Shown: positions 1 through 64,000 of the stretch, piece after piece
How positions within the stretch are numbered: position 1 is the first letter of the stretch
Layout: the number at the start of each line of letters is the position of its first letter
DNA from: Immundisolibacterales bacterium
GTDB taxonomy: Bacteria; Pseudomonadota; Gammaproteobacteria; HK1
NCBI GenBank assembly: GCA_026712715.1
Contig: JAPOPW010000064.1
Span: forward strand, 1 to 64,000
Length of the DNA stretch: 64,000 bases
Reading direction: 5' to 3'
The notes under the pieces: model-generated
Databases searched by the model: none
What the model saw: the letters and a program-made list of their open reading frames with translations, nothing else
Told to the model about the DNA's origin: nothing
Program-made: the position numbers and the translations under genes

Positions 1-406
1 ACCCAGGGGCCGTGTTCCCCGCCCGCGCGGGGATGAACCGGCATGGACCACGATTGCGGTCACCCAGGGGCCGTGTTCCCCGCCCGCGCGGGGATGAACC
101 GGATCAGATCGCCGCGCGCGACGCGGAGCTACAGTGTTCCCCGCCCGCGCGGGGATGAACCGGCCGACCGGTGGAAGCGCAATCAGGATCGACTGTGTTC
201 CCCGCCCGCGCGGGGATGAACCGATCGCCTCGCTCGCGGCTCCGGCCGAGGATATGTGTTCCCCGCCCGCGCGGGGATGAACCGGACTACGTGGAGGGGC
301 ACGCGTCCTCCTACGAGTGTTCCCCGCCCGCGCGGGGATGACCCGGCGATCCAGTTGGTGGGCGGCTTGGGCGGTGAGTGTTCCCCGCCCGCGCGGGGAT
401 GACCCG
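1..406 (+). CRISPR. Type I-E-like CRISPR array, trailer end, truncated by window start
   Basis: 29-nt repeat GTGTTCCCCGCCCGCGCGGGGATGAACCG at 12-40, 73-101, 134-162, 195-223, 256-284, 317-345, 378-406; six 32-nt spacers between them; the last two repeats carry GATGACCCG instead of GATGAACCG. Repeat resembles the I-E consensus. Confidence 0.98.
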
Positions 407-472
407 AGCGGCGGGCCGGTTGTGGTCTGCACAGGGTTGGTAAGATCGGGGGAGTCCATTCGGAGCGCACCC

Positions 473-712
473 ATGTCCGAGCCCGTCATCGCCCAGCGTT
501 CGCCCTACGGTCTCGAGCTCGCTCCCGGCAGCTACTTCTGGTGCCGGTGCGGGAAGTCCGCCCGCCAGCCGTTCTGCGACGGTTCCCACCAGGGGTCGGA
601 ATTCGTTCCCGAGCGGTTCGATCTCGAGGAAGCGCGGAAGGTGTTCCTCTGCGGGTGCAAGCGGACCGGCGGCGCCCCGTTCTGCGACGGAACCCACAAC
701 CGGCTCGACTGA
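473..712 (+). CDS. CDGSH-type iron-sulfur domain protein
   Basis: Two CDGSH-like motifs: CRCGKSARQPFCDGSH and CGCKRTGGAPFCDGTH; ATG at 473 (MSEPVIAQ). The longer ORF starting at 317 runs through CRISPR repeats and is artefactual. Confidence 0.9.
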   Translation: MSEPVIAQRSPYGLELAPGSYFWCRCGKSARQPFCDGSHQGSEFVPERFDLEEARKVFLCGCKRTGGAPFCDGTHNRLD

Positions 713-775
713 GCTCCGCGCGGCCGTTCCCCGCGACGACCGGGGGAGCGAGTCGCCGATCCAACGGCGCCGAAG

Positions 776-3700
776 ATGACGGAAGGCGCGACCGTCCCCG
801 ACGAGCGATCCGATCTCGAGCTGGCGATCGAGGAGGCCATGATCCGCGATCGGCGCCGTTTGCGCGCGCGCCTGCGGCGATTCGGGCGGACCGACGGGCG
901 CGACCGGTGCCGGCTCGTGGCGGCCATCGACCGGTCGAGGGCGGCCCGGGCGGGGCGCGCTGCCCGGCTCCCGTCCCCGGAGTTTTCCCCCGAGCTGCCC
1001 ATCACCGCGGAACGCCGCGCGATCGCGGCGGCCGTCGAGCAACATCCGGTAGTGGTGGTGTGCGGCGAGACCGGATCCGGAAAGACGACCCAGCTCCCCA
1101 AGATCTGCCTCGCCGCAGGGCGGGGGACGGCCGGCTGGATCGGCCACACCCAACCGCGCCGGATTGCGGCCCGGAGCGTCGCCTCGCGCATCGCCCGCGA
1201 GCTCGGCGGACGGGTCGGCGGCGCGGTCGGGTGCAAGGTCCGATTCCACGAGGAGATCGGCCCGGAGACGTACGTCAAGGTCATGACGGACGGGATCCTC
1301 GTGGCCGAGATCGCGCGAGACCGTCGATTCGAGGCGTACGACACCCTCATCATCGACGAGGCGCACGAGCGCTCGCTAAACATCGATCTCCTGTTCGGGC
1401 ACGTCAAGGGGCTGCTCTCGAAACGTCCCGACCTTCGCGTCATCGTCAGCTCGGCGACACTCGACACGAGACGCATCTCCGAATTCTTCGATGACGCTCC
1501 GGTCATCGACGTTTCGGGCCGGTCGTACCCGGTCGAGGTGCGCCATGCCGAGGAGGAATCCGCTCCCGAGGATCCGGTCGCGGCCGTGCCGAAGGCGGTG
1601 CGGGCGCTCGCGCGCGAAGGCCCCGGCGACATCCTCGTCTTCCTTCCGGGCGAGCGCGACATCCGCGAGGCGGCCCGCGCCCTGCGGGCGGACCGCGCCT
1701 TCGAGGTGCTGCCCCTCTACGCGCGCCTCAACCACGCCCAGCAGGAACGGGTTTTTCGCCCCGGCGAGCGGCGCCGGGTGGTGCTCGCGACGAACGTGGC
1801 GGAGACCTCGATCACCGTGCCCGGCATCCGGTTCGTGGTTGATACCGGCCTCGCCCGCATCAGCCGCTACAGCTACCGCACCAAGGTCCAGCGACTTCCC
1901 GTCGAGCCGGTGTCGCGCGCGTCCGCCGAGCAGCGCCGGGGCCGGTGCGGGCGGGTCGGGCCCGGCGTGTGCGTGCGACTCTTCTCGCAGGAGGACCACG
2001 AGAGCCGGGCGCGCTTCACCGCCCCCGAAATCCGGCGCACGAACCTTGCTTCCGTCATCCTGCGGATGGCGGCGAGCGGGCTCGGTCGGGTCGACGAGTT
2101 CGCCTTCATCGAGCCGCCCGACCGCCGCTTCGTGACCGACGGCTATCGCCTGCTCCGCGAGCTCGGGGCGTTCGACCCCGACGACCGTGTCACCGGCATC
2201 GGACGGCGGCTCGCCCGCCTGCCCGTGGACCCGCGCCTCGGGCGGATGATCCTGGCCGCGCAGGAGCTCGGCTGCGTCGCCGAGGCCCTGGTGATCGCGG
2301 CGGCCCTGAGCGCCGGCGACCCCCGCGAGTCGCCGCCGGCCGGGGAGGGGCGGACCCTCGCGAACGCCGCTCATCGGCGATTCAACGATCCGCGCTCGGA
2401 TTTCATGGGGCTGCTGAATCTCTGGGAATTCCTGAACGGCGAGAGCCGGCGCCTGCGCTCCGGCGCCTGGCGCCGGCGTTGCCGCGAGCTCTTTCTCTCC
2501 GCGCGCCGCACCCGCGAGTGGATGGACGTGCACCGGCAGCTCCTCGTCGCGGCACGCGAGATCGGCATTCGTCCCGCCAACCGGCGCGCGACCTACGCCG
2601 AGATCCATCGCGCCGTGCTCACCGGCAACCTCTCGCACGTGGGCGTGCGGGCCCAGGGCCGCGAGTACCGCGGACTTCGGGACCGGACGTTCGTCCTGTC
2701 GCGCGGCTCCGCGGTCAAGCCGGCCGGGGTGCACTGGGTCGTGGCTGCCGACCTCGTGGAGACGTCGGCGATCTATGCGCACGTCGCGGCCCGGATCCGG
2801 CCCCAATGGATCGAACGGACCGCGCGCGACCTCGTGACTCGCGAGTATTTCGAACCGCAGTTCGACCCCGTGCGGGGCGAGGTCATGGCGCTCGAGCGAG
2901 TTGTCCTCCACGGTCTCACCGTCGTCCCCCGGCGCCGGGTCCGCTTCGCGCCGGTGGACCCGGTCGCGGCGCGCTCGATATTCGTCGCGGAAGGGCTCGC
3001 GGCCGGCCGGCTCGTCACCGGCGCGCCGTTCGAGCGGCATAACCGGGAGATGCTCGAACGGGTCCGGGAGCTCGAACGCCGGGCCCGGCGGCAGGACGTC
3101 CTGGCCGGCGACGAGGCCCGGGCCAGCTTCTTCGAGGCGCGCGTTCCCGGGGACGTCGCGAGCGAGCGCGGCTTTCGCCGCTGGCACGACTCGCGGTCCG
3201 ATCCCGAGCACCTGTTCTTCACGTTCGCCGACCTGGTCCGGCCGGGGGTGCAGCTTCCTTCCCGGGAAAACTTCCCGGACGAGATCGAAGTGTCCGGCAT
3301 TCCCGTCGAGCTCGCGTACCGCTTCGCTCCGGGCGAGCCGGACGACGGAATCACGGCCCGGGTCCCCGCGACCGTGCTCGGGCTCCTCGATCCTTCTTCC
3401 TTCGAGTGGCTCGTGCCCGGTCACGTGGAGGAAAAGGCGGTCGCGCTCCTTCGTACCCTGCCGCGTCCGGTGCGGCGGCGGATTGCTCCGGTTCGCGACA
3501 CCGCCCGGCGCTGTCTCGCCCGCCCCGGCGCGACCCCGGCGGCCGGCCTTGCCGCGTCCCTCGCGGCCGCCCTCCGGGAAGTCACCGGAGTCGAGGTGGG
3601 GCCCGGCGACTTCCGTCCCGGCGAGCTCCCCCGCCACCTGCATATGCGCTTCGTGGTCGCCGGCGCCGAGGGCGAGGTGCTCGGGAGCGGCCGCGAACTC

Positions 3701-4816
3701 GAGTCGCTCCGGGCACGGTTCCAGGGGACCGCCGACCGCAGCTTCGCGCGGGCCGCGGCGCAGGCGTACGAACGAGAAGGGCTCACGAGCTGGTGTTTCG
3801 ACGACCTCCCCGAACACGTCGACACATCGCACGACGGGATCCGGTTCCGGGGCTATCCCGCGCTCGAGGACCGCGGGCGAAGCGTCGCCCTTCGCCTGGT
3901 CGACAGCCCCCTTCGGGCGTCCGCGGTCCACCCCTCCGGACTCCTTCGCCTCGCCATGCTGCGCCTCGGGCGGGAGCTGCGCGCCGTGCGCAGGTCGCTC
4001 GGCCGGACCGAACGGCTGGCGCTTCGCTATCTGACGGTGTCCTCGGGTCCGTGGGCCGACACCGGCGCCGGTGCGCCGGCGGGAGCGGGAGCCGGCGCGG
4101 AGAGCGGAGCGGGGCGGTCGCCCGGCGCCCTTGTCGACGAGCTGCTCGTGCGGGCGGTGCTCGAGTGCTGTCTCACGGACGCATCCGACGTTCGCACCCG
4201 AAGCGAGTTCGAACGGCGCATCGCGGCGGGGGCGCCGCGCCTCGCGCCGGTCGCCCTTGCCGCCCGCGACCTCACGGACCGGGTCCTGTCCGCGCGGGAG
4301 GAGGTGCGCGCGGCCCGGGCCGGTCTCGAGTCGCGGTCGTACCCGGAGTCGCTCGCCGACTTCGACGATCAGCTCGCCTTTCTCGTCTACCGCGGGTTCA
4401 TCGCCGAGACGCCGCTGCGGTGGCTGGAGGAGGTCCCCCGCCATCTCGAGGCGGCGCGGCGGCGGATCGGGAAGCTCGCCCGCAATCCCGCCCGGGACCT
4501 CGAGTCGACGCGCGTCGTCAAGTCCCTCTGGCTGCCGATGCGCGCGGCGATCCTGGATGCCCGGAGCGCCGGCCGTGGCGTCGATCCGGATCTCGAGCGG
4601 TGCCGCTGGATGCTGGAGGAGCTTCGCGTTTCCCTCTTCGTGCAGGAGATGGGGACCCGCCACCCCGTGTCCGTCAAGCGGGTCGCTCGCGCGTGGGAAG
4701 CACGCCTCACCGCGCCCCCGCCACCCTTCCCCGGTCCAACCGGACCGCAACCCCTTCGAGCCCCGGCTTCGGACACGGATAGCGGCTCATCACCAGGGGA
4801 TCGTGCCCCGGGATGA
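776..4816 (+). CDS. hrpA: ATP-dependent RNA helicase HrpA (DEAH box)
   Basis: 1346 aa; Walker A GETGSGKTTQLPK, DEAH in IIDEAHERSLN, SSATLD, QRRGRCGR; long C-terminal region typical of HrpA. Confidence 0.95.
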   Translation: MTEGATVPDERSDLELAIEEAMIRDRRRLRARLRRFGRTDGRDRCRLVAAIDRSRAARAGRAARLPSPEFSPELPITAERRAIAAAVEQHPVVVVCGETGSGKTTQLPKICLAAGRGTAGWIGHTQPRRIAARSVASRIARELGGRVGGAVGCKVRFHEEIGPETYVKVMTDGILVAEIARDRRFEAYDTLIIDEAHERSLNIDLLFGHVKGLLSKRPDLRVIVSSATLDTRRISEFFDDAPVIDVSGRSYPVEVRHAEEESAPEDPVAAVPKAVRALAREGPGDILVFLPGERDIREAARALRADRAFEVLPLYARLNHAQQERVFRPGERRRVVLATNVAETSITVPGIRFVVDTGLARISRYSYRTKVQRLPVEPVSRASAEQRRGRCGRVGPGVCVRLFSQEDHESRARFTAPEIRRTNLASVILRMAASGLGRVDEFAFIEPPDRRFVTDGYRLLRELGAFDPDDRVTGIGRRLARLPVDPRLGRMILAAQELGCVAEALVIAAALSAGDPRESPPAGEGRTLANAAHRRFNDPRSDFMGLLNLWEFLNGESRRLRSGAWRRRCRELFLSARRTREWMDVHRQLLVAAREIGIRPANRRATYAEIHRAVLTGNLSHVGVRAQGREYRGLRDRTFVLSRGSAVKPAGVHWVVAADLVETSAIYAHVAARIRPQWIERTARDLVTREYFEPQFDPVRGEVMALERVVLHGLTVVPRRRVRFAPVDPVAARSIFVAEGLAAGRLVTGAPFERHNREMLERVRELERRARRQDVLAGDEARASFFEARVPGDVASERGFRRWHDSRSDPEHLFFTFADLVRPGVQLPSRENFPDEIEVSGIPVELAYRFAPGEPDDGITARVPATVLGLLDPSSFEWLVPGHVEEKAVALLRTLPRPVRRRIAPVRDTARRCLARPGATPAAGLAASLAAALREVTGVEVGPGDFRPGELPRHLHMRFVVAGAEGEVLGSGRELESLRARFQGTADRSFARAAAQAYEREGLTSWCFDDLPEHVDTSHDGIRFRGYPALEDRGRSVALRLVDSPLRASAVHPSGLLRLAMLRLGRELRAVRRSLGRTERLALRYLTVSSGPWADTGAGAPAGAGAGAESGAGRSPGALVDELLVRAVLECCLTDASDVRTRSEFERRIAAGAPRLAPVALAARDLTDRVLSAREEVRAARAGLESRSYPESLADFDDQLAFLVYRGFIAETPLRWLEEVPRHLEAARRRIGKLARNPARDLESTRVVKSLWLPMRAAILDARSAGRGVDPDLERCRWMLEELRVSLFVQEMGTRHPVSVKRVARAWEARLTAPPPPFPGPTGPQPLRAPASDTDSGSSPGDRAPG

Positions 4817-5507
4817 CGTGCTCGGGCGTCTCGGCGAGGCCCCGGAGCCGGTCGAACCCGTCCACCATCTCCTGCACGTTGAACACGATGGGGAAGGGCC
4901 GCACATCCTCCATGTTCGCGTAGAGATGGGCGGCGTCCGAGGCGAGCACGAGCCACCCGCTCTCCGTCCAGACCCGCATCGCCTGGATCCCCATCGTGTG
5001 CCCGCCGATGCGATGGAGCGAGATTCCCGGCGCGATTTCCTCGTCTCCCCGGTGGAAAGCGACCCTCTTCGCGAAGACCGCCCGGACCATCTCCACCACG
5101 TGCTCGGTCGAGAAGGGCAGGGCGAAGAACTCGTGCGCCATGTACCGTCCGGTGCAGTAGGCCATCTCGTCGTCCTGGAGGTGGAAGCGGGCGTTCGGGA
5201 AGGCGCCGAGGCTGCCGGCGTGGTCGTAATGCATGTGGGTGATGACGACCTCCTCGACCCGGGCCGCCTCCACTCCCATCATGGCCAGTCCTTCGGCCGG
5301 TTCGCGGATGATGTTCCGCTGCCGCCGGGCCGCCTCTTTGCGCGTGAACCCGGTGTCGACGACGATGGTGCGGCTCGCGTTCGTGACCAGCCAGACGTAG
5401 TAGTCGAGGTTGCTGGCCGTCTCGTGGGCGTCCCCGCCGATGAAGTTCTGGGCGGCGGTGCGCTGGTGGCTCCCGTAGCGGATGGCGTATACGGCGTAGG
5501 GTTCCAT
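4707..5507 (-). CDS. MBL-fold metallo-hydrolase, N-acyl-homoserine lactonase-like
   Basis: 266 aa; HMHYDHAGSL metal-binding motif and further MBL histidines (GGHTMG, IPGHDP). Confidence 0.85.
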   Translation of the reverse strand: MEPYAVYAIRYGSHQRTAAQNFIGGDAHETASNLDYYVWLVTNASRTIVVDTGFTRKEAARRQRNIIREPAEGLAMMGVEAARVEEVVITHMHYDHAGSLGAFPNARFHLQDDEMAYCTGRYMAHEFFALPFSTEHVVEMVRAVFAKRVAFHRGDEEIAPGISLHRIGGHTMGIQAMRVWTESGWLVLASDAAHLYANMEDVRPFPIVFNVQEMVDGFDRLRGLAETPEHVIPGHDPLVMSRYPCPKPGLEGVAVRLDRGRVAGAR

Positions 5508-5694
5508 GGTGTCTCCCGATGTCGACTGGGGCCGGGCGCTGCGCCCGGGTGCAACGGCGGTCGAATGACTTCAGGCGAGCCGGCGGCTCGCGCCCCGGGA
5601 CCTCCGGCGCCGGGCCGTGGAGGAATCGCCCGCGCGACCGGCGGGCGGAGGAAGGCGGGTCGCGGTCGCGCCGGGCGCACGATCCCGGCGCGGC

Positions 5695-7362
5695 TCAGGC
5701 CGACCTTGCCGAAGGCGCGTCCCGGCGCAGGTCCGGAAGCCGATAGCCCTCCGCCTCGAGCTCCGCGCGCACCGCCTTCTTGTCGATCTTTCCGGTCGAG
5801 GTGAGCGGCAGGGCCTCGCGGAAGAGCACTTCGTCGGGGAGCTGCCACCTCGCGAACCGTTCCGCGCAATGCGCGATCACCCGGTCCCCGGTCAGCTCCG
5901 CCCCGGGGGCGGAGACCACGAGGGCGACCGGGCGCTCGTCCCACTTCGGATGCGGCTGCGCGACCACCGCGGCCAGCGCGGCGCCCTCGAGTCCGACGAT
6001 GTGGTTCTCGATGTCGACGGACGAGATCCACTCGCCCCCCGACTTCACGAGATCCTTGGACCGGTCGGCGACGATGAGGTACTTCTCGGGGTCGATGGAG
6101 GCGATGTCTCCGGTCACGAGCCACCCGTCCCGGAACTTCTCCGGCTGTGGGTCGTGGTAGTACTCGGAACAGACCCACGGCCCCCGGACGAGCAGCTCCC
6201 CGAGCGCCTTGCCGTCGTGGGGCACCGGCCGGAACTCCTCGTCCACGATCTTCATCTCGAGCCCCGGGCTGAGAAGACCCGCCTTCGCCACGTTCGCGAA
6301 GCGGGCGTCCTCGTCGAGCGCGAGCTGCGAACGCTTCGCGATCCGGCGCGAAACCGTCCCGAGCGGGTTCATCTCGGTCATGCCCCAGCCCTGGATCATC
6401 TCCACCCGGTGGGTGTCCCAGTACCACCGAATGAGGGAGATGGGCGGGGCGGAGCCTCCGCAGACGAGCCGATCGAGAGCCGAGAGGTCGTGGCGGTCGG
6501 GACTCGCCTCGAGAAGAGCCCGCACCCCCTGCCAGATGGTGGGGACGCCGGCCGATATGGTGACCCTCTCGGAAGCGATGAGATCGAGCAGCGGCTCGGA
6601 AGCCATGAACCGGTGGGGCATGACCTGCTTCGCGCCGAGCATGGTCGCGGCGAAGGGAAGGCCCCAGCCCATCGCGTGGAACATCGGCACCACCCCGCAC
6701 GCGCAGTCGGCGGCGCTGAGGTTCAGGGTGTCGGTCATCGCCTCGGCCATCGTGTGCAGGTAGGTCGAGCGATGGGTGTACATCACGCCCTTCGGGTTTC
6801 CGGTCGTGCCGCTCGTGTAGCACAGGCCAAGCGGCGCGTTCTCGTCGAACTCCGGCCACTCGATCCCGTCGCCGAACCCGGAGATGAACTCCTCGTAGTC
6901 GACCGCGTCCGGGAGGGAGGTCTCCCAGGGCTCCGCGTCCGGGTCGCCGCATACCACGTAGCGCTCGACCCTCGGTATGGCCGGTACGAGCCGTTCGAGG
7001 ATGGGGAGCAGATCCGCGTCGACGAAGATGATGCGGTCTTCGGCGTGGTTGACGATGTACTCGAGATCGCCCGCCCCGAGCCGGATGTTGAGGGTGTGCA
7101 GGACCGCGCCGATGGACGGGACCGCGTGGTAGAGCTCGAGGTGGCGCCACCCGTTCCACATGAAGGTCGCGACCCGGTCCCCGAACTCGATTCCGTGGTC
7201 GATGAGTCCGTTCGCGAGCTGCGCCGCGCGCCGGCGCGTATCGGCGTAGGTCTGACGGTGCGTGCCGCCGGCGGTGCGGGTGACCACCTCCTCGTCCGGC
7301 GCGATCCAGGCGCCGCGATCGAGCAGTTTCGACATCAGAAGGGGGGTTCGCTGCATCGTCAT
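5695..7362 (-). CDS. AMP-binding acyl-CoA synthetase (fatty-acyl-CoA ligase family)
   Basis: 555 aa; [50 protein letters not shown]. Confidence 0.92.
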
Positions 7363-7588
7363 GTCGTCGTTCGTCCGTCCGTCCGGGATCTCGGGTCCCC
7401 GACAGTGTATTCACGGCTGCATCCGCTCGCCAAGCGCAGCCGGCCCGGCGAAAGCGCCTTGCGCGTGCCGCGTTTCGGTCCGGTTCGCGGCGGGGTCTTC
7501 AGGTGCCTTGCTCGGCGAAGGTTGCCGGCGGCGGCGCGGTTGGTGCCTAATTGGGGAAAGGGCGCCGCAGGCGCGGAGGGAGGAAGCT

Positions 7589-9247
7589 ATGGACAGGATC
7601 TGGCTCGAGAGCTATCCCGAAGGAGTGGCGGCGGAAGCGGATATCGACGCCTACGATTCGATCGTGGCCCTGTTCGAGGAGAGCGTGGACCGCTTCGGCG
7701 ATCGGGCCGCCTATTCGAACTTCGGGGTCACCATCACGTACCGCGAGCTGGACGAGCGGTCGCGCGCGCTCGCCGCCTGGCTTCAAGGACTCGGTCTCGA
7801 CCCCGGCGACCGCGTCTCCGTCATGATGCCGAACCTGCTGTCGAATCCCGTCGCCATCTTCGGGGTGTTGCTCGCGGGCCTCACGGTGGTCAACACCAAC
7901 CCTCTTTACACCGCCCGCGAGCTCGAGCACCAGCTCAACGACTCGGGGGCGCGGGCCATCGTGATCGTCGAGAACTTCGCGAGCACTCTCGCCCAGGTCA
8001 TCGGCCGGACACGGATCGAGCACGTGGTCCTCGTGCGGATGGGGGACGGCCTCGGGTTCCCGAAGTCGGCCCTCGTCAACTTCGTGGTGCGCCGGGTGAA
8101 GAAGCTGGTGCCCCCGTTCGAGCTGCCCGGGGCCGTGCCGTTTCCTCGGGCGCTCGAGGAGGGGCGGGGGAAGACCCTGCGGCCGGCCGCGACGGGGCGC
8201 GACGACATCGCGTTCCTGCAGTACACGGGCGGCACCACCGGGGTCGCGAAGGGCGCGAGCCTGAGCCACGGCAACGTCGTCTCGAACCTTCAGCAGACCT
8301 CCTCCTGGATCGGCCGGCAGTTCGAGCCGGGCGAGGAGGTGTTCGTGACCGCGCTGCCGCTCTATCACATCTTCTCCCTCGTCGCGAATTGCCTCACGGG
8401 CATGAAGTACGGCGCGCTCAACGTGCTCATCACGAATCCGCGCGACATGCCGGACTTCGTCAAGACGATCGCGAAGCTCCGCTTCTCGGTGATCACCGGC
8501 GTCAACACCCTGTACAACGGGCTTCTCAACACTCCGGGCTTCGACGCGGTCGACTTCTCGCAGCTCAAGCTCGCGGTCGGCGGCGGCATGGCCATGCAGC
8601 GCGCGGTCGCGGAGCGGTGGCGAGCGGTGACCGGGGTGCCCGTCGTCGAAGCCTATGGGCTCACCGAGACCTCGCCCGCCGCGGTCGCGAACCGTCTCGA
8701 CGAGGCGGAGTTCACCGGTTCGATCGGATTGCCCCTTCCCTCGACCGAGATCTCCATCCGCGACGACGACGGGAACGAGGTGGGGTTCGACACGCCCGGA
8801 GAGCTCTGCGTGCGCGGCCCGCAGGTCATGCAGGGTTACTGGGGCCGTCCGGACGCGACCGCCGAGGTCATCTCCGACGACGGATGGCTGCGAACCGGGG
8901 ACATGGCGACCATCGACGAGAAGGGCTACCTTCGCATCGTCGATCGCAAGAAGGACATGATCATCGTCTCGGGCTTCAACGTGTATCCGAACGAGATCGA
9001 GGACGTGGTCGCGCTGCACCCCGGAGTGCTCGAAGTGGGCGCGGTCGGTGTTCCGGACGATCATTCGGGCGAGGTGCCGAAGATCGTGGTCGTGAAGAAG
9101 GACCCGGCGCTGACGAGCGAGGCGCTCATCGAGCACTGCCGCAAGGAGCTTACCGGGTACAAGATCCCGCGCCACGTCGAGTTTCGCGACGAGCTGCCGA
9201 AGACCAACGTGGGCAAGGTGCTGCGGCGCGAGCTGCGCGAGGGGTAG
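7589..9247 (+). CDS. fadD: Long-chain-fatty-acid--CoA ligase
   Basis: ATG at 7589 ([10 protein letters not shown]); [45 protein letters not shown]. Confidence 0.9.
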
Positions 9248-9395
9248 CCTGCGCGCCGGGAATCGGGCGGGCGGGCGGCGTCGGCCCGGAACGCGGACAC
9301 CGCCGGACGGGCGCGGTGCCCGTCGAGGCGGCGCACCGCGGGTCGGCCGATGCCGTCGATTCGCGAACGAGGAGCAAAGGGGAGGAGCACACCAG

Positions 9396-9899
9396 ATGGC
9401 ATATACCCTGGAACGGTTCGCGGCCGACTGCCGGCACGCGCTGGAAAAGGACCCGGGACCGGCCGGTCGCGAGGAGGTGCGCCGGCACGTGTCGCGCGCA
9501 TGTCTGGACGCGGACTTCGTGGCGACGCACCTCGGTCCGGACAACGACTCCCCGCGCAAGGTCCTCCACGAGGACGAGCGGTTCGGGTTCTGCATCCTCG
9601 CCCACGTCCATCACGGAGCGAGCGAGAGCACGCCGCACGATCATGGGCCGAGCTGGGCGATCTACGGACAGGCGGTGGGGGTGACCGAGATGACCGAATG
9701 GCGGGTCGTGTCTCCGCCGGCGGACGGCGAGCGGGGCAAGGTCGAGCCGACTCGCGTCCATGCCATGCAGCCGGGCGATGCCGAGATCTACCAGGAAGGG
9801 GAATTGCATTCGCCGCGCCGCGAGGGGGAGACGCGCCTCATCCGGATCGAGGGGCGGAACCTCGACGGGGTGCCCCGAAGCTACTTCGACAAGGCCTGA
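9396..9899 (+). CDS. Cupin-fold (cysteine dioxygenase-like) hypothetical protein
   Basis: 167 aa; HVHHGASESTPHDHGPSWAIYGQ histidine-rich cupin motif. Confidence 0.75.
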   Translation: MAYTLERFAADCRHALEKDPGPAGREEVRRHVSRACLDADFVATHLGPDNDSPRKVLHEDERFGFCILAHVHHGASESTPHDHGPSWAIYGQAVGVTEMTEWRVVSPPADGERGKVEPTRVHAMQPGDAEIYQEGELHSPRREGETRLIRIEGRNLDGVPRSYFDKA

Positions 9900-10049
9900 G
9901 GGCTGCCGGCCCGCCGCCGGAGGGGGCGTGCCGGGGGGGGACGCGAAGTGGCGTGCTCGCCAGGGGAACGCGGTGCGTCCCGCACAGTGCCGATCGAGGT
10001 CCGCGGGGTTCGGCGGGTGAGGGACCGCGCTGGCGGCCGCGGCCGCGGG

Positions 10050-10778
10050 TCAGGCGAGCGCAGAGACCGGCGAGCTCCGGTACCCCCCGTCCTCGACGGC
10101 GAGCACTGAAGCACCGTCGTACCAGTCCGCGAGCACGATGCGCCGGCACGCCCGTCCGGCCACCGTCAGATGATGGGTCGCGGGACGATGGGTGTGGCCG
10201 TGAATGAGGTCGTCCGCCCGGTGCTCGTGAAGGAGCGCCTCCACCGCGTCCGGCGCGACGTCCATGATGTCGCTCGGCTTGAGCGCGGTGAGCTCACGCG
10301 AGCGATGGCGCAGCCGGGCGGCCATGAGCGCGCGCTCCTCGAGGGCAAGGGCGAGGAATTCGCGCTGCACTTCGGGGTTGCGCGCATGGGCTCGGAACGC
10401 CTGGTAGTCGACGTCGCCGGTGCAGAGCTGGTCTCCATGGGTGATGATCGTGCGGCGGCCTTCGAGATCGATCGCCGTCACATCGTCGAGCAGTGCGACA
10501 CCCGTGCGCGCCGCGAAGTCTCTTCCGACCAGGAAGTCGTGGTTGCCGGCGATGAACGCGATGCGGGTCCCCGAATCGCTGAGGCGCCGCAGCTCCTCCT
10601 CCACTTCCGGGTGGGGCGCAGTCACGTCGTCATCACCGAGCCACTGATCGAAGACATCGCCGAGGAGATAGAGAGTCTCCGCCCGCCGGGCCGGGCCGCG
10701 GACGAGACGCGCGAACGCCGCCAGGGACGCCGGCCGGTCGCGATGCAGGTGCAGATCGGAGGCGAACAGGGTCAGCAC
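10050..10778 (-). CDS. lpxH: UDP-2,3-diacylglucosamine diphosphatase
   Basis: 242 aa; FASDLHLHRDRP, YLLGDVFDQWLGDDD, FIAGNHDFLVG, HGHTHRPA. Confidence 0.93.
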   Translation of the reverse strand: MLTLFASDLHLHRDRPASLAAFARLVRGPARRAETLYLLGDVFDQWLGDDDVTAPHPEVEEELRRLSDSGTRIAFIAGNHDFLVGRDFAARTGVALLDDVTAIDLEGRRTIITHGDQLCTGDVDYQAFRAHARNPEVQREFLALALEERALMAARLRHRSRELTALKPSDIMDVAPDAVEALLHEHRADDLIHGHTHRPATHHLTVAGRACRRIVLADWYDGASVLAVEDGGYRSSPVSALA

Positions 10779-10856
10779 GACCGTCGGGGGACGGACGCGG
10801 TGCCGCCATCGTTCGCAAACCTTCGTCCGCCCGCCTTCATGCCGGGATCCGGGTCA

Positions 10857-11495
10857 CTAGAGGGGATGGATCAGGGTCTCGCGGATCACGACCGCGTCCT
10901 TTGGCACGTCCTTCGAGAACGGACCGCCGCTTCCGGTGGGGAGCGCGACAATCCCGTCGACGGTTTCCATGCCCTCGACGACGCGTCCGAACACCGTGTA
11001 GCCCCACCCCCGGACCGTGCGATCGCGATGGTTCAGGAAGTCGTTGTCGACCACGTTGATGAAGAACTAGGCGGTCGCGGAATGGGGGTCGGAAGTGCGC
11101 GCCATTGCGATCGTCCCGCGCGAGTTCGCCCCCGCCCGATCCGCCTCGTTGCGAATCGGGGCGCGGGTCGCGGGCCGGTGAAACTCCGCCGTGAACCCGC
11201 CGCCCTGGACCATGAACCCCGCGATGATCCGGTGAAAAATGGTTCCCCGGTAGAATCCGTCCTCGACGTAACGGAGAAAATTCGCGACCGTCTCGGGAGC
11301 GGAGGCGCGATCGAGCTCGAGAACGAAGGAGCCGTGCGTGGTCGCGAACGTGACCCGCGGCGGTGCCTCCGGCTCGGCGCCGCCGGCGGCGTTGCAGGCA
11401 AGCGCGAGCAGTGCGATGGCGGGGTAACGGCGAAGTGAAATCGGCATCGAAGTCGCGACCCTCATCGTGTTTCCGGCAAGGTCCGATGGTGACAC
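10857..11495 (-). pseudogene. Cyclophilin-type peptidyl-prolyl cis-trans isomerase with internal in-frame TAG
   Basis: Two adjacent ORFs in one frame (11067-11495 and 10857-11054) form a complete cyclophilin interrupted only by TAG at 11067-11069: ...[27 protein letters not shown]...; N-terminal signal-like LRRYPAIALLALAC. Confidence 0.85.
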
Positions 11496-11688
11496 GGACG
11501 GCGCGGCATTCTACACTCCGCCCCCGGGTCGGCGCGGCCGCGAAGGCTGGCCGTCCCGGTCCGGCGACATATCGGGAATTTCGATAGACAGCCGAACTGC
11601 GCGTACCTTAGGATCGCCGCCTTGTCGCCGCCCGCCGTTCACGGTGGCGGTTGCGGGGTGGGAACTGGAACGGCACAGGTAGCAAAAT

Positions 11689-12024
11689 ATGGAACTCAGC
11701 GGCGAACGCGATGGGGACGTCCTGGTCCTGACACCTGAAGGCAGGATTGACGGATCAAACTCGGCGGACTTCCAGTCAGCGGTGATGGAGCGGATCGACG
11801 AAGGCGCCGAGTCGATTCTTCTCGACTTTGCCGGCATCAGCTACATCAGCAGCGCGGGGCTCCGTGCGGTGCTGATCCTGGCGAAGAAGCTCAACCAGGT
11901 GAACGGACGCTTTGCCCTGTGCTCGATGCAGGACTCGGTACAGAGCGTCTTCGAGGTGAGCGGATTCGTCAAGATCATCGACGTTCACCCCGGGCGCGGC
12001 GAAGCGCTCACGGCGATGCAGTAG
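11689..12024 (+). CDS. STAS-domain protein (anti-sigma factor antagonist family)
   Basis: 111 aa; LTPEGRIDGSNSADFQ, LLDFAGISYISSAGLRAVL. Confidence 0.92.
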   Translation: MELSGERDGDVLVLTPEGRIDGSNSADFQSAVMERIDEGAESILLDFAGISYISSAGLRAVLILAKKLNQVNGRFALCSMQDSVQSVFEVSGFVKIIDVHPGRGEALTAMQ

Positions 12025-12076
12025 GCGCGGACGCGAAAGACACCTTCGTCGCCTTGGAACCGGCAGGTCATTCGCC

Positions 12077-12724
12077 ATGTTGACGATCTCCGAAGAGGTA
12101 TTGCTTCTCTTTCTCGACGACGAGAAGGGGACATTCATCCGCGGTCCCGACATTCACGTCGAGCTCGCGATGAGCGGTGCCGTACTGATGGACCTCGCCT
12201 TCGCCAACCGGATCGATACGGACCCGGAACGCCTGTTCGTGGTCGATCAGTCGCCGGTCGGCGACCGGGTTCTCGACGATCTTCTCTCCCGGATCGCGGC
12301 GACGGAGCCCGAACGTTCGACGGAGTACTGGCTGAACTGGATCCGCGAGGACGTGCCCGACATCATGGGCCACTTCATCGATCGACTGGTGGAGAAGGGC
12401 ATCCTGCGGCGGATGGAGGAGAAGATCCTCTGGGTGTTCGAGACCCGCCGCTACCCGGTCATCGACGACCGCGAGGAGCGCGAGGTCAAGCGCCGGATCA
12501 CGAGCGTTCTCTTCAGCGACGAGATTCCGGACCCTCGCGATGTCGTCATCATCGGTATCGTGAACGCGTGCGACCTGCTCGACGTCATCCTGCACCACCG
12601 CGAGGTGGACAAGGTGCGGGGCCGTGCCGAACAGATCTCCCAGATGGATTTCATCGGCCAGGCCATCAACAGCACCATCAACGACGTGCGGGCGTCGATC
12701 CTTTCCATGATCTCGACCATGTAG
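12077..12724 (+). CDS. GPP34 family phosphoprotein (GOLPH3/Vps74-like)
   Basis: 215 aa; MLTISEEVLLLFLDDEKGTF, ELAMSGAVLMDLAFANRI, layout of the GPP34 family; 52 bp after the STAS gene. Confidence 0.8.
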   Translation: MLTISEEVLLLFLDDEKGTFIRGPDIHVELAMSGAVLMDLAFANRIDTDPERLFVVDQSPVGDRVLDDLLSRIAATEPERSTEYWLNWIREDVPDIMGHFIDRLVEKGILRRMEEKILWVFETRRYPVIDDREEREVKRRITSVLFSDEIPDPRDVVIIGIVNACDLLDVILHHREVDKVRGRAEQISQMDFIGQAINSTINDVRASILSMISTM

Positions 12725-12772
12725 CGACGCGGTCCGCCCGCCCTGGCGGAAGCGCGATCCGGGGGACCGGAC

Positions 12773-14230
12773 GTGCTGCAGATTCACAACACGCTCACCC
12801 GACAAAAGGAGCCGTTCCGGCCTCTCGATCCCGGACGTGCGGGGATGTACGTCTGCGGCATGACGGTGTACGACTACTGCCATCTCGGACACGCCCGGAT
12901 GCTCCTCGTGTTCGACGTCGTGGCACGGTATCTGCGCCACCTCGGAATCCGGCTCACCTACGTCCGGAACATCACGGACATCGACGACAAGATCATCGAC
13001 CGTGCGCGGGAGAACGGCGAGCCCGTGGAGGCGGTGACGGGGCGCTTCATCGCGGCCATGCACGAGGACTGCGAGGCGCTCGGCATCCTGCCGCCGGATC
13101 GCGAGCCCCGGGCCACCGACCATGTCGCCGGCATGCTCGCACTCATCTCCAGTCTCGTGGACAAGGGCTACGCGTACGTCGGTGAAACGGGAGACGTATT
13201 CTTCGAGATCGCGCGTTTTCCCGAGTACGGCAAGCTCTCCGGGAATCGGGTGGAGGCGCTGCGCGCCGGAGCCCGCGTCGAGGTGGACGAGAGCAAGGCG
13301 GCGGCGGAGGACTTCGTGCTGTGGAAGGCGGCCAAGCCGGGAGAGCCGTCCTGGCCGTCGCCATGGGGTCCGGGGCGGCCGGGCTGGCATATCGAGTGCT
13401 CCGCGATGTCGATGGCGAACCTCGGGGAGCGGTTCGACATCCACGGGGGCGGCCGCGACCTCGTCTTTCCCCATCACGAATGCGAGATCGCCCAGTCCGA
13501 GGCGAGCACCGGGAAACGCTTCGCCAACGTCTGGATGCACAACGGCTTCGTCCGCATCGACGGGGACAAGATGTCGAAGTCGCTCGGGAACTTCTTCACC
13601 ATCCGGGACATCCTGCGCCGACACTCGGGCGAGTCGGTCCGCTACTACCTCCTGACGAGTCACTATCGAAGCCCGCTCAACCACTCCGCCGAACGTCTCG
13701 AAGAAGCGGAGCGGTCGTACGGCCGCCTCTACGGCGCCCTTCGCGGAATCGCGATCCCGCCGCCGGGGCAGGATGGGGAGCCGGTGGGCGGCTTCGAGGA
13801 CGAGTTCCGGCGGGCGATGGACGACGACTTCAACACGCCCGAGGCCATTGCGGTGCTGCACGAGATTGCAAGCGAAGTGAATCGATGCCGGGAGCTCAGG
13901 CCGGAGAAAGCGCAGGCCGCGGCCGCCGCGCTCCGGCGGGCCGGGGCGGTGCTGGGCCTGCTCGAGACCGACCCGGACGAGTTCTTTCAGGGTCGGCCGA
14001 TGATCGGAACGATCGACACCGGTCCGGCAACCACCTCCGGCAGCCTGTCGGTGTCGGTTCCCTGCGACCCTCCGACGGCGGCCGGAATCGAAACCCTCAT
14101 TGCCGCCCGCGCCGCCGCCCGGCGAGCGAAGGACTTCGCCGAAGCGGATCGGATTCGCGACGAGCTGGCCGCGGCCCGCATCGTCCTCGAGGACGGTCCG
14201 GGCGGCACGACATGGCGGCGCTCCTCGTGA
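12773..14230 (+). CDS. cysS: Cysteine--tRNA ligase
   Basis: 485 aa, GTG start; [46 protein letters not shown]. Confidence 0.97.
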
Positions 14231-14269
14231 TTCGGGTATCATGGCGACGCGCCGCCGCTCCGGCGGCAG

Positions 14270-14346
<77 letters not shown>

Positions 14347-14400
14347 CTCTCCGCGGCCTCGCAGGGACGGGGAGCCGGGAGTGCCGTTCGTCCGTGTCGA

Positions 14401-14477
14401 GCGCCCGTAGCTCAGCCGGATAGAGCATCGGCCTTCTAAGCCGAGGGTCGTAGGTTCGAATCCTACCGGGCGCGCCA
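14401..14477 (+). tRNA. tRNA-Arg (UCU)
   Basis: GCGCCCGTAGCTCAGCCGGATAGAGCATCGGCCTTCTAAGCCGAGGGTCGTAGGTTCGAATCCTACCGGGCGCGCCA; anticodon TCT. Confidence 0.95.
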
Positions 14478-14518
14478 ATCCTCGGGGTCGGCGACCGAGC
14501 GGCGGAACAGTCGACGAT

Positions 14519-14595
14519 GGTGGGCGTAGCTCAGTCGGTAGAGCACCGGATTGTGGCTCCGGAGGTCGCGGGTTCAATCCCCGTCGCTCACCCCA
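14519..14595 (+). tRNA. tRNA-His (GUG)
   Basis: GTGGGCGTAGCTCAGTCGGTAGAGCACCGGATTGTGGCTCCGGAGGTCGCGGGTTCAATCCCCGTCGCTCACCCCA; anticodon GTG; extra 5' G opposite discriminator C. Confidence 0.95.
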
Positions 14596-14615
14596 GACCT
14601 GCGGGAGGGCAGGGC

Positions 14616-15488
14616 ATGACGAACTGCATTCGCGTCGAACCGATGGATGCCACGCTCGGGGCGGCGGTCCGCGGAATCGATCTCCGCGAGCCGTTGGGCG
14701 ACGAGGCATTCGGTGCACTCCACGACGCCTGGCTCGAGCACGCGGTGCTGGTGTTTCCGGAGCAGTTCCTCGACGACGAGAGCCATCAGGCGTTCAGCCG
14801 CCGCTTCGGGCGTCTCGAGCGGGTCATCACCCGCCGGGAAGGGAGCACCGTGGTCATTTCCAACCTGTCCAACGTTCGTGAGGACGGCTCGCTGATCGAG
14901 CCGGACGGGAGACGGGCCCTCTTCCTCAAGGGCAACTCCTACTGGCACACCGACAGCTCGTTCAAGCGGGTGCCCGCCAAGGCGTCCATCCTTTCGGCGC
15001 GGCAGGTTCCGACCGAGGGGGGCGAGACGGAGTTCGCGGACATGCGTGCCGCCTGGGATCGGCTCGAGCCCGAGATGCAGAGTCGCCTGGAGGGCACGGT
15101 GGCGCTGCACAGCTACCGCTACAGCCAGGGCAAGGTGGGCGGCCTCGACCTGCTGGGCGAAGACGATCTCGACAACCTCCCGCCGGTCGAGCACCCGGTC
15201 GTGCGCACCCATCCGGAGACGGGGAGGAAGAACCTGTACATCGGCCGCCACGCGAGCCACATCCTGGGCGAGGACGTCGCGGAGAGCCGGGAGTTGCTGG
15301 AGACCCTGTGCGACGAGGCGTGCCGTCCCCCCCGGACGTTCTCCCATCGGTGGAAGGCGGGGGATCTCGTCATGTGGGACAACCGCTGCGTGCTCCATCG
15401 CGGCCGGCCCTATCCGCCCGACCAGCCTCGTCAGATGCGCCGCACCACGGTCGCCGGAGACCAGGCGGACAACGAGTGGGCGGTGTGA
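14616..15488 (+). CDS. TauD/TfdA family Fe(II)/2-oxoglutarate dioxygenase
   Basis: Start MTNCIRVEPM; WHTDSSFK (HxD), VMWDNRCVLHRGRPY (distal His). Confidence 0.92.
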   Translation: MTNCIRVEPMDATLGAAVRGIDLREPLGDEAFGALHDAWLEHAVLVFPEQFLDDESHQAFSRRFGRLERVITRREGSTVVISNLSNVREDGSLIEPDGRRALFLKGNSYWHTDSSFKRVPAKASILSARQVPTEGGETEFADMRAAWDRLEPEMQSRLEGTVALHSYRYSQGKVGGLDLLGEDDLDNLPPVEHPVVRTHPETGRKNLYIGRHASHILGEDVAESRELLETLCDEACRPPRTFSHRWKAGDLVMWDNRCVLHRGRPYPPDQPRQMRRTTVAGDQADNEWAV

Positions 15489-15671
15489 ACGCTTCGGCCG
15501 GCCCGGCCGGGGACGCGGTCCGGCGCCGAATTGCGCGAGGAGATGCGACGCGACCGACCATGCCCTGGTGACGGGCGTGTCCTGCAGCATCGAGAAGTCC
15601 AAGGCGATCTGAATTGCGCGAGCGGCCGGCCCGCCGTTTCCACCGGCTCCCGCGAGCCGGAGGAGGCGCCG

Positions 15672-16100
15672 TCAACCGGGCGGGACGAGGGCGGCCCGGA
15701 GCCGCACCGCGACCCGTTCGAGGTCCGCCCGGTCGGCCCGCCGCCGGCCATGGAGCTCGAGCGAGATCCCATCGTGGCGGGGAATCAAGTGGACGTGGTA
15801 ATGGAACACGGTCTGACCCGCCGCGCGTCCGTTGACCTGGTACACGCCGAGCCCGGGCGGAGCGATGGTGGCGCGGATGGCGTGCGCCATGCGCTTCGCG
15901 GTGTCCATGACCGCCCCGAGCGCCGGCGCGGGAGTCTCGAAGAGGTTCTCCCAGTGCGGCTTCGGAATCACGAGGACATGTCCCTCCGCGAGCGGGTTCA
16001 GGTCCATGAACGCGAGGGTCTCGCCGTCGTCCCAGACCGGGTGGGAGCGGGCGGTGCCGGCGACGATGCGGCAGAAGATGCAGTTCTCCCTGGCTTGCAT
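15672..16100 (-). CDS. HIT family protein
   Basis: Start MQARENCIFCRIVAG; HIT motif HYHVHLIPR. Confidence 0.93.
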   Translation of the reverse strand: MQARENCIFCRIVAGTARSHPVWDDGETLAFMDLNPLAEGHVLVIPKPHWENLFETPAPALGAVMDTAKRMAHAIRATIAPPGLGVYQVNGRAAGQTVFHYHVHLIPRHDGISLELHGRRRADRADLERVAVRLRAALVPPG

Positions 16101-16268
16101 GGCGGTCAGGGACTTCCGGACGAACTCGACATGGGCTCCCGATCCTCCTGCTTGCCGGCAGCATCTTTCGGGGCGCGGCCTTCGCGACCGCGCCGCGCAC
16201 GGGCGCAGCGTGCGCCCGGAGCCGAGCCGGACCGCCATGCCCGAACGGTAGTGTAGAGGAGGGGGAAG

Positions 16269-17300
16269 ATGAGCGAGAGGAGGCTCCGGTTCGGAATCCG
16301 GCCACACGGTTGGATCGCGGATCCGACCCCGTTCGCGGAGATCGTCGCCTGGGTCGCGCGCGCGGAAGCGCTCGGCTTCGACTCGGTACACGTCGCGGAC
16401 CGCCTGCTCTCGCGAGTGCCGCCGGTCTACGAGTCGACAATGTACGAGGTGACCTCGTGTCTCGCGACCTTTGCGGCGCACACGAATACCATGCAGCTCT
16501 CGCCCCTCGTCTACAACGCTCCGTATCGCCACCCGGTGCTCACCGCGAAGGTCTTCGCCTCCCTCGACGTCGCGTCGCAAGGGCGGATCGTCCTTGCCGT
16601 CGGGGGCGGCTGGAACGCTCACGAGTTCGAGGTGCTCGGCGTTCCCCGCGGCCGGAGAGGACGCCTCCTCGAGGAGTCGGTGGAGGTCATCCGGCGGCTC
16701 TGGACCGAGAACCACGTCGACCACGAAGGCGCTTGCTTTTCGTTCCGCGACGTCTCCGTCGAGCCCAAGCCCGTGCAGGAGCCGCATCCCCCGATCTGGT
16801 TCGGTTCGATCGGGCCCGAGGTGCACGAATTCAACCCGCTCGTCGAGCGGGTCCTCGATCGGATTGCCCGGCTCGGTGACGGCTGGGTTCCGCTCACCTA
16901 TTCGACCCACGCGAAGGCGATGACCGATCCGGGACTCCTTGGCCGCGCGTGGCGGCGCATCGAGGCAGGACTGGCGGCGAACGGCCGGGACCCCCGTCGC
17001 TTCGAGATCATCTATTCGCACTGGTGCTACGTCACGGCCGGCGAGTCCGGGGAGCGCGAACGTTGCGAGGAGGCGGTGCGGCGATGGTTCGACGGGAGCC
17101 TCGACGAGGCCCGCCGCACCTACCTCGTCGGCGGCCCGGAGGAGATCGTGGACCGGATCGCGGCGAGCGTCGCGGAGCTGCCGAGGGTCGACCGCTTCAT
17201 CCTGACGCCGTTCAGCTACGACCCGGAGCAGCTCGACCGGCTCGCGGCAGAGGTGCTGCCGCGCCTCGAGGAGCGCTTCGGCCAGGCGCCGGCCCGATAG
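16269..17300 (+). CDS. LLM class (luciferase-like) flavin-dependent oxidoreductase
   Basis: 343 aa; RAEALGFDSVHVADRL, GRIVLAVGGGWNAHEFEVLG, PPIWFGSIGPE. Confidence 0.88.
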   Translation: MSERRLRFGIRPHGWIADPTPFAEIVAWVARAEALGFDSVHVADRLLSRVPPVYESTMYEVTSCLATFAAHTNTMQLSPLVYNAPYRHPVLTAKVFASLDVASQGRIVLAVGGGWNAHEFEVLGVPRGRRGRLLEESVEVIRRLWTENHVDHEGACFSFRDVSVEPKPVQEPHPPIWFGSIGPEVHEFNPLVERVLDRIARLGDGWVPLTYSTHAKAMTDPGLLGRAWRRIEAGLAANGRDPRRFEIIYSHWCYVTAGESGERERCEEAVRRWFDGSLDEARRTYLVGGPEEIVDRIAASVAELPRVDRFILTPFSYDPEQLDRLAAEVLPRLEERFGQAPAR

Positions 17301-17474
17301 CCGACCGCTCGAGAGACAGCGCGTTCCGGGCGCACGGTGATCGGCCGCCCGTGTCAAGGCGCCCGGACGGAGAATCCGGAACCCGAGATCCGCAAGCGGG
17401 GCGGGTCGAACGTGCGCCCGGACCGCCCGTTGCGGTGTCGCGAGCGGTGCGCGGCGCCGGCCGGCCCAGGGCCG

Positions 17475-18923
17475 CTACTCGGTGATCAGCTTGACCCGGT
17501 CGCCGGCGCGGGGCTCTCCCTGCGGGAGGCCGTTCAGGACCCGGAAGGTCCGGCGGGGCATTCTCATTTCGGTGGGGAAGTGACGGGCGACGAGACTGTC
17601 CACCGTCTCCGCGGGGCCGACCTCCCGGACCACGACCCGCCAGGGTTTGAGCGCCCGTGCCTCCCACCGCGAGAGCCGCCGGAACGAGAATACGGACGTG
17701 CGCTGGTGCCGGTCGGTTTCGCTTCGCGGAGCCCCGGCGGGAACGAACGCGAACCGGGCTACCGAGTCCGCCTGAAACCGGATCGCCGCCAGGCGCACCG
17801 GTTGCCCTCCGGAACCGCGCGCGACCGCAGTGACCGCGTCCATCCCGTCCACCGAGGTCCGTCGGAAGCGACTCAGTCGCGTCCCGGCCGCCCAGTCGCG
17901 GTACAGGTACCGGCGGAGCGACCGGCCCGGTTCGGTCCGTCCCAGGTCGAAGTACATCCTTGCCCCTTCGGGACCGAAACCGGTGACCGCGCGTTCGCCG
18001 TTCAGCAGGCGGAATCCGGGGGGAGCCTCGAATTCGAAGCCGATGGATGGATGCACGAACCGAAGGCCGCGCACGAAGCCCTGCTCGGGTCCGTCGCCGA
18101 AGAGCAGACCGTCGATCTTGGACAAGTAGATGTTTCGCCCCACGATGGGATCGGACACCGATGTGCGTCTCGCTGCGGCGACTGCGCGCGCGACCCGGTC
18201 TCGCGTGCGCGGGTGGGTGGCGAAGAAGTCCAGGCCCGGGGTCGCCGGACGTCCGTGCATGGACGCCGCCAGCGCGCTGTTCCGCTTCAGCTTGTCCAGG
18301 AAGCTCGACATCGCACCGGGCTCGAAGCCGGCGCGGCTGAGGTAGAGCACCCCGAGGTCGTCCGCCTCGTACTCCTCCGTGCGCGAGTACGCGCTCAGCG
18401 CCGCGTGCGCACCGACCCGGCCAAGACTCATGAGCGCGTCGTTGTCGGTGACCGCTCCGAGCACGGCCAGGCCGAGTCCGGCAAGAGTGCCCTTGGTATG
18501 CCGTTTCGCACCGTGGCGGGCGGTCACGTGGGCGATTTCGTGGGCGAGGACCCCGGCGACCTCCGCTTCGTTGTCCGCGAGCGCAAGCAGGCCGCGGGTC
18601 AGGTACACATACCCTCCGGGCAGCGCGAACGCGTTGACGATCGGGGAGTCGATGATGGTGAAGGTGTAGCCGACCTCGGGGGCATTCGAAGCGGCGGCGA
18701 TGAACTGCCCGATGCTGTCGACGTAGCGGGCGAGGTTCGGATCGTCGTACGCGCCCCCGAACTGCGTGAGGATCTTCGAATGCTCCTCCCGGCCGATCCG
18801 CTTCTCGTCCTCCGGCGAAATCCCGAAGATCGACTGCGCACCGGCCCACGACGAGATCGCGAGCAAGGCGACCGCGGCCGCGGCGCGAAACGGTCCTGGC
18901 GATGTTGACCGGTTCTTCACCAT
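17475..18923 (-). CDS. M48 family metalloprotease (BepA-like), secreted
   Basis: Signal peptide MVKNRSTSPGPFRAAAAVALLAISSWAGAQ; LAHEIAHVTARHGAKR (HExxH). Confidence 0.9.
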   Translation of the reverse strand: MVKNRSTSPGPFRAAAAVALLAISSWAGAQSIFGISPEDEKRIGREEHSKILTQFGGAYDDPNLARYVDSIGQFIAAASNAPEVGYTFTIIDSPIVNAFALPGGYVYLTRGLLALADNEAEVAGVLAHEIAHVTARHGAKRHTKGTLAGLGLAVLGAVTDNDALMSLGRVGAHAALSAYSRTEEYEADDLGVLYLSRAGFEPGAMSSFLDKLKRNSALAASMHGRPATPGLDFFATHPRTRDRVARAVAAARRTSVSDPIVGRNIYLSKIDGLLFGDGPEQGFVRGLRFVHPSIGFEFEAPPGFRLLNGERAVTGFGPEGARMYFDLGRTEPGRSLRRYLYRDWAAGTRLSRFRRTSVDGMDAVTAVARGSGGQPVRLAAIRFQADSVARFAFVPAGAPRSETDRHQRTSVFSFRRLSRWEARALKPWRVVVREVGPAETVDSLVARHFPTEMRMPRRTFRVLNGLPQGEPRAGDRVKLITE

Positions 18924-19094
18924 TGCCGTTTGTCTCGTCGGGTGGAGCATTCGTGCGCGGGCGCGAGGAAGGTTCGCACTTCCGCAAGTGGATTTCCAGA
19001 CGGATCGTCCGGACCGTCCGGCGCCCGGCAAGCTCCGGCGAACACACCGCGAAAGGGTGGGGAATCGACGCGTCGGCGTGTAGAGTGTGACCCC

Positions 19095-20477
19095 GTGATC
19101 GACCTTGCTTCCACTTCCATCGCCGATCTCGGAGCTGCACTGCGCGAGGGCCGGGTCCGAGCGGCGGACCTTGTCGCGCAAGTCGCCGCCAACCGCGACG
19201 AGGACCTTGGCGCCTACAAGCTCTGGCTGCCGGAGCGCGCCGCGTCCGCGGCGGCGATGGCTGACGCCGCCTTTGCCGAAGGGTTGGACTTCGGTCCCCT
19301 CCAGGGCTTGCCGATCTCGGTCAAGGATCTCTACGGCCTCGCCGGGTCGCCCACCCACGCCGGCGCCCCCCGGGCGTTGCCCGGTGCCTGGGAGCGGGAA
19401 GGCCCCGTGGTTCGGGCGGTGCGAAGCGGCATGGGCTGCGTCGTCGGCAAGACCCACACCGTCGAGTTCGCCTTCGGCGGTATCGGCAGCAACCCGCATT
19501 GGGGGACTCCGAAGAACCCCTGGAGCCGGGAGGTGCATCGCGTCCCGGGCGGGTCGAGCGCCGGTGCCGGGGTGTCGCTCTGGGAAGGTACGGCGGTCAT
19601 TGCGCTCGGCAGCGATACCGCCGGCTCGGTCCGGGTGCCCGCGAGCTTCACCGGCACCGTCGGGCTCAAGACGACCTGGGGGCGATGGTCGCTCGACGGC
19701 CTGGTGCCGCTCAGTCCGTCACTGGACACCGCGGGGATCCTCACTCGCTCGGTCGCCGACGCCGCGCTCGCCTTCTCGGTCATCGACCCCCGGTGTCCGG
19801 CCCCGCCGGTTGCGGGGGATGTCTCGCAGCTTCGTTTCGGTGTAGTCGAGGAGCTGTTCGACGGGTGTGCGCCGGACATCGTCGCCGCGGTCCGTACGGC
19901 GATCCGCGAGCTCGAGGACAAGGGCGCCTCGGTCTTCCGGTTCTCGCTTCCCGGGCTCGATGCCGCCCAAGGAGTCTTCGCCGCCGGTGGACTTGCCGCG
20001 CCCGAGTTCGTGGCCTTCATCAACCGCGAGCTGCCGGACTTTCGTCCGACCCTCGACCCGAACGTCCGGGAGCGTTTTGCCGCGGTCGAAGCGATGCCGG
20101 CGACCGAATACCTCGACCGGCGGGCACGGCTCGCGCGGGCGGCGGACGAAGCCAATGCGGCGCTTGCCGATGTGGACGGAGTTCTCTGCCCGACGACACC
20201 GCTCACCGCGCCGCGCCTCGACGAGGTGGCGCACGCGCAAGGGTACCGCGAGCGCAACATGGCGACCCTGCGCAATACGAGCCCCGGCAACCTGCTCGAC
20301 CTCTGCGGTCTCTCGCTCCCGGTCGGACTGGATGTCGACGGCATGCCCATCGGGCTCCAGATCCTGGCCTCCCGCGGGGCCGACGAATCCCTCCTCGGGG
20401 CGGCGGGCGCCGTCGAAGGGGTTCTCGGATCTGCGCGGCAGCGCCTCGGCTCACCCCGCGGCGCGTCGCCGGCTTGA
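19095..20477 (+). CDS. Amidase signature family protein
   Basis: GTG start; GLPISVKDLYG, PGGSSAGAGVSLWEG, ALGSDTAGSVRVPASFTGTVGLK (Ser-cisSer-Lys triad). Confidence 0.92.
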   Translation: MIDLASTSIADLGAALREGRVRAADLVAQVAANRDEDLGAYKLWLPERAASAAAMADAAFAEGLDFGPLQGLPISVKDLYGLAGSPTHAGAPRALPGAWEREGPVVRAVRSGMGCVVGKTHTVEFAFGGIGSNPHWGTPKNPWSREVHRVPGGSSAGAGVSLWEGTAVIALGSDTAGSVRVPASFTGTVGLKTTWGRWSLDGLVPLSPSLDTAGILTRSVADAALAFSVIDPRCPAPPVAGDVSQLRFGVVEELFDGCAPDIVAAVRTAIRELEDKGASVFRFSLPGLDAAQGVFAAGGLAAPEFVAFINRELPDFRPTLDPNVRERFAAVEAMPATEYLDRRARLARAADEANAALADVDGVLCPTTPLTAPRLDEVAHAQGYRERNMATLRNTSPGNLLDLCGLSLPVGLDVDGMPIGLQILASRGADESLLGAAGAVEGVLGSARQRLGSPRGASPA

Positions 20478-20655
20478 ACCGTGCGGCGACGCTGTCCTGG
20501 ACTCCTTGAGGGGCCTCGATCTCTGAAGACGGGTCAAGTTTGCGAAGCGATTTCAGGAACGAAACGCACGAGGCCGCTACCGCTACGCAGCGGCCGGGTC
20601 ACGAACGAGGATGGGTGGCTTCGAACAGGTCTCGCCGGTCCGAGGCGAAGCCTCG

Positions 20656-21687
20656 CTAATAGCTGTACCGCAGCGAGAAGGCGGCCGACCGGTCGCTCGT
20701 GTTCAGGAGGCTCGCTCCGTCCAGCGTGACCCTGGCGCTTGCGTAGTTGAGCCCCAGGTTGACGGAAAGGCCCCGCGCCACGTCGTACTGAAGGCCGAGG
20801 GCCACGGATCGTTCGTACTCTCCGGCGACGCGCCCCAGGTGCCCCTCGAGCGAGAGCCCGACGACGCCGAGCTTCGTCCGGATGCCGGACGAGAGGTAGC
20901 GACGGATCGCCCGCGAACGGTTCGCGGACAGCTCCTCGCGGCCCACCGCGGCATCGAAGGACGTGCTGCCGAAGATGAGCTCACCGCCCACTCCGGTCGC
21001 CCGGCTCTCGTACCGAACGGACCCGTCGGCCGCGGTGTAGACGCCGTCGGTGTACCTCATGGTCAGCCGGTAGTCCCGGTTGGCCCCCGGACGCTGAAAC
21101 ATCGCCCCGAGGTCGAAGTCTCCGTTCTCGTCCACGACTGTGCCGAGCACCCACGGTCCGAGTCGGACGAGATAGGCGCCGCCCCGATCCTCGAGGGCGG
21201 CCAGGAAGTCGTCGAAAGCGAGCGAAGCGTTGCCCGCGCCCCGCAGCCTTCGCGTCTGCTCGCGCACGACGCCGGAGACATCGCCGCCGAGCAGCGTCCC
21301 CCACATGCCGCCGACCGATATCGCGGCATTGTCGGAGTACCGACCTTCCGTTCCGGAAACCCGCCCCTCGCCGGAGGCGTACTCGCCGAAGTAGAGCACC
21401 GCTACCCGCCAGCGGTTCGGGAGCTGGGTCGACGCGGTGAGCTGGGAATTGCCGAGCAGGACCGCGTCGGTGGATTCGTCCTCGGAGTCGTAGATCAGTG
21501 AGGTATCGACGAGCCCGGTCAGCGCGAGGGTGACGTCACCGATCTCCACCGCGATGGGCTCCTCGAGCGACGAGAGGCTCTCGTAGTTGAGGGAGACGTC
21601 CTGCGCCGTGGCGAGCCCGCCGGCCGCCATGGCGAGGGCGGCGACGACGGAAAGAAGCGACCGACGGTGGACCGTGCAGTCCTGCAT
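20656..21687 (-). CDS. Putative outer-membrane beta-barrel (porin-like) protein
   Basis: Signal peptide (…LAMAAGGLATAQ), alternating hydrophobic/aromatic strands, C-terminus SLRYSY; starts 4 bp after the stop of the upstream haloperoxidase gene. Confidence 0.75.
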   Translation of the reverse strand: MQDCTVHRRSLLSVVAALAMAAGGLATAQDVSLNYESLSSLEEPIAVEIGDVTLALTGLVDTSLIYDSEDESTDAVLLGNSQLTASTQLPNRWRVAVLYFGEYASGEGRVSGTEGRYSDNAAISVGGMWGTLLGGDVSGVVREQTRRLRGAGNASLAFDDFLAALEDRGGAYLVRLGPWVLGTVVDENGDFDLGAMFQRPGANRDYRLTMRYTDGVYTAADGSVRYESRATGVGGELIFGSTSFDAAVGREELSANRSRAIRRYLSSGIRTKLGVVGLSLEGHLGRVAGEYERSVALGLQYDVARGLSVNLGLNYASARVTLDGASLLNTSDRSAAFSLRYSY

Positions 21688-21691
21688 GGCC

Positions 21692-23083
21692 TCAGGCCCT
21701 CACCGGAAACGTGGAACGGAATGCCTGGCGGGCGATTTCGCGCCCGCACTTCATCGCTTCCGTATGGTCCAGCTCCCAGTGGACGCCACCGTAGAGGCGG
21801 CTCATGCCGTTTTCCTCCGCCATCTGGCTGAGGCTGTTCCAGTGCCGGGTGACCCCTTGCAGTTGCGGCCAGAGCACCCCGTCGGGCGATTGCCCCGAGA
21901 ACGAGACATCGTCGCGGCCGAGCAGCCGCGCGATCATCTCCGCGCCGGCGGCCGCGAACGTGGAGTGGCCGGACGGGTAGGCGGGGAACTCCGGCGTCGG
22001 GATGTAGCTCCGCCAGTTCGGTTGCGCGGCGACCCGCGGGTCCGGATTCGCGAATTTCGCCGCCCGCACGCGAATGGCGCTCTCGGGGCGGACGATGTCG
22101 AAGTGGTACTTGTTGTCCCATGCGCAAATCGACGCGTCGCACTGGGTCATGCCGACGAGGGCGAACGCGCGGGCGAGGTCGACGAAGTCGAGCCCGCGAT
22201 CCTGCAGAAGCTGGATGGCGATGCAGATGAGGTGCCCGGATGGGGTGACGCCCCACGGTCCGTCCTCCCAGAACAGGGCAATCTCCGACTGCTCGTCGCT
22301 TCGAATGGTGCTGTCCGCGCCACCGAGACGACGAATCGTGTCGAACTCGTCCGCAAATTCCGGGCTTGCCGGGTCGTGGAAGTCGGCGACCCGAAACTGC
22401 GAGCTCCGGGTCATCGTCCAGGGCTTTATCCGCCCGTGCCCCGGATACAGTCCACGGTCGAAGGACGCGAACGCGGGGCCGGGGCGCGCCGCGTAGAACG
22501 GGCCGGTCGGTCGCCAGCGAAGCGAGTCCGAGCGCCGCGGATAGCGTCCGAGATAGTAGTTGACCTCGCTGGGTTCGGAGCCGTCATCGGTGCGCATCTT
22601 CAACACCCGGTGGCCGACCGTCCGGCCCCACTCGACGCCGAGGGACTTTGCCTCGCTTGCGGGAAAGCGGTTCAGGAACGAACTGCGTTCGAACAGGAAC
22701 GGATGCTGAAAGGCTTCCGCCGCCGCGATCGCGAACGCGACCCCGTAGGCGATTTCCGGGTCCGCTCCACGCGGTCCGGCTCCGATTCCGAACGGTTCGT
22801 CGTACCTCCGTGAAATCCCGTTGGCGGCGAGAAACCCGGCGGCCATGGGAAGGGCGCACAGGTACGCGGCACGCGGTGGAGGCAACCGTTGGTCGCGCAC
22901 GTTCTGCAATGCCGCGTCCACCCAGTCGAACACGGTGTTGCGGTTCTCCGGGGCCAGGATCGGGGTCGCATAGGACGAGCGGGTTCCGAACTGCGCAACG
23001 CGGGGACCGGCGCAGCCGATCAACGGCACGGTGGAAACGGCCGCTGCCGCAGCCGACAGGAACTGTCGTCTGGAATGGTTCAT
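21692..23083 (-). CDS. Vanadium-dependent haloperoxidase / PAP2-like protein, Tat signal and lipobox
   Basis: KYHFDIVRP (Kx6RP), YPSGHSTF (PSGH), SRLYGGVHWELD (SRx5Hx3D); N-terminus SRRQFLS...VPLIGC. Confidence 0.9.
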   Translation of the reverse strand: MNHSRRQFLSAAAAAVSTVPLIGCAGPRVAQFGTRSSYATPILAPENRNTVFDWVDAALQNVRDQRLPPPRAAYLCALPMAAGFLAANGISRRYDEPFGIGAGPRGADPEIAYGVAFAIAAAEAFQHPFLFERSSFLNRFPASEAKSLGVEWGRTVGHRVLKMRTDDGSEPSEVNYYLGRYPRRSDSLRWRPTGPFYAARPGPAFASFDRGLYPGHGRIKPWTMTRSSQFRVADFHDPASPEFADEFDTIRRLGGADSTIRSDEQSEIALFWEDGPWGVTPSGHLICIAIQLLQDRGLDFVDLARAFALVGMTQCDASICAWDNKYHFDIVRPESAIRVRAAKFANPDPRVAAQPNWRSYIPTPEFPAYPSGHSTFAAAGAEMIARLLGRDDVSFSGQSPDGVLWPQLQGVTRHWNSLSQMAEENGMSRLYGGVHWELDHTEAMKCGREIARQAFRSTFPVRA

Positions 23084-23613
23084 CGTGTTCGTGTCTCCGT
23101 GCGTGCGGTTGCGCAGTTTCGGGCGTCGCCCGATGATTGCTGCGTCGCACGAGCTCGTTCGATGTCGTTGCATCTGTCTCGGCAGGACGAACTTCCCACC
23201 TCGCGGAAGCGAGTTGTCGCTCGGGGGGATTCGTCCGTCCGTCGTGCCGGGGCGGTGAGGCCGCCCCGGTATCGTTCGCACTGTCCCTGGTTTCCTGAAC
23301 CGCCACTACGCGAAGGGTCGGTATATCAAGAAGGCAGAAGTATAAATTAAAGTTATGTAATGTTGATGATTAGAATTTGTATACTGAAAGTCTGGTTTGT
23401 CTTTATTTCCTGCATTTGGAATGAGCTTGCAGACCGGCTGCGGTCCGTCGATTCCGATTCACGCCGCCGGACGCGCGAGCAGCGCGGGGCCGGAAATCCG
23501 TGAACCGCTGGCCAGGGGAGGCCGGCTCTTTCCTTTGGGGACGGGGGAGGAGCGCGGTCGTCCGAACGGCGGCCGATCGACAGCCGCGCCGGTGCGGGAC
23601 ACGAGCGGGGTGG

Positions 23614-24471
23614 TTACCCGGTCACCCGGCGGCCGATGGCCTCGCGGCAGCGAACGGTTGCCCCGGAGCGGAAGTCGGGGTCCCAGCGGACCGTTCCTCG
23701 CGGAAAGAGGACGATCACGGTCGAGCCCATGTTGAAGCGCCCGATCTCGGCTCCCCGCGCAAGGTCGATCCCATCGAATTCCCACCTGCGCTCCGGTCCG
23801 GGACGTCGAAGCTCCGCGACCGGGCCGGTCCATGGCGTCTCGACGCTTCCGACAAGAAGGGCGCCGACCATGACGAGCACGAACGGTCGCCCGTCCGCAT
23901 CCCGGAAGTGGAAGATCACGCGTTCGTTGCGCGCGAAAAGGTGCCGGATCCGCTCCGCGGTCGCCGGGTTGACGCTGAACCGATCCCCGGGGACGTGGAC
24001 AAGCCCGGTCAGGGTCGCATCGATCGGAACGTGCACCCGGTGGTAGTCGCGCGGAGCGAGGTAGATGGTGGCCGCGGCGGCGCCGGTCAGGGAATCGGCG
24101 GTCTCCCGATCCCCTCCGAGCAGCGCTTCGAGGGTATAGGTGAGGGACTTCGCCTGGACCAGGGTCGCGCCGGACAGCTCGCCGGCGTCCTGCAAGGTTC
24201 CGTCCGACGGTGCGGCGACCGCATCCGGGTCGACGGGAAGAGGACGGGCCTCCGGCCGGAGCGCGCGCGTGAAGAAGGCGTTGAACGTCGGCCAGGCGCG
24301 CGGATCGGATTCTTCGGCGTCGGAGAGATCCACTGCGTAACGCCGGACGACAGTACGGATGAGCCACTGCTGCCAGGGAGAGATGCGGATCCGCGTGGCG
24401 TACAGCACGATCCGGGAGAGGAGGCGGCGCGGGTAGAGGTACTGGAGGGTGACGGAGAAATGCGGGCTCAT
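23614..24471 (-). CDS. psd: Phosphatidylserine decarboxylase proenzyme
   Basis: 285 aa; DYHRVHVP, FNMGSTVIVLFPRG (GST autocleavage motif). Confidence 0.95.
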   Translation of the reverse strand: MSPHFSVTLQYLYPRRLLSRIVLYATRIRISPWQQWLIRTVVRRYAVDLSDAEESDPRAWPTFNAFFTRALRPEARPLPVDPDAVAAPSDGTLQDAGELSGATLVQAKSLTYTLEALLGGDRETADSLTGAAAATIYLAPRDYHRVHVPIDATLTGLVHVPGDRFSVNPATAERIRHLFARNERVIFHFRDADGRPFVLVMVGALLVGSVETPWTGPVAELRRPGPERRWEFDGIDLARGAEIGRFNMGSTVIVLFPRGTVRWDPDFRSGATVRCREAIGRRVTG

Positions 24472-24696
24472 GAATTCACGGATCCTCGCTCGTTTGGAGC
24501 GCGAGCCTCGTGGACGCGAGCTGCCGGTCGCGTGCGGGAGCGCTGCCGTTTTCGACTCGGCCGGCGTCCCTGCCGGCGGCCCGCCCCACCGAGGGCGCTA
24601 CCCGACTCCGCCGGCGGCGCGACCGGAAGACAATCGACGTCGGTCATGGACCGTGGGTTTCCCTGCCGGGTGGGATGGCTGGCCATCGAAGATCTC

Positions 24697-26001
24697 TCAG
24701 ACCGGCGACCGGGAACCGTGTCCGTGAGCCATCGCACCGGCGCGATGCGGCCTCGCGGCCGGGACGAGAAGAGCCGCCGCCAGGTCTTCCAGGCTCTCGA
24801 GGTTGTGGACGGGGCGGAACTCGTCCACGTGAGGGAGGAGGGCGCGGATCCCGGCCGCCTTCGGCTCGAAGCCTTCGTAGCGGAGCAGCGGGTTCAGCCA
24901 GACCAGCCGGCGGCACGACTTGCGGAGGCGTTCGATCTGCGGTCCGAGACCCTCGCCCGCATCCCGGTCGAGTCCGTCGGAGATGAACAGGACCACCGCG
25001 CCCTGGCCGCACACCCGCCGGGACCAGTCGCGGTTGAAGCGGTCGAGACACTGGCCGATCCGGGTACCGCCGCTCCAGTCCGCCACCGCCTCGCCGGTGC
25101 GCTCGATCGCCGCATCGACGTCGCGGTCCCGAAGCTGGCGGGTGACGTTGGTGAGGCGGGTGCCGAAGACGAAGGAGTGCACCCGGGTACGGTCGCGGGC
25201 GAGGGCGTGCGCGAAGTGCAGCAGCACCCGCGAGTAGCGGCGCATCGATCCCGAGATGTCGCAGAGCACCACGATGGGTGCGGGCTTGCGGACCTTGCGC
25301 CGGTGAACCAGCAGGACTTCGCCGGCGCCGCGCCGAAGGCTCCTGCGCAAGGTCGTGCGCATGTCGACGAGCGCGCCGCGCGAGTGCGGCCGGTAGCGGC
25401 GCGTCGGGGCCGGGGGCACGGCGAAGCGCAGCTTCGCGATGGCCGCTTTCGCTTCCGCGAGCTCCGCGGCCGACATCTGCTCGAAGTCGCGCTCGCGAAG
25501 GATCTCCCGGTCCGACCAGGTGAGGGTGGCGTCGAGCTCCACCTCCTCCTCTTCGCGTACCCGGGCTTCGCGCTCGGCTCCGGCGAAAAGCGCCTCGCTC
25601 AGCCGGCGGCTGAGAGGTCTCGCGTCGCCGCGCGGCGGGGTCTGCACGGTCGGCAGGAGCAGGCTCGTGACCCGTTCGAGGAGCCGGGGATTGCGCCAGA
25701 AGACGTGGAACGCCTCATCGAACAGCGGACGCTGGTCGGCCCTTCGGACGAATACCGCGTGCAGGGTCCAGTAGAAGTCGTCGCGCCGGGCGAGACCGGT
25801 CGCCTCCACCGCCCGAAGGGCGTCAAGAACCGCGCCCGTTCCTACCGGGAGCCCGGCTGCACGCAGGGTGCGGGCAAAGTGCATGAGATTGGCCGCAAGG
25901 CGGCCCGGGGTCTCGGCCGGGCGTTCTCGCAACGCCGCGGCGTGAGCCGGGTTCCCGGGCGCCGCGGACTCTCCGTGCGAAACGTCAGGCGGCGCCCGCA
26001 A
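24697..26001 (-). CDS. VWA domain-containing protein (CoxE-like)
   Basis: 434 aa; PIVVLCDISGSMRRYSR MIDAS motif; directly downstream of moxR in the cox cluster. Confidence 0.88.
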   Translation of the reverse strand: MRAPPDVSHGESAAPGNPAHAAALRERPAETPGRLAANLMHFARTLRAAGLPVGTGAVLDALRAVEATGLARRDDFYWTLHAVFVRRADQRPLFDEAFHVFWRNPRLLERVTSLLLPTVQTPPRGDARPLSRRLSEALFAGAEREARVREEEEVELDATLTWSDREILRERDFEQMSAAELAEAKAAIAKLRFAVPPAPTRRYRPHSRGALVDMRTTLRRSLRRGAGEVLLVHRRKVRKPAPIVVLCDISGSMRRYSRVLLHFAHALARDRTRVHSFVFGTRLTNVTRQLRDRDVDAAIERTGEAVADWSGGTRIGQCLDRFNRDWSRRVCGQGAVVLFISDGLDRDAGEGLGPQIERLRKSCRRLVWLNPLLRYEGFEPKAAGIRALLPHVDEFRPVHNLESLEDLAAALLVPAARPHRAGAMAHGHGSRSPV

Positions 26002-26917
26002 CCCGCAGCTCGCGTCTGATCTGCTCGATGATGTTCGCCGCCTCGCTGCCCCGGATCCGGGCGATGTCGTCCTGGTACTTGAGGAGCGAACCGAGGGTGT
26101 CGTTGACGACGTCCGGCGAAAGGGCGAGCACGTCGAGCTGGGTGAGCGCCTGCGCCCAGTCGATGGTCTCGGCGACGCCCGGCGACTTGAAGAGGTCCAG
26201 CTCGCGAAGGCCCTGCACGAAGGCGACCACCTCCCGGCTCAGCGCCTCCGGGGTTCCCGGCGCCCGCACCCGCAGGATCTCGAGCTCGCGCGCCGCCTCC
26301 GGGTAGTCGACCCAGTGGTAGTAGCAGCGCCGCTTGACGGCGTCGTGGATCTCGCGCGTTCGATTCGAGGTGATGACCACCACCGGCGGTTCGCTCGCCG
26401 CGATCGTTCCGATCTCGGGAATCGTGATCTGGAAGTCGGCGAGCAGCTCCAGAAGGTACGCCTCGAACGGTTCGTCCGCCCGGTCGAGCTCGTCGATCAG
26501 CAGCACCGGGGCGCCCGCGTCGTCGGGATTCAGGGCGTCGAGAAGAGGGCGCTCGATGAGGAACCGGCGCGAGTAGATGTCCTCCTCGACCGACTCGGCG
26601 GAGGACGGCCCGCCGCCGCCGCGGCCGAGCTCGGCGAGCCGGATGCGGATCATCTGCCGCGGATAGTTCCACTCGTACACGGCCGACGCGACGTCGAGAC
26701 CCTCGTAGCACTGAAGTCGCACGAGGCGCCGTCCAAGCACGCGTGCAAGGACGCGCGCGACCTCGGTCTTTCCCACGCCCGCCTCGCCTTCCAGAAAGAG
26801 CGGGCGACCCATCCGGAGGGTGAGGAAGACGGCGGTGGCGAGGCTCCGTTCGGCGACGTAATCGCCCTCCTCGAGCCGGGAGAGAGTCTCGTCGACGGAT
26901 GCAGGCAGAGCGTTCAT
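25985..26917 (-). CDS. MoxR family AAA+ ATPase (CoxD-like)
   Basis: Start MNALPASVDETL; FLEGEAGVGKTEVAR, VLLIDELDRADEPFEAYLLELLAD, VVITSNRTREIHDAVKRR. Confidence 0.92.
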   Translation of the reverse strand: MNALPASVDETLSRLEEGDYVAERSLATAVFLTLRMGRPLFLEGEAGVGKTEVARVLARVLGRRLVRLQCYEGLDVASAVYEWNYPRQMIRIRLAELGRGGGGPSSAESVEEDIYSRRFLIERPLLDALNPDDAGAPVLLIDELDRADEPFEAYLLELLADFQITIPEIGTIAASEPPVVVITSNRTREIHDAVKRRCYYHWVDYPEAARELEILRVRAPGTPEALSREVVAFVQGLRELDLFKSPGVAETIDWAQALTQLDVLALSPDVVNDTLGSLLKYQDDIARIRGSEAANIIEQIRRELRVAGAA

Positions 26918-27105
26918 TCGTGCGGTACCGCAGCCCCGGAATCCGATGTGGGAATCAAGCTCCGAGCACCTTCGCTCACACTCCCGCCCCCCCGGATCGG
27001 GCGTCCGGGCCGCAGCGGGGCCGCCCTCGAAGCAACGCCGGCAATCGGGCGGCGGGTCGGAGGAAATCTCCGGTCCGCCGCCCTTCGAAAACGGCTCGCC
27101 TTCGC

Positions 27106-27903
27106 TCAGCCGGCCGCCGCCGCGACTGCGCGCCGTGCCATCACGCCGACGAGATGGGCGCGATAGTCGGCACCCGCATGGATGTCCTCGTTCAGACCGT
27201 CCGCGGATACGGAGGCTCCGGCGAGCGCATCCGCGCTGAAGCTTCCGGCGAGCGCCGCTTCCATCGCACCGACGCGGAAGACCCGGTCCCCCGCGCCGGT
27301 CACCGCGACCCGGACCCCGCCGCTCGTCTCGGCCGCCATGACCCCGACGATGGCGTAGCGCGAGGCGGGGTTGGGAAACTTCGCGTACGCGGCGCGCCGT
27401 GGAATCGGAAAGCTCACCGACACGATGATCTCGCCCTCCTCGAGGGCCGTCTCGAACAACCCGGTGAAGAAGTCGTCCCCGGCGATGGTCCGGCGATCGG
27501 TCCGGATGCTCGCCCCGAGGCCGACCACCGCGGCCGGATAGTCGGCGGCCGGGTCCGCGTTGGCTATCGATCCCCCGATGGTCCCGCAGTTGCGCACCTG
27601 CGGATCGCCGATGCCCTCCGCGAGGGAGGCGAGGGCGGGGATTGCGGCCTGCACCTCGGGCGACGATGCAACGTCCGCATGCCGCGTCATGGCGCCGACG
27701 ACGATCGACTCGCCCTCCCGGCGCACGCCGTCGAGCCCGGCAATCGAGCCGAGGTCGACGACGTCGGACGGACTTGCGAGCCGCTGCTTCAGGGTGGGAA
27801 TGAGGGTCTGGCCTCCCGCCAGCACCTGGCCGTCCTCGGCCGCCGCGAGTGCCGCGGCCGCCGCTTCGAGGGTGCCGGGGCGGTGATAGTTGAACTCGTA
27901 CAT
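27106..27903 (-). CDS. FAD-binding medium subunit of xanthine-oxidase-family hydroxylase (CoxM-like)
   Basis: [41 protein letters not shown]. Confidence 0.93.
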
Positions 27904-27933
27904 GGTCTCGCTCCTTTACGCCCGGTCCGGACC

Positions 27934-30279
27934 CTATTCGCTGAGCGCCCGCCACACCGCCTGCGGGGTCGCGGGCATGTCGATGGCGTTCGTGCCGAGA
28001 GCGTCGGTGATCGCGTTCATGACCGCGGCCGGCGCCGCGATGGCCCCCGCCTCGCCGCATCCCTTGACTCCCAGGGGGTTGTGGGGACACGGGGTGCACG
28101 TGGTCTCGACCGTCATGTCCGGCAGGTCGTCCGCCCGCGGCATGGTGTAGTCCATGAACGAACCGGTCAGCAACTGGCCGTCCGCATCGTAGGCGCAGCC
28201 TTCGAGCAGCGCCTGCCCGACCCCGTGCGCCACCCCTCCGTGCACCTGACCCTCGACGATCATCGGGTTGACGACGTTGCCGAAGTCGTCGACGGCGACC
28301 CAGTTCACGATCTCGGTGGTCCCGGTCTCCGGATCCACTTCGACCTCGCACACGTGGGTGCCGGCCGGGAACGTGAAGTTCGCCGGATCGTAGAACCCGG
28401 TCTCCTCCAGGCCCGGCTCGAGCTCGTCGAGGGGGTAGTTGTGGGGCACGTAGGCGGAGAACGCGACCTCGGCGATGTTCATGCTGCGGTCGGTGCCCGC
28501 GACCGCGAAGTCTCCGCCGGAGAACTCGATGTCCTCCTCCGACGCCTCCAGGGTGAACGCCGCGATCTTGCGTCCCTTCGCGATGATCTTGTCCATCGCC
28601 TTGACGAGGGCGGAGCCGCCCACCGCGAGCGAGCGCGAACCGTACGTGCCCATGCCGAACGGCGTCTTCTCGGTGTCGCCGTGCACCACCTCGACGCTCT
28701 CGAACGGGACGCCGAGGTAGTCGGACACGAGCTGCGCGAACGTCGTCTCGTGCCCCTGTCCGTGGCTGTGCGACCCGGTGTAGACGAGCACGTTCCCGGT
28801 CGGGTTGAAGCGGATGCCGCCCGACTCCCAGAGGCCGACTCCGGCCCCGAGCGACCCGACCACCTGGGACGGGGCGATGCCGCAGGCCTCGATATAGGCG
28901 CTGAGGCCGATCCCGCGGAGCCTGCCCCTTGCGCTCGAGGCCTCGCGCCGGGCGGCGAAATCTCCGTAGTCCGCGATCTCGAGCGCGCGGTCGAGGGCGA
29001 GCCGGTAGTTCCCGGAGTCGTACTCGAGCGCGACTTTGGTGGGGTAGGGGAAGGCGTCGGCGGGAATGAAGTTGCGCCGCCGCAGCTCCGCGGCGTCGAT
29101 TCCCATCTCGCGTGCCGCCTGGTCGACGATGCGTTCCACCACGTAGGTCGCCTCCGGGCGCCCCGCCCCGCGCAGCGCGTCCACCGGGGTCGTGTTGGTG
29201 AACACCGCCTTGACCTCGCAGTAGATGGCCTCGGTGGTGTACTGGCCCTGGAGCAGGGTGCCGTACAGGTACGAAGGAACGCAGCTCGCGAAGGTCGAGA
29301 GATAGGCGCCCATGTTCGCGAGGGTCGAGACCTTGAGGCCGAGGAACCGGCCGTCCGCGTCGAGCGCGAGCTCGACGTGGGACTCGTGGTCGCGCCCGTG
29401 CGCGTCGGCGACGAAGGACTCGGAGCGGTCCGCCGTCCACTTGACGGGGCGGCCGATCTTTCCAGCGGCCCACAGGACCGCGGTCTCCTCCTGGTAGATG
29501 AAGATCTTGGAACCGAATCCGCCGCCGACGTCGGGGGCGATGACGTGCAGCTTGTGCTCCGGCGCGATCTGGATGAAGGCCGCGAGCACGAGGCGGTGAA
29601 TGTGCGGATTCTGGCTGGTGAGCCGCAGGGTGTAGTCGCCGCTCGCCGGGTTGAAGTCGCCGATCGCCGAACGCGGTTCCATCGCGTTCGGGATCAACCG
29701 GTTGTTGACGAGGTCCAGGCGGGCCACGTGATGGGCGCGGGCGAACGCGTCGTCCGTCGCCGCGCGATCGCCGATCTCCCAGTCGTAGCAGAGGTTCCCG
29801 GGCGCGTCGGAGTGGATCTGCGGAGCCCCGTCCGCGAGCGCATCGCGCATGGACACGACGGCCGGAAGCGGCGCGTAGCTCACCTCCACCTGCTCCGCGG
29901 CGTCGCGCGCCGCCCGTGCGCTCTCCGCGACCACGATGGCGATCGCGTCGCCTACGTGGCGAACCGTATCGACCGCGAGAACGGGGTGGGGCGGGGCCTT
30001 GTGCGGCTCGCCGTCCTTGCCCGTGACCTGCCAGCCGCAGATGAGCGTGCCGATCTCGTCCGCCGCGAGATCCGCGCCGGTCAGGACCGTCACCACCCCG
30101 GGCGCAGAGGCCGCGGCGGTCGTGTCCAGGGTGAACGAGGCGTGGGGGTGGGTCGACCGCACGAACGCGGCGTGCGTCTGATGGGGGAAGGTGGTGTCGT
30201 CGGTGTAGTCGCCGGACCCGGTGAGGAACCGTTGGTCTTCGGTGCGGGGCACGGAGGCCCCGATTCCGCTCTCAGCCAT
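27934..30279 (-). CDS. Molybdopterin-binding large subunit, xanthine-oxidase family (CoxL-like, form II-like)
   Basis: ATG at 30279 ([15 protein letters not shown]); [43 protein letters not shown]; lacks the form I motif AYxCSFR. Confidence 0.93.
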
Positions 30280-30280
30280 T

Positions 30281-30757
30281 TCAGCTACCTCCGCGCATCG
30301 TGCTCGCACCGGCGAGGATCGACTTCACGATGTTGTGATAGCCGGTGCATCGACAAAGATTTCCCTCCAGCCACTCGCGGACTTCGGGGCCCGTCGGATC
30401 GGGGTTGCGGGCCACCAGGTCGAGTGCGCTCATAACCATGCCGGGAGTGCAGAAGCCGCACTGCAGGCCATGGTTGTCGCGAAACGCCTCCTGCATGGGA
30501 TGGAGCTTTCCGCCCTCGGCCAGTCCTTCGATGGTGACGACGTCGGCGCCGTGCGCCTGGGTCGCGAGCATCGTGCACGCCTTGACGGAGCGCCCGTCCA
30601 CGTGCACGACGCACGCGCCGCACTGGCTGGTGTCGCAGCCCACGTGGGTTCCCGTCAAGCGCAGCGTCTCACGCAGCAGTTCCACCAGGAGAGTCCGATC
30701 CTCGACCTCCTCGGAGATCGCCCTCCCGTTCACGTTCATGGAGACATTTACCGGCAT
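30281..30757 (-). CDS. 2Fe-2S small subunit (CoxS-like)
   Basis: [45 protein letters not shown]. Confidence 0.95.
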
Positions 30758-30762
30758 GCGCC

Positions 30763-31245
30763 TTACTCCTCTTTCTCGTCCGGTTCGCCCTCCTCGGAGG
30801 GCGCCTCCGGCGTGACGATTTCCACGAAGCGGGAAAAGAAATCCGTTCCGAGCTTGCGGGCCGTCCCGCCGATGAGGCGTGAGCCCACCTGGGCGATCTT
30901 GCCCCCCGGCTGGACCCGCGCCACATATCGGAGGACGGTCCCGTCGTCCGCCGTCTCCAGGCTCACGTCCGCGCTTCCCGAAGCAAACCCGGCCGCGCCG
31001 CCCCGGCCTTCGCCGGAAAGAGTATAGCTTTCCGGAGGGTTCAGATTGGAGACCGCGATCCGGGTCCTGAAACGGGCCTTGACCGGCCCGACCTTCGCCA
31101 GCACGTCCGCGTCGAACTCGTTCTCGCTCACCCGTTCCAGGGTCTGGCAGCCGGGAATGCACCGGCCGAGGATCACCGGGTCGTTGAGCGCCTCGAACAC
31201 TGCCTCCCGGGGCAGGGGAACGTGGAATTCGCCGCTGAGATCCAT
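30763..31245 (-). CDS. SRPBCC / CoxG-like protein
   Basis: [37 protein letters not shown]; position at the head of the cox cluster. Confidence 0.9.
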
Positions 31246-31373
31246 GTGGTTCCGCTCCGGTCGGACGGCCGAAGTATAGCCCGGAATGCGGTCCGGTCCG
31301 CCGGCCGGCGCGCGCCTCCCGCGGGCCGTGCTAACGTTGACGGGCCAGGGCGCACACACCGGGAAGCAATGCG

Positions 31374-32183
31374 ATGACGGACCCCTACGGAGGCTATGAA
31401 CGCCTGACTTTCGACCGGCCCGAGGAGCGAATCCTCCGGGTGACGTTCAACCGGCCCGAGCGCTACAACGCGCTCGATGCGGTCGGCCATCGAGAGCTCA
31501 CCTATCTGTGGCCGAAGGTCGACGCGGACCCGGACATCGACTGCGTGATCCTGACCGGAGCCGGGCGCGCGTTCTCGGCGGGCGGGGACTTCGATCTCAT
31601 CGAGCGGAACATGGAGTCCTTCGACCACCTGGTGGAGACGTGGAAGGAGGCGCGGGCCCTCGTATACAACATCCTCGACTGCAACAAGCCCCTCGTGTCC
31701 GCGATCAACGGTCCGGCGGTCGGAGCGGGTCTCGTCGCGGGACTGCTCTGCGACGTGTCCATCGCGGCGCGCTCCGCCCGGATCACCGACGGCCACACCC
31801 GGCTCGGGGTGGCGGCGGGTGATCATGCCGCAATCGTCTGGCCGCTTCTTTGCGGGATGGCCAAGGCGAAGTACTACCTCATGACGTGCGACGTTCTCAC
31901 CGGAGCGGAGGCCGAACGCATCGGTCTCGTGTCGCTGTGCGTGGACGACGACGCGCTCCAGGAGAAGGCGCTGGAAGTGGCGCGCAAGCTCGCCCGGGGC
32001 GCTCCGTCGGCGATTCGCTGGACCAAGCACGCGCTCAACAACTGGCTGCGGATGGCCGGTCCCACTTTCGACACCTCGCTCGCGCTCGAGATGCTGGGTT
32101 TCGCGAGCCCGGAGGTGCGCGAGGGCCTCGCGTCGCTGCGCGAGAAGCGCGAACCGGACTTTCCGCGAGGCTCGCCGGTGTGA
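31374..32183 (+). CDS. Enoyl-CoA hydratase/isomerase family protein
   Basis: [49 protein letters not shown]. Confidence 0.92.
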
Positions 32184-32407
32184 ACCGGACGCCTCCGGGA
32201 ACGGTTTCCGGTGCCGCGGCGTGCGGGGGCGGGCACGTGGAACCGGGGAACGCGGCGGCCCGCGGGAGCCTGATGCGGGTGTGAACGCCGCACCGCGCCC
32301 CGTCTGCGCGGCGGCCCGCCGCCGCCCGTCAAGAGGACCGCGCGGACCTGCCGTCGACCGAACCGCCCCGGAGCGAGGACCGTTTCACGCGGACGGGCCG
32401 ATGCTCG

Positions 32408-32503
32408 TCTCCCCCCGGGAGAGGGGCTTAGGGGGAGGGAAGGACGATCGTCGGCCCGCCGGCGGGGAGATTCCTCTGCACCGGCCCCACTCCCGGGGAG
32501 AGA
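32408..32503. repeat. Imperfect inverted repeat (REP/BIME-like) in intergenic region
   Basis: Arms TCTCCCCCCGGGAGAGGGGC (32408-32427) and GCCCCACTCCCGGGGAGAGA (32484-32503), 18/20 complementary. Confidence 0.65.
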
Positions 32504-32671
32504 GAGGAGAATGCACGCACGCTCCCTGCCGCCGGCCAGCGTGAAATGTCCCTGCCGTCCGGCATTGCACAGGTTCGCGGGAGCTCGATAAGAGCTATAA
32601 TTGCCGGTCCGGCGGACGGCGGACCGCAGGTCCCCGTCCGCCACTCGGCGACGGCGAAGAGGAGGCGGCGA

Positions 32672-33370
32672 GTGGCCGAGCCCCGCATGTATCCCGGTAC
32701 GGGGCAGGACGAACGGACCACGTTCGCGCCCTATTCCGCGTTCGACATCCCGGCCGATCTGCGCGAGCTCCATGGCCGCTACGATGTCGAGGCGGTCGCC
32801 CGGCGGGTGCGGAACTTCCGGTACGCCGAAGAGTGGATCATGATGATTCTCGGGGGCTGGGTCGCGACCGTGCCCGAGCTTCCGGTGAAGACCGGGCTCG
32901 GCCGGATCATCTGGGAGTCGGCGCAGGCGGCCGACAAGCTCGGCAATCGGCTGCCCGAGCTTCGGTGCGGCACCCGTTCGGTAGCCGCATCGGAAGCGCC
33001 GAACGAGGGTTTCGCGGCGTTCGTCCGTTCGGTCGCGGAGCCCGAGTCCCCCGCGCAGACCATCGAGAAGCTGACCGGGGTCTTCGACGTGTTCCTCCCC
33101 CACCTCGCGGAGAGCTACCGGCGCATGGCGTCGGAGACCGATCCGATCGCGGACGCGCCGACCATCAAGATCCTCGACGAATCGCTGGTGGACGCGCGCC
33201 GGCACATCGCCTGGGGCCGCGAAGTATTGGATACGCTTTGTCGGGGACGAGAAGAGAGGGAACGCCGAAGCCGGCGGCGGTCGATGCTCGAGGCCTGCCT
33301 CGTCGCGTGCGGAGGAGTCACCGGAGAGCTGACCGTGGCCGGGGAGTTCGAGCCTGGACAAGGGAGCTGA
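32672..33370 (+). CDS. Ferritin-like superfamily protein of unknown function (first of a pair)
   Basis: GTG after strong SD (GAAGAGGAGGCGGCGA-GTG); helical protein [24 protein letters not shown]...[17 protein letters not shown]; adjacent to a second ferritin-like gene. Confidence 0.6.
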
Positions 33371-33374
33371 AGGC

Positions 33375-34358
33375 ATGAAGAGATTCATCTCGCACGAGGA
33401 GCTTGCACGCGACAGCCGGTTCAAGCGGGCGTCCTCGCGTGGCCGGCTGCTCGAATCGCTGCCGGATGACGTGGACGGAGTGGTCGCGCTCCTCGAGCAG
33501 GTCGCTCCGAAGCTGCGCGAGCGGGTGAAGGGCACGGAGCTCGAGCCGGTGTTCGACGAGCTCGGACCGGGCTACCTCTTCCTCACCCAGTTCGGGGCGC
33601 TGCGCCCCGAGGATCCCAACGTGGAAGTGCAGCTCAAGATGCGCCTGCACAGCATCTTCGTGGGCGAGATGCAGGCGCTCGAGGGAGCGGGACGCACCCT
33701 CTGGGATTTTCCGGACGCACCCTGGGAGTTCCGGATGAACATGGCCCGCCAGTGCTGGGACGAATCGCGGCACTGCCAGGTCTTCGAGAAGCTGCTCGAT
33801 CACGTCGGGGTCGGGGTCGGCGACTATCCGGAGGCCACCGTCCTCTTCGAAGCGGCGTGCGCGGACGATCCGACCCTGCGGGTCGCCGGGGTGAACCGAT
33901 GCCTCGAAGGGCTCGCGTGCGACGCCTTCCGGGCGATGATCGAGTACGCGAAGGAAGCCGACGATCCGGTCATGGAGCAGGCCATCGACTTCGTCCTCGC
34001 CGACGAGCTGACCCACGTACGCTTCGGGAGCAACTGGGTCAAGCAGTTCACCCGCGACAATCCCGAGAAGTTCAAGGAGGCGAAAGCGTTCCAGCGCGAG
34101 GTGGAGCGCCGGTTCTCCGTCGGCTCCGGCCGGTCGGGACGCGGCGACGCGACGATCGGCATTGCACGCGAGGAACGCCTCGAGGCCGGGTTCACCGAGG
34201 AGGAGCTGCGCGAGATCGCGGAGATCGCGGACCGGGGCCCGAGCCGGGGCACCCTCGTCGAGGCGGCAACCGTGCTCAAGGCCCGGCACCACGCACGCCT
34301 GCGCGGCGAGCCGGTGGAGTCGATTCCGGGACCGGCCGTAACGGCCGCCGCGGACTGA
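33375..34358 (+). CDS. Ferritin-like di-iron protein (DUF455-like)
   Basis: 327 aa; [47 protein letters not shown] carry E/ExxH-type di-iron ligands. Confidence 0.75.
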
Positions 34359-34383
34359 GCCGCGGAGCGGGGCCGGAACTTCG

Positions 34384-34893
34384 ATGCAGGCGAATTGGGA
34401 ACCCCTGGCACTCCGGGAGACGCACCTCCCCGAGGAGGAGTGGAGCGGGCGGGGGCCGGAGCGGGGGCCGGAAATCCGGTCCTTCTGCGACGACGCCGTC
34501 CGCGAAGCGGTCGCCATCGCCGACGATCACTTCACCGAGAAGGACGGGACGGTGTTCGCGGGCACCCACGTGCTTCTCGACGTCTGGGGCGCGCACCACC
34601 TCGACGATCCGGAGTACATCGAGCGCGCGATGCGCCGGGCGGCCGCGGCATCGGGTGCGACGGTGCTCCATGTTCACCTCCATCGCTTCGGCGACGGCGG
34701 CGGGGTTACCGGGGTGGCGGTGCTGGCCGAGTCCCACATCAGCGTCCATACCTGGCCCGAGCGGGGCTTCGCGGCCTTCGACGTGTTCATGTGCGGCCGG
34801 TGCCGGCCCGAGCTCGCGGCGGAAACGCTCCGGAGCGCCCTCGATCCGGAGCGCGCCGAAACGTCGATCACCCGCCGGGGGGTCGTGGCCTGA
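34384..34893 (+). CDS. speD: S-adenosylmethionine decarboxylase proenzyme
   Basis: GVAVLAESHISVHTWPERGFAAFDVFMCG (ES cleavage site, catalytic Cys region); ~55-aa N-terminal extension. Confidence 0.92.
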   Translation: MQANWEPLALRETHLPEEEWSGRGPERGPEIRSFCDDAVREAVAIADDHFTEKDGTVFAGTHVLLDVWGAHHLDDPEYIERAMRRAAAASGATVLHVHLHRFGDGGGVTGVAVLAESHISVHTWPERGFAAFDVFMCGRCRPELAAETLRSALDPERAETSITRRGVVA

Positions 34894-35750
34894 GCACCCC
34901 CCGGGCGTTCGCGGAGACGCTCTTCGACGGTTATCGGCAGGAGCTCCGGGTCGAGCGCGTCTACCTCGAACGGAACACCGATCTCCAGTCCCTCCTCATC
35001 TTCCACAACCGGTGCTTCGGGAGGGTCATGGTGCTCGACGGCATCGTGCAGACCACCGAGGGGGACGAGTTCATCTATCACGAAATGCTGGCGCACGTGC
35101 CCCTGTTCGCGCACGGGACCGCGCGCCGCGTGCTCGTCGTCGGCGGCGGGGACGGGGGAATGCTCCGCGAGGTGCTTCGCCACCGTGAGGTCGAGCGCGC
35201 CGTGCAGGTGGAGGTCGATTCCGCAGTGATCGACATGTGCCGGGAGCATCTTCCGAACCACTCCGCGGGTGCGTTCGACGACCCGCGGGTCGAGATCGTC
35301 ATCGCGGACGGCGCGCGTTTCGTTTCCGAAACCCGCGAACGGTTCGACGTCATCATCTCCGACTCGACGGACCCGGTTGGCCCCGGTACCGCTCTTTTCC
35401 GTCCCGAGTTCCATGCGGCGTGCCGCCGCTGCCTTTCTCCGGGGGGCGTGCTGGTCACCCAGAACGGGGTGGCGTTTCTCCAGCCGGAGGTCGCACGCAA
35501 TTCGGCCCGCAGTTTCTCCCGGACGTTCCGCGACTGGCACTTCTTCAGTGCCGCGGTGCCGACCTATGCGGGCGGCGTCATGCTCTTCGGATGGGCGACG
35601 GACGACCCGGCCCTGCGGGAGGTTCCGGTCGAGACCATTCGCGAACGCTACGCGCCGTCCGGCATTCGTACCCGTTACTACAACCCCGAAGTGCACGTCG
35701 CTTCGTTCGCGCTCCCGCAGTACGTGCGCGAGCTCGTCGGCAAGGACTGA
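34890..35750 (+). CDS. speE: Spermidine synthase (polyamine aminopropyltransferase)
   Basis: VVGGGDGGMLREVLRH, VEVDSAVIDMCREHLP, DVIISDSTDPVGP; N-terminus ETLFDGYRQELRVE; probable CTG start at 34890 overlapping the speD stop. Confidence 0.93.
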   Translation: MSTPRAFAETLFDGYRQELRVERVYLERNTDLQSLLIFHNRCFGRVMVLDGIVQTTEGDEFIYHEMLAHVPLFAHGTARRVLVVGGGDGGMLREVLRHREVERAVQVEVDSAVIDMCREHLPNHSAGAFDDPRVEIVIADGARFVSETRERFDVIISDSTDPVGPGTALFRPEFHAACRRCLSPGGVLVTQNGVAFLQPEVARNSARSFSRTFRDWHFFSAAVPTYAGGVMLFGWATDDPALREVPVETIRERYAPSGIRTRYYNPEVHVASFALPQYVRELVGKD

Positions 35751-35924
35751 TCGACGAGCCCGCCGTGCGGGCCCCGCCGAGACCGGGCGAAGGGATGTCC
35801 GGGGCGGCGGCGAACGGTCCGGAGGGCCGCTTCGCCCGTGACTCGTTCGCGATTGCGCGGTGGCGGGACGATGGGGTTGCCGCAGGCGCCCGGCCCGGCC
35901 GGCGGCGGGCCGGGCCGGTAGCGG

Positions 35925-36857
35925 TCAGATCTCCTCGCGGGCGTCGAAGTGCACGAGGATCCCGCCGAGCGCGGCGGGGTGGATGAAGCCGATCATGGCC
36001 CGCCTCGAGCCGGGCCGCCCGCGGTCGTCGATCATCCGGCAGCCCGCCTCCCGCGCGCGGCGCAATGCGTCGTCAGCGTCGGGGACCTTGAACGCGACAT
36101 GGTGGAGTCCCGGTCCGCGACGGTCGACGTAGCGGGCGAGGGTCCCCATGTCCTGGCGGGTATCGCCGCGCTCGCCATGCTGCACGTCCGGTGCGTCCGG
36201 GCCGAACTCGAGCGGCTCGATGACCTCGAGCTCGGTGTCGCCGATGGTGATGAAGACGACCCGTCCGCCTCCCACCCGGCGAGGAGGGCGGTTGTGGTAC
36301 ACGATGCCGTACTTGTCGGAGGTGAAGCTCTCGACCGCGATGGATACCTCGACGTCGCTCTGACGGCTCTCCACCTCGTAACCGAGCTTGCCGGCGAAGC
36401 AGGCCTCGGTCCCCGCGCAGTCGTTGGTGGAGATCCCGATGTGGTCGAAGCGTTCGACCCATCCCGAGGGCGGCGGGAGGTCGAGCGGCGGACTTAACCG
36501 GGCGAGGACCCCGCGCGTCTCGGCAGGATCGAGGTCGAAGGCTTCGCCGCCACCGAGCGCGGCCCGCGAGGCGCCCGCCCCCACCCCGGCCGCCGCCGCC
36601 GCATCGCGGACCGCGGCCGGGTCCGAGGCGGCGAGGGCGAAGTGGTGGATTCCCGTGCGGTCCGTGCCGTCGACCCCGGGGTCTCCCGGCTCGAAGAGGG
36701 CGAGCGCGCTCCGCCCGACCGAGAACACGGGAACGTCCTGTCCGTCCGGGCCCGGAAGGTCGGTCCGCGGCAGATCGAGAACGTTCGTGAAAACGGCGGC
36801 GGCCGCGTCGATGTCCCTGGTGACGGCGGCTACGTAGGCGAGTTCACTGGTGAGCAT
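35925..36857 (-). CDS. VOC family protein with two glyoxalase-like modules
   Basis: 310 aa; ELAYVAAVTRDIDAAAAVFTNVL, FDHIGISTNDCAGTEACFAGKLGYE, GLHHVAFKVPDADDALRRARE. Confidence 0.85.
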   Translation of the reverse strand: MLTSELAYVAAVTRDIDAAAAVFTNVLDLPRTDLPGPDGQDVPVFSVGRSALALFEPGDPGVDGTDRTGIHHFALAASDPAAVRDAAAAAGVGAGASRAALGGGEAFDLDPAETRGVLARLSPPLDLPPPSGWVERFDHIGISTNDCAGTEACFAGKLGYEVESRQSDVEVSIAVESFTSDKYGIVYHNRPPRRVGGGRVVFITIGDTELEVIEPLEFGPDAPDVQHGERGDTRQDMGTLARYVDRRGPGLHHVAFKVPDADDALRRAREAGCRMIDDRGRPGSRRAMIGFIHPAALGGILVHFDAREEI

Positions 36858-37225
36858 TCAAAGGTTCCTCGTTGGTTTGCCTGCCGGCGCAAGGTCCGGC
36901 GCCGCCGTCGTCTGCCCGCGCCGGTCGTCGGGCATGGTGGCGGCTTCCCGATCGAACCGGGATGCGGCGGACGGGTCCGGACCCGCCGCGCGGGCGCCCC
37001 GGCGACCCCGTGGCCACCACGTCCCGGCATCCCCGGTCATCCCCGTCCGACTCCTCCGATGTACCCGCCGGGGGAGACGCGACTATACTCGGGACGCTGC
37101 CGCTACCGCCTGTTTCGGAGTGGATGCCGTCCCCGGGGGATCGCGCGGCACGATTTCGGCGCTGCGCCCGGCCGCGGGGGCGGGCCGAGGAATCGAGGCT
37201 GAAATTCACCTGGGAGAGAAACGAA

Positions 37226-38215
37226 ATGCGCAAGAATCTGAAGTGGGCGGCGGTCACGGTAGCGGCGGTATCCGTCGTCGGCTGGGCGGAGCTGGCCGCG
37301 GCCGAGGCGAGCGTCAAGCTTCGCATCGGGCACGTCACCACCATCGAGGCGATCGCCGGCCAGGGATCGACCAGGCTGGCCGCGGTGGCCAACGAGCTTT
37401 CGAACGGTGCCATCGAGATCGAGATCTTTCCGAACGGCCAGCTCGGAGGCGAGCTCGAAATGGTCTCCCAGGTTCGCCTCGGCGAGCTCGACATGGCCAT
37501 GGTGGGCTCCGGGCTCGCGGCCGCCATCGAGCCGACCTTCTCCATCACCGAGCTGCCGTTCATCTGGAAGGACCGGGAGTCGGCCTGGGCAGTGCTGAAC
37601 GGTCCGGTCGGCAACGGGATCCTGGCCCTCATGGAGCCCAAGGGCATCAAGGCGCTCTCTTGGGGAGTGTGGGGGTTCCGCGGCTTTCTCACGAACGGGT
37701 TCCCGATCGGGTCCGTGGACGACATGAAGGGCCGCAAGATCCGGATCGTCGAGAACCCGCTCTACGTTCAGACGATTCGCGCCTTCGGCGGCAACCCGGT
37801 GCCCATGGCCTGGCCCGAGGTCTACTCCGCCCTCCAGCAAAAGGCCATCGACGGAGTGGAGACCAACTACCACGGCATGGCGAACGCCAAGCAGTACGAG
37901 GTTGCGACGCACCTCGCGGTGTCCAACCACATCTTCACCTCCACCGTGTACCTGATGAACCTGGACGTGTACGAATCCCTCTCCGCGGAGCACCAGGAGA
38001 TCATCATGAAGGCGTCGCGCGCGGCCGGCGAGACCATGCGCGACGGCGCCCAGAAGGCCAACGAGGACGCCATCGCCCTCATGGCTGCGAACGGCATCAC
38101 GGTGACGCATCCCGAGCGCGACGCGTTCGCGGCCCGGGCGCAGGAGGTGCACGACAAGTTCTCCGTCTTCGTCGGCCCCAAGGTCCTTAGCGCGGTCAAG
38201 GCCGCCCAGGAATAG
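37226..38215 (+). CDS. TRAP transporter substrate-binding protein (DctP family)
   Basis: Signal peptide MRKNLKWAAVTVAAVSVVGWAELAAA; LRIGHVTT...FPNGQLGGELEMVSQVRLGELDMAMVGS. Confidence 0.93.
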   Translation: MRKNLKWAAVTVAAVSVVGWAELAAAEASVKLRIGHVTTIEAIAGQGSTRLAAVANELSNGAIEIEIFPNGQLGGELEMVSQVRLGELDMAMVGSGLAAAIEPTFSITELPFIWKDRESAWAVLNGPVGNGILALMEPKGIKALSWGVWGFRGFLTNGFPIGSVDDMKGRKIRIVENPLYVQTIRAFGGNPVPMAWPEVYSALQQKAIDGVETNYHGMANAKQYEVATHLAVSNHIFTSTVYLMNLDVYESLSAEHQEIIMKASRAAGETMRDGAQKANEDAIALMAANGITVTHPERDAFAARAQEVHDKFSVFVGPKVLSAVKAAQE

Positions 38216-38297
38216 CGGCGCCCCTCTCGTACGGGCGGAAGAGGGTGCGATCCTCTTCCGCCCGGAGGGCTTGCTCGCGTTCTTCGAGGGAGGGGCG

Positions 38298-39137
38298 ATG
38301 CCGCTCGAACACGTAAACGGGGCCAACCTGTACTTCGAGTCGACCGGGGAGGGCGTTCCGGTCGTCCTCTGCCACGAGTTCGCGGGCGACATGCGGGCCT
38401 GGGAGCCCCAGGTCCGGTATCTCGCCCGCCGCTACCGCGTCATCGCGTTCAATTACCGGGGATACCCGCCTTCCGACGTGCCCGATGATCCGGGCGCATA
38501 CAGCCCGGACGGCCTGGTTGCGGACCTCCTCGGACTGCTCGACGGGCTCGGCCTCGACCGGGTCCACCTCGCGGGACTCGCCACCGGCGGCAACCTCGTG
38601 CTCAACTTCGCCATCGCCCATCCCGCGCGGGTGCGGAGCCTCGTCGTGGCCGGGGCGGGGGCGGGCACGGTCGACCGCTCCGCCTGGCTCGAGGCGGCCG
38701 GGCGATTTGCGGACGACATCGCCCGTGACGGAAGCGAGGGCATCGTCGCGAACGTCGCGGATGCCCCGCAGCGGGTGATCTTTCGAACCAAGGACCCGCG
38801 CGGCTGGCAGGAGTTCGTGGACGGCATGCGCCGGCTCTCGCCGGCGGGCGCCGAACACGTCATGCGCGAGGTCCTGATTCCCCGCGCCCCCGTCTTCGCG
38901 CTTGCCGAGGGCATTCGCCGGCTCGCCATGCCGATCCTCGTGATGTGCGGCGACCGGGACGGGCCGGCCTCCGAGCCCAGCCGCTTCATCCGCGACACCG
39001 CTCCGCACGCGGGGCTGGCCGTCGTCCCGATGTGCGGCCACACCCTGAACTCCGAAGAGCCGGATCTCTTCAATCGGATCGCGGGCTCGTTCCTTGCCGC
39101 GGTCGACGCGGGACGATGGGGCACGTGGCGCGCTTGA
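38298..39137 (+). CDS. Alpha/beta hydrolase
   Basis: 280 aa; VVLCHEFAGDMRAWEPQ, FNYRGYPPSD, C-terminal MCGHTLNSEEP. Confidence 0.85.
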   Translation: MPLEHVNGANLYFESTGEGVPVVLCHEFAGDMRAWEPQVRYLARRYRVIAFNYRGYPPSDVPDDPGAYSPDGLVADLLGLLDGLGLDRVHLAGLATGGNLVLNFAIAHPARVRSLVVAGAGAGTVDRSAWLEAAGRFADDIARDGSEGIVANVADAPQRVIFRTKDPRGWQEFVDGMRRLSPAGAEHVMREVLIPRAPVFALAEGIRRLAMPILVMCGDRDGPASEPSRFIRDTAPHAGLAVVPMCGHTLNSEEPDLFNRIAGSFLAAVDAGRWGTWRA

Positions 39138-39203
39138 CCCGGGACCCGGCATGAAGAATCGGTTCGGACCGGACCGAACGGCGAGCGAGGAGGGCCCGGC
39201 GCG

Positions 39204-39809
39204 ATGATGATGCCCATTCCGGGCGAGGTGAAGATCCTCGTCTTCCTTCTCGTGGTCGCGGCCCTGGTCGCAACCTGGCTCCTCCGCGAGGAGTGGGGGG
39301 GCCGCGGGGGCGAGGGCGGGATCGACTTCTGGAAGATCGTCGAGGACACCGTGAGCCATTTCCTGCTGCTCGCGATGCTCGTCTCCGCCGCCCTCCAGGT
39401 CATCGTGCGCTACCTCCTGTCCGACACCATCACGATGCCCTGGACCGAGGAGTTCGGCCGGCTGGTGATGGTGTGGGGAGCGCTCTGGGGCGCCGCCCAG
39501 CTCCAGCGAAGCGACGACCACATCAGCATGTCGGTGGTCTTCGACCTGCTTCCGCCCCGAGCGCAGCTCGCGGTGCGCCTCTTCGGCGACCTCGTCACCC
39601 TCGGCGTGCTCGTACCCATCGTCTGGTACGGCTGGAAGAGCGCGGTGGCCCTCGACATCATGTACACGATCGCGCTCGGCATCCCACTGTCCGTGTTCGC
39701 CTATCCCATCCCCGTCGCGGGAGCGCTCATCGTTCTCCATACCATCTCGCTCATGGTCCGCCGGATCCGCGGAGTGCCGATCCGGTCGAGCGTCATCACG
39801 GAGATGTAG
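39204..39809 (+). CDS. TRAP transporter small permease (DctQ family)
   Basis: Four hydrophobic segments; TMPWTEEFGRLVMVWGALWGAA. Confidence 0.9.
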   Translation: MMMPIPGEVKILVFLLVVAALVATWLLREEWGGRGGEGGIDFWKIVEDTVSHFLLLAMLVSAALQVIVRYLLSDTITMPWTEEFGRLVMVWGALWGAAQLQRSDDHISMSVVFDLLPPRAQLAVRLFGDLVTLGVLVPIVWYGWKSAVALDIMYTIALGIPLSVFAYPIPVAGALIVLHTISLMVRRIRGVPIRSSVITEM

Positions 39810-39812
39810 CGC

Positions 39813-41105
39813 GTGTCTCCCCTCGCCGTCGTCCTGGTCGTCTTCTTCAGCCTGTTCTTCCTGCGGGTACCGATCGCGATCGTCCTGATCGCATCGTCGC
39901 TGGTCGGGCTCTGGCTCGCCCCGACCGGGATCAAGTTCTCGACCATCCCGACCACGATGTGGCAGGGGATCAATCACTTCGTCCTCATGGCGATCCCGTT
40001 CTTCATCCTGATGGGCGACCTCGCCCTCGCGAGCGGGGTCACCCAGCGGCTCGCCAACCTCGCCAAGGCGTTCGTCGGTCACGTGGCCGGGGGACTGGCG
40101 CACGTCAGCGTCATCGTGAACATCATCATGGCCGGCATGTCGGGCTCGGACCTCGCCGACGCCGCGGCGACCGGAAAGCTGTTGATTCCGGGCATGCGCC
40201 GCGCCGGATACCCGGCCTCCTACGCGGCATCGATCATCGGCGGCGCGGCCACCATCGGACCCCTCATCCCGCCGAGCATCGCATTCATCATCTTCGCCGC
40301 GGCGACGGAGACGTCGGTCGGCCGGCTCTTCCTGGGAGGCGCGATACCGGGCCTGTTGCTCGGGATCTTCCTGATGGTGCAGGCCTACGTCGTCGCCCGC
40401 CGGAACGACTATCCCCGCGAGCCCCGCATGCCCTATCGCGAGCGCGTGCGGGCGACCGCGGCCGGCCTGCCGGTCCTGATCATCCCGATCATCGTGCTCG
40501 GGAGCATCCTGACCGGCATCGCGACGCCGACCGAAGCGGCGGTGCTCGGCGTGATCGCCGTCGCACTGGTGGGCGGTCTGTTCTACCGCGAATTGACGGC
40601 AAAGAGCTTCGCGCGCGAGATGTTGAGCACAATCAAGACGATCGGCGCGGTATTTCTCATCATCTCGGCCGCTGCGGTCTTCGGGCGGGTCCTCACCCTC
40701 TATGGCGCGGCCGATGCGCTGGCGACGTGGCTCACCGGAATCACCGACGAGCCCATCGTGTTTCTCCTCGGCGTCAACGTCATCTACCTCCTGCTCGGGA
40801 GCATGGTCGACACGGTTCCCATCCTGCTCGTCTTCGTGCCGATTCTCATGCCGACGGTCGAGGCCCTCGGAATCGACGTCGTCCACTTCGGCGTCATCAC
40901 CGTGTTCAACCTGCTCATCGGGCTGATCACGCCGCCCTATGGGCTCACCATGTACCTGCTGTGCCGGATCACCGGCATCTCTCTCCAGCAGTTCTGGCAG
41001 CACATGTGGCCCATCTTCCTGACGATGATCGTGGCCCTGCTCCTGGTGACGTTCTTTCCCGTCCTCACCACGTGGCTCCCGAATCTCGTGATGCCGGTGC
41101 GATAG
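39813..41105 (+). CDS. TRAP transporter large permease (DctM family)
   Basis: 430 aa; multiple TM segments; MSGSDLADAAATGKLLIPGMRRAGYP, PPSIAFIIFA, DVVHFGVI. Confidence 0.95.
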   Translation: MSPLAVVLVVFFSLFFLRVPIAIVLIASSLVGLWLAPTGIKFSTIPTTMWQGINHFVLMAIPFFILMGDLALASGVTQRLANLAKAFVGHVAGGLAHVSVIVNIIMAGMSGSDLADAAATGKLLIPGMRRAGYPASYAASIIGGAATIGPLIPPSIAFIIFAAATETSVGRLFLGGAIPGLLLGIFLMVQAYVVARRNDYPREPRMPYRERVRATAAGLPVLIIPIIVLGSILTGIATPTEAAVLGVIAVALVGGLFYRELTAKSFAREMLSTIKTIGAVFLIISAAAVFGRVLTLYGAADALATWLTGITDEPIVFLLGVNVIYLLLGSMVDTVPILLVFVPILMPTVEALGIDVVHFGVITVFNLLIGLITPPYGLTMYLLCRITGISLQQFWQHMWPIFLTMIVALLLVTFFPVLTTWLPNLVMPVR

Positions 41106-41260
41106 TGGGGGCGACCGAGCGTGTGCGATGGAACGGGCGTGACGGTCGCGGCGCACCCGGGTACGGCGAACGCCGGCAAGGCGAATGCCGATGAGCGCCG
41201 ATTCGTCGAGGCCGGCGGACGAGGCCGGGTCCGAGGTGCGAACGTGAAGGCACGAGCGAA

Positions 41261-42340
41261 ATGAATCCGGCCGACCCGGTACGGGGTCCGGACGCCCCGA
41301 TGCACCCGGTCCGGGGCCCGGCGGTCTGGCGAGCGGACGACATGGCGGGGCGCGACGACTGGCTTCACGTGCTCGCCGAGGACGAGGTCGCCGAGCTCTC
41401 TGCCGCCGCGGACGAGGCGTGCGCCGGTGGCTTCGACCTCCTGGGGCTGGATCGGGGCCGGTTCGACCTTTCGTCGTCCCTGTCCGAGACCCTCGCACGG
41501 ATTCGCTCGCGAATCATCGACGGGCTCGGCTTCGTCCAGATCCGGGGGCTTCCCGTCGCGCGCTTCGGCCGGCGCAAGGCCGCGACGATTTTCTGGGGCA
41601 TCGCGCAGCACTTCGGTGACGAGGTCGTCTCGCAGAACGCGCGCGGCAACCTGCTGGACCACGTGAAGGACATCGGTCAGGAGTTTCGCGATCCGACGAG
41701 CCGCGGTCCCTACACCCGCGAACGGATCGAATACCACACCGATGCCTGTGACGTCGTGGGGCTCCTGTGCCTCCACCCCTCGGTAAGCGGGGGCGAGAGC
41801 ACCCTCGCGAGCGGGGGAGCGGTCCACAACGAGATGCTGTGCCGGCGGCCCGACCTGGTCGAAGCCCTGCTCGAGCCCGTTTACCGGGATCGCCGCGGCG
41901 AGGTGCCCTCCGGCCGGGAGCCGTGGTACGCGATGCCCGTGTTCAACTTCTTCGAGGGGCACCTGTCGATCACCAACGAGCCGTCGTACATCGACTCGGT
42001 GGCACGGTTCTTCGACACGAACCCCAACTCTCCCGCGCAGCTCGAGGGATTGCGGCTCCTCGACGAGATCGCCGAGGAGCTGCATTTCGACATCGCGTTC
42101 GAGGCGGGCGACATGCAGTTCCTGCACAACCACACCGTGATGCACTCGCGCCAGGCGTTCACCGACTTCCCCGACCCCGCACGCAAGCGCCATCTCCTTC
42201 GCATCTGGCTCTTGACCCACGACGGGCGTCCCGTGCCGCCCGTCTTCTTCGAACGCAACGGATCGCCGGATACCTCTCGCCGTCCGGGCGGAATCGTGGG
42301 GACCGACACGACGCCGCGCGTGCCGCTCGACGGCCTGTGA
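41261..42340 (+). CDS. TauD/TfdA family dioxygenase
   Basis: 359 aa; YHTDACDVVGLLCLHP (HxD), MQFLHNHTVMHSRQAF, RHLLRIWL. Confidence 0.88.
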   Translation: MNPADPVRGPDAPMHPVRGPAVWRADDMAGRDDWLHVLAEDEVAELSAAADEACAGGFDLLGLDRGRFDLSSSLSETLARIRSRIIDGLGFVQIRGLPVARFGRRKAATIFWGIAQHFGDEVVSQNARGNLLDHVKDIGQEFRDPTSRGPYTRERIEYHTDACDVVGLLCLHPSVSGGESTLASGGAVHNEMLCRRPDLVEALLEPVYRDRRGEVPSGREPWYAMPVFNFFEGHLSITNEPSYIDSVARFFDTNPNSPAQLEGLRLLDEIAEELHFDIAFEAGDMQFLHNHTVMHSRQAFTDFPDPARKRHLLRIWLLTHDGRPVPPVFFERNGSPDTSRRPGGIVGTDTTPRVPLDGL

Positions 42341-42479
42341 ACGCCGGCTTCGGGGCCGGGAGGAGGGCCACGACCCGCGTTCCGAAGGGGTGAAGCCCAT
42401 CCGCGATCATGCGCAGGGCCGAACCCGGTCCGACGGCGCGTCATCCCGGGATCCGGGACGAACGAGAAGAAGAGGAACC

Positions 42480-43541
42480 ATGATCAACCTCTACAGCGAC
42501 ACCCAGACCCTTCCCACCGAGGCGATGCGCGAGGCGATGGCCCGCGCGCCGGTCGGCGACGAGCAGCGCATGGAGGACCCGAGCGTCAACCGCCTGTGCG
42601 AGACCGTGGCGGACCTCCTTGGCAAGGAGGCGGCGGTGTTCCTGCCGTCGGGGACGATGTGCAACGAGCTCGCGATTCGCGTGCACTGCACGGCGGGCGA
42701 CGAGATCATCGCGGACCGCACCGCCCATATCGTCCACTTCGAGGGCGGGGCGCCGGCCGCGCTGAGCGGAGTGATGATCGCGCCCCTCGACGGCGAGCGT
42801 GGCGTGTTCAGCGGCGAGCAGGCGCGCGCGGCGGTCCGCGATCCGGCGAATCGCTACGCACCGCGTACCCGGTTGCTCGCGGTCGAGCAGACGGCGAACC
42901 TCGGAGGGGGCACGGTCTGGCCGGTCGATGCGCTGCGGGCGGTTGTCGCGGTGGCGCGCGAACACGGACTCGCGACCCACATGGACGGCGCCCGGATGCT
43001 GAACGCGGCCGTCGCGTCCGGGGTTCCGGCGCGAACCATCGCGGATGGCTTCGACACGGTCTGGATCGACCTCAGCAAGGGGCTCGGCTGTCCGGTGGGG
43101 GCGGTGCTCGCGACCTCGCGGGATCGGCTCGACGACGTCTGGCGCTGGAAGCAACGACTCGGGGGGGCGATGCGGCAGGCCGGGATTCTCGCCGCGGCCG
43201 GGATCCACGCCTTCGAGCATCACGTCGAACGGCTCGCCGACGACCACCGCCTCGCCCGGCGCTTCGCTGAAGGGGTGGCCGGCATCGAGGGCCTCGACAT
43301 CGACCTCGACGCGGCCGAAACCAACATCGTCTATTTCCGGTTGGCGGAGACGGCGGAGGGTTCGGCGAAAGACGTGGTGGCCGCGCTCGCGGAGCGCGGC
43401 GTGTCGATCGGAGCCCTCGGACCGCGCCTCCTGCGCGCCGTCACCCACCTCGACGTGGACGCGGCCGACGTGGACGCGGCGCTCGAAGCCTTGCGCGGAG
43501 TCATGGCGGACGCCCCGGATCGGCCCCGGTCCGGAGCCTGA
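42480..43541 (+). CDS. Low-specificity L-threonine aldolase family (PLP enzyme)
   Basis: MINLYSDTQTLPTEAMREAMARAPVGDEQRMEDPSVNRLCE; HMDGARMLNAAVA; DLSKGLGCPVGAVL (PLP Lys). Confidence 0.93.
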   Translation: MINLYSDTQTLPTEAMREAMARAPVGDEQRMEDPSVNRLCETVADLLGKEAAVFLPSGTMCNELAIRVHCTAGDEIIADRTAHIVHFEGGAPAALSGVMIAPLDGERGVFSGEQARAAVRDPANRYAPRTRLLAVEQTANLGGGTVWPVDALRAVVAVAREHGLATHMDGARMLNAAVASGVPARTIADGFDTVWIDLSKGLGCPVGAVLATSRDRLDDVWRWKQRLGGAMRQAGILAAAGIHAFEHHVERLADDHRLARRFAEGVAGIEGLDIDLDAAETNIVYFRLAETAEGSAKDVVAALAERGVSIGALGPRLLRAVTHLDVDAADVDAALEALRGVMADAPDRPRSGA

Positions 43542-43566
43542 GACCGCAAGCGGCGCGCCTGGCGGA

Positions 43567-44097
43567 TCAGCGCCGGGGCGGCTTCACCACCTCGATCATC
43601 TCGCCGTCGCCCGCGTTCAGCTCGCCCCAGTCCGCGGGCATGCGGATGCGGGCGAGGGTCGCGGTGGCGAGGCGGACCCGGTGGGGGTCGGCGTGGGCGA
43701 GGAGTCCGGCGACCAGCTCGAACCCGGGATTGTGGCCGACGAGCATCACTCGCCGGGGCTCGGTCGGTACCTCCGCGAGCACGGCGAGAAGGTCCGAGAC
43801 GCGCGAGTCGTAGATCCGCTCCCGCCACCGGATGCCTTCGGTGGACAGGCCCGCCGCGTGGCAGAACCCTTCCGCCGTCTCCCGGGCCCGTTGCGCCGGC
43901 GACGCGACGACGAAGTCCGGCACGGCTCGCGCATCCACTGCCCACCGCGCAATCCAGGCCGTGTCGGACTGCCCGCGCGCATCCAGCGGCCGGTCGAAGT
44001 CCGGCTCCACCGAGCCGTGCGGCACGGCATGCCCGTGCCGCAGCAGCAGCAGCTCGCGGCCGTACTCGGTCTCGGGACCGGGAGAGGATTCCGGCAT
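43567..44097 (-). CDS. sixA: Histidine phosphatase family protein (SixA-like)
   Basis: LLLLRHGHAVPHG (RHG), ASPAQRARETAE, VMLVGHNPGFE. Confidence 0.88.
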   Translation of the reverse strand: MPESSPGPETEYGRELLLLRHGHAVPHGSVEPDFDRPLDARGQSDTAWIARWAVDARAVPDFVVASPAQRARETAEGFCHAAGLSTEGIRWRERIYDSRVSDLLAVLAEVPTEPRRVMLVGHNPGFELVAGLLAHADPHRVRLATATLARIRMPADWGELNAGDGEMIEVVKPPRR

Positions 44098-44137
44098 GCC
44101 TGATCTCCTCGTGTCGCGGCTCCGGCAAGCCTCCCGA

Positions 44138-44214
44138 TGGTGCCCCGACCAGGATTCGAACCTGGGACCTGACGCTTAGGAGGCGTCCGCTCTATCCATC
44201 TGAGCTACCGGGGC
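44138..44214 (-). tRNA. tRNA-Arg (CCU)
   Basis: Reverse complement GCCCCGGTAGCTCAGATGGATAGAGCGGACGCCTCCTAAGCGTCAGGTCCCAGGTTCGAATCCTGGTCGGGGCACCA; anticodon CCT. Confidence 0.95.
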
Positions 44215-44270
44215 GGGGGCATGGGCGGGTGCGGCCGGGGCGGTACGCAATCTCCCGCGCCGCGTTCGAA

Positions 44271-45542
44271 TCACGCCGCGTCGGCCGGAACCGACGGCTC
44301 GGCGAGCCCGGGCGTTGCGGCGGTGTCGGCGCCGATGGCGCCCGATTCGCGCAGGGCGTCGATCTCGTCCGCGGAGAATCCGTGCTCGCGAAGGATCTCG
44401 GCCGAGTGCTCGCCGATATCGGGCGCGCGCGTCGGTTCCGTGCGCGGGGCGCCGTCGATCCAGATGGGGCTCGAGACCACGTGGCGGGCGCCGGCCTGCG
44501 GGTCGTCGAGGGGCGCGAGGGCACCGCTCTCCAGCATCTGGCGGTCCTTCGGGATGTCGCGCAGGGTCGTGACGACCCCGTAGGCGACACCATGGTCGTC
44601 GAGGCGGCTGCGCCACGTCGCGAGGTCGGCGGTCGCGAACGCGGCGTCGAGCTCGCGGATGAGGGTGCGGTGGTTCGCGTGGCGATCGGGCCGGGTCGCG
44701 AACCGCGGATCCTCGATCAGGTCGGCTCGTCCCACCGCGCGGGCGAGCTGCGGCCAGCGCTTGTCTTCGGGGATGACGACGAGCTGCAGCCAGCGCCCGT
44801 CGGCGGTGCGATAGAAGTTGTGGAGGGCGCTTGGCGCATCCTCGCGGCCCGGCCGGCGCGCGAACTCCGCCCCGCACAGCATCGCCTGCGCGTGCAGGGC
44901 GTTCCACCAGAGACCGTTCGCCATCAGGTTGGTGGCGACGTAGCCGCCCTTGCCGGTGCGTTCGCGCCGGAAAAGGGCCGTGGCGATGGCCGCGTAGAGG
45001 GAGATGGCGGTCGGATGATCGCCCATGCCCGGCAGCGACTTGACGGGCGGGGAGTCCGGTGTCGGCCGGACCATGTCCATGAGGCCGCTCCGCGCCCAGA
45101 GCGCGGTGCTGTCGAAGCCGGTGTTCAACCGCTCCGGCCCCCGTTCGCCATACGCGGTGAGGGAGGCGTAGACCAGCCGTTCGTTGTGCTTCGCGAGCGC
45201 TTCGTACCCGATCCCGAGGCGTTCGCGCGCGGCGAGCGGGAGGTTCGTCACGAACACGTCCGTGTCGCGGATGAGTCGGTACAGCACCTCGCGACCGGCT
45301 TCGTTCTTGAGATCGAGAACGAGGCCGCGCTTGTTCCGGTTGTCCACGAGCCAGCCGTAGTCCACGTCGCACGGTGGATTGCCCGGGGCGTTTCGAAGGT
45401 GACGGAACGGGTCCCCCGCGGGGGGCTCGAGCTTGATTACGTCCGCGCCGAGGTCCGCCATCACGGTTGCGGCGGCCGGAGCGGCGATGAAGCTGCCCGC
45501 GTCGATGACCTTGAGACCGGCGAGTAACGGTGCGTCGTGCAT
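44271..45542 (-). CDS. CaiB/BaiF family CoA transferase
   Basis: 424 aa; GLKVIDAGSFIAAPAAATVMADLGADVIKLEPPAGDPFR, LVDNRNKRGLVLDLK. Confidence 0.92.
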   Translation of the reverse strand: MHDAPLLAGLKVIDAGSFIAAPAAATVMADLGADVIKLEPPAGDPFRHLRNAPGNPPCDVDYGWLVDNRNKRGLVLDLKNEAGREVLYRLIRDTDVFVTNLPLAARERLGIGYEALAKHNERLVYASLTAYGERGPERLNTGFDSTALWARSGLMDMVRPTPDSPPVKSLPGMGDHPTAISLYAAIATALFRRERTGKGGYVATNLMANGLWWNALHAQAMLCGAEFARRPGREDAPSALHNFYRTADGRWLQLVVIPEDKRWPQLARAVGRADLIEDPRFATRPDRHANHRTLIRELDAAFATADLATWRSRLDDHGVAYGVVTTLRDIPKDRQMLESGALAPLDDPQAGARHVVSSPIWIDGAPRTEPTRAPDIGEHSAEILREHGFSADEIDALRESGAIGADTAATPGLAEPSVPADAA

Positions 45543-45574
45543 GTCCGGGAAATCGGCGATGGCGCGGGAAGGGG

Positions 45575-45650
<76 letters not shown>

Positions 45651-45767
45651 GTGCGGGCGGAATTCTACCGTGAAGGGCCGGGGTGGGGCTACACTAGCCA
45701 TCCCGTCTTCCGTCCTCGCCGGTGGATGCGGCACCGGGCGCCCCGGCATCTCGATGGACCCCGCTCC

Positions 45768-46739
45768 ATGCACGCGACCCTGCCACTGCTCCAGCCGACC
45801 GATTTTCCGCCGCTTCGCCGCGCTCGGCTCGATACCGTCCAGATCAACGTGGGGTATCGCTGCAATCAGTCGTGCGTGCACTGTCACGTGAACGCCGGTC
45901 CGCGCCGCACGGAGGAAATGAGCCGCGAGACGGCCGAACTCGTCCTCGCGTTCCTCGAATCGTCCGGCGCATCGAACCTCGACCTCACCGGCGGCGCTCC
46001 AGAGCTCCACGCGCCGTTCCGGTACCTGGTCGACGGCGCGCGCGGCCTTGGAGTTCACGTCCTCGATCGCTGCAATCTCACCGTCCTCGAGGAGCCCGAG
46101 CAGGTCCGCGCGGGGCTCGCCGAGTTTCTCGCGGCCCGGCGGGTCGAAGTGATTGCCTCGCTACCGTGTTACCAGGAGGGCAACGTAGACCGCCAGCGGG
46201 GAAAGGGGGTGTTCGAGCGGAGCATCGACGGAATCCGGCGACTGAACCGACTCGGATACGGTGACCCGGACTCCGGCCTCGAGCTCAATCTCGTGTTCAA
46301 CCCGCAGGGTCCGGTCCTGCCTCCTTCGCAGGGAGCGCTCGAGGCGGAGTACCGCAGGGAGCTCGGCGAGCACCACGGCATCCGGTTCAATCACCTGCTC
46401 GTGCTCGCCAACATGCCGATCGGGCGATTCGGCAGCGCGCTCGTCTCGCGCCGCGAGTTCGAGCCGTACATGGCCACCCTGCGGGCCGCGCACCAGGAAG
46501 CGAATCTCGAGACGGTGATGTGCAGGAGTCTCATCAGCGTGGACTGGCAGGGGTACGTGTACGACTGCGATTTCAACCAGATGCTCGGAATCGGGCTCCA
46601 TTGCGGCCCGGCTCCGGGGCCGGTGCATCTCTCCGACCTCGTCGGGCGGGACCTCGCCGGCAGTCCGATCACCGTCCGCGACCACTGTTACGGCTGCACG
46701 GCGGGGCAGGGAAGCAGTTGCGGGGGCGCGCTGAGCTGA
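45768..46739 (+). CDS. arsS: Arsenosugar biosynthesis radical SAM protein ArsS family
   Basis: NVGYRCNQSCVHCHVNAGPRR (CxxxCxxC); LTGGAPELHAPFR; C-terminal HCYGCTAGQGSSCGGALS. Confidence 0.88.
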   Translation: MHATLPLLQPTDFPPLRRARLDTVQINVGYRCNQSCVHCHVNAGPRRTEEMSRETAELVLAFLESSGASNLDLTGGAPELHAPFRYLVDGARGLGVHVLDRCNLTVLEEPEQVRAGLAEFLAARRVEVIASLPCYQEGNVDRQRGKGVFERSIDGIRRLNRLGYGDPDSGLELNLVFNPQGPVLPPSQGALEAEYRRELGEHHGIRFNHLLVLANMPIGRFGSALVSRREFEPYMATLRAAHQEANLETVMCRSLISVDWQGYVYDCDFNQMLGIGLHCGPAPGPVHLSDLVGRDLAGSPITVRDHCYGCTAGQGSSCGGALS

Positions 46740-47449
46740 TTCGGCGGCGGATCTCCGTCGTGGTTCCCACGCTCGACGAGGGCGAGGGCATCGAAGGCGC
46801 GCTCGCGGCGTTGCGTCCGCTTCGCGAGGACGGACACGAGGTCATCGTGTCCGACGGCGGCAGCACCGACGGCACCGCAACCCTCGCGGTGACCGCAGCG
46901 GACCGGATCGTCGCCGCGGGCCGCGGCCGGGCCCGCCAGATGAACGCGGGCGCGGCGGCCGCGACCGGCGATGTCCTCGTGTTCCTGCATGCCGACACGA
47001 CTCTCCCGGAGGATGCGGACCGGCGGGTGCTCGAAGCGCTCGGCGACCGCCCCGGCTGGGGATTCTTCGGCGTGCGCCTCTCCGGCTCGCACCCGGCCTT
47101 CCGGATCATCGAGAGGATGATCACCCTTCGTTCGCGCCTGAGCGGCATCGCAACCGGAGACCAGGCGATATTCGCCACCCGCAACCTCTTCGAGAACGCC
47201 GGAGGCTTCGCGGAAACGCCCCTGCTCGAGGATGTCGATCTCTGCCGCCGACTCAAGCGTCGCTCGCTTCCGGTGCGGCCGCGGTCGGTCGTGACGACGT
47301 CGAGCCGCCGCTGGGAAGCGGGCGGAATCGTGCGCACCGTGCTGCTGATGTGGTGGCTCCGGGGTGCATACGCCCTCGGAGCGAAACCGGAACGGCTCGC
47401 TCGGTGCTACCGGTTCGGTGGCTCGACCGAAGGGGAGGATGGAGCCTGA
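46718..47449 (+). CDS. TIGR04283-type arsenosugar biosynthesis glycosyltransferase (family 2)
   Basis: ISVVVPTLDEGEGIEGALAAL, VSDGGSTDGT, GRARQMNAGAAAATGDVLVFLHADT; start uncertain (TTG 46718 or CTG 46736). Confidence 0.87.
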   Translation: MRGRAELIRRRISVVVPTLDEGEGIEGALAALRPLREDGHEVIVSDGGSTDGTATLAVTAADRIVAAGRGRARQMNAGAAAATGDVLVFLHADTTLPEDADRRVLEALGDRPGWGFFGVRLSGSHPAFRIIERMITLRSRLSGIATGDQAIFATRNLFENAGGFAETPLLEDVDLCRRLKRRSLPVRPRSVVTTSSRRWEAGGIVRTVLLMWWLRGAYALGAKPERLARCYRFGGSTEGEDGA

Positions 47450-48084
47450 GCGGCGAGATCGTGGTGTTCGCGCGGGCTCCGGTGCCCGCCCGCGCCAAGC
47501 GCCGGCTCGTTCCGGCGCTCGGTCCGGAGGGCGCGGCGGAGCTCCAGGGCCGGATGACGCGCCGGATCGTGGCCGCGGCGGTCGCTGCGGATGTCGGAGC
47601 CGTCTCTCTCTGGTGCGCCCCCGATTCCGGCCATCCCTCCTTTCGCGAGCTCGCCGGCCGCTTTCCGATTCGGTTGCGCGATCAGCGAGGTCGCGGACTC
47701 GGAGCGCGCATGGGCGCCGCGATGGAGGACACCCTTCGGCGCCGCTCGTTCGCATTGCTGGCCGGGAGCGATTGCCCGGGGCTCGGGGAGGACCGGTTGC
47801 GGGAGGCGGCGGAGCGCCTTGCCGGATCCGCCGTGGACGCGATTCTCGTCCCGGCGCTCGATGGCGGCTACGTGCTCATCGGGCTCCGGCGGTTCGACGA
47901 GTCCCTCTTCGCCGATGTCGCCTGGGGAACCGAGCGGGTTCTCGGGGAGACGCGGCGGCGGCTCCGCGCGCTTCGATGGAGGTGGGACGAGCTCGAGCCG
48001 CTGCCCGACATCGACCGGCCGTCGGATCTGGTTCATCTCGAACCGGCCATCTATTCGGATTTGGTAATTGAATCAAACGAATGA
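47446..48084 (+). CDS. TIGR04282-type glycosyltransferase (DUF2064)
   Basis: IVVFARAPVPARAKRRLVPALG, GSDCPGLGEDRL, ALDGGYVLIGLRR; probable CTG start at 47446 after GGGGAGGAT. Confidence 0.87.
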   Translation: MSGEIVVFARAPVPARAKRRLVPALGPEGAAELQGRMTRRIVAAAVAADVGAVSLWCAPDSGHPSFRELAGRFPIRLRDQRGRGLGARMGAAMEDTLRRRSFALLAGSDCPGLGEDRLREAAERLAGSAVDAILVPALDGGYVLIGLRRFDESLFADVAWGTERVLGETRRRLRALRWRWDELEPLPDIDRPSDLVHLEPAIYSDLVIESNE

Positions 48085-48166
48085 AACGCAATTTGCCCAA
48101 GCGATCCGAATTGACCCGCTCCAACGGGAGCGAACCGTCCGGTGGAATCTGTGAGACGCTGGGACG

Positions 48167-50533
48167 ATGGCGAAATCCGGCAGACGTTTGGCCGGGTCCG
48201 GGGGCGGCGGAGACGGTCGCGATCGCGGGGCGAGGTCGGCGAAGCGCGGGGCGACCGGCAAGCAGTCACGCACGGCCGCAAGGAGCCGGCCACGGAAACC
48301 GGCGCGTGCCCGGCGCTCGTTCGGGCGGTTCCTGGCGAGGCTCGGGTGGCGGGTTGCGCTCGTCCTGATCATCCTCGCCGCGGGTTACACCGCCTGGCTC
48401 GACATACGCGTCCGGGGCGAGTTCGAGGGCAAGCGTTGGGCCCTTCCCGCGCGCGTGTACGCCCGTCCCGTCGAGCTGTGGCCGGGCGCGCGGCTCGACC
48501 CCGCGGCGCTCGAGGCCGAGCTGGAACGGTCCGGCTACCATCGCGCGAGCCCACCGCGCCGGCCGGGCAGCTACCTGCGGGCCGGAGACCGTTTCGTCAT
48601 CCAGGCGCGCGAGTTCCGTTACTGGGACGCGGTCGAGCCCGCACGGCGGGTCGAGATCGGCTTCGAAGCCGGCACCGTGCTCGCCATCGACGCAGGTGGA
48701 GAAGCGGCCGCACTGGTGCGGCTCGACCCGCCTCTCATCGGCCGCATCTATCCGCGCCATCACGAGGACCGGGTGAAGATCCGGCTCCACGAAGCGCCGC
48801 CCGCGCTCGTCGCGGGCCTGCTTGCCGTCGAGGATCATCGCTTCTTCGAGCACCACGGGATCTCGCTCCTCGCCGTCGCGCGGGCCGCGTGGGCGAACCT
48901 CCGGGCCGCCGCCGTCGTGCAGGGGGGGAGCACCCTCACCCAGCAGCTCGCCAAGAACCTCTTCCTCTCGCCCGAACGCACCCTGGCGCGCAAGCTCAAC
49001 GAGGCGATCATGGCGCTCCTGCTCGATGCGCGCTATCCCAAGGAAGAGCTGCTCGAGGTGTACCTCAACGAGGTCTTCCTCGGACAGGAGGGGCGGCGGG
49101 CGATACACGGATTCGGACTCGCATCCTGGTTCTACTTCGATCGGCGACTCGATGAGCTGGATGTCGCGGAGGCGGCGCTCCTCATCGGGCTTGCGCGCGG
49201 AGCTTCCGCCTACAACCCCTGGCGCAAGCCGGAGCGGGCGCTGCGGCGCCGCAATCTCGTGCTCGACGTGATGGCCGCCCGGGGGGTCGTGTCCCGCGCG
49301 GAGGCCGATGCGGCCAGGGCGCGACCCCTCGGCATTCAATCCGAGGTCCCCCGGGGAGCATCTCCCCATCCCGCATTCCTCGATCTGGTGCGCCGCCAGC
49401 TCTCCCGCGACTACCGCGAGAGCGATCTCCGCACCGAAGGGCTGCGGATATTCACCTCGCTCGATCCGGAGGTACAGGAGCTCGCGGAGAGCGCCCTGGC
49501 CCGCGAGCTGAGCGCCGCGGAGCGCCGCAAGGGACTGCCCGACGGCGTTCTGGAGGGCGCCGTCCTCGTCGCCCGTTCCGACAGTGGCGAGGTACTGGCG
49601 GTGGTCGGTGGACGGCAGGCGCGAGCCCAGGGCTTCAATCGGGCACTCGATGCGAGGCGTCCCATCGGGTCCCTGGTCAAGCCGGCGGTGTATCTCGTGG
49701 CCCTCGAACGGGGCCACTCGATCGCGAGCCCGGTCGACGACGCGCCGATCGAGGTGGACCTCGCGGACGGTCGGACCTGGGCGCCGCGCAACTACGACGG
49801 CGACCATCTCGGCGAGCTGCCCCTCTACCGCTCGCTCGCGCTGTCCCGAAACGCGGCTACCGCCCGGCTCGGCCTGTCGGTCGGAGTGGAGCGGGTGGCG
49901 AAGGCCCTCGGGCGGCTCGGGGTCGCCGGGGGGATCCAGCCGTCCCCGTCGCTGCTTCTGGGATCGATCGACCTGAGCCCGTTCGAGGTGGCCCAGATCT
50001 ACCAGGCGCTCGCCAACGAGGGGTTCCGGTCGCCGCTTCGCGGAATCCGCGAGGTGACGGGACCGGAGGGAACGCCTCTCGCCCGCTACGGTCTGTCCGT
50101 CGAGTCGGTCGCCGAGCCCGCCACGGTGTACGTGCTGCGGGCCGCGCTGGAGGCGGTCCTCCGGGAAGGAACCGGTCGGAGCGCAGGCGCCACTCTCCCA
50201 CCTGCGCTCCACGCCGCGGGCAAGACGGGGACCACGAACGGAGGGCGCGACAGTTGGTTCGCGGGCTTCGCAGGCGGCTACGTGTCCGTGGTCTGGGTCG
50301 GCTACGACGACAACCGGGCGGGCGGACTGAGCGGCGCGGGCCAGGCGCTCAAGGTGTGGGCGGGACTCGTCTCCCGGCTGCCCCTCTCCGCCGACGAGCC
50401 CGCCCGGCCGGACGAAGTGGAGTGGCATTGGACCGTGACCGACGGCGAACCGTTCCGCACGGATCCCGGCTGTCCCGGGGCGGTCCGCCTGCCGTTTCGG
50501 GACTCCGATTCCTTGCGGTACCGCCCGTGTTGA
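48167..50533 (+). CDS. mrcB: Penicillin-binding protein 1B (bifunctional glycosyltransferase/transpeptidase)
   Basis: 788 aa; AVEDHRFFEHHGIS, QGGSTLTQQLAKNLFL, RRPIGSLVKPAVY, AGKTGTTNGGRDSWFAGF. Confidence 0.95.
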   Translation: MAKSGRRLAGSGGGGDGRDRGARSAKRGATGKQSRTAARSRPRKPARARRSFGRFLARLGWRVALVLIILAAGYTAWLDIRVRGEFEGKRWALPARVYARPVELWPGARLDPAALEAELERSGYHRASPPRRPGSYLRAGDRFVIQAREFRYWDAVEPARRVEIGFEAGTVLAIDAGGEAAALVRLDPPLIGRIYPRHHEDRVKIRLHEAPPALVAGLLAVEDHRFFEHHGISLLAVARAAWANLRAAAVVQGGSTLTQQLAKNLFLSPERTLARKLNEAIMALLLDARYPKEELLEVYLNEVFLGQEGRRAIHGFGLASWFYFDRRLDELDVAEAALLIGLARGASAYNPWRKPERALRRRNLVLDVMAARGVVSRAEADAARARPLGIQSEVPRGASPHPAFLDLVRRQLSRDYRESDLRTEGLRIFTSLDPEVQELAESALARELSAAERRKGLPDGVLEGAVLVARSDSGEVLAVVGGRQARAQGFNRALDARRPIGSLVKPAVYLVALERGHSIASPVDDAPIEVDLADGRTWAPRNYDGDHLGELPLYRSLALSRNAATARLGLSVGVERVAKALGRLGVAGGIQPSPSLLLGSIDLSPFEVAQIYQALANEGFRSPLRGIREVTGPEGTPLARYGLSVESVAEPATVYVLRAALEAVLREGTGRSAGATLPPALHAAGKTGTTNGGRDSWFAGFAGGYVSVVWVGYDDNRAGGLSGAGQALKVWAGLVSRLPLSADEPARPDEVEWHWTVTDGEPFRTDPGCPGAVRLPFRDSDSLRYRPC

Positions 50534-51201
50534 TCCGGTCGGTCGCGGCCGGGGTGGTCGCCGTGCTTCTTGCGGGTTGCGCGGGCGCTCCGCCCGACGT
50601 TCTTCCCCCGGTCCGCGAAGGGTTGCTGACGAGCGATCCGAAGAAGGTGACGAGTGCGCCGCAGTCGATCCGGGCACCGCTCGCGACCCCGGACGATACG
50701 TCCGTGTCCCGAATTCCCGTTGCGGCCCGGCCGGGGGCAACCGGGTCGGGTGCCACGCCGTCGGCCACGGAAGCGGATGCGCCGCGCGCTCTATCTCGGG
50801 ACGAGAGACGGCGCCCGGACGAAGGGCGGGGCGTCGCGGAGGTCCCCTCGTTCCCGGACGGCAGGCGGGCGCCGGCCCGGGAGAGCGCGACGGTCCTCGC
50901 CCTCCTCGCGAGCGCCCGCGAGGCGCGGGAGGCAGGACGGTACGGGCGCGCCGCGGCGGCCCTCGAACGGGCGCTCAAGGTCGAGCCGCGAAATCCGAGG
51001 CTCTGGCACCGACTTGCGCTGGTCCGTTTCCGTCAGGGCCGGCCCGCGGATGCGGCAGCCCTCGCGCTTCGCTCCCTGAGCCTCACCGGTGACGATGCGG
51101 ACCTCGAATCGCGCAACCTGCGGCTGATCGCCGCCGCCCGCCACGCGCTGGGGGACGAGGAGGGGGCCCGCGAGGCGCTGCGCCGGGCCGAGGCCCGTTG
51201 A
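50527..51201 (+). CDS. TPR-repeat lipoprotein
   Basis: GTG 50527 (or TTG 50530) overlapping the mrcB stop; lipobox AVLLAGC; ARYGRAAAALERALKVEPRNPRLWHRLALVRFRQGRPADAAALALRSL TPR pattern. Confidence 0.8.
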   Translation: MLIRSVAAGVVAVLLAGCAGAPPDVLPPVREGLLTSDPKKVTSAPQSIRAPLATPDDTSVSRIPVAARPGATGSGATPSATEADAPRALSRDERRRPDEGRGVAEVPSFPDGRRAPARESATVLALLASAREAREAGRYGRAAAALERALKVEPRNPRLWHRLALVRFRQGRPADAAALALRSLSLTGDDADLESRNLRLIAAARHALGDEEGAREALRRAEAR

Positions 51202-51404
51202 ACGCGATTGCCCGGAGCCCGCGTTCCCGGGGCGGAAGGCCGGGTCGGAGCGCGCGGCACGGCGCCCGCAATGCCTCGCGTTGCATGTCGAAGTTGCCCG
51301 CCAGAGGATGACGGGCGGGGTCGATCGGGCACGATCCGGCCGGCAGCGCCCGCCCCTGCGGACGACCCTTCGCGCCTCGTTCGCGGCGCCGCCCGGAACG
51401 GCGC

Positions 51405-52163
51405 TCAGGCCTCGCGCGGGCGCAGATGCGCGTGCCAACGCCATTCCCAGAGACGGAATCCTCGGGTGACGAGATACACGAGCAGCATGTAGAGCACCGC
51501 GGCGGCAAGGAATCCTTCGTAGGCGAGGTAGTACTTCGAGTTGAGGATGCGGCCCGCCCCGAGGATGTCCACGATCGTCACCGTGCTTGCGACCACGCTG
51601 CCGTGCAGCATGAAGATGATCTCGTTGGAGTACGCGGGCAACGCCCGCCGCAGGGCGTTGGGAAGCACGATGCGAGTCGTGCGATGCCAGGAAGACATGC
51701 CGTATGCCCTGGCCGCCTCGACCTCGCCGTGCGGAACCGCCTCGATCGCGCCGCGAAAGATCTCGGTCGTGTAGGCGGCGGTGTTCAGCACGAATGCGAT
51801 GAGGGTGCACCACAGCGGCTCGCGCAGCACCGGCCACAGGAAGCTCTCGCGCACCGGCTCGAACTGGCCGAGTCCGTAGTAGATGATGTAGAGCTGCACG
51901 AGGAGCGGCGTTCCCCGAAACAGGTAGACGTAGGCCCAGATCGCCTGGTTGACGTAGCGAATGCGGTACGCCCGCGCCACTGCGAGGGGCAGCGAGATCG
52001 CACCGCCGATAACGAGCGAGACCGCGACCAGCAGCACCGTGTAGCCGATGCCGGTGAGGAACATCTCCCAGTGCTGCGCGATCAGCACGAAGTCGAGCGG
52101 CGATGCGTTCTCGCTGAAGTCGCGGATCGCGTCGAGAAGGCTCGGACCCCGTGTCTCGTCCAT
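51405..52163 (-). CDS. Polar amino acid ABC transporter permease (HisM-like)
   Basis: AYVYLFRGTPLLVQLYIIYYGLGQ; EAARAYGMSSWHRTTRIVLPNALRRALPAYSNE (EAA loop). Confidence 0.93.
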   Translation of the reverse strand: MDETRGPSLLDAIRDFSENASPLDFVLIAQHWEMFLTGIGYTVLLVAVSLVIGGAISLPLAVARAYRIRYVNQAIWAYVYLFRGTPLLVQLYIIYYGLGQFEPVRESFLWPVLREPLWCTLIAFVLNTAAYTTEIFRGAIEAVPHGEVEAARAYGMSSWHRTTRIVLPNALRRALPAYSNEIIFMLHGSVVASTVTIVDILGAGRILNSKYYLAYEGFLAAAVLYMLLVYLVTRGFRLWEWRWHAHLRPREA

Positions 52164-52166
52164 CGC

Positions 52167-52856
52167 TCAGGCCCTCCTCACCCCGGCGCTGTACCGGCGG
52201 TCGAGCCACCTGAGTCCCACGTCCGAGATCGCGGTCAGCACGAGATAGATGACGAGGGTGACGAAGAAGAAGGTGAAGAGCTGGCGCGTGGATCGACCGG
52301 CCGTGAACGACTCCCACACCAGCTCGTGCAGCCCCAGGACCGAAACGAGGGCGGTCGTCTTCAGGAGCACCAGCCAGTTGTTGCCGAATCCGGGCAGGGC
52401 GTAACGCACGAGCTGCGGCCACACGATGCGACGGAACACGATGCCGCCGCTCATTCCGCAGGCAATGCCTGCCTCGATCTGGCCCCGTGGTATCGCGAGG
52501 TATGCGCCGCGAAACGTCTCCGTCATGTACGCGCCGTAGATGAACCCGATGGTGAACACCCCGGCGGTGAAGTGGTTGATCTCGACGTATCCCCACCATC
52601 CGGTGGCGAACCCGAGGTCGTTGAGAAGCTGCTGTCCGCCATAGAACAGCAGCAGCATCAGCACGAGGTCGGGAACCCCGCGGATGAGGGTCGTGTACGC
52701 CCCGGTCACCGTGTTCGCGGTGCGGGAGTCCGCGATCTTTCCCCACGCGCCGAGGAGCCCCAGGAACACGGCCAGCACCACGGAGCAAAGGGCCACCGCG
52801 ATGGTGATCGCCGTCCCCTGCAGGATGGCGGGCAGGTAGGCGATTACCGCATCCAT
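52167..52856 (-). CDS. Polar amino acid ABC transporter permease (HisQ-like)
   Basis: YTTLIRGVPDLVLMLLLFYGGQ; EAGIACGMSGGIVFRRIVWPQLVRYALPGFGNNW. Confidence 0.93.
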   Translation of the reverse strand: MDAVIAYLPAILQGTAITIAVALCSVVLAVFLGLLGAWGKIADSRTANTVTGAYTTLIRGVPDLVLMLLLFYGGQQLLNDLGFATGWWGYVEINHFTAGVFTIGFIYGAYMTETFRGAYLAIPRGQIEAGIACGMSGGIVFRRIVWPQLVRYALPGFGNNWLVLLKTTALVSVLGLHELVWESFTAGRSTRQLFTFFFVTLVIYLVLTAISDVGLRWLDRRYSAGVRRA

Positions 52857-53042
52857 GAGCGTTCGCGGGTCGATGCGGGCGCGAGCCGGGGCCTTCGAGC
52901 CGCGAAGCCGGCGGGGCGCGCCCTCGCGATCCGCCGGCTCCGCCTCAGCTCAGGCCGGGGCGTGCGGCACCCGGTCCGTCGACCGGGCGGTCCATTGCTC
53001 TCGCCGAGCGTTTCACCGACCCTTTCCCGACAGGTCTTCCCA

Positions 53043-53819
53043 TCAATCGCCGTAGACGTCGAAGTCGAAGTATCCGTCGTTGATCGTCTTGTACGTGCCG
53101 TCCTCGCGGATCGCGGAGATGGCTGCGTTCAGCGCGGCGAGAAGCTCGTCCTCGCCCTTGCGCACGGCGATGCCGGCGCCCTCGCCGTGGCATTCGAGGT
53201 CGTGCTGGGGACCGCCGACGAACCCGTAGCCGTTGCCCGCGTCCGTCTTGAGGAATCCTTCGTCCGCCTGGAGCGAGTCGGAGAACTGGGCGTCGAGCCG
53301 TCCCGCGGCGAGATCCAGGAAGACCTCCTCCTGGGTCGCGTAGAGTCTCAGTTCGGCGTCGGGGTAGATCTTCTCCATGAAGCACTGGTGGGTCGTGCCG
53401 CGCTGCACCCCGACCGCCTTCCCGGCCAGCCCGGCCGGCGACACGTCCAGCCCCGAACCCTCCGCCACCACGAACATGGCCGGCGTGTTGTAGTACTTGG
53501 CCGAGAAGTCGACGCGCTTCTTGCGCTCCTCGGTTATGGACATCGATGCGACGATGGCGTCGTACTTCCGTGCGAGCAGGGCGGGAATCATGCCGTCCCA
53601 GTCCTGCTCGACCAAGACGCAGGTACGCCCCAACTTCTCGCAGAGCGCGTGTGCGATATCGATGTCGAACCCCTTCAGGGACCCGTCGGCCTCCTTCCAC
53701 GAAAATGGCGGATAGGCGCCTTCGACGCCGATTCGAAGCTCTTCCGCCGCCATCGCGGGCGCGGTGGCCGCGGACACGGCGAGTGCCGCTGCCGCCAATA
53801 CCTTACCCAGACGTCTCAT
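53043..53819 (-). CDS. Amino acid ABC transporter substrate-binding protein (HisJ/ArgT-like)
   Basis: Signal peptide MRRLGKVLAAAALAVSAATAPAMAAEE; LRIGVEGAYPPFSWKEADGSLKGFDIDIAHALCEKLG. Confidence 0.93.
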   Translation of the reverse strand: MRRLGKVLAAAALAVSAATAPAMAAEELRIGVEGAYPPFSWKEADGSLKGFDIDIAHALCEKLGRTCVLVEQDWDGMIPALLARKYDAIVASMSITEERKKRVDFSAKYYNTPAMFVVAEGSGLDVSPAGLAGKAVGVQRGTTHQCFMEKIYPDAELRLYATQEEVFLDLAAGRLDAQFSDSLQADEGFLKTDAGNGYGFVGGPQHDLECHGEGAGIAVRKGEDELLAALNAAISAIREDGTYKTINDGYFDFDVYGD

Positions 53820-53900
53820 TTCGGTCTCTCCTTTTTCCTTGAAGTTTAGTGTCCGCGGCGAGCGCATGGCCCCGCGCCGTGCGGGCGCAGCCAGCGTCCG

Positions 53901-54698
53901 TCATCTCAACGTTCCCGCGAGGAACTGCCGGAACCGCTCCGACTTCGGGTTCTCGAACACCTCGTCGGGCGTGCCGTCCTCCTCCACGCGGCCTTCGTGC
54001 AGGAACATGACCCGGTCGGAGACCTCCCGGGCAAAACCCATTTCGTGCGTGACCACCAGCATGGTGCGGCCCTCCTCGGCCAGTCCCCGCATCACGCGCA
54101 GCACCTCGCCGACGAGCTCCGGGTCGAGCGCCGACGTGGGCTCGTCGAACAGCATCACCTCCGGACGCATGGCGAGCGCTCGGGCAATCGCGGCGCGTTG
54201 CTGCTGTCCGCCGGAGAGATGGGCCGGATAGTAGTCGCGGCGATCGTGCATCCCGACCCGCCGCAGCTCCTCGTCGGCGCGCTCGACGGCCTCGGCGCGG
54301 GGCACCTTCAGCACGTGAACCGGGGCCTCGATCACGTTCTCGAGAACCGTCAGGTGCGACCAGAGATTGAACTGCTGGAAGACCATGGCGAGCTTTGCAC
54401 GGATGCGCTCCACCTGCCTCGCATCTTCCGCGACAGGAGTCCCTCGTCCGGACCCGCGCATCCGGATGAGCTCGCCCTTGACGTACACACGGCCCGAGTC
54501 GGGCGTCTCGAGCAGGTTGATGCAGCGCAGCAGGGTGCTCTTGCCGGAACCGCTCGAGCCGAGAATCGAGACCACGTCGCGGTCCCTGGCCTCGAGCGAG
54601 ATGCCCTTCAACACCTCGAGCGAGCCGAAGCTCTTGTGGAGGTCTTCGATGACGAGGGCCGCGTCGTTCCCGTTGGGCGATCGTGATGCCACTGCCAT
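53901..54698 (-). CDS. Amino acid ABC transporter ATP-binding protein (HisP-like)
   Basis: [60 protein letters not shown]. Confidence 0.95.
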
Positions 54699-54938
54699 CG
54701 ATCCTGCTCCGGTGGCGGCTCGGACAGCTCCCTTCCGGGCCGGGTGTCCGGAATCCGTGGAGCCACCAATCGATGATGCCGGCAGGAATCCTATCACCCT
54801 CCGCCCGGGAAGGGTCCGGCGCGGTGCACGTGTCGCAGCGAGAAGGGGGCGGCCGCGCGGCCCCTTTTCGTGTCGATGGATGTCGAATCGTGGCGTTCGC
54901 ACTCCTCGCGGCGCCGTGAGGCGGCCGTTCGGCAGCCG

Positions 54939-55583
54939 TCAGCCGAAGGCGCGCGAGAAGCACCAGACGGAGGCGGGCGGGAGATTGGCGGCCGCGAACG
55001 CGACCCGCTTGCCCGAGAGTCCCAGCGTTTCGCACGGCAGGGGAGAGGGCACGCCGTAGGAGTACTGCACCAGGCAGCCATCCTGCGAGAGCACGCGGAA
55101 TGCGGCGCGCACGATTTCGTTGCGCTCGGTGCGGGGCAGGCTGTTGAGCGGAAGCGAAGAGACCACCGTCGACACGTGGCCGGCCTGTCCGGCGGGAAGA
55201 ATCTCGTCCAGCCGCCGGGCATCCGAGTGGAGCACGGTCGCCCTCGGAAAGTGCCCTTCGAGCCACGCGTGCAGGTGCCGGTCCCGTTCCACCAGGACGA
55301 GCCGTTCCTCGGAAATGCCGGCTGCAATCAGCGCTCTGGTCACCGATCCGGTCCCCGGTCCGAGCTCGATTGTCAGGTCTCCGGTTCCGTTGGCCATCTG
55401 TGCCGCGCGGGCCATGGCTCGGGCGAGAGCCGGTGCGCTCGGCGCGATCGCCCCCATGCGCAGCGGATTCGCGAGCCATCGCCTGAGAAACAGTCCGAGC
55501 TCGCTGCGTCGGCGGCGTGAAACGGAGAAACCGGGGCTGGCGGCTCGCGGCCGCGTTTCCGGGCGGGTTGCACCTCTTCTCAT
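54939..55583 (-). CDS. SAM-dependent methyltransferase (PmtA / phospholipid N-methyltransferase-like)
   Basis: LFLRRWLANPLRMGAIAPSAPALARAMA, IELGPGTGSVTRALI, VSSLPLNSLP; ATG at 55583 or 55682. Confidence 0.8.
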   Translation of the reverse strand: MRRGATRPETRPRAASPGFSVSRRRRSELGLFLRRWLANPLRMGAIAPSAPALARAMARAAQMANGTGDLTIELGPGTGSVTRALIAAGISEERLVLVERDRHLHAWLEGHFPRATVLHSDARRLDEILPAGQAGHVSTVVSSLPLNSLPRTERNEIVRAAFRVLSQDGCLVQYSYGVPSPLPCETLGLSGKRVAFAAANLPPASVWCFSRAFG

Positions 55584-55833
55584 CGCGGGTCGAAACGTGA
55601 GCGGTTTGAACGGTCCCTGGTCAACGTCGCTGCCGGTGCGGCGCAGTGCGTTAAAGGTTACTAGAAACCGCCGCGAATTCATCGACTGGCGGAGCAGGTC
55701 GCATACGGCCCGGAAGCCCCGCCCGCGCGACCCCGTCCCCGAGCAACGCGCGCGCTCGGGGTCATCGTCGGTCGCGGCGGCAGTGCACGAGGCGATGCCC
55801 CATCGAGCTCGGCCGGGCCAGGCGCCAGTCCCG

Positions 55834-57465
55834 TCAAGGATGGCTTGCGAAACCGTCCCTCCGGTCGCGCTCGATCATCCCGGCATCGCGATCGCCGGCC
55901 GGGCCGTAGCCGCCCCCTCCGCCGGTGCGGACGACCAGGCGGTCGCCGCGGCTCAACGGGAATCGCTGCTTCGACCTGAGCCGGATCCGCTGGCCGCCGC
56001 GCTCCACGAAGGTCTCCGCCGTCGCCCCGGGGCCGCCGCCGAACATGCCTTCGGCACCGATGCGGAACCGGTCCCCGTAGGTCGCGAAGGTCACGTTGCT
56101 GTCGAGAATCCGGTAGATCCGCTGAAACCCCATGCCGCCGCGTTGCCTTCCGCGGCCTCCCGAGTCGCATCTCAGGCTGTAGTCCTCGACCCGAAAGAAC
56201 GGATAGTCGCTCTCCATCGCTTCGATCGGAATGTTCGAGCAGTTCGAGAGCATCGAGTCGACCGCATCGCAGCCGTCATTGTCCGGGCCGGCACCGTAGC
56301 CGCCGCCGAAGATCTCGAGGTAAATGTTGTAACCGTCGTCGTTCCGGTGGCTGAGGCAACTGACCGTGGTCGTGTCGAATCCCGGCGCGATGACCCGGTC
56401 CGGCACCGCGCCGGCGAGCGCATTCATGACCGCGTTCACCACCCGGTAGCTCGGCAGCAGACGGGCCCGCACCGGGGCCGGCGGTCGTGGATTGACGAGG
56501 GAGCCGTAGAGGGCCATCACCGTGATCGCGCGTTCCGCGCCCTCGTTGAACGGAATGTCGGGATCGGTCAGCACCGCCTTGATGCACGCGACGGCGGACG
56601 AGGCCGTGGACGCGAAGGGGTTGTTCAGGTTGGTGGGGACCTGGGCGGCGGTGCCGGCGAAATCCACCGCGATCGAATCGCCACTGATGGTCACGCTCGC
56701 CCGTATCGGCACCGGGTCGTTACCCACGCCATCGTCGTCGAGCCACGCCTCGCCTCGCCAGGTGCCGTCGGGGGCGGCCGCGATCGCGGCCCGGATGCGG
56801 CGTTCCGAGTAGGAGAGCATTTCGTCCATGGCCGCGAACACCGTTTGCGTGCCGAACTTGCGACACATCCCCTTGAGCCGTTCGCCACCGACCGCGTTCG
56901 CGGCGAACTGCGCGTTGAGGTCACCGATCGTGGCTTCCGGCATGCGCACGTTGGCGCGCACCAGCCGTTCGAAAGGGCCGCCGTTCCAGTCTCGGTCGAT
57001 CGACCAGCGGCTCGGCGGAAACGTGATGCCTTCCTCGTGCACGTCGCCGGCATCCGGATTGAGCCCGGGCGCGCCGCCCCCGAGATCGATGTGATGAACG
57101 ACCGTCGCGGTGACTCCGATCAGCGTACCGTCCAGGAAAATCGGCGAGAACAGGAAGATGTCGGGCAGGTGCTGTCCCCCGGAATACGGATCGTTGTTGA
57201 TCAGGAAATCGCCGTCTTCCAGGGTCTCGAGGGGATGGTGTTCCAGGCAGGCACGGAAGGTGTGGGTCACCGAGCCGAGCTGGATCGGGATGAGATCGGC
57301 CTGGCTGACGACTCGCCCCTGGTGGTCGAGGATCGCGGCCGAACAGTCCTGGGCTTCACGAACCACCGGGGAATGGGCCGAGCGAATCAGCTTGATTCCC
57401 ATCTCGTCGGCGGCGGCAATCAGCGCCTGGGTGATCACCGCCTGGTCTACCGGCGAGACGTTCAT
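55834..57465 (-). CDS. Hydantoinase B/oxoprolinase family protein
   Basis: 544 aa; SPVVREAQDCSAAILDHQGRVVSQ, NDPYSGGQHLPDIFLFSPIF; overlaps the hyuA-like stop (ATGA). Confidence 0.94.
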   Translation of the reverse strand: MNVSPVDQAVITQALIAAADEMGIKLIRSAHSPVVREAQDCSAAILDHQGRVVSQADLIPIQLGSVTHTFRACLEHHPLETLEDGDFLINNDPYSGGQHLPDIFLFSPIFLDGTLIGVTATVVHHIDLGGGAPGLNPDAGDVHEEGITFPPSRWSIDRDWNGGPFERLVRANVRMPEATIGDLNAQFAANAVGGERLKGMCRKFGTQTVFAAMDEMLSYSERRIRAAIAAAPDGTWRGEAWLDDDGVGNDPVPIRASVTISGDSIAVDFAGTAAQVPTNLNNPFASTASSAVACIKAVLTDPDIPFNEGAERAITVMALYGSLVNPRPPAPVRARLLPSYRVVNAVMNALAGAVPDRVIAPGFDTTTVSCLSHRNDDGYNIYLEIFGGGYGAGPDNDGCDAVDSMLSNCSNIPIEAMESDYPFFRVEDYSLRCDSGGRGRQRGGMGFQRIYRILDSNVTFATYGDRFRIGAEGMFGGGPGATAETFVERGGQRIRLRSKQRFPLSRGDRLVVRTGGGGGYGPAGDRDAGMIERDRRDGFASHP

Positions 57466-59483
57466 GGACCTGTCTCCCTGTGGAGGATCACGTTGTCGTG
57501 CTCGTCGCATGCAGCCGTCCAGCCCGGCGGCACGTACACCGTCGCGCTGCCGTCGTCGACGAGGAGCGGTCCGCCGGCGGGAACCCGGCCGAGGTTCGCG
57601 CGGGTCGAGAGACCGGCATCGAGGGCTTCCCCGCGTTCGGTCAGGGCCGTGCTGCGAAGCTCGGTCGCCCCCGCGGACGGCGGACGGCGCAGCGCCGGCA
57701 TCGGCGGTGGCGGCGCCTTGACCCCCACCCGAAAGGACACGACCTCGACCGGATCGCCATGCGGCTTCTCGAATTCGAAGATCCGGCGATGCGCCTCGCC
57801 GAACCGCGCGACGAGCTCCGCGGCCGGCATCGTGCCGAGGTCCGGACCGGCGAGGGAGACCGGGACCTCGAAGGCCTGGCCGAGATACCGCATCTCGAGC
57901 ACCCGATCGAAGTCCGCCCCCGTCTCGATCCCGAGCCCGGCCAGGTAGTCACGTGCTTGCGCCTGCAACGTTTCGACGGTCTCTCGGATGTCGGGCATGT
58001 TGGCCTCGGAGACGGCCAGGCGCCGGGTGCGGGTCCGATAGTGGACGTGGTCGGACAGCAGGAGACCGGAAGCCGACAGTACGCCGGCATGCGGGGGCAC
58101 GACGACGGTCGCAATCGCGAGGTCTTCGGCCACCCTGGCCGCGTGCAACGGACCGGCGCCACCGAACGACACCAGCACATAGTCGCGTGGGTCGAGGCCC
58201 CGTTCGGTGGAGACCTGCTGGATGGCCCTCACGATGCTGACTTCGGCGAGGCGTATCACGCTGTCGGCGATCTCCTCGAGCGACAAGCCGAGCTGACGCG
58301 CCAACGGCCGATACACCCGGCGGGCCGCATCGCGGTCGACCTCCATGCGCCCGCCGAGAAACCCGTCCGCCCGAAGCGTGCCGCGCACCAGGTGGGCATC
58401 CGTGACCGTCGGCCGCTCGCCGCCGCGCCGATAACAGGCGGGTCCCGGGACCGCACCGGCCGAGCCCGGGCCGGTCCGCAGCAATCCGCCGTCGTCGGTC
58501 CAGGCAATCGACCCGCCGCCGGCCCCGACCGTCACGATGTCGATGACCGGTGTCTTCACCGGCAGGCCGTCGATGCGCGTCATTGACGCCAGCTCGGGCC
58601 GGCCGTCGGCAATGAGCGCGACGTCGGTGCTGGTACCGCCCATGTCGAGGGTGATGAGATTGCGGTACCCCGCGCCGGCAACACTGCGGACCGCGCCGAC
58701 CACGCCCGCCGCTGGGCCCGAGAAGAGGGCCGAGATGGCGTTGCGCGCCATCGCTTCGGCTGGCATCCGCCCGCCGTTCGATTGCATGATGCTGAACCGC
58801 CCGGCGAAGCCGCGTGCGGCGAGGGCGGCGGAGAACCGGCTCACGTAACCGGCCATGACCGGTTGCACGTAGGCGGCGAGCGCGGTGGTCGAGGCACGTT
58901 CGTATTCCCGGAACTCCCGGGTCACGTCGTGCGAGCAGGTCACCGGGAGGGACGGGGCGAGCTCGCGAATGACGCCCGCGACCAGCCTTTCGTGGTCCGG
59001 ATTGGCGTAGGCATGCAGGAAACAGAGAGCGGCCGCCTCGTAGTCTCCGTCCGCCAGCACCCCTCGGACCAGGCCGGCGACGGCAGCGCGATCCGGGCGC
59101 TTGATGACCGTGCCGTCGGCCGCGATGCGCTCGTCGACCTCGATGACGTCTCGGCGGCGCACGACCGGTTCGGGCTTGGCGTATCGCAGATCGTAGATCG
59201 CGTCCTTGTCGTGCCGCTGGAGCAGCAGCACGTCGCGGATGCCCTTCGTGACGAAGAGGCAGACCACGGCTCCCTTGCGTTCGAGGACTGCGTTGGTCGC
59301 CACCGTCGAGCCGTGGACGAGCTCCTCGATCGCTCCCGGGTCGAGGCCGGCCGCGTCGATCGCGTGCATGGCCCCCTCGTCCGGATTCGCCGGCGTGCTC
59401 GGCACCTTCGCGGTGCGCACGGACTCCCCGTCGACCGCCACGAGATCGGTGAAAGTTCCGCCTACCTCGATGCCGACCCGCAT
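57462..59483 (-). CDS. Hydantoinase A/oxoprolinase family protein
   Basis: 674 aa; MRVGIEVGGTFTDLVAVDG, HGSTVATNAVLERKGA, LDMGGTSTDVALI, SFGGAGPLHAARVAEDL. Confidence 0.94.
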   Translation of the reverse strand: MRVGIEVGGTFTDLVAVDGESVRTAKVPSTPANPDEGAMHAIDAAGLDPGAIEELVHGSTVATNAVLERKGAVVCLFVTKGIRDVLLLQRHDKDAIYDLRYAKPEPVVRRRDVIEVDERIAADGTVIKRPDRAAVAGLVRGVLADGDYEAAALCFLHAYANPDHERLVAGVIRELAPSLPVTCSHDVTREFREYERASTTALAAYVQPVMAGYVSRFSAALAARGFAGRFSIMQSNGGRMPAEAMARNAISALFSGPAAGVVGAVRSVAGAGYRNLITLDMGGTSTDVALIADGRPELASMTRIDGLPVKTPVIDIVTVGAGGGSIAWTDDGGLLRTGPGSAGAVPGPACYRRGGERPTVTDAHLVRGTLRADGFLGGRMEVDRDAARRVYRPLARQLGLSLEEIADSVIRLAEVSIVRAIQQVSTERGLDPRDYVLVSFGGAGPLHAARVAEDLAIATVVVPPHAGVLSASGLLLSDHVHYRTRTRRLAVSEANMPDIRETVETLQAQARDYLAGLGIETGADFDRVLEMRYLGQAFEVPVSLAGPDLGTMPAAELVARFGEAHRRIFEFEKPHGDPVEVVSFRVGVKAPPPPMPALRRPPSAGATELRSTALTERGEALDAGLSTRANLGRVPAGGPLLVDDGSATVYVPPGWTAACDEHDNVILHRETGP

Positions 59484-59528
59484 GCCTCGCTCCCTGTCTC
59501 CGGCCCTCGCACACGCGGGCCAATCCTG

Positions 59529-59561
59529 CCGCTTCGAGGACGAATGTGCCGATCCGCCCGC
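59529..59561 (+). repeat. 33-bp dispersed direct repeat, copy 1
   Basis: CCGCTTCGAGGACGAATGTGCCGATCCGCCCGC; 30/33 identical to 61645-61677. Confidence 0.8.
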
Positions 59562-59702
59562 GGCGTGGGGATCGGAGCACAGAATCCGCTCCCGCGCACC
59601 CTGCTCGAGACGACGCGTCCGCAACCACGCGTGCTTCATGGGCAGCCGGACCCTCCAACGATTCCCGCGTCGACGACAAGCTTGCCGTCCCGTCCCGGGA
59701 CG

Positions 59703-59897
59703 GTGTCCGATGCGGCACCGCCCGGCGAGCCCACCGCCGCGCGCCGGGCAGCCGAGGCGCGGGTCGCGGAGCTCGAGGCACGTCTGCGGAACGCTCGCAG
59801 CGGCCGAGTTGGCGAAGTGTTCAAGGCGCCCGGCGCGTTCGAGCGGTTCGCGCCCTTGACCTCCCGGTCGTTCCAGAAGTTCGTCCGCGCCCGCTGA
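59703..59897 (+). CDS. Small hypothetical protein
   Basis: 65 codons from GTG: (M)SDAAPPGEPTAARRAAEARVAELEARLRNARSGRVGEVFKAPGAFERFAPLTSRSFQKFVRAR; charged helical region, not antisense to another gene. Confidence 0.35.
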   Translation: MSDAAPPGEPTAARRAAEARVAELEARLRNARSGRVGEVFKAPGAFERFAPLTSRSFQKFVRAR

Positions 59898-60004
59898 AGA
59901 AACGCCCGGGCACGACCGATGCCGGGTCCGGGTCCATTGCGGCCGCTCCGGCTCGGGTGTGCTAGCGTGCGCGGCTTGTCGAGTGCGCGTGGAGCCTCGT
60001 TGTC

Positions 60005-61546
60005 GTGAATGGAGCCGAAAGCCTGGTTCGCTCGCTGCTCGCGAGCGGTGTCGATACCTGCTTCGCCAACCCCGGCACGTCGGAGATGCACTTCGTCGCG
60101 GCGCTCGACAAGGTCGCCGGCATGCGTTGCGTCCTTGGCCTCGCGGAGACCGTAGTGACCGGATGCGCCGATGGTTACGCGCGCATGACGGGAAGGCCGG
60201 CCGCGACGCTGCTCCATTGCGGACCCGGGCTCGCGAACGGCACCGCCAACGTCCACAACGCGCGGCGCGCCAGCACCCCGATGGTGAACATCGTCGGCGA
60301 CCATGCGACCTGGCACCGGCCCCACGACTCGCCGCTCACCTACGACACCGAGGGGCTCGCCCGGACCGTGTCCGACTGGGTGCGGAGCAGCGAATCGTCG
60401 GATCGCATCGGTGTCGACGGCGCCGCCGCGGTGCAGGCGGCGATGACTCCGCCCGGCCGGATCGCCACCCTCATCCTGCCCGCCGACACGGCGTGGAGCG
60501 ACGGCGGCAGGGTTGCCGACCCGCTGCCCGTTCCCCAGCGTTCCATGGTCGCGCCGGACACGATTCGCAACGTCGCGCTGGCGCTTCGCAGGCGCGAACG
60601 CGCGGTTCTCGTGGTGTCGGGTCAGGCGTTGGGCGAAGAGGGCCTCGAGGCGGCGCAAAGGGTCGCGCACGCGAGCGGCGCCATGCTGAAGACGTCGACC
60701 CAGATTCCGCGCATGGCCCGCGGCCGGGGCCGGGTTCCGGTCGATCGCATCCCCTACGCGGTGGACCTCGCGATGAGGGAGCTGGGCGGTGTCCGCCATG
60801 TCGTGCTCGTCGGCGCCAGGCCCCCCACCGGATTCTTCGGATACCCGGAAAAACCCAGTCTGCTTGCCCCGTCCGACGCCGAGACCCATGTGCTCGCGAG
60901 GCCGGAGGAAGACGCGGTTGCGGCCTTGCACGGCCTCGCCGACGAGCTCGGTGCGCCCGCGAGGGTCGGGATTCCGGTGGGCGAGGTCGAGCCCGAGTTG
61001 CACAAGGGCCCGTTCGAGCCGATCGCGTTCGCGACCACCCTGGCCGCGCTGCTCCCCGAGAATTGCATCGTTTCCGAGGATGCGGTCACGTCGGGCCGGG
61101 CGCTCCTGGCACCAACCTTCAATGCCGCGCCGCACGACTGGATCCAGATCACCGGGGGGGCCATCGGGCAGGGGTTTCCCGCCGCGACCGGCGCGGCGCT
61201 GGCCTGTCCGGACCGCAAGGTCGTGTGTCTGCAGGCGGACGGGGCGGGGATGTACACGCTCCAGGCCCTGTGGACCCAGGCGCGCGAGGAGCTCGACGTC
61301 GTCAACGTCGTCTTCGCCAATCGGATCTACAAGATCCTCCACGGCGAGCTCCTCGCGGTGGGCGCCAGGCCCGGTGTCGCGTCCAACGAGCTGTTCGATC
61401 TCGCACGGCCCGAGCTCGATTGGGTTCATCTCGCGAACGGCATGGGCGTCGAGGCGGCGAGGGTCGACCGCCTGGAAGCGTTTGCCGACGCATTCCGGGC
61501 TGCGTGCGGTCGGCGCGGACCGTTTCTGATCCAGTTCGACATCTAG
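60005..61546 (+). CDS. Thiamine-pyrophosphate-dependent enzyme (acetolactate synthase large subunit-like)
   Basis: 513 aa, GTG start; CFANPGTSEMHFVAALD, LGLAETVVTGCADGYARMTGRPAATLLHCGPGLANG, QADGAGMYTLQALWTQAREELDVVNVVFANR. Confidence 0.92.
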   Translation: MNGAESLVRSLLASGVDTCFANPGTSEMHFVAALDKVAGMRCVLGLAETVVTGCADGYARMTGRPAATLLHCGPGLANGTANVHNARRASTPMVNIVGDHATWHRPHDSPLTYDTEGLARTVSDWVRSSESSDRIGVDGAAAVQAAMTPPGRIATLILPADTAWSDGGRVADPLPVPQRSMVAPDTIRNVALALRRRERAVLVVSGQALGEEGLEAAQRVAHASGAMLKTSTQIPRMARGRGRVPVDRIPYAVDLAMRELGGVRHVVLVGARPPTGFFGYPEKPSLLAPSDAETHVLARPEEDAVAALHGLADELGAPARVGIPVGEVEPELHKGPFEPIAFATTLAALLPENCIVSEDAVTSGRALLAPTFNAAPHDWIQITGGAIGQGFPAATGAALACPDRKVVCLQADGAGMYTLQALWTQAREELDVVNVVFANRIYKILHGELLAVGARPGVASNELFDLARPELDWVHLANGMGVEAARVDRLEAFADAFRAACGRRGPFLIQFDI

Positions 61547-61644
61547 CTGCTGGCACGGCGCCCCCGGATCTCCTCGGAACCGAAGACCCCGAATCCATCC
61601 CCGGTCCGGGGGACCCGACCGTCGTGCTCGAAGGAGCGATCCGG

Positions 61645-61677
61645 CCGCTTCGAGAGAGAATGTGCCGATCCGCCCGC
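61645..61677 (+). repeat. 33-bp dispersed direct repeat, copy 2
   Basis: CCGCTTCGAGAGAGAATGTGCCGATCCGCCCGC; 30/33 identical to 59529-59561. Confidence 0.8.
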
Positions 61678-61687
61678 CGGGCGCGGA

Positions 61688-61830
61688 TCAGGCGCTTTCC
61701 CGGCGCTTGACGTCCTCGATATAGAGCTCGATCCCTTCCTCCACCGAGTACCTCGGGGTGAAATCGAGCGTTTCGCGCAGGCGCCCGGTGTTGAGGAGCG
61801 AGGTCATCACCAGCGGCGTGACGCGGCGGC
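61688..61830 (-). pseudogene. C-terminal remnant of an NAD-dependent epimerase/dehydratase (extended SDR)
   Basis: TPLVMTSLLNTGRLRETLDFTPRYSVEEGIELYIEDVKRRESA matches the C-terminal tail style of SDR epimerases; no Rossmann domain upstream. Confidence 0.6.
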
Positions 61831-61956
61831 GAAATGCCCCGACTCGAGGCCATTGACGTCCCCGCGCCACTGCCCCGCCGTCGCTTCAACTACCGCGAGC
61901 TCCGGCGTCCTCCGGATTGCGCGCGCCAAGCATCAACCGCTCCGCGGTGAGCCGGA

Positions 61957-61975
61957 CCCTCTCGCAACGAGAGGG
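61957..61975. terminator. Candidate hairpin 3' of the cupin gene
   Basis: CCCTCTCG-CAA-CGAGAGGG, 8-bp perfect stem just beyond the stop of the minus-strand gene ending at 61992; no clear T-tract. Confidence 0.4.
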
Positions 61976-61991
61976 GCTTCCCGTTCTTGGG

Positions 61992-62429
61992 TCAATCGAT
62001 CTCGGCCGTCAGTTGCTGCGTTCCGGCATTGGCCGGGGCGTAAATCTCCAACCCCTGATAGTCATCGGAGACCCAGGTCTCGTTATGGAGGATTTTGCTC
62101 GGCAGAAGGTAGGTGTCGCCCGCGTTGAAGGTCAATTCCTCGTCCACCCCTTCAATCACCAAGGTGATCGACCCCGAAATGACATAGATGAACTGAAAGT
62201 CATAGTCATGCCGGTGCATGCCGGTCGTGCCCTGCTTGGTATGTCGGTCCGTGTTGACCTTGACGACATGCGCGTGGAACTGGCCGCCGGTCGCTTCCAC
62301 GACGCCGAGATCGGTATAGAGCGCAGTCCTGCGCAGGCCCGGCCCGAATTCGCGGTCCTTGGCGTAGTTGAAGGCGAGGTCCTGTTTCTTCCAACCGTCC
62401 AGACGTTCGTCGCTCATTTCATGGCTCAT
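61992..62429 (-). CDS. Cupin domain-containing protein
   Basis: GMHRHDYDFQFIYVISGSITLVIEG, GDTYLLPSKILHNE; ATG at 62429 (MSHEMSDERL). Confidence 0.85.
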   Translation of the reverse strand: MSHEMSDERLDGWKKQDLAFNYAKDREFGPGLRRTALYTDLGVVEATGGQFHAHVVKVNTDRHTKQGTTGMHRHDYDFQFIYVISGSITLVIEGVDEELTFNAGDTYLLPSKILHNETWVSDDYQGLEIYAPANAGTQQLTAEID

Positions 62430-62430
62430 T

Positions 62431-62462
62431 TGTTCAAGTGGAGGTCTGTTCAAGTGGAGGTC
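62431..62462. repeat. 16-bp perfect tandem duplication
   Basis: TGTTCAAGTGGAGGTC x2 (62431-62446, 62447-62462), directly upstream of the cupin ATG. Confidence 0.9.
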
Positions 62463-62561
62463 ATGCCCGGTTCAAGCCGGGTCATCGGGCCTGTCCCGGG
62501 CGATTGCGAGGAAGTACGGGAGAGTGCGGAATGCTCGTCGGGCGGCTTGGCGAAACCCTCT

Positions 62562-63365
62562 TCAGGGGGCGGCGAGGCTGACGGTGATCTTGCCGAGATC
62601 CTCGAACTCGGCGACGGCCGTGCTGCCTGCAGGAAGCGGAAGCGGCACGTTGACGCTGCCGGGGGTGATGATGTGACCGGCCTTCAGCCCGATGCCGCGC
62701 CGGGACAGCTCGTTCGCTGCCCAGAGCAGCACATCGAACGGCTCCGTCCGGTTCTGCTTCGGGACCAGCGGCAGGCTCTCCCCGCCGTCGATGCGCAGTT
62801 CGAGGGCGATGTCGAGCAACGAACGGTGTTGCCAATCCTCGACCACGGGTCCGTTGACGAGGCCGAGGTTTGCTGCGTTGTCGGCGATCATTACCCATCT
62901 TTCGGCATCGTTGTCCGGATAGGGCTCGCCGGCGGCGAGCGCCGCCACCGCCTGCTCGACCGCGTTTGCACGACGAGACCCGACGAGCTCGATGTTGAAG
63001 GCGAGGTTGGCGGCGGCGGCCACTTCTTCGCGCTCGTAAGGCTGCTCGCGTGGCGGGAGATCCCTTTTCAGCTTGAAGCCGATCTCGCATTCCATGATGT
63101 TGCGTGCGTAACGGGGGAACGGAAGGGTGGCCCCATTGTCGAAGCTGGTCGACGCGAACATGCGGCCAAGGGGTCCGCCTGGTTTGCCACCGATCTTCCA
63201 GCCGACGATGTCTTCGCCGATCTGCGCGGCCATTGCATCCTGCATTGCCGTGGCTTCGGCCTCGTCGCGCGGCGCAAGATCGCTCGGAAACGCATCGATG
63301 GTCGTGCCATCGAGCCACGTTTGCGCGAGCAGCGACGCCCCCGTGGCAATCCTGTCGTCGGCCAT
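62562..63365 (-). CDS. 2-keto-4-pentenoate hydratase / fumarylacetoacetase-family hydratase
   Basis: 268 aa; GWKIGGKPGG, ECEIGFKLKRDLP, GIGLKAGHIITPGSVNVPLPLPAGSTAVAEFEDLGKITVSL. Confidence 0.88.
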   Translation of the reverse strand: MADDRIATGASLLAQTWLDGTTIDAFPSDLAPRDEAEATAMQDAMAAQIGEDIVGWKIGGKPGGPLGRMFASTSFDNGATLPFPRYARNIMECEIGFKLKRDLPPREQPYEREEVAAAANLAFNIELVGSRRANAVEQAVAALAAGEPYPDNDAERWVMIADNAANLGLVNGPVVEDWQHRSLLDIALELRIDGGESLPLVPKQNRTEPFDVLLWAANELSRRGIGLKAGHIITPGSVNVPLPLPAGSTAVAEFEDLGKITVSLAAP

Positions 63366-63659
63366 GGTCTTGCTCTCCCCCTTCCGCGTGCCCTCAAGGT
63401 GGAGAGTACCACTGGGGGCGGGTCGGCCGTGACCAAATACGGTGCTCATGCGGCCGGCCTGGATCCGCCGGGTTCAGGAACTGGTCCGGAACTGGCAAGA
63501 GAGCGTCACCGAGGTGGTCAACTCGAACCTTGAGCCGATGCGGCCCGAACGTCTCTGCCGGGAACTGGCCGACGCGAACCTGTCTGTCCGCACGCCAGAG
63601 CTTGCGCGCGGCATGGAAGAATGATAACAATTTGCTATCCGATGCTTGGAGACGAACCG

Positions 63660-63920
63660 ATGGTGACAATCAATGTGCGGCGGCTCGACGAGGACGTGGT
63701 GGACCGCCTCAAGCGGCGCGCCTCGTCGAACAACCGCTCTCTCGAAGGTGAGGCGCGCCATATTCTGCAATCCGCGGCCGACGACGACATGGCGGCGAAG
63801 CGGGCCGCGTTCCTGGAGGCGTCGGACTGGCTGCGGCAAAAGACCAGGGGTCGCAAGCAAACCCCGGCGGAAGTGCTGATCCGTGAGGACCGCGACCACG
63901 GTCATCGCGACAACTTCTGA
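63660..63920 (+). CDS. FitA-like ribbon-helix-helix antitoxin
   Basis: MVTINVRRLDEDVVDRLKRRASSNNRSLEGEARHILQSAA; overlaps the downstream PIN gene by TGATG. Confidence 0.88.
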   Translation: MVTINVRRLDEDVVDRLKRRASSNNRSLEGEARHILQSAADDDMAAKRAAFLEASDWLRQKTRGRKQTPAEVLIREDRDHGHRDNF

Positions 63921-64000
63921 TGCGCTTCGTCGTCGATGCGAGCGTGGCGGTCAAGTGGCTGGTCGAGGAGTCCGATTCGGATGCCGCGCGGGAACTGGCC
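63920..64000 (+). CDS. PIN-domain VapC-family toxin, truncated by window end
   Basis: MRFVVDASVAVKWLVEESDSDAARELA: N-terminal PIN motif VVDASVAVKWLVEE. Confidence 0.88.
   Translation, partial: MRFVVDASVAVKWLVEESDSDAARELA

Follow-up and report, generated by a model that had tools for sequence, protein, structure and literature searches.

Closest described systems

In the phenylacetyl-CoA epoxidase PaaABCE, PaaA is the catalytic subunit, with the ligands E42, E72, H75, D126, E155 and H158, and PaaC is structural; the two have the same fold and are 17% identical (PMC4498308). The window (the whole 64,000-nucleotide stretch of DNA that was analysed) contains a four-gene operon whose first two genes encode ferritin-like proteins, named FlnA and FlnB in the present analysis. 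Like PaaA/PaaC, FlnAB would combine a putative catalytic di-iron subunit with a metal-less ferritin-like paralogue, and the sizes are similar. The ligand pattern and spacing of PaaA are close to those of FlnB, and PaaC is the best structural match of FlnA. However, FlnB belongs to DUF455 (PF04305), whereas PaaA and PaaC belong to PF05138. The PF05138 model (PaaA_PaaC) did not match FlnB at E<=1 and only weakly matched 7 of 59 members (best 0.011), which places FlnB outside that family. Furthermore, no paa-type operon surrounds FlnAB, the gene order of the pair is free, and neither a PaaB bridging subunit nor a PaaE reductase was found among the window neighbours or the conserved neighbour clusters.

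The toluene 4-monooxygenase (T4MO) hydroxylase shows the division proposed for FlnB and FlnA, with a catalytic alpha and a metal-less beta subunit, and both of these appeared in the fold searches. Nevertheless, its alpha subunit is much larger, it has a dedicated operon, and no sequence similarity to FlnAB was detected. The best fold match of FlnB is the cyanobacterial aldehyde-deformylating oxygenase (ADO), to which FlnB also has a weak PF11266 similarity far below the cut-off; unlike FlnAB, this is a single-subunit enzyme without an inactive partner. The last two genes of the operon resemble an ordinary speD-speE spermidine operon with a normal SpeD (TIGR03330) and SpeE (TIGR00417), but such operons normally lack ferritin-like genes.

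Organization of the four-gene operon

The four genes lie on the + strand. FlnA (32672-33370; 232 aa, GTG start) is a ferritin-like paralogue whose di-iron site is incomplete and the proposed structural partner subunit, and FlnB (33375-34358; 327 aa, ATG start) is a DUF455 ferritin-like protein and the proposed catalytic subunit. They are followed by speD (34384-34893; 169 aa, ATG start), for a Bacillus subtilis-type AdoMet decarboxylase, and speE (34890-35750; 286 aa, CTG start), for a spermidine synthase. FlnA and FlnB are separated by 4 bp and FlnB and SpeD by 25 bp, and SpeD and SpeE overlap by 4 bp. The first-pass annotation had described four same-strand reading frames with exactly this spacing, preceded by a strong Shine-Dalgarno sequence, and all of them are present; the sequence AGGAGG (32659-32671, + strand, read from the sequence) stands 5' of the FlnA GTG at 32672. 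The apparent CTG start of speE at 34890 overlaps the speD stop, and CTG is likewise found in both congeners, that is, in three species in all.

Compared with the two congeners, substitutions pile up at codon position 3 in FlnA, FlnB (29/22/104 by codon position) and SpeE, which supports the coding status of these three genes. SpeD showed a weaker third-position bias, and the ~50 residues at its N terminus were variable. SpeD scored 124.8 bits against TIGR03330 (curated cut-off, 75.65) and carries the ESHxxVHTWPE cleavage/active-site motif. SpeE scored 328 bits against TIGR00417 (curated cut-off, 249.55) and was also recognized by the NF002010 equivalog model. Judged by these family models, SpeD and SpeE are intact, ordinary members of their families.

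FlnB carries a complete putative di-iron site

FlnB matched DUF455 (PF04305) with 94.6 bits, against a gathering cut-off of 34.3, over model positions 64-246 of 247, and all 59 members of the FlnB alignment matched this family. In the Pfam search it also weakly resembled R2 and aldehyde decarbonylase (PF11266), the latter far below the cut-off. Within DUF455, FlnB forms a branch of its own, extended at the N terminus and accompanied by a degenerate partner; the DUF455 relatives typical at class level share only 27-33% identity with FlnB. A literature search found no biochemical characterization of DUF455.

The full di-iron motifs claimed earlier for the second ferritin-like protein were found as the set E98, E130xxH133, E178 and E211xxH214, whose six ligands are invariant in 59 of 59 FlnB sequences. 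The AlphaFold model is a helical bundle (pLDDT 92.3, pTM 0.90) with N- and C-terminal helical extensions outside the four-helix core. Its nearest Foldseek match in the PDB was ADO, followed by PaaC/PaaA, T4MO alpha and R2lox, and bacterioferritin was also listed; the E-values were weak to modest (0.004-0.01), as is usual for helical bundles, and these matches serve as fold-level leads. The ligand set on a predicted four-helix bundle suggests that FlnB is a ferritin-like di-iron carboxylate protein with a predicted metal site. Matches to Crov588 and RNR in the PDB sequence search were rejected as short, weak helix matches.

FlnA is a degenerate paralogue of FlnB

FlnA matched no model in Pfam and NCBIfam and did not exceed the DUF455 cut-off; DUF455 was weakly matched by 11 of 47 FlnA members. 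When the FlnA and FlnB profiles were aligned with hhalign, a probability of 88.6 was obtained (E 2.7e-6, 16% identity), and by this comparison the two proteins share ancestry, FlnA being a distant paralogue. The first-pass annotation had regarded the first protein as half-degenerate. The degeneracy is borne out, but it goes further than was thought: in the profile alignment, the FlnA of the window has S, A, L and A at the FlnB positions E130, H133, E178 and E211, and no ligand position is invariant among the 47 homologues. A GGWxATxPExxxK motif and RLPELR are conserved instead in the 47-member alignment. The AlphaFold model of FlnA is a confident helical bundle (pLDDT 84.7). The model and structure searches that had been proposed as a check thus gave DUF455 and ADO as the nearest family and fold for FlnB, and for FlnA the non-catalytic subunits PaaC (4iit_C, 3pvr_C) and T4MO beta (3dhg_B), which came first in Foldseek against the PDB. 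As for FlnB, the E-values were modest (0.004-0.01) and the matches serve as leads at the level of the fold.

The pair is kept across phyla

Approximately 490 genomes, ranging from the same genus to the phylum, were searched with FlnA, and 94 with FlnB. Within these genomes both genes were confined to the genus, besides DUF455 relatives of 27-33% identity and a single weak match resembling FlnA (E 1.6e-4). The GTDB contigs were scanned with three FlnB orthologues; the best 80 loci were kept, and 156 further weaker FlnB relatives were left out. These best 80 loci belong to the genus of the window, to many Myxococcota (57-66% identity) and to Acidimicrobiia/Actinomycetes (40-57%). In 49 of them, spread over Myxococcota, Actinomycetota and the gammaproteobacterial genus of the window, FlnA adjoins FlnB. 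The order is B-A in 33 of these pairs and A-B in 16, with a 4-bp overlap in most. Since the adjacency is kept across phyla though the gene order reverses, FlnA and FlnB are likely to be a functional pair. The earlier idea of an active and an inactive ferritin-like protein working together is accordingly well supported at the level of sequences and models, by ligand-complete and ligand-less related proteins that are adjacent across phyla in both orders.

The FlnA and FlnB trees both placed the window clade beside Myxococcota. A mirror-tree correlation (r 0.93 for all pairs; 0.50 within Myxococcota) was discounted, as it is confounded by shared ancestry. Among the best 80 loci, one Myxococcota FlnB clade has no adjacent FlnA, and FlnB may therefore also work by itself or with a partner encoded elsewhere.

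Some individual loci deserve mention. Myxococcota genomes often carry several copies of the pair family. At L033:1-2409 the order is FlnB-FlnA-FlnB', where FlnB' comes from the solo clade and the FlnA-FlnB' order is that of the window. At L082:8001-9632, in an Acidimicrobiia MAG, the FlnA groups with Myxococcota, which indicates a transfer or a mis-binned contig; an apparent natural FlnB-FlnA fusion at this locus was rejected, as a frameshifted FlnB reads on into FlnA. The plasmid search returned a single DUF455 protein and no FlnA.

Proposed function of FlnAB

We consider it likely that FlnAB is a PaaA/PaaC-like two-subunit di-iron oxygenase or oxidase outside PF05138, for which we infer iron binding, heteromer formation and oxygenase chemistry. 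FlnB would be the catalytic subunit of an O2-activating enzyme and would bind two irons via E98, E130/H133, E178 and E211/H214. FlnA, a ferritin-like paralogue that has lost the metal site, would be its obligate non-catalytic partner. After reduction by an external electron carrier, FlnB would use O2 on a small organic substrate for hydroxylation, epoxidation or desaturation. DUF455 proteins are widespread, and the present branch has a widely kept metal-less paralogous partner; a new, testable two-subunit di-iron oxygenase family is thus proposed for Myxococcota and Acidimicrobiia.

FlnA might instead be an independent protein that serves FlnB, for example as a chaperone or metal-delivery factor, without being its subunit. 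The conserved GGWxATxPExxxK motif, which is no ligand set, would suit such a role; however, FlnA shares ancestry with FlnB and is matched best in fold by structural subunits, and we regard this explanation as unlikely.

Multicomponent oxygenases, unlike storage ferritins, typically have a metal-less paralogue as a partner. This bears on a second possibility, that FlnB is an iron-storage or peroxide/oxygen-scavenging protein of the ferritin, Dps or rubrerythrin kind with no oxygenase activity on a substrate. The ferritin-like fold and the bacterioferritin among the Foldseek matches agree with it, but the best fold matches are oxygenases (taking R2lox with ADO, PaaA/PaaC and T4MO), and the helical extensions at both termini also speak against it. 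Such a role for FlnB appears quite improbable.

Linkage to speD and speE is confined to one genus

The first-pass annotation had coupled the di-iron pair to aminopropyl polyamine synthesis and had proposed looking for the four-gene order in other genomes. Among the best 80 loci, speD and speE flank flnAB only in the genus of the window, and neither SpeD nor a canonical SpeE was found near the pair in any of the 78 other loci. The order therefore does not recur outside the genus, which tells against the proposed linkage. Within the genus, flnAB-speDE is kept in three species, one of them represented by a single-contig chromosome of 5.09 Mb, and the genes are probably co-transcribed. However, most of the surrounding ~20 kb is also syntenic within the genus, and because of this general synteny the three species do not count as independent cases.

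The whole-genome search of 43 other pair-carrying genomes found no AdoMet decarboxylase in 42 of them and no spermidine synthase above the curated cut-off in any; these genomes are mostly draft MAGs, and incompleteness cannot account for 42 of 43. The sub-threshold SpeE matches lay mostly within long open frames of ~400-1800 codons and were taken to be fused-type relatives. The general function of FlnAB thus cannot need spermidine, and a polyamine pathway was rejected as that function. In G007, a same-family relative, speD is found on a different contig from speE, and FlnAB is absent. Since the linkage is confined to one genus and this relative has a split speD and speE without FlnAB, the linkage tells little of the function of the pair; most simply, it arose once, in this genus. 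An operon found in a single genus can hint at a pathway that comparison across genomes fails to bear out.

A single pathway in which FlnA and FlnB oxidize the spermidine or related aminopropyl amine made by SpeD and SpeE would agree with the compact same-strand arrangement kept in three species, with the intactness of SpeD and SpeE, and with an Orn/Arg decarboxylase family gene in the genome of the window. Against it stand the restriction of the linkage to a larger syntenic block in one genus, the lack of SpeD in 42, and of an above-cut-off SpeE in all, of the 43 other pair-carrying genomes, and the FlnB of the genus, whose ligands and general sequence show no peculiar divergence (57-66% identity to Myxococcota FlnB); we hold it to be highly unlikely. 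Highly unlikely, too, is that, in this genus, a transferred two-subunit di-iron oxygenase was recruited to the spermidine operon and oxidizes, e.g. hydroxylates, spermidine to a modified polyamine that bacteria are not known to contain.

Gene neighbourhoods of the pair

The neighbourhoods were variable and pointed to no substrate. In ten Myxococcota loci (L046, L047, L048, L055, L058, L063, L070, L072, L074 and L075), a TetR-family gene lies directly upstream (0-52 bp) of flnB-flnA, which suggests inducible expression. In ten Actinomycetota loci (L090:8861-9409 and nine others), the gene that immediately follows the FlnA-FlnB pair encodes a conserved protein of ~183 aa without a Pfam match, a possible third component in these loci. 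A 4Fe-4S ferredoxin gene was found 30-45 bp upstream of flnB in L088 and L098, and in L053 and L061 a cytochrome c gene precedes flnB by ~100 bp; their products are possible electron donors to the pair. Such neighbouring carriers fit an O2-using di-iron enzyme and name no substrate. No reductase gene was constantly linked to the pair among the examined loci.

In the window, a Cox-type molybdenum hydroxylase cluster occupies 24700-31281 on the - strand, with a coxE-like gene (24700-26238) and genes for an FAD subunit, the large subunit (27934-30309), a 2Fe-2S subunit and CoxG (30763-31281), and is conserved in the genus. A link between FlnAB and these genes was rejected: coxL-family genes near FlnB in six Myxococcota loci are only ~27% identical to that of the window and are thus different genes. 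At 37208-41102, an alpha/beta hydrolase gene is flanked by DctP and DctM of a TRAP transporter. A defence system was also rejected, there being no PADLOC match.

A REP/REPIN-like element upstream of the operon

The REP-like intergenic region noticed earlier was confirmed as a dispersed palindromic element. The repeat search placed it upstream of the operon at 32408-32503, as a pair of CTCTCCCGGGGGGAGA-type palindromes in inverted orientation, their starts 80 bp apart. A search of the genome for a Y1 transposase (PF01797) gave no match. The motif occurs in ~10 copies in the genome at <=1 mismatch (4 exact and ~6 with one mismatch), compared with 2 matches in all for the reversed-pattern control. 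Copies are also present at G000 C12, C29, C33, C38 and C40, often as inverted pairs ~80-110 bp apart.
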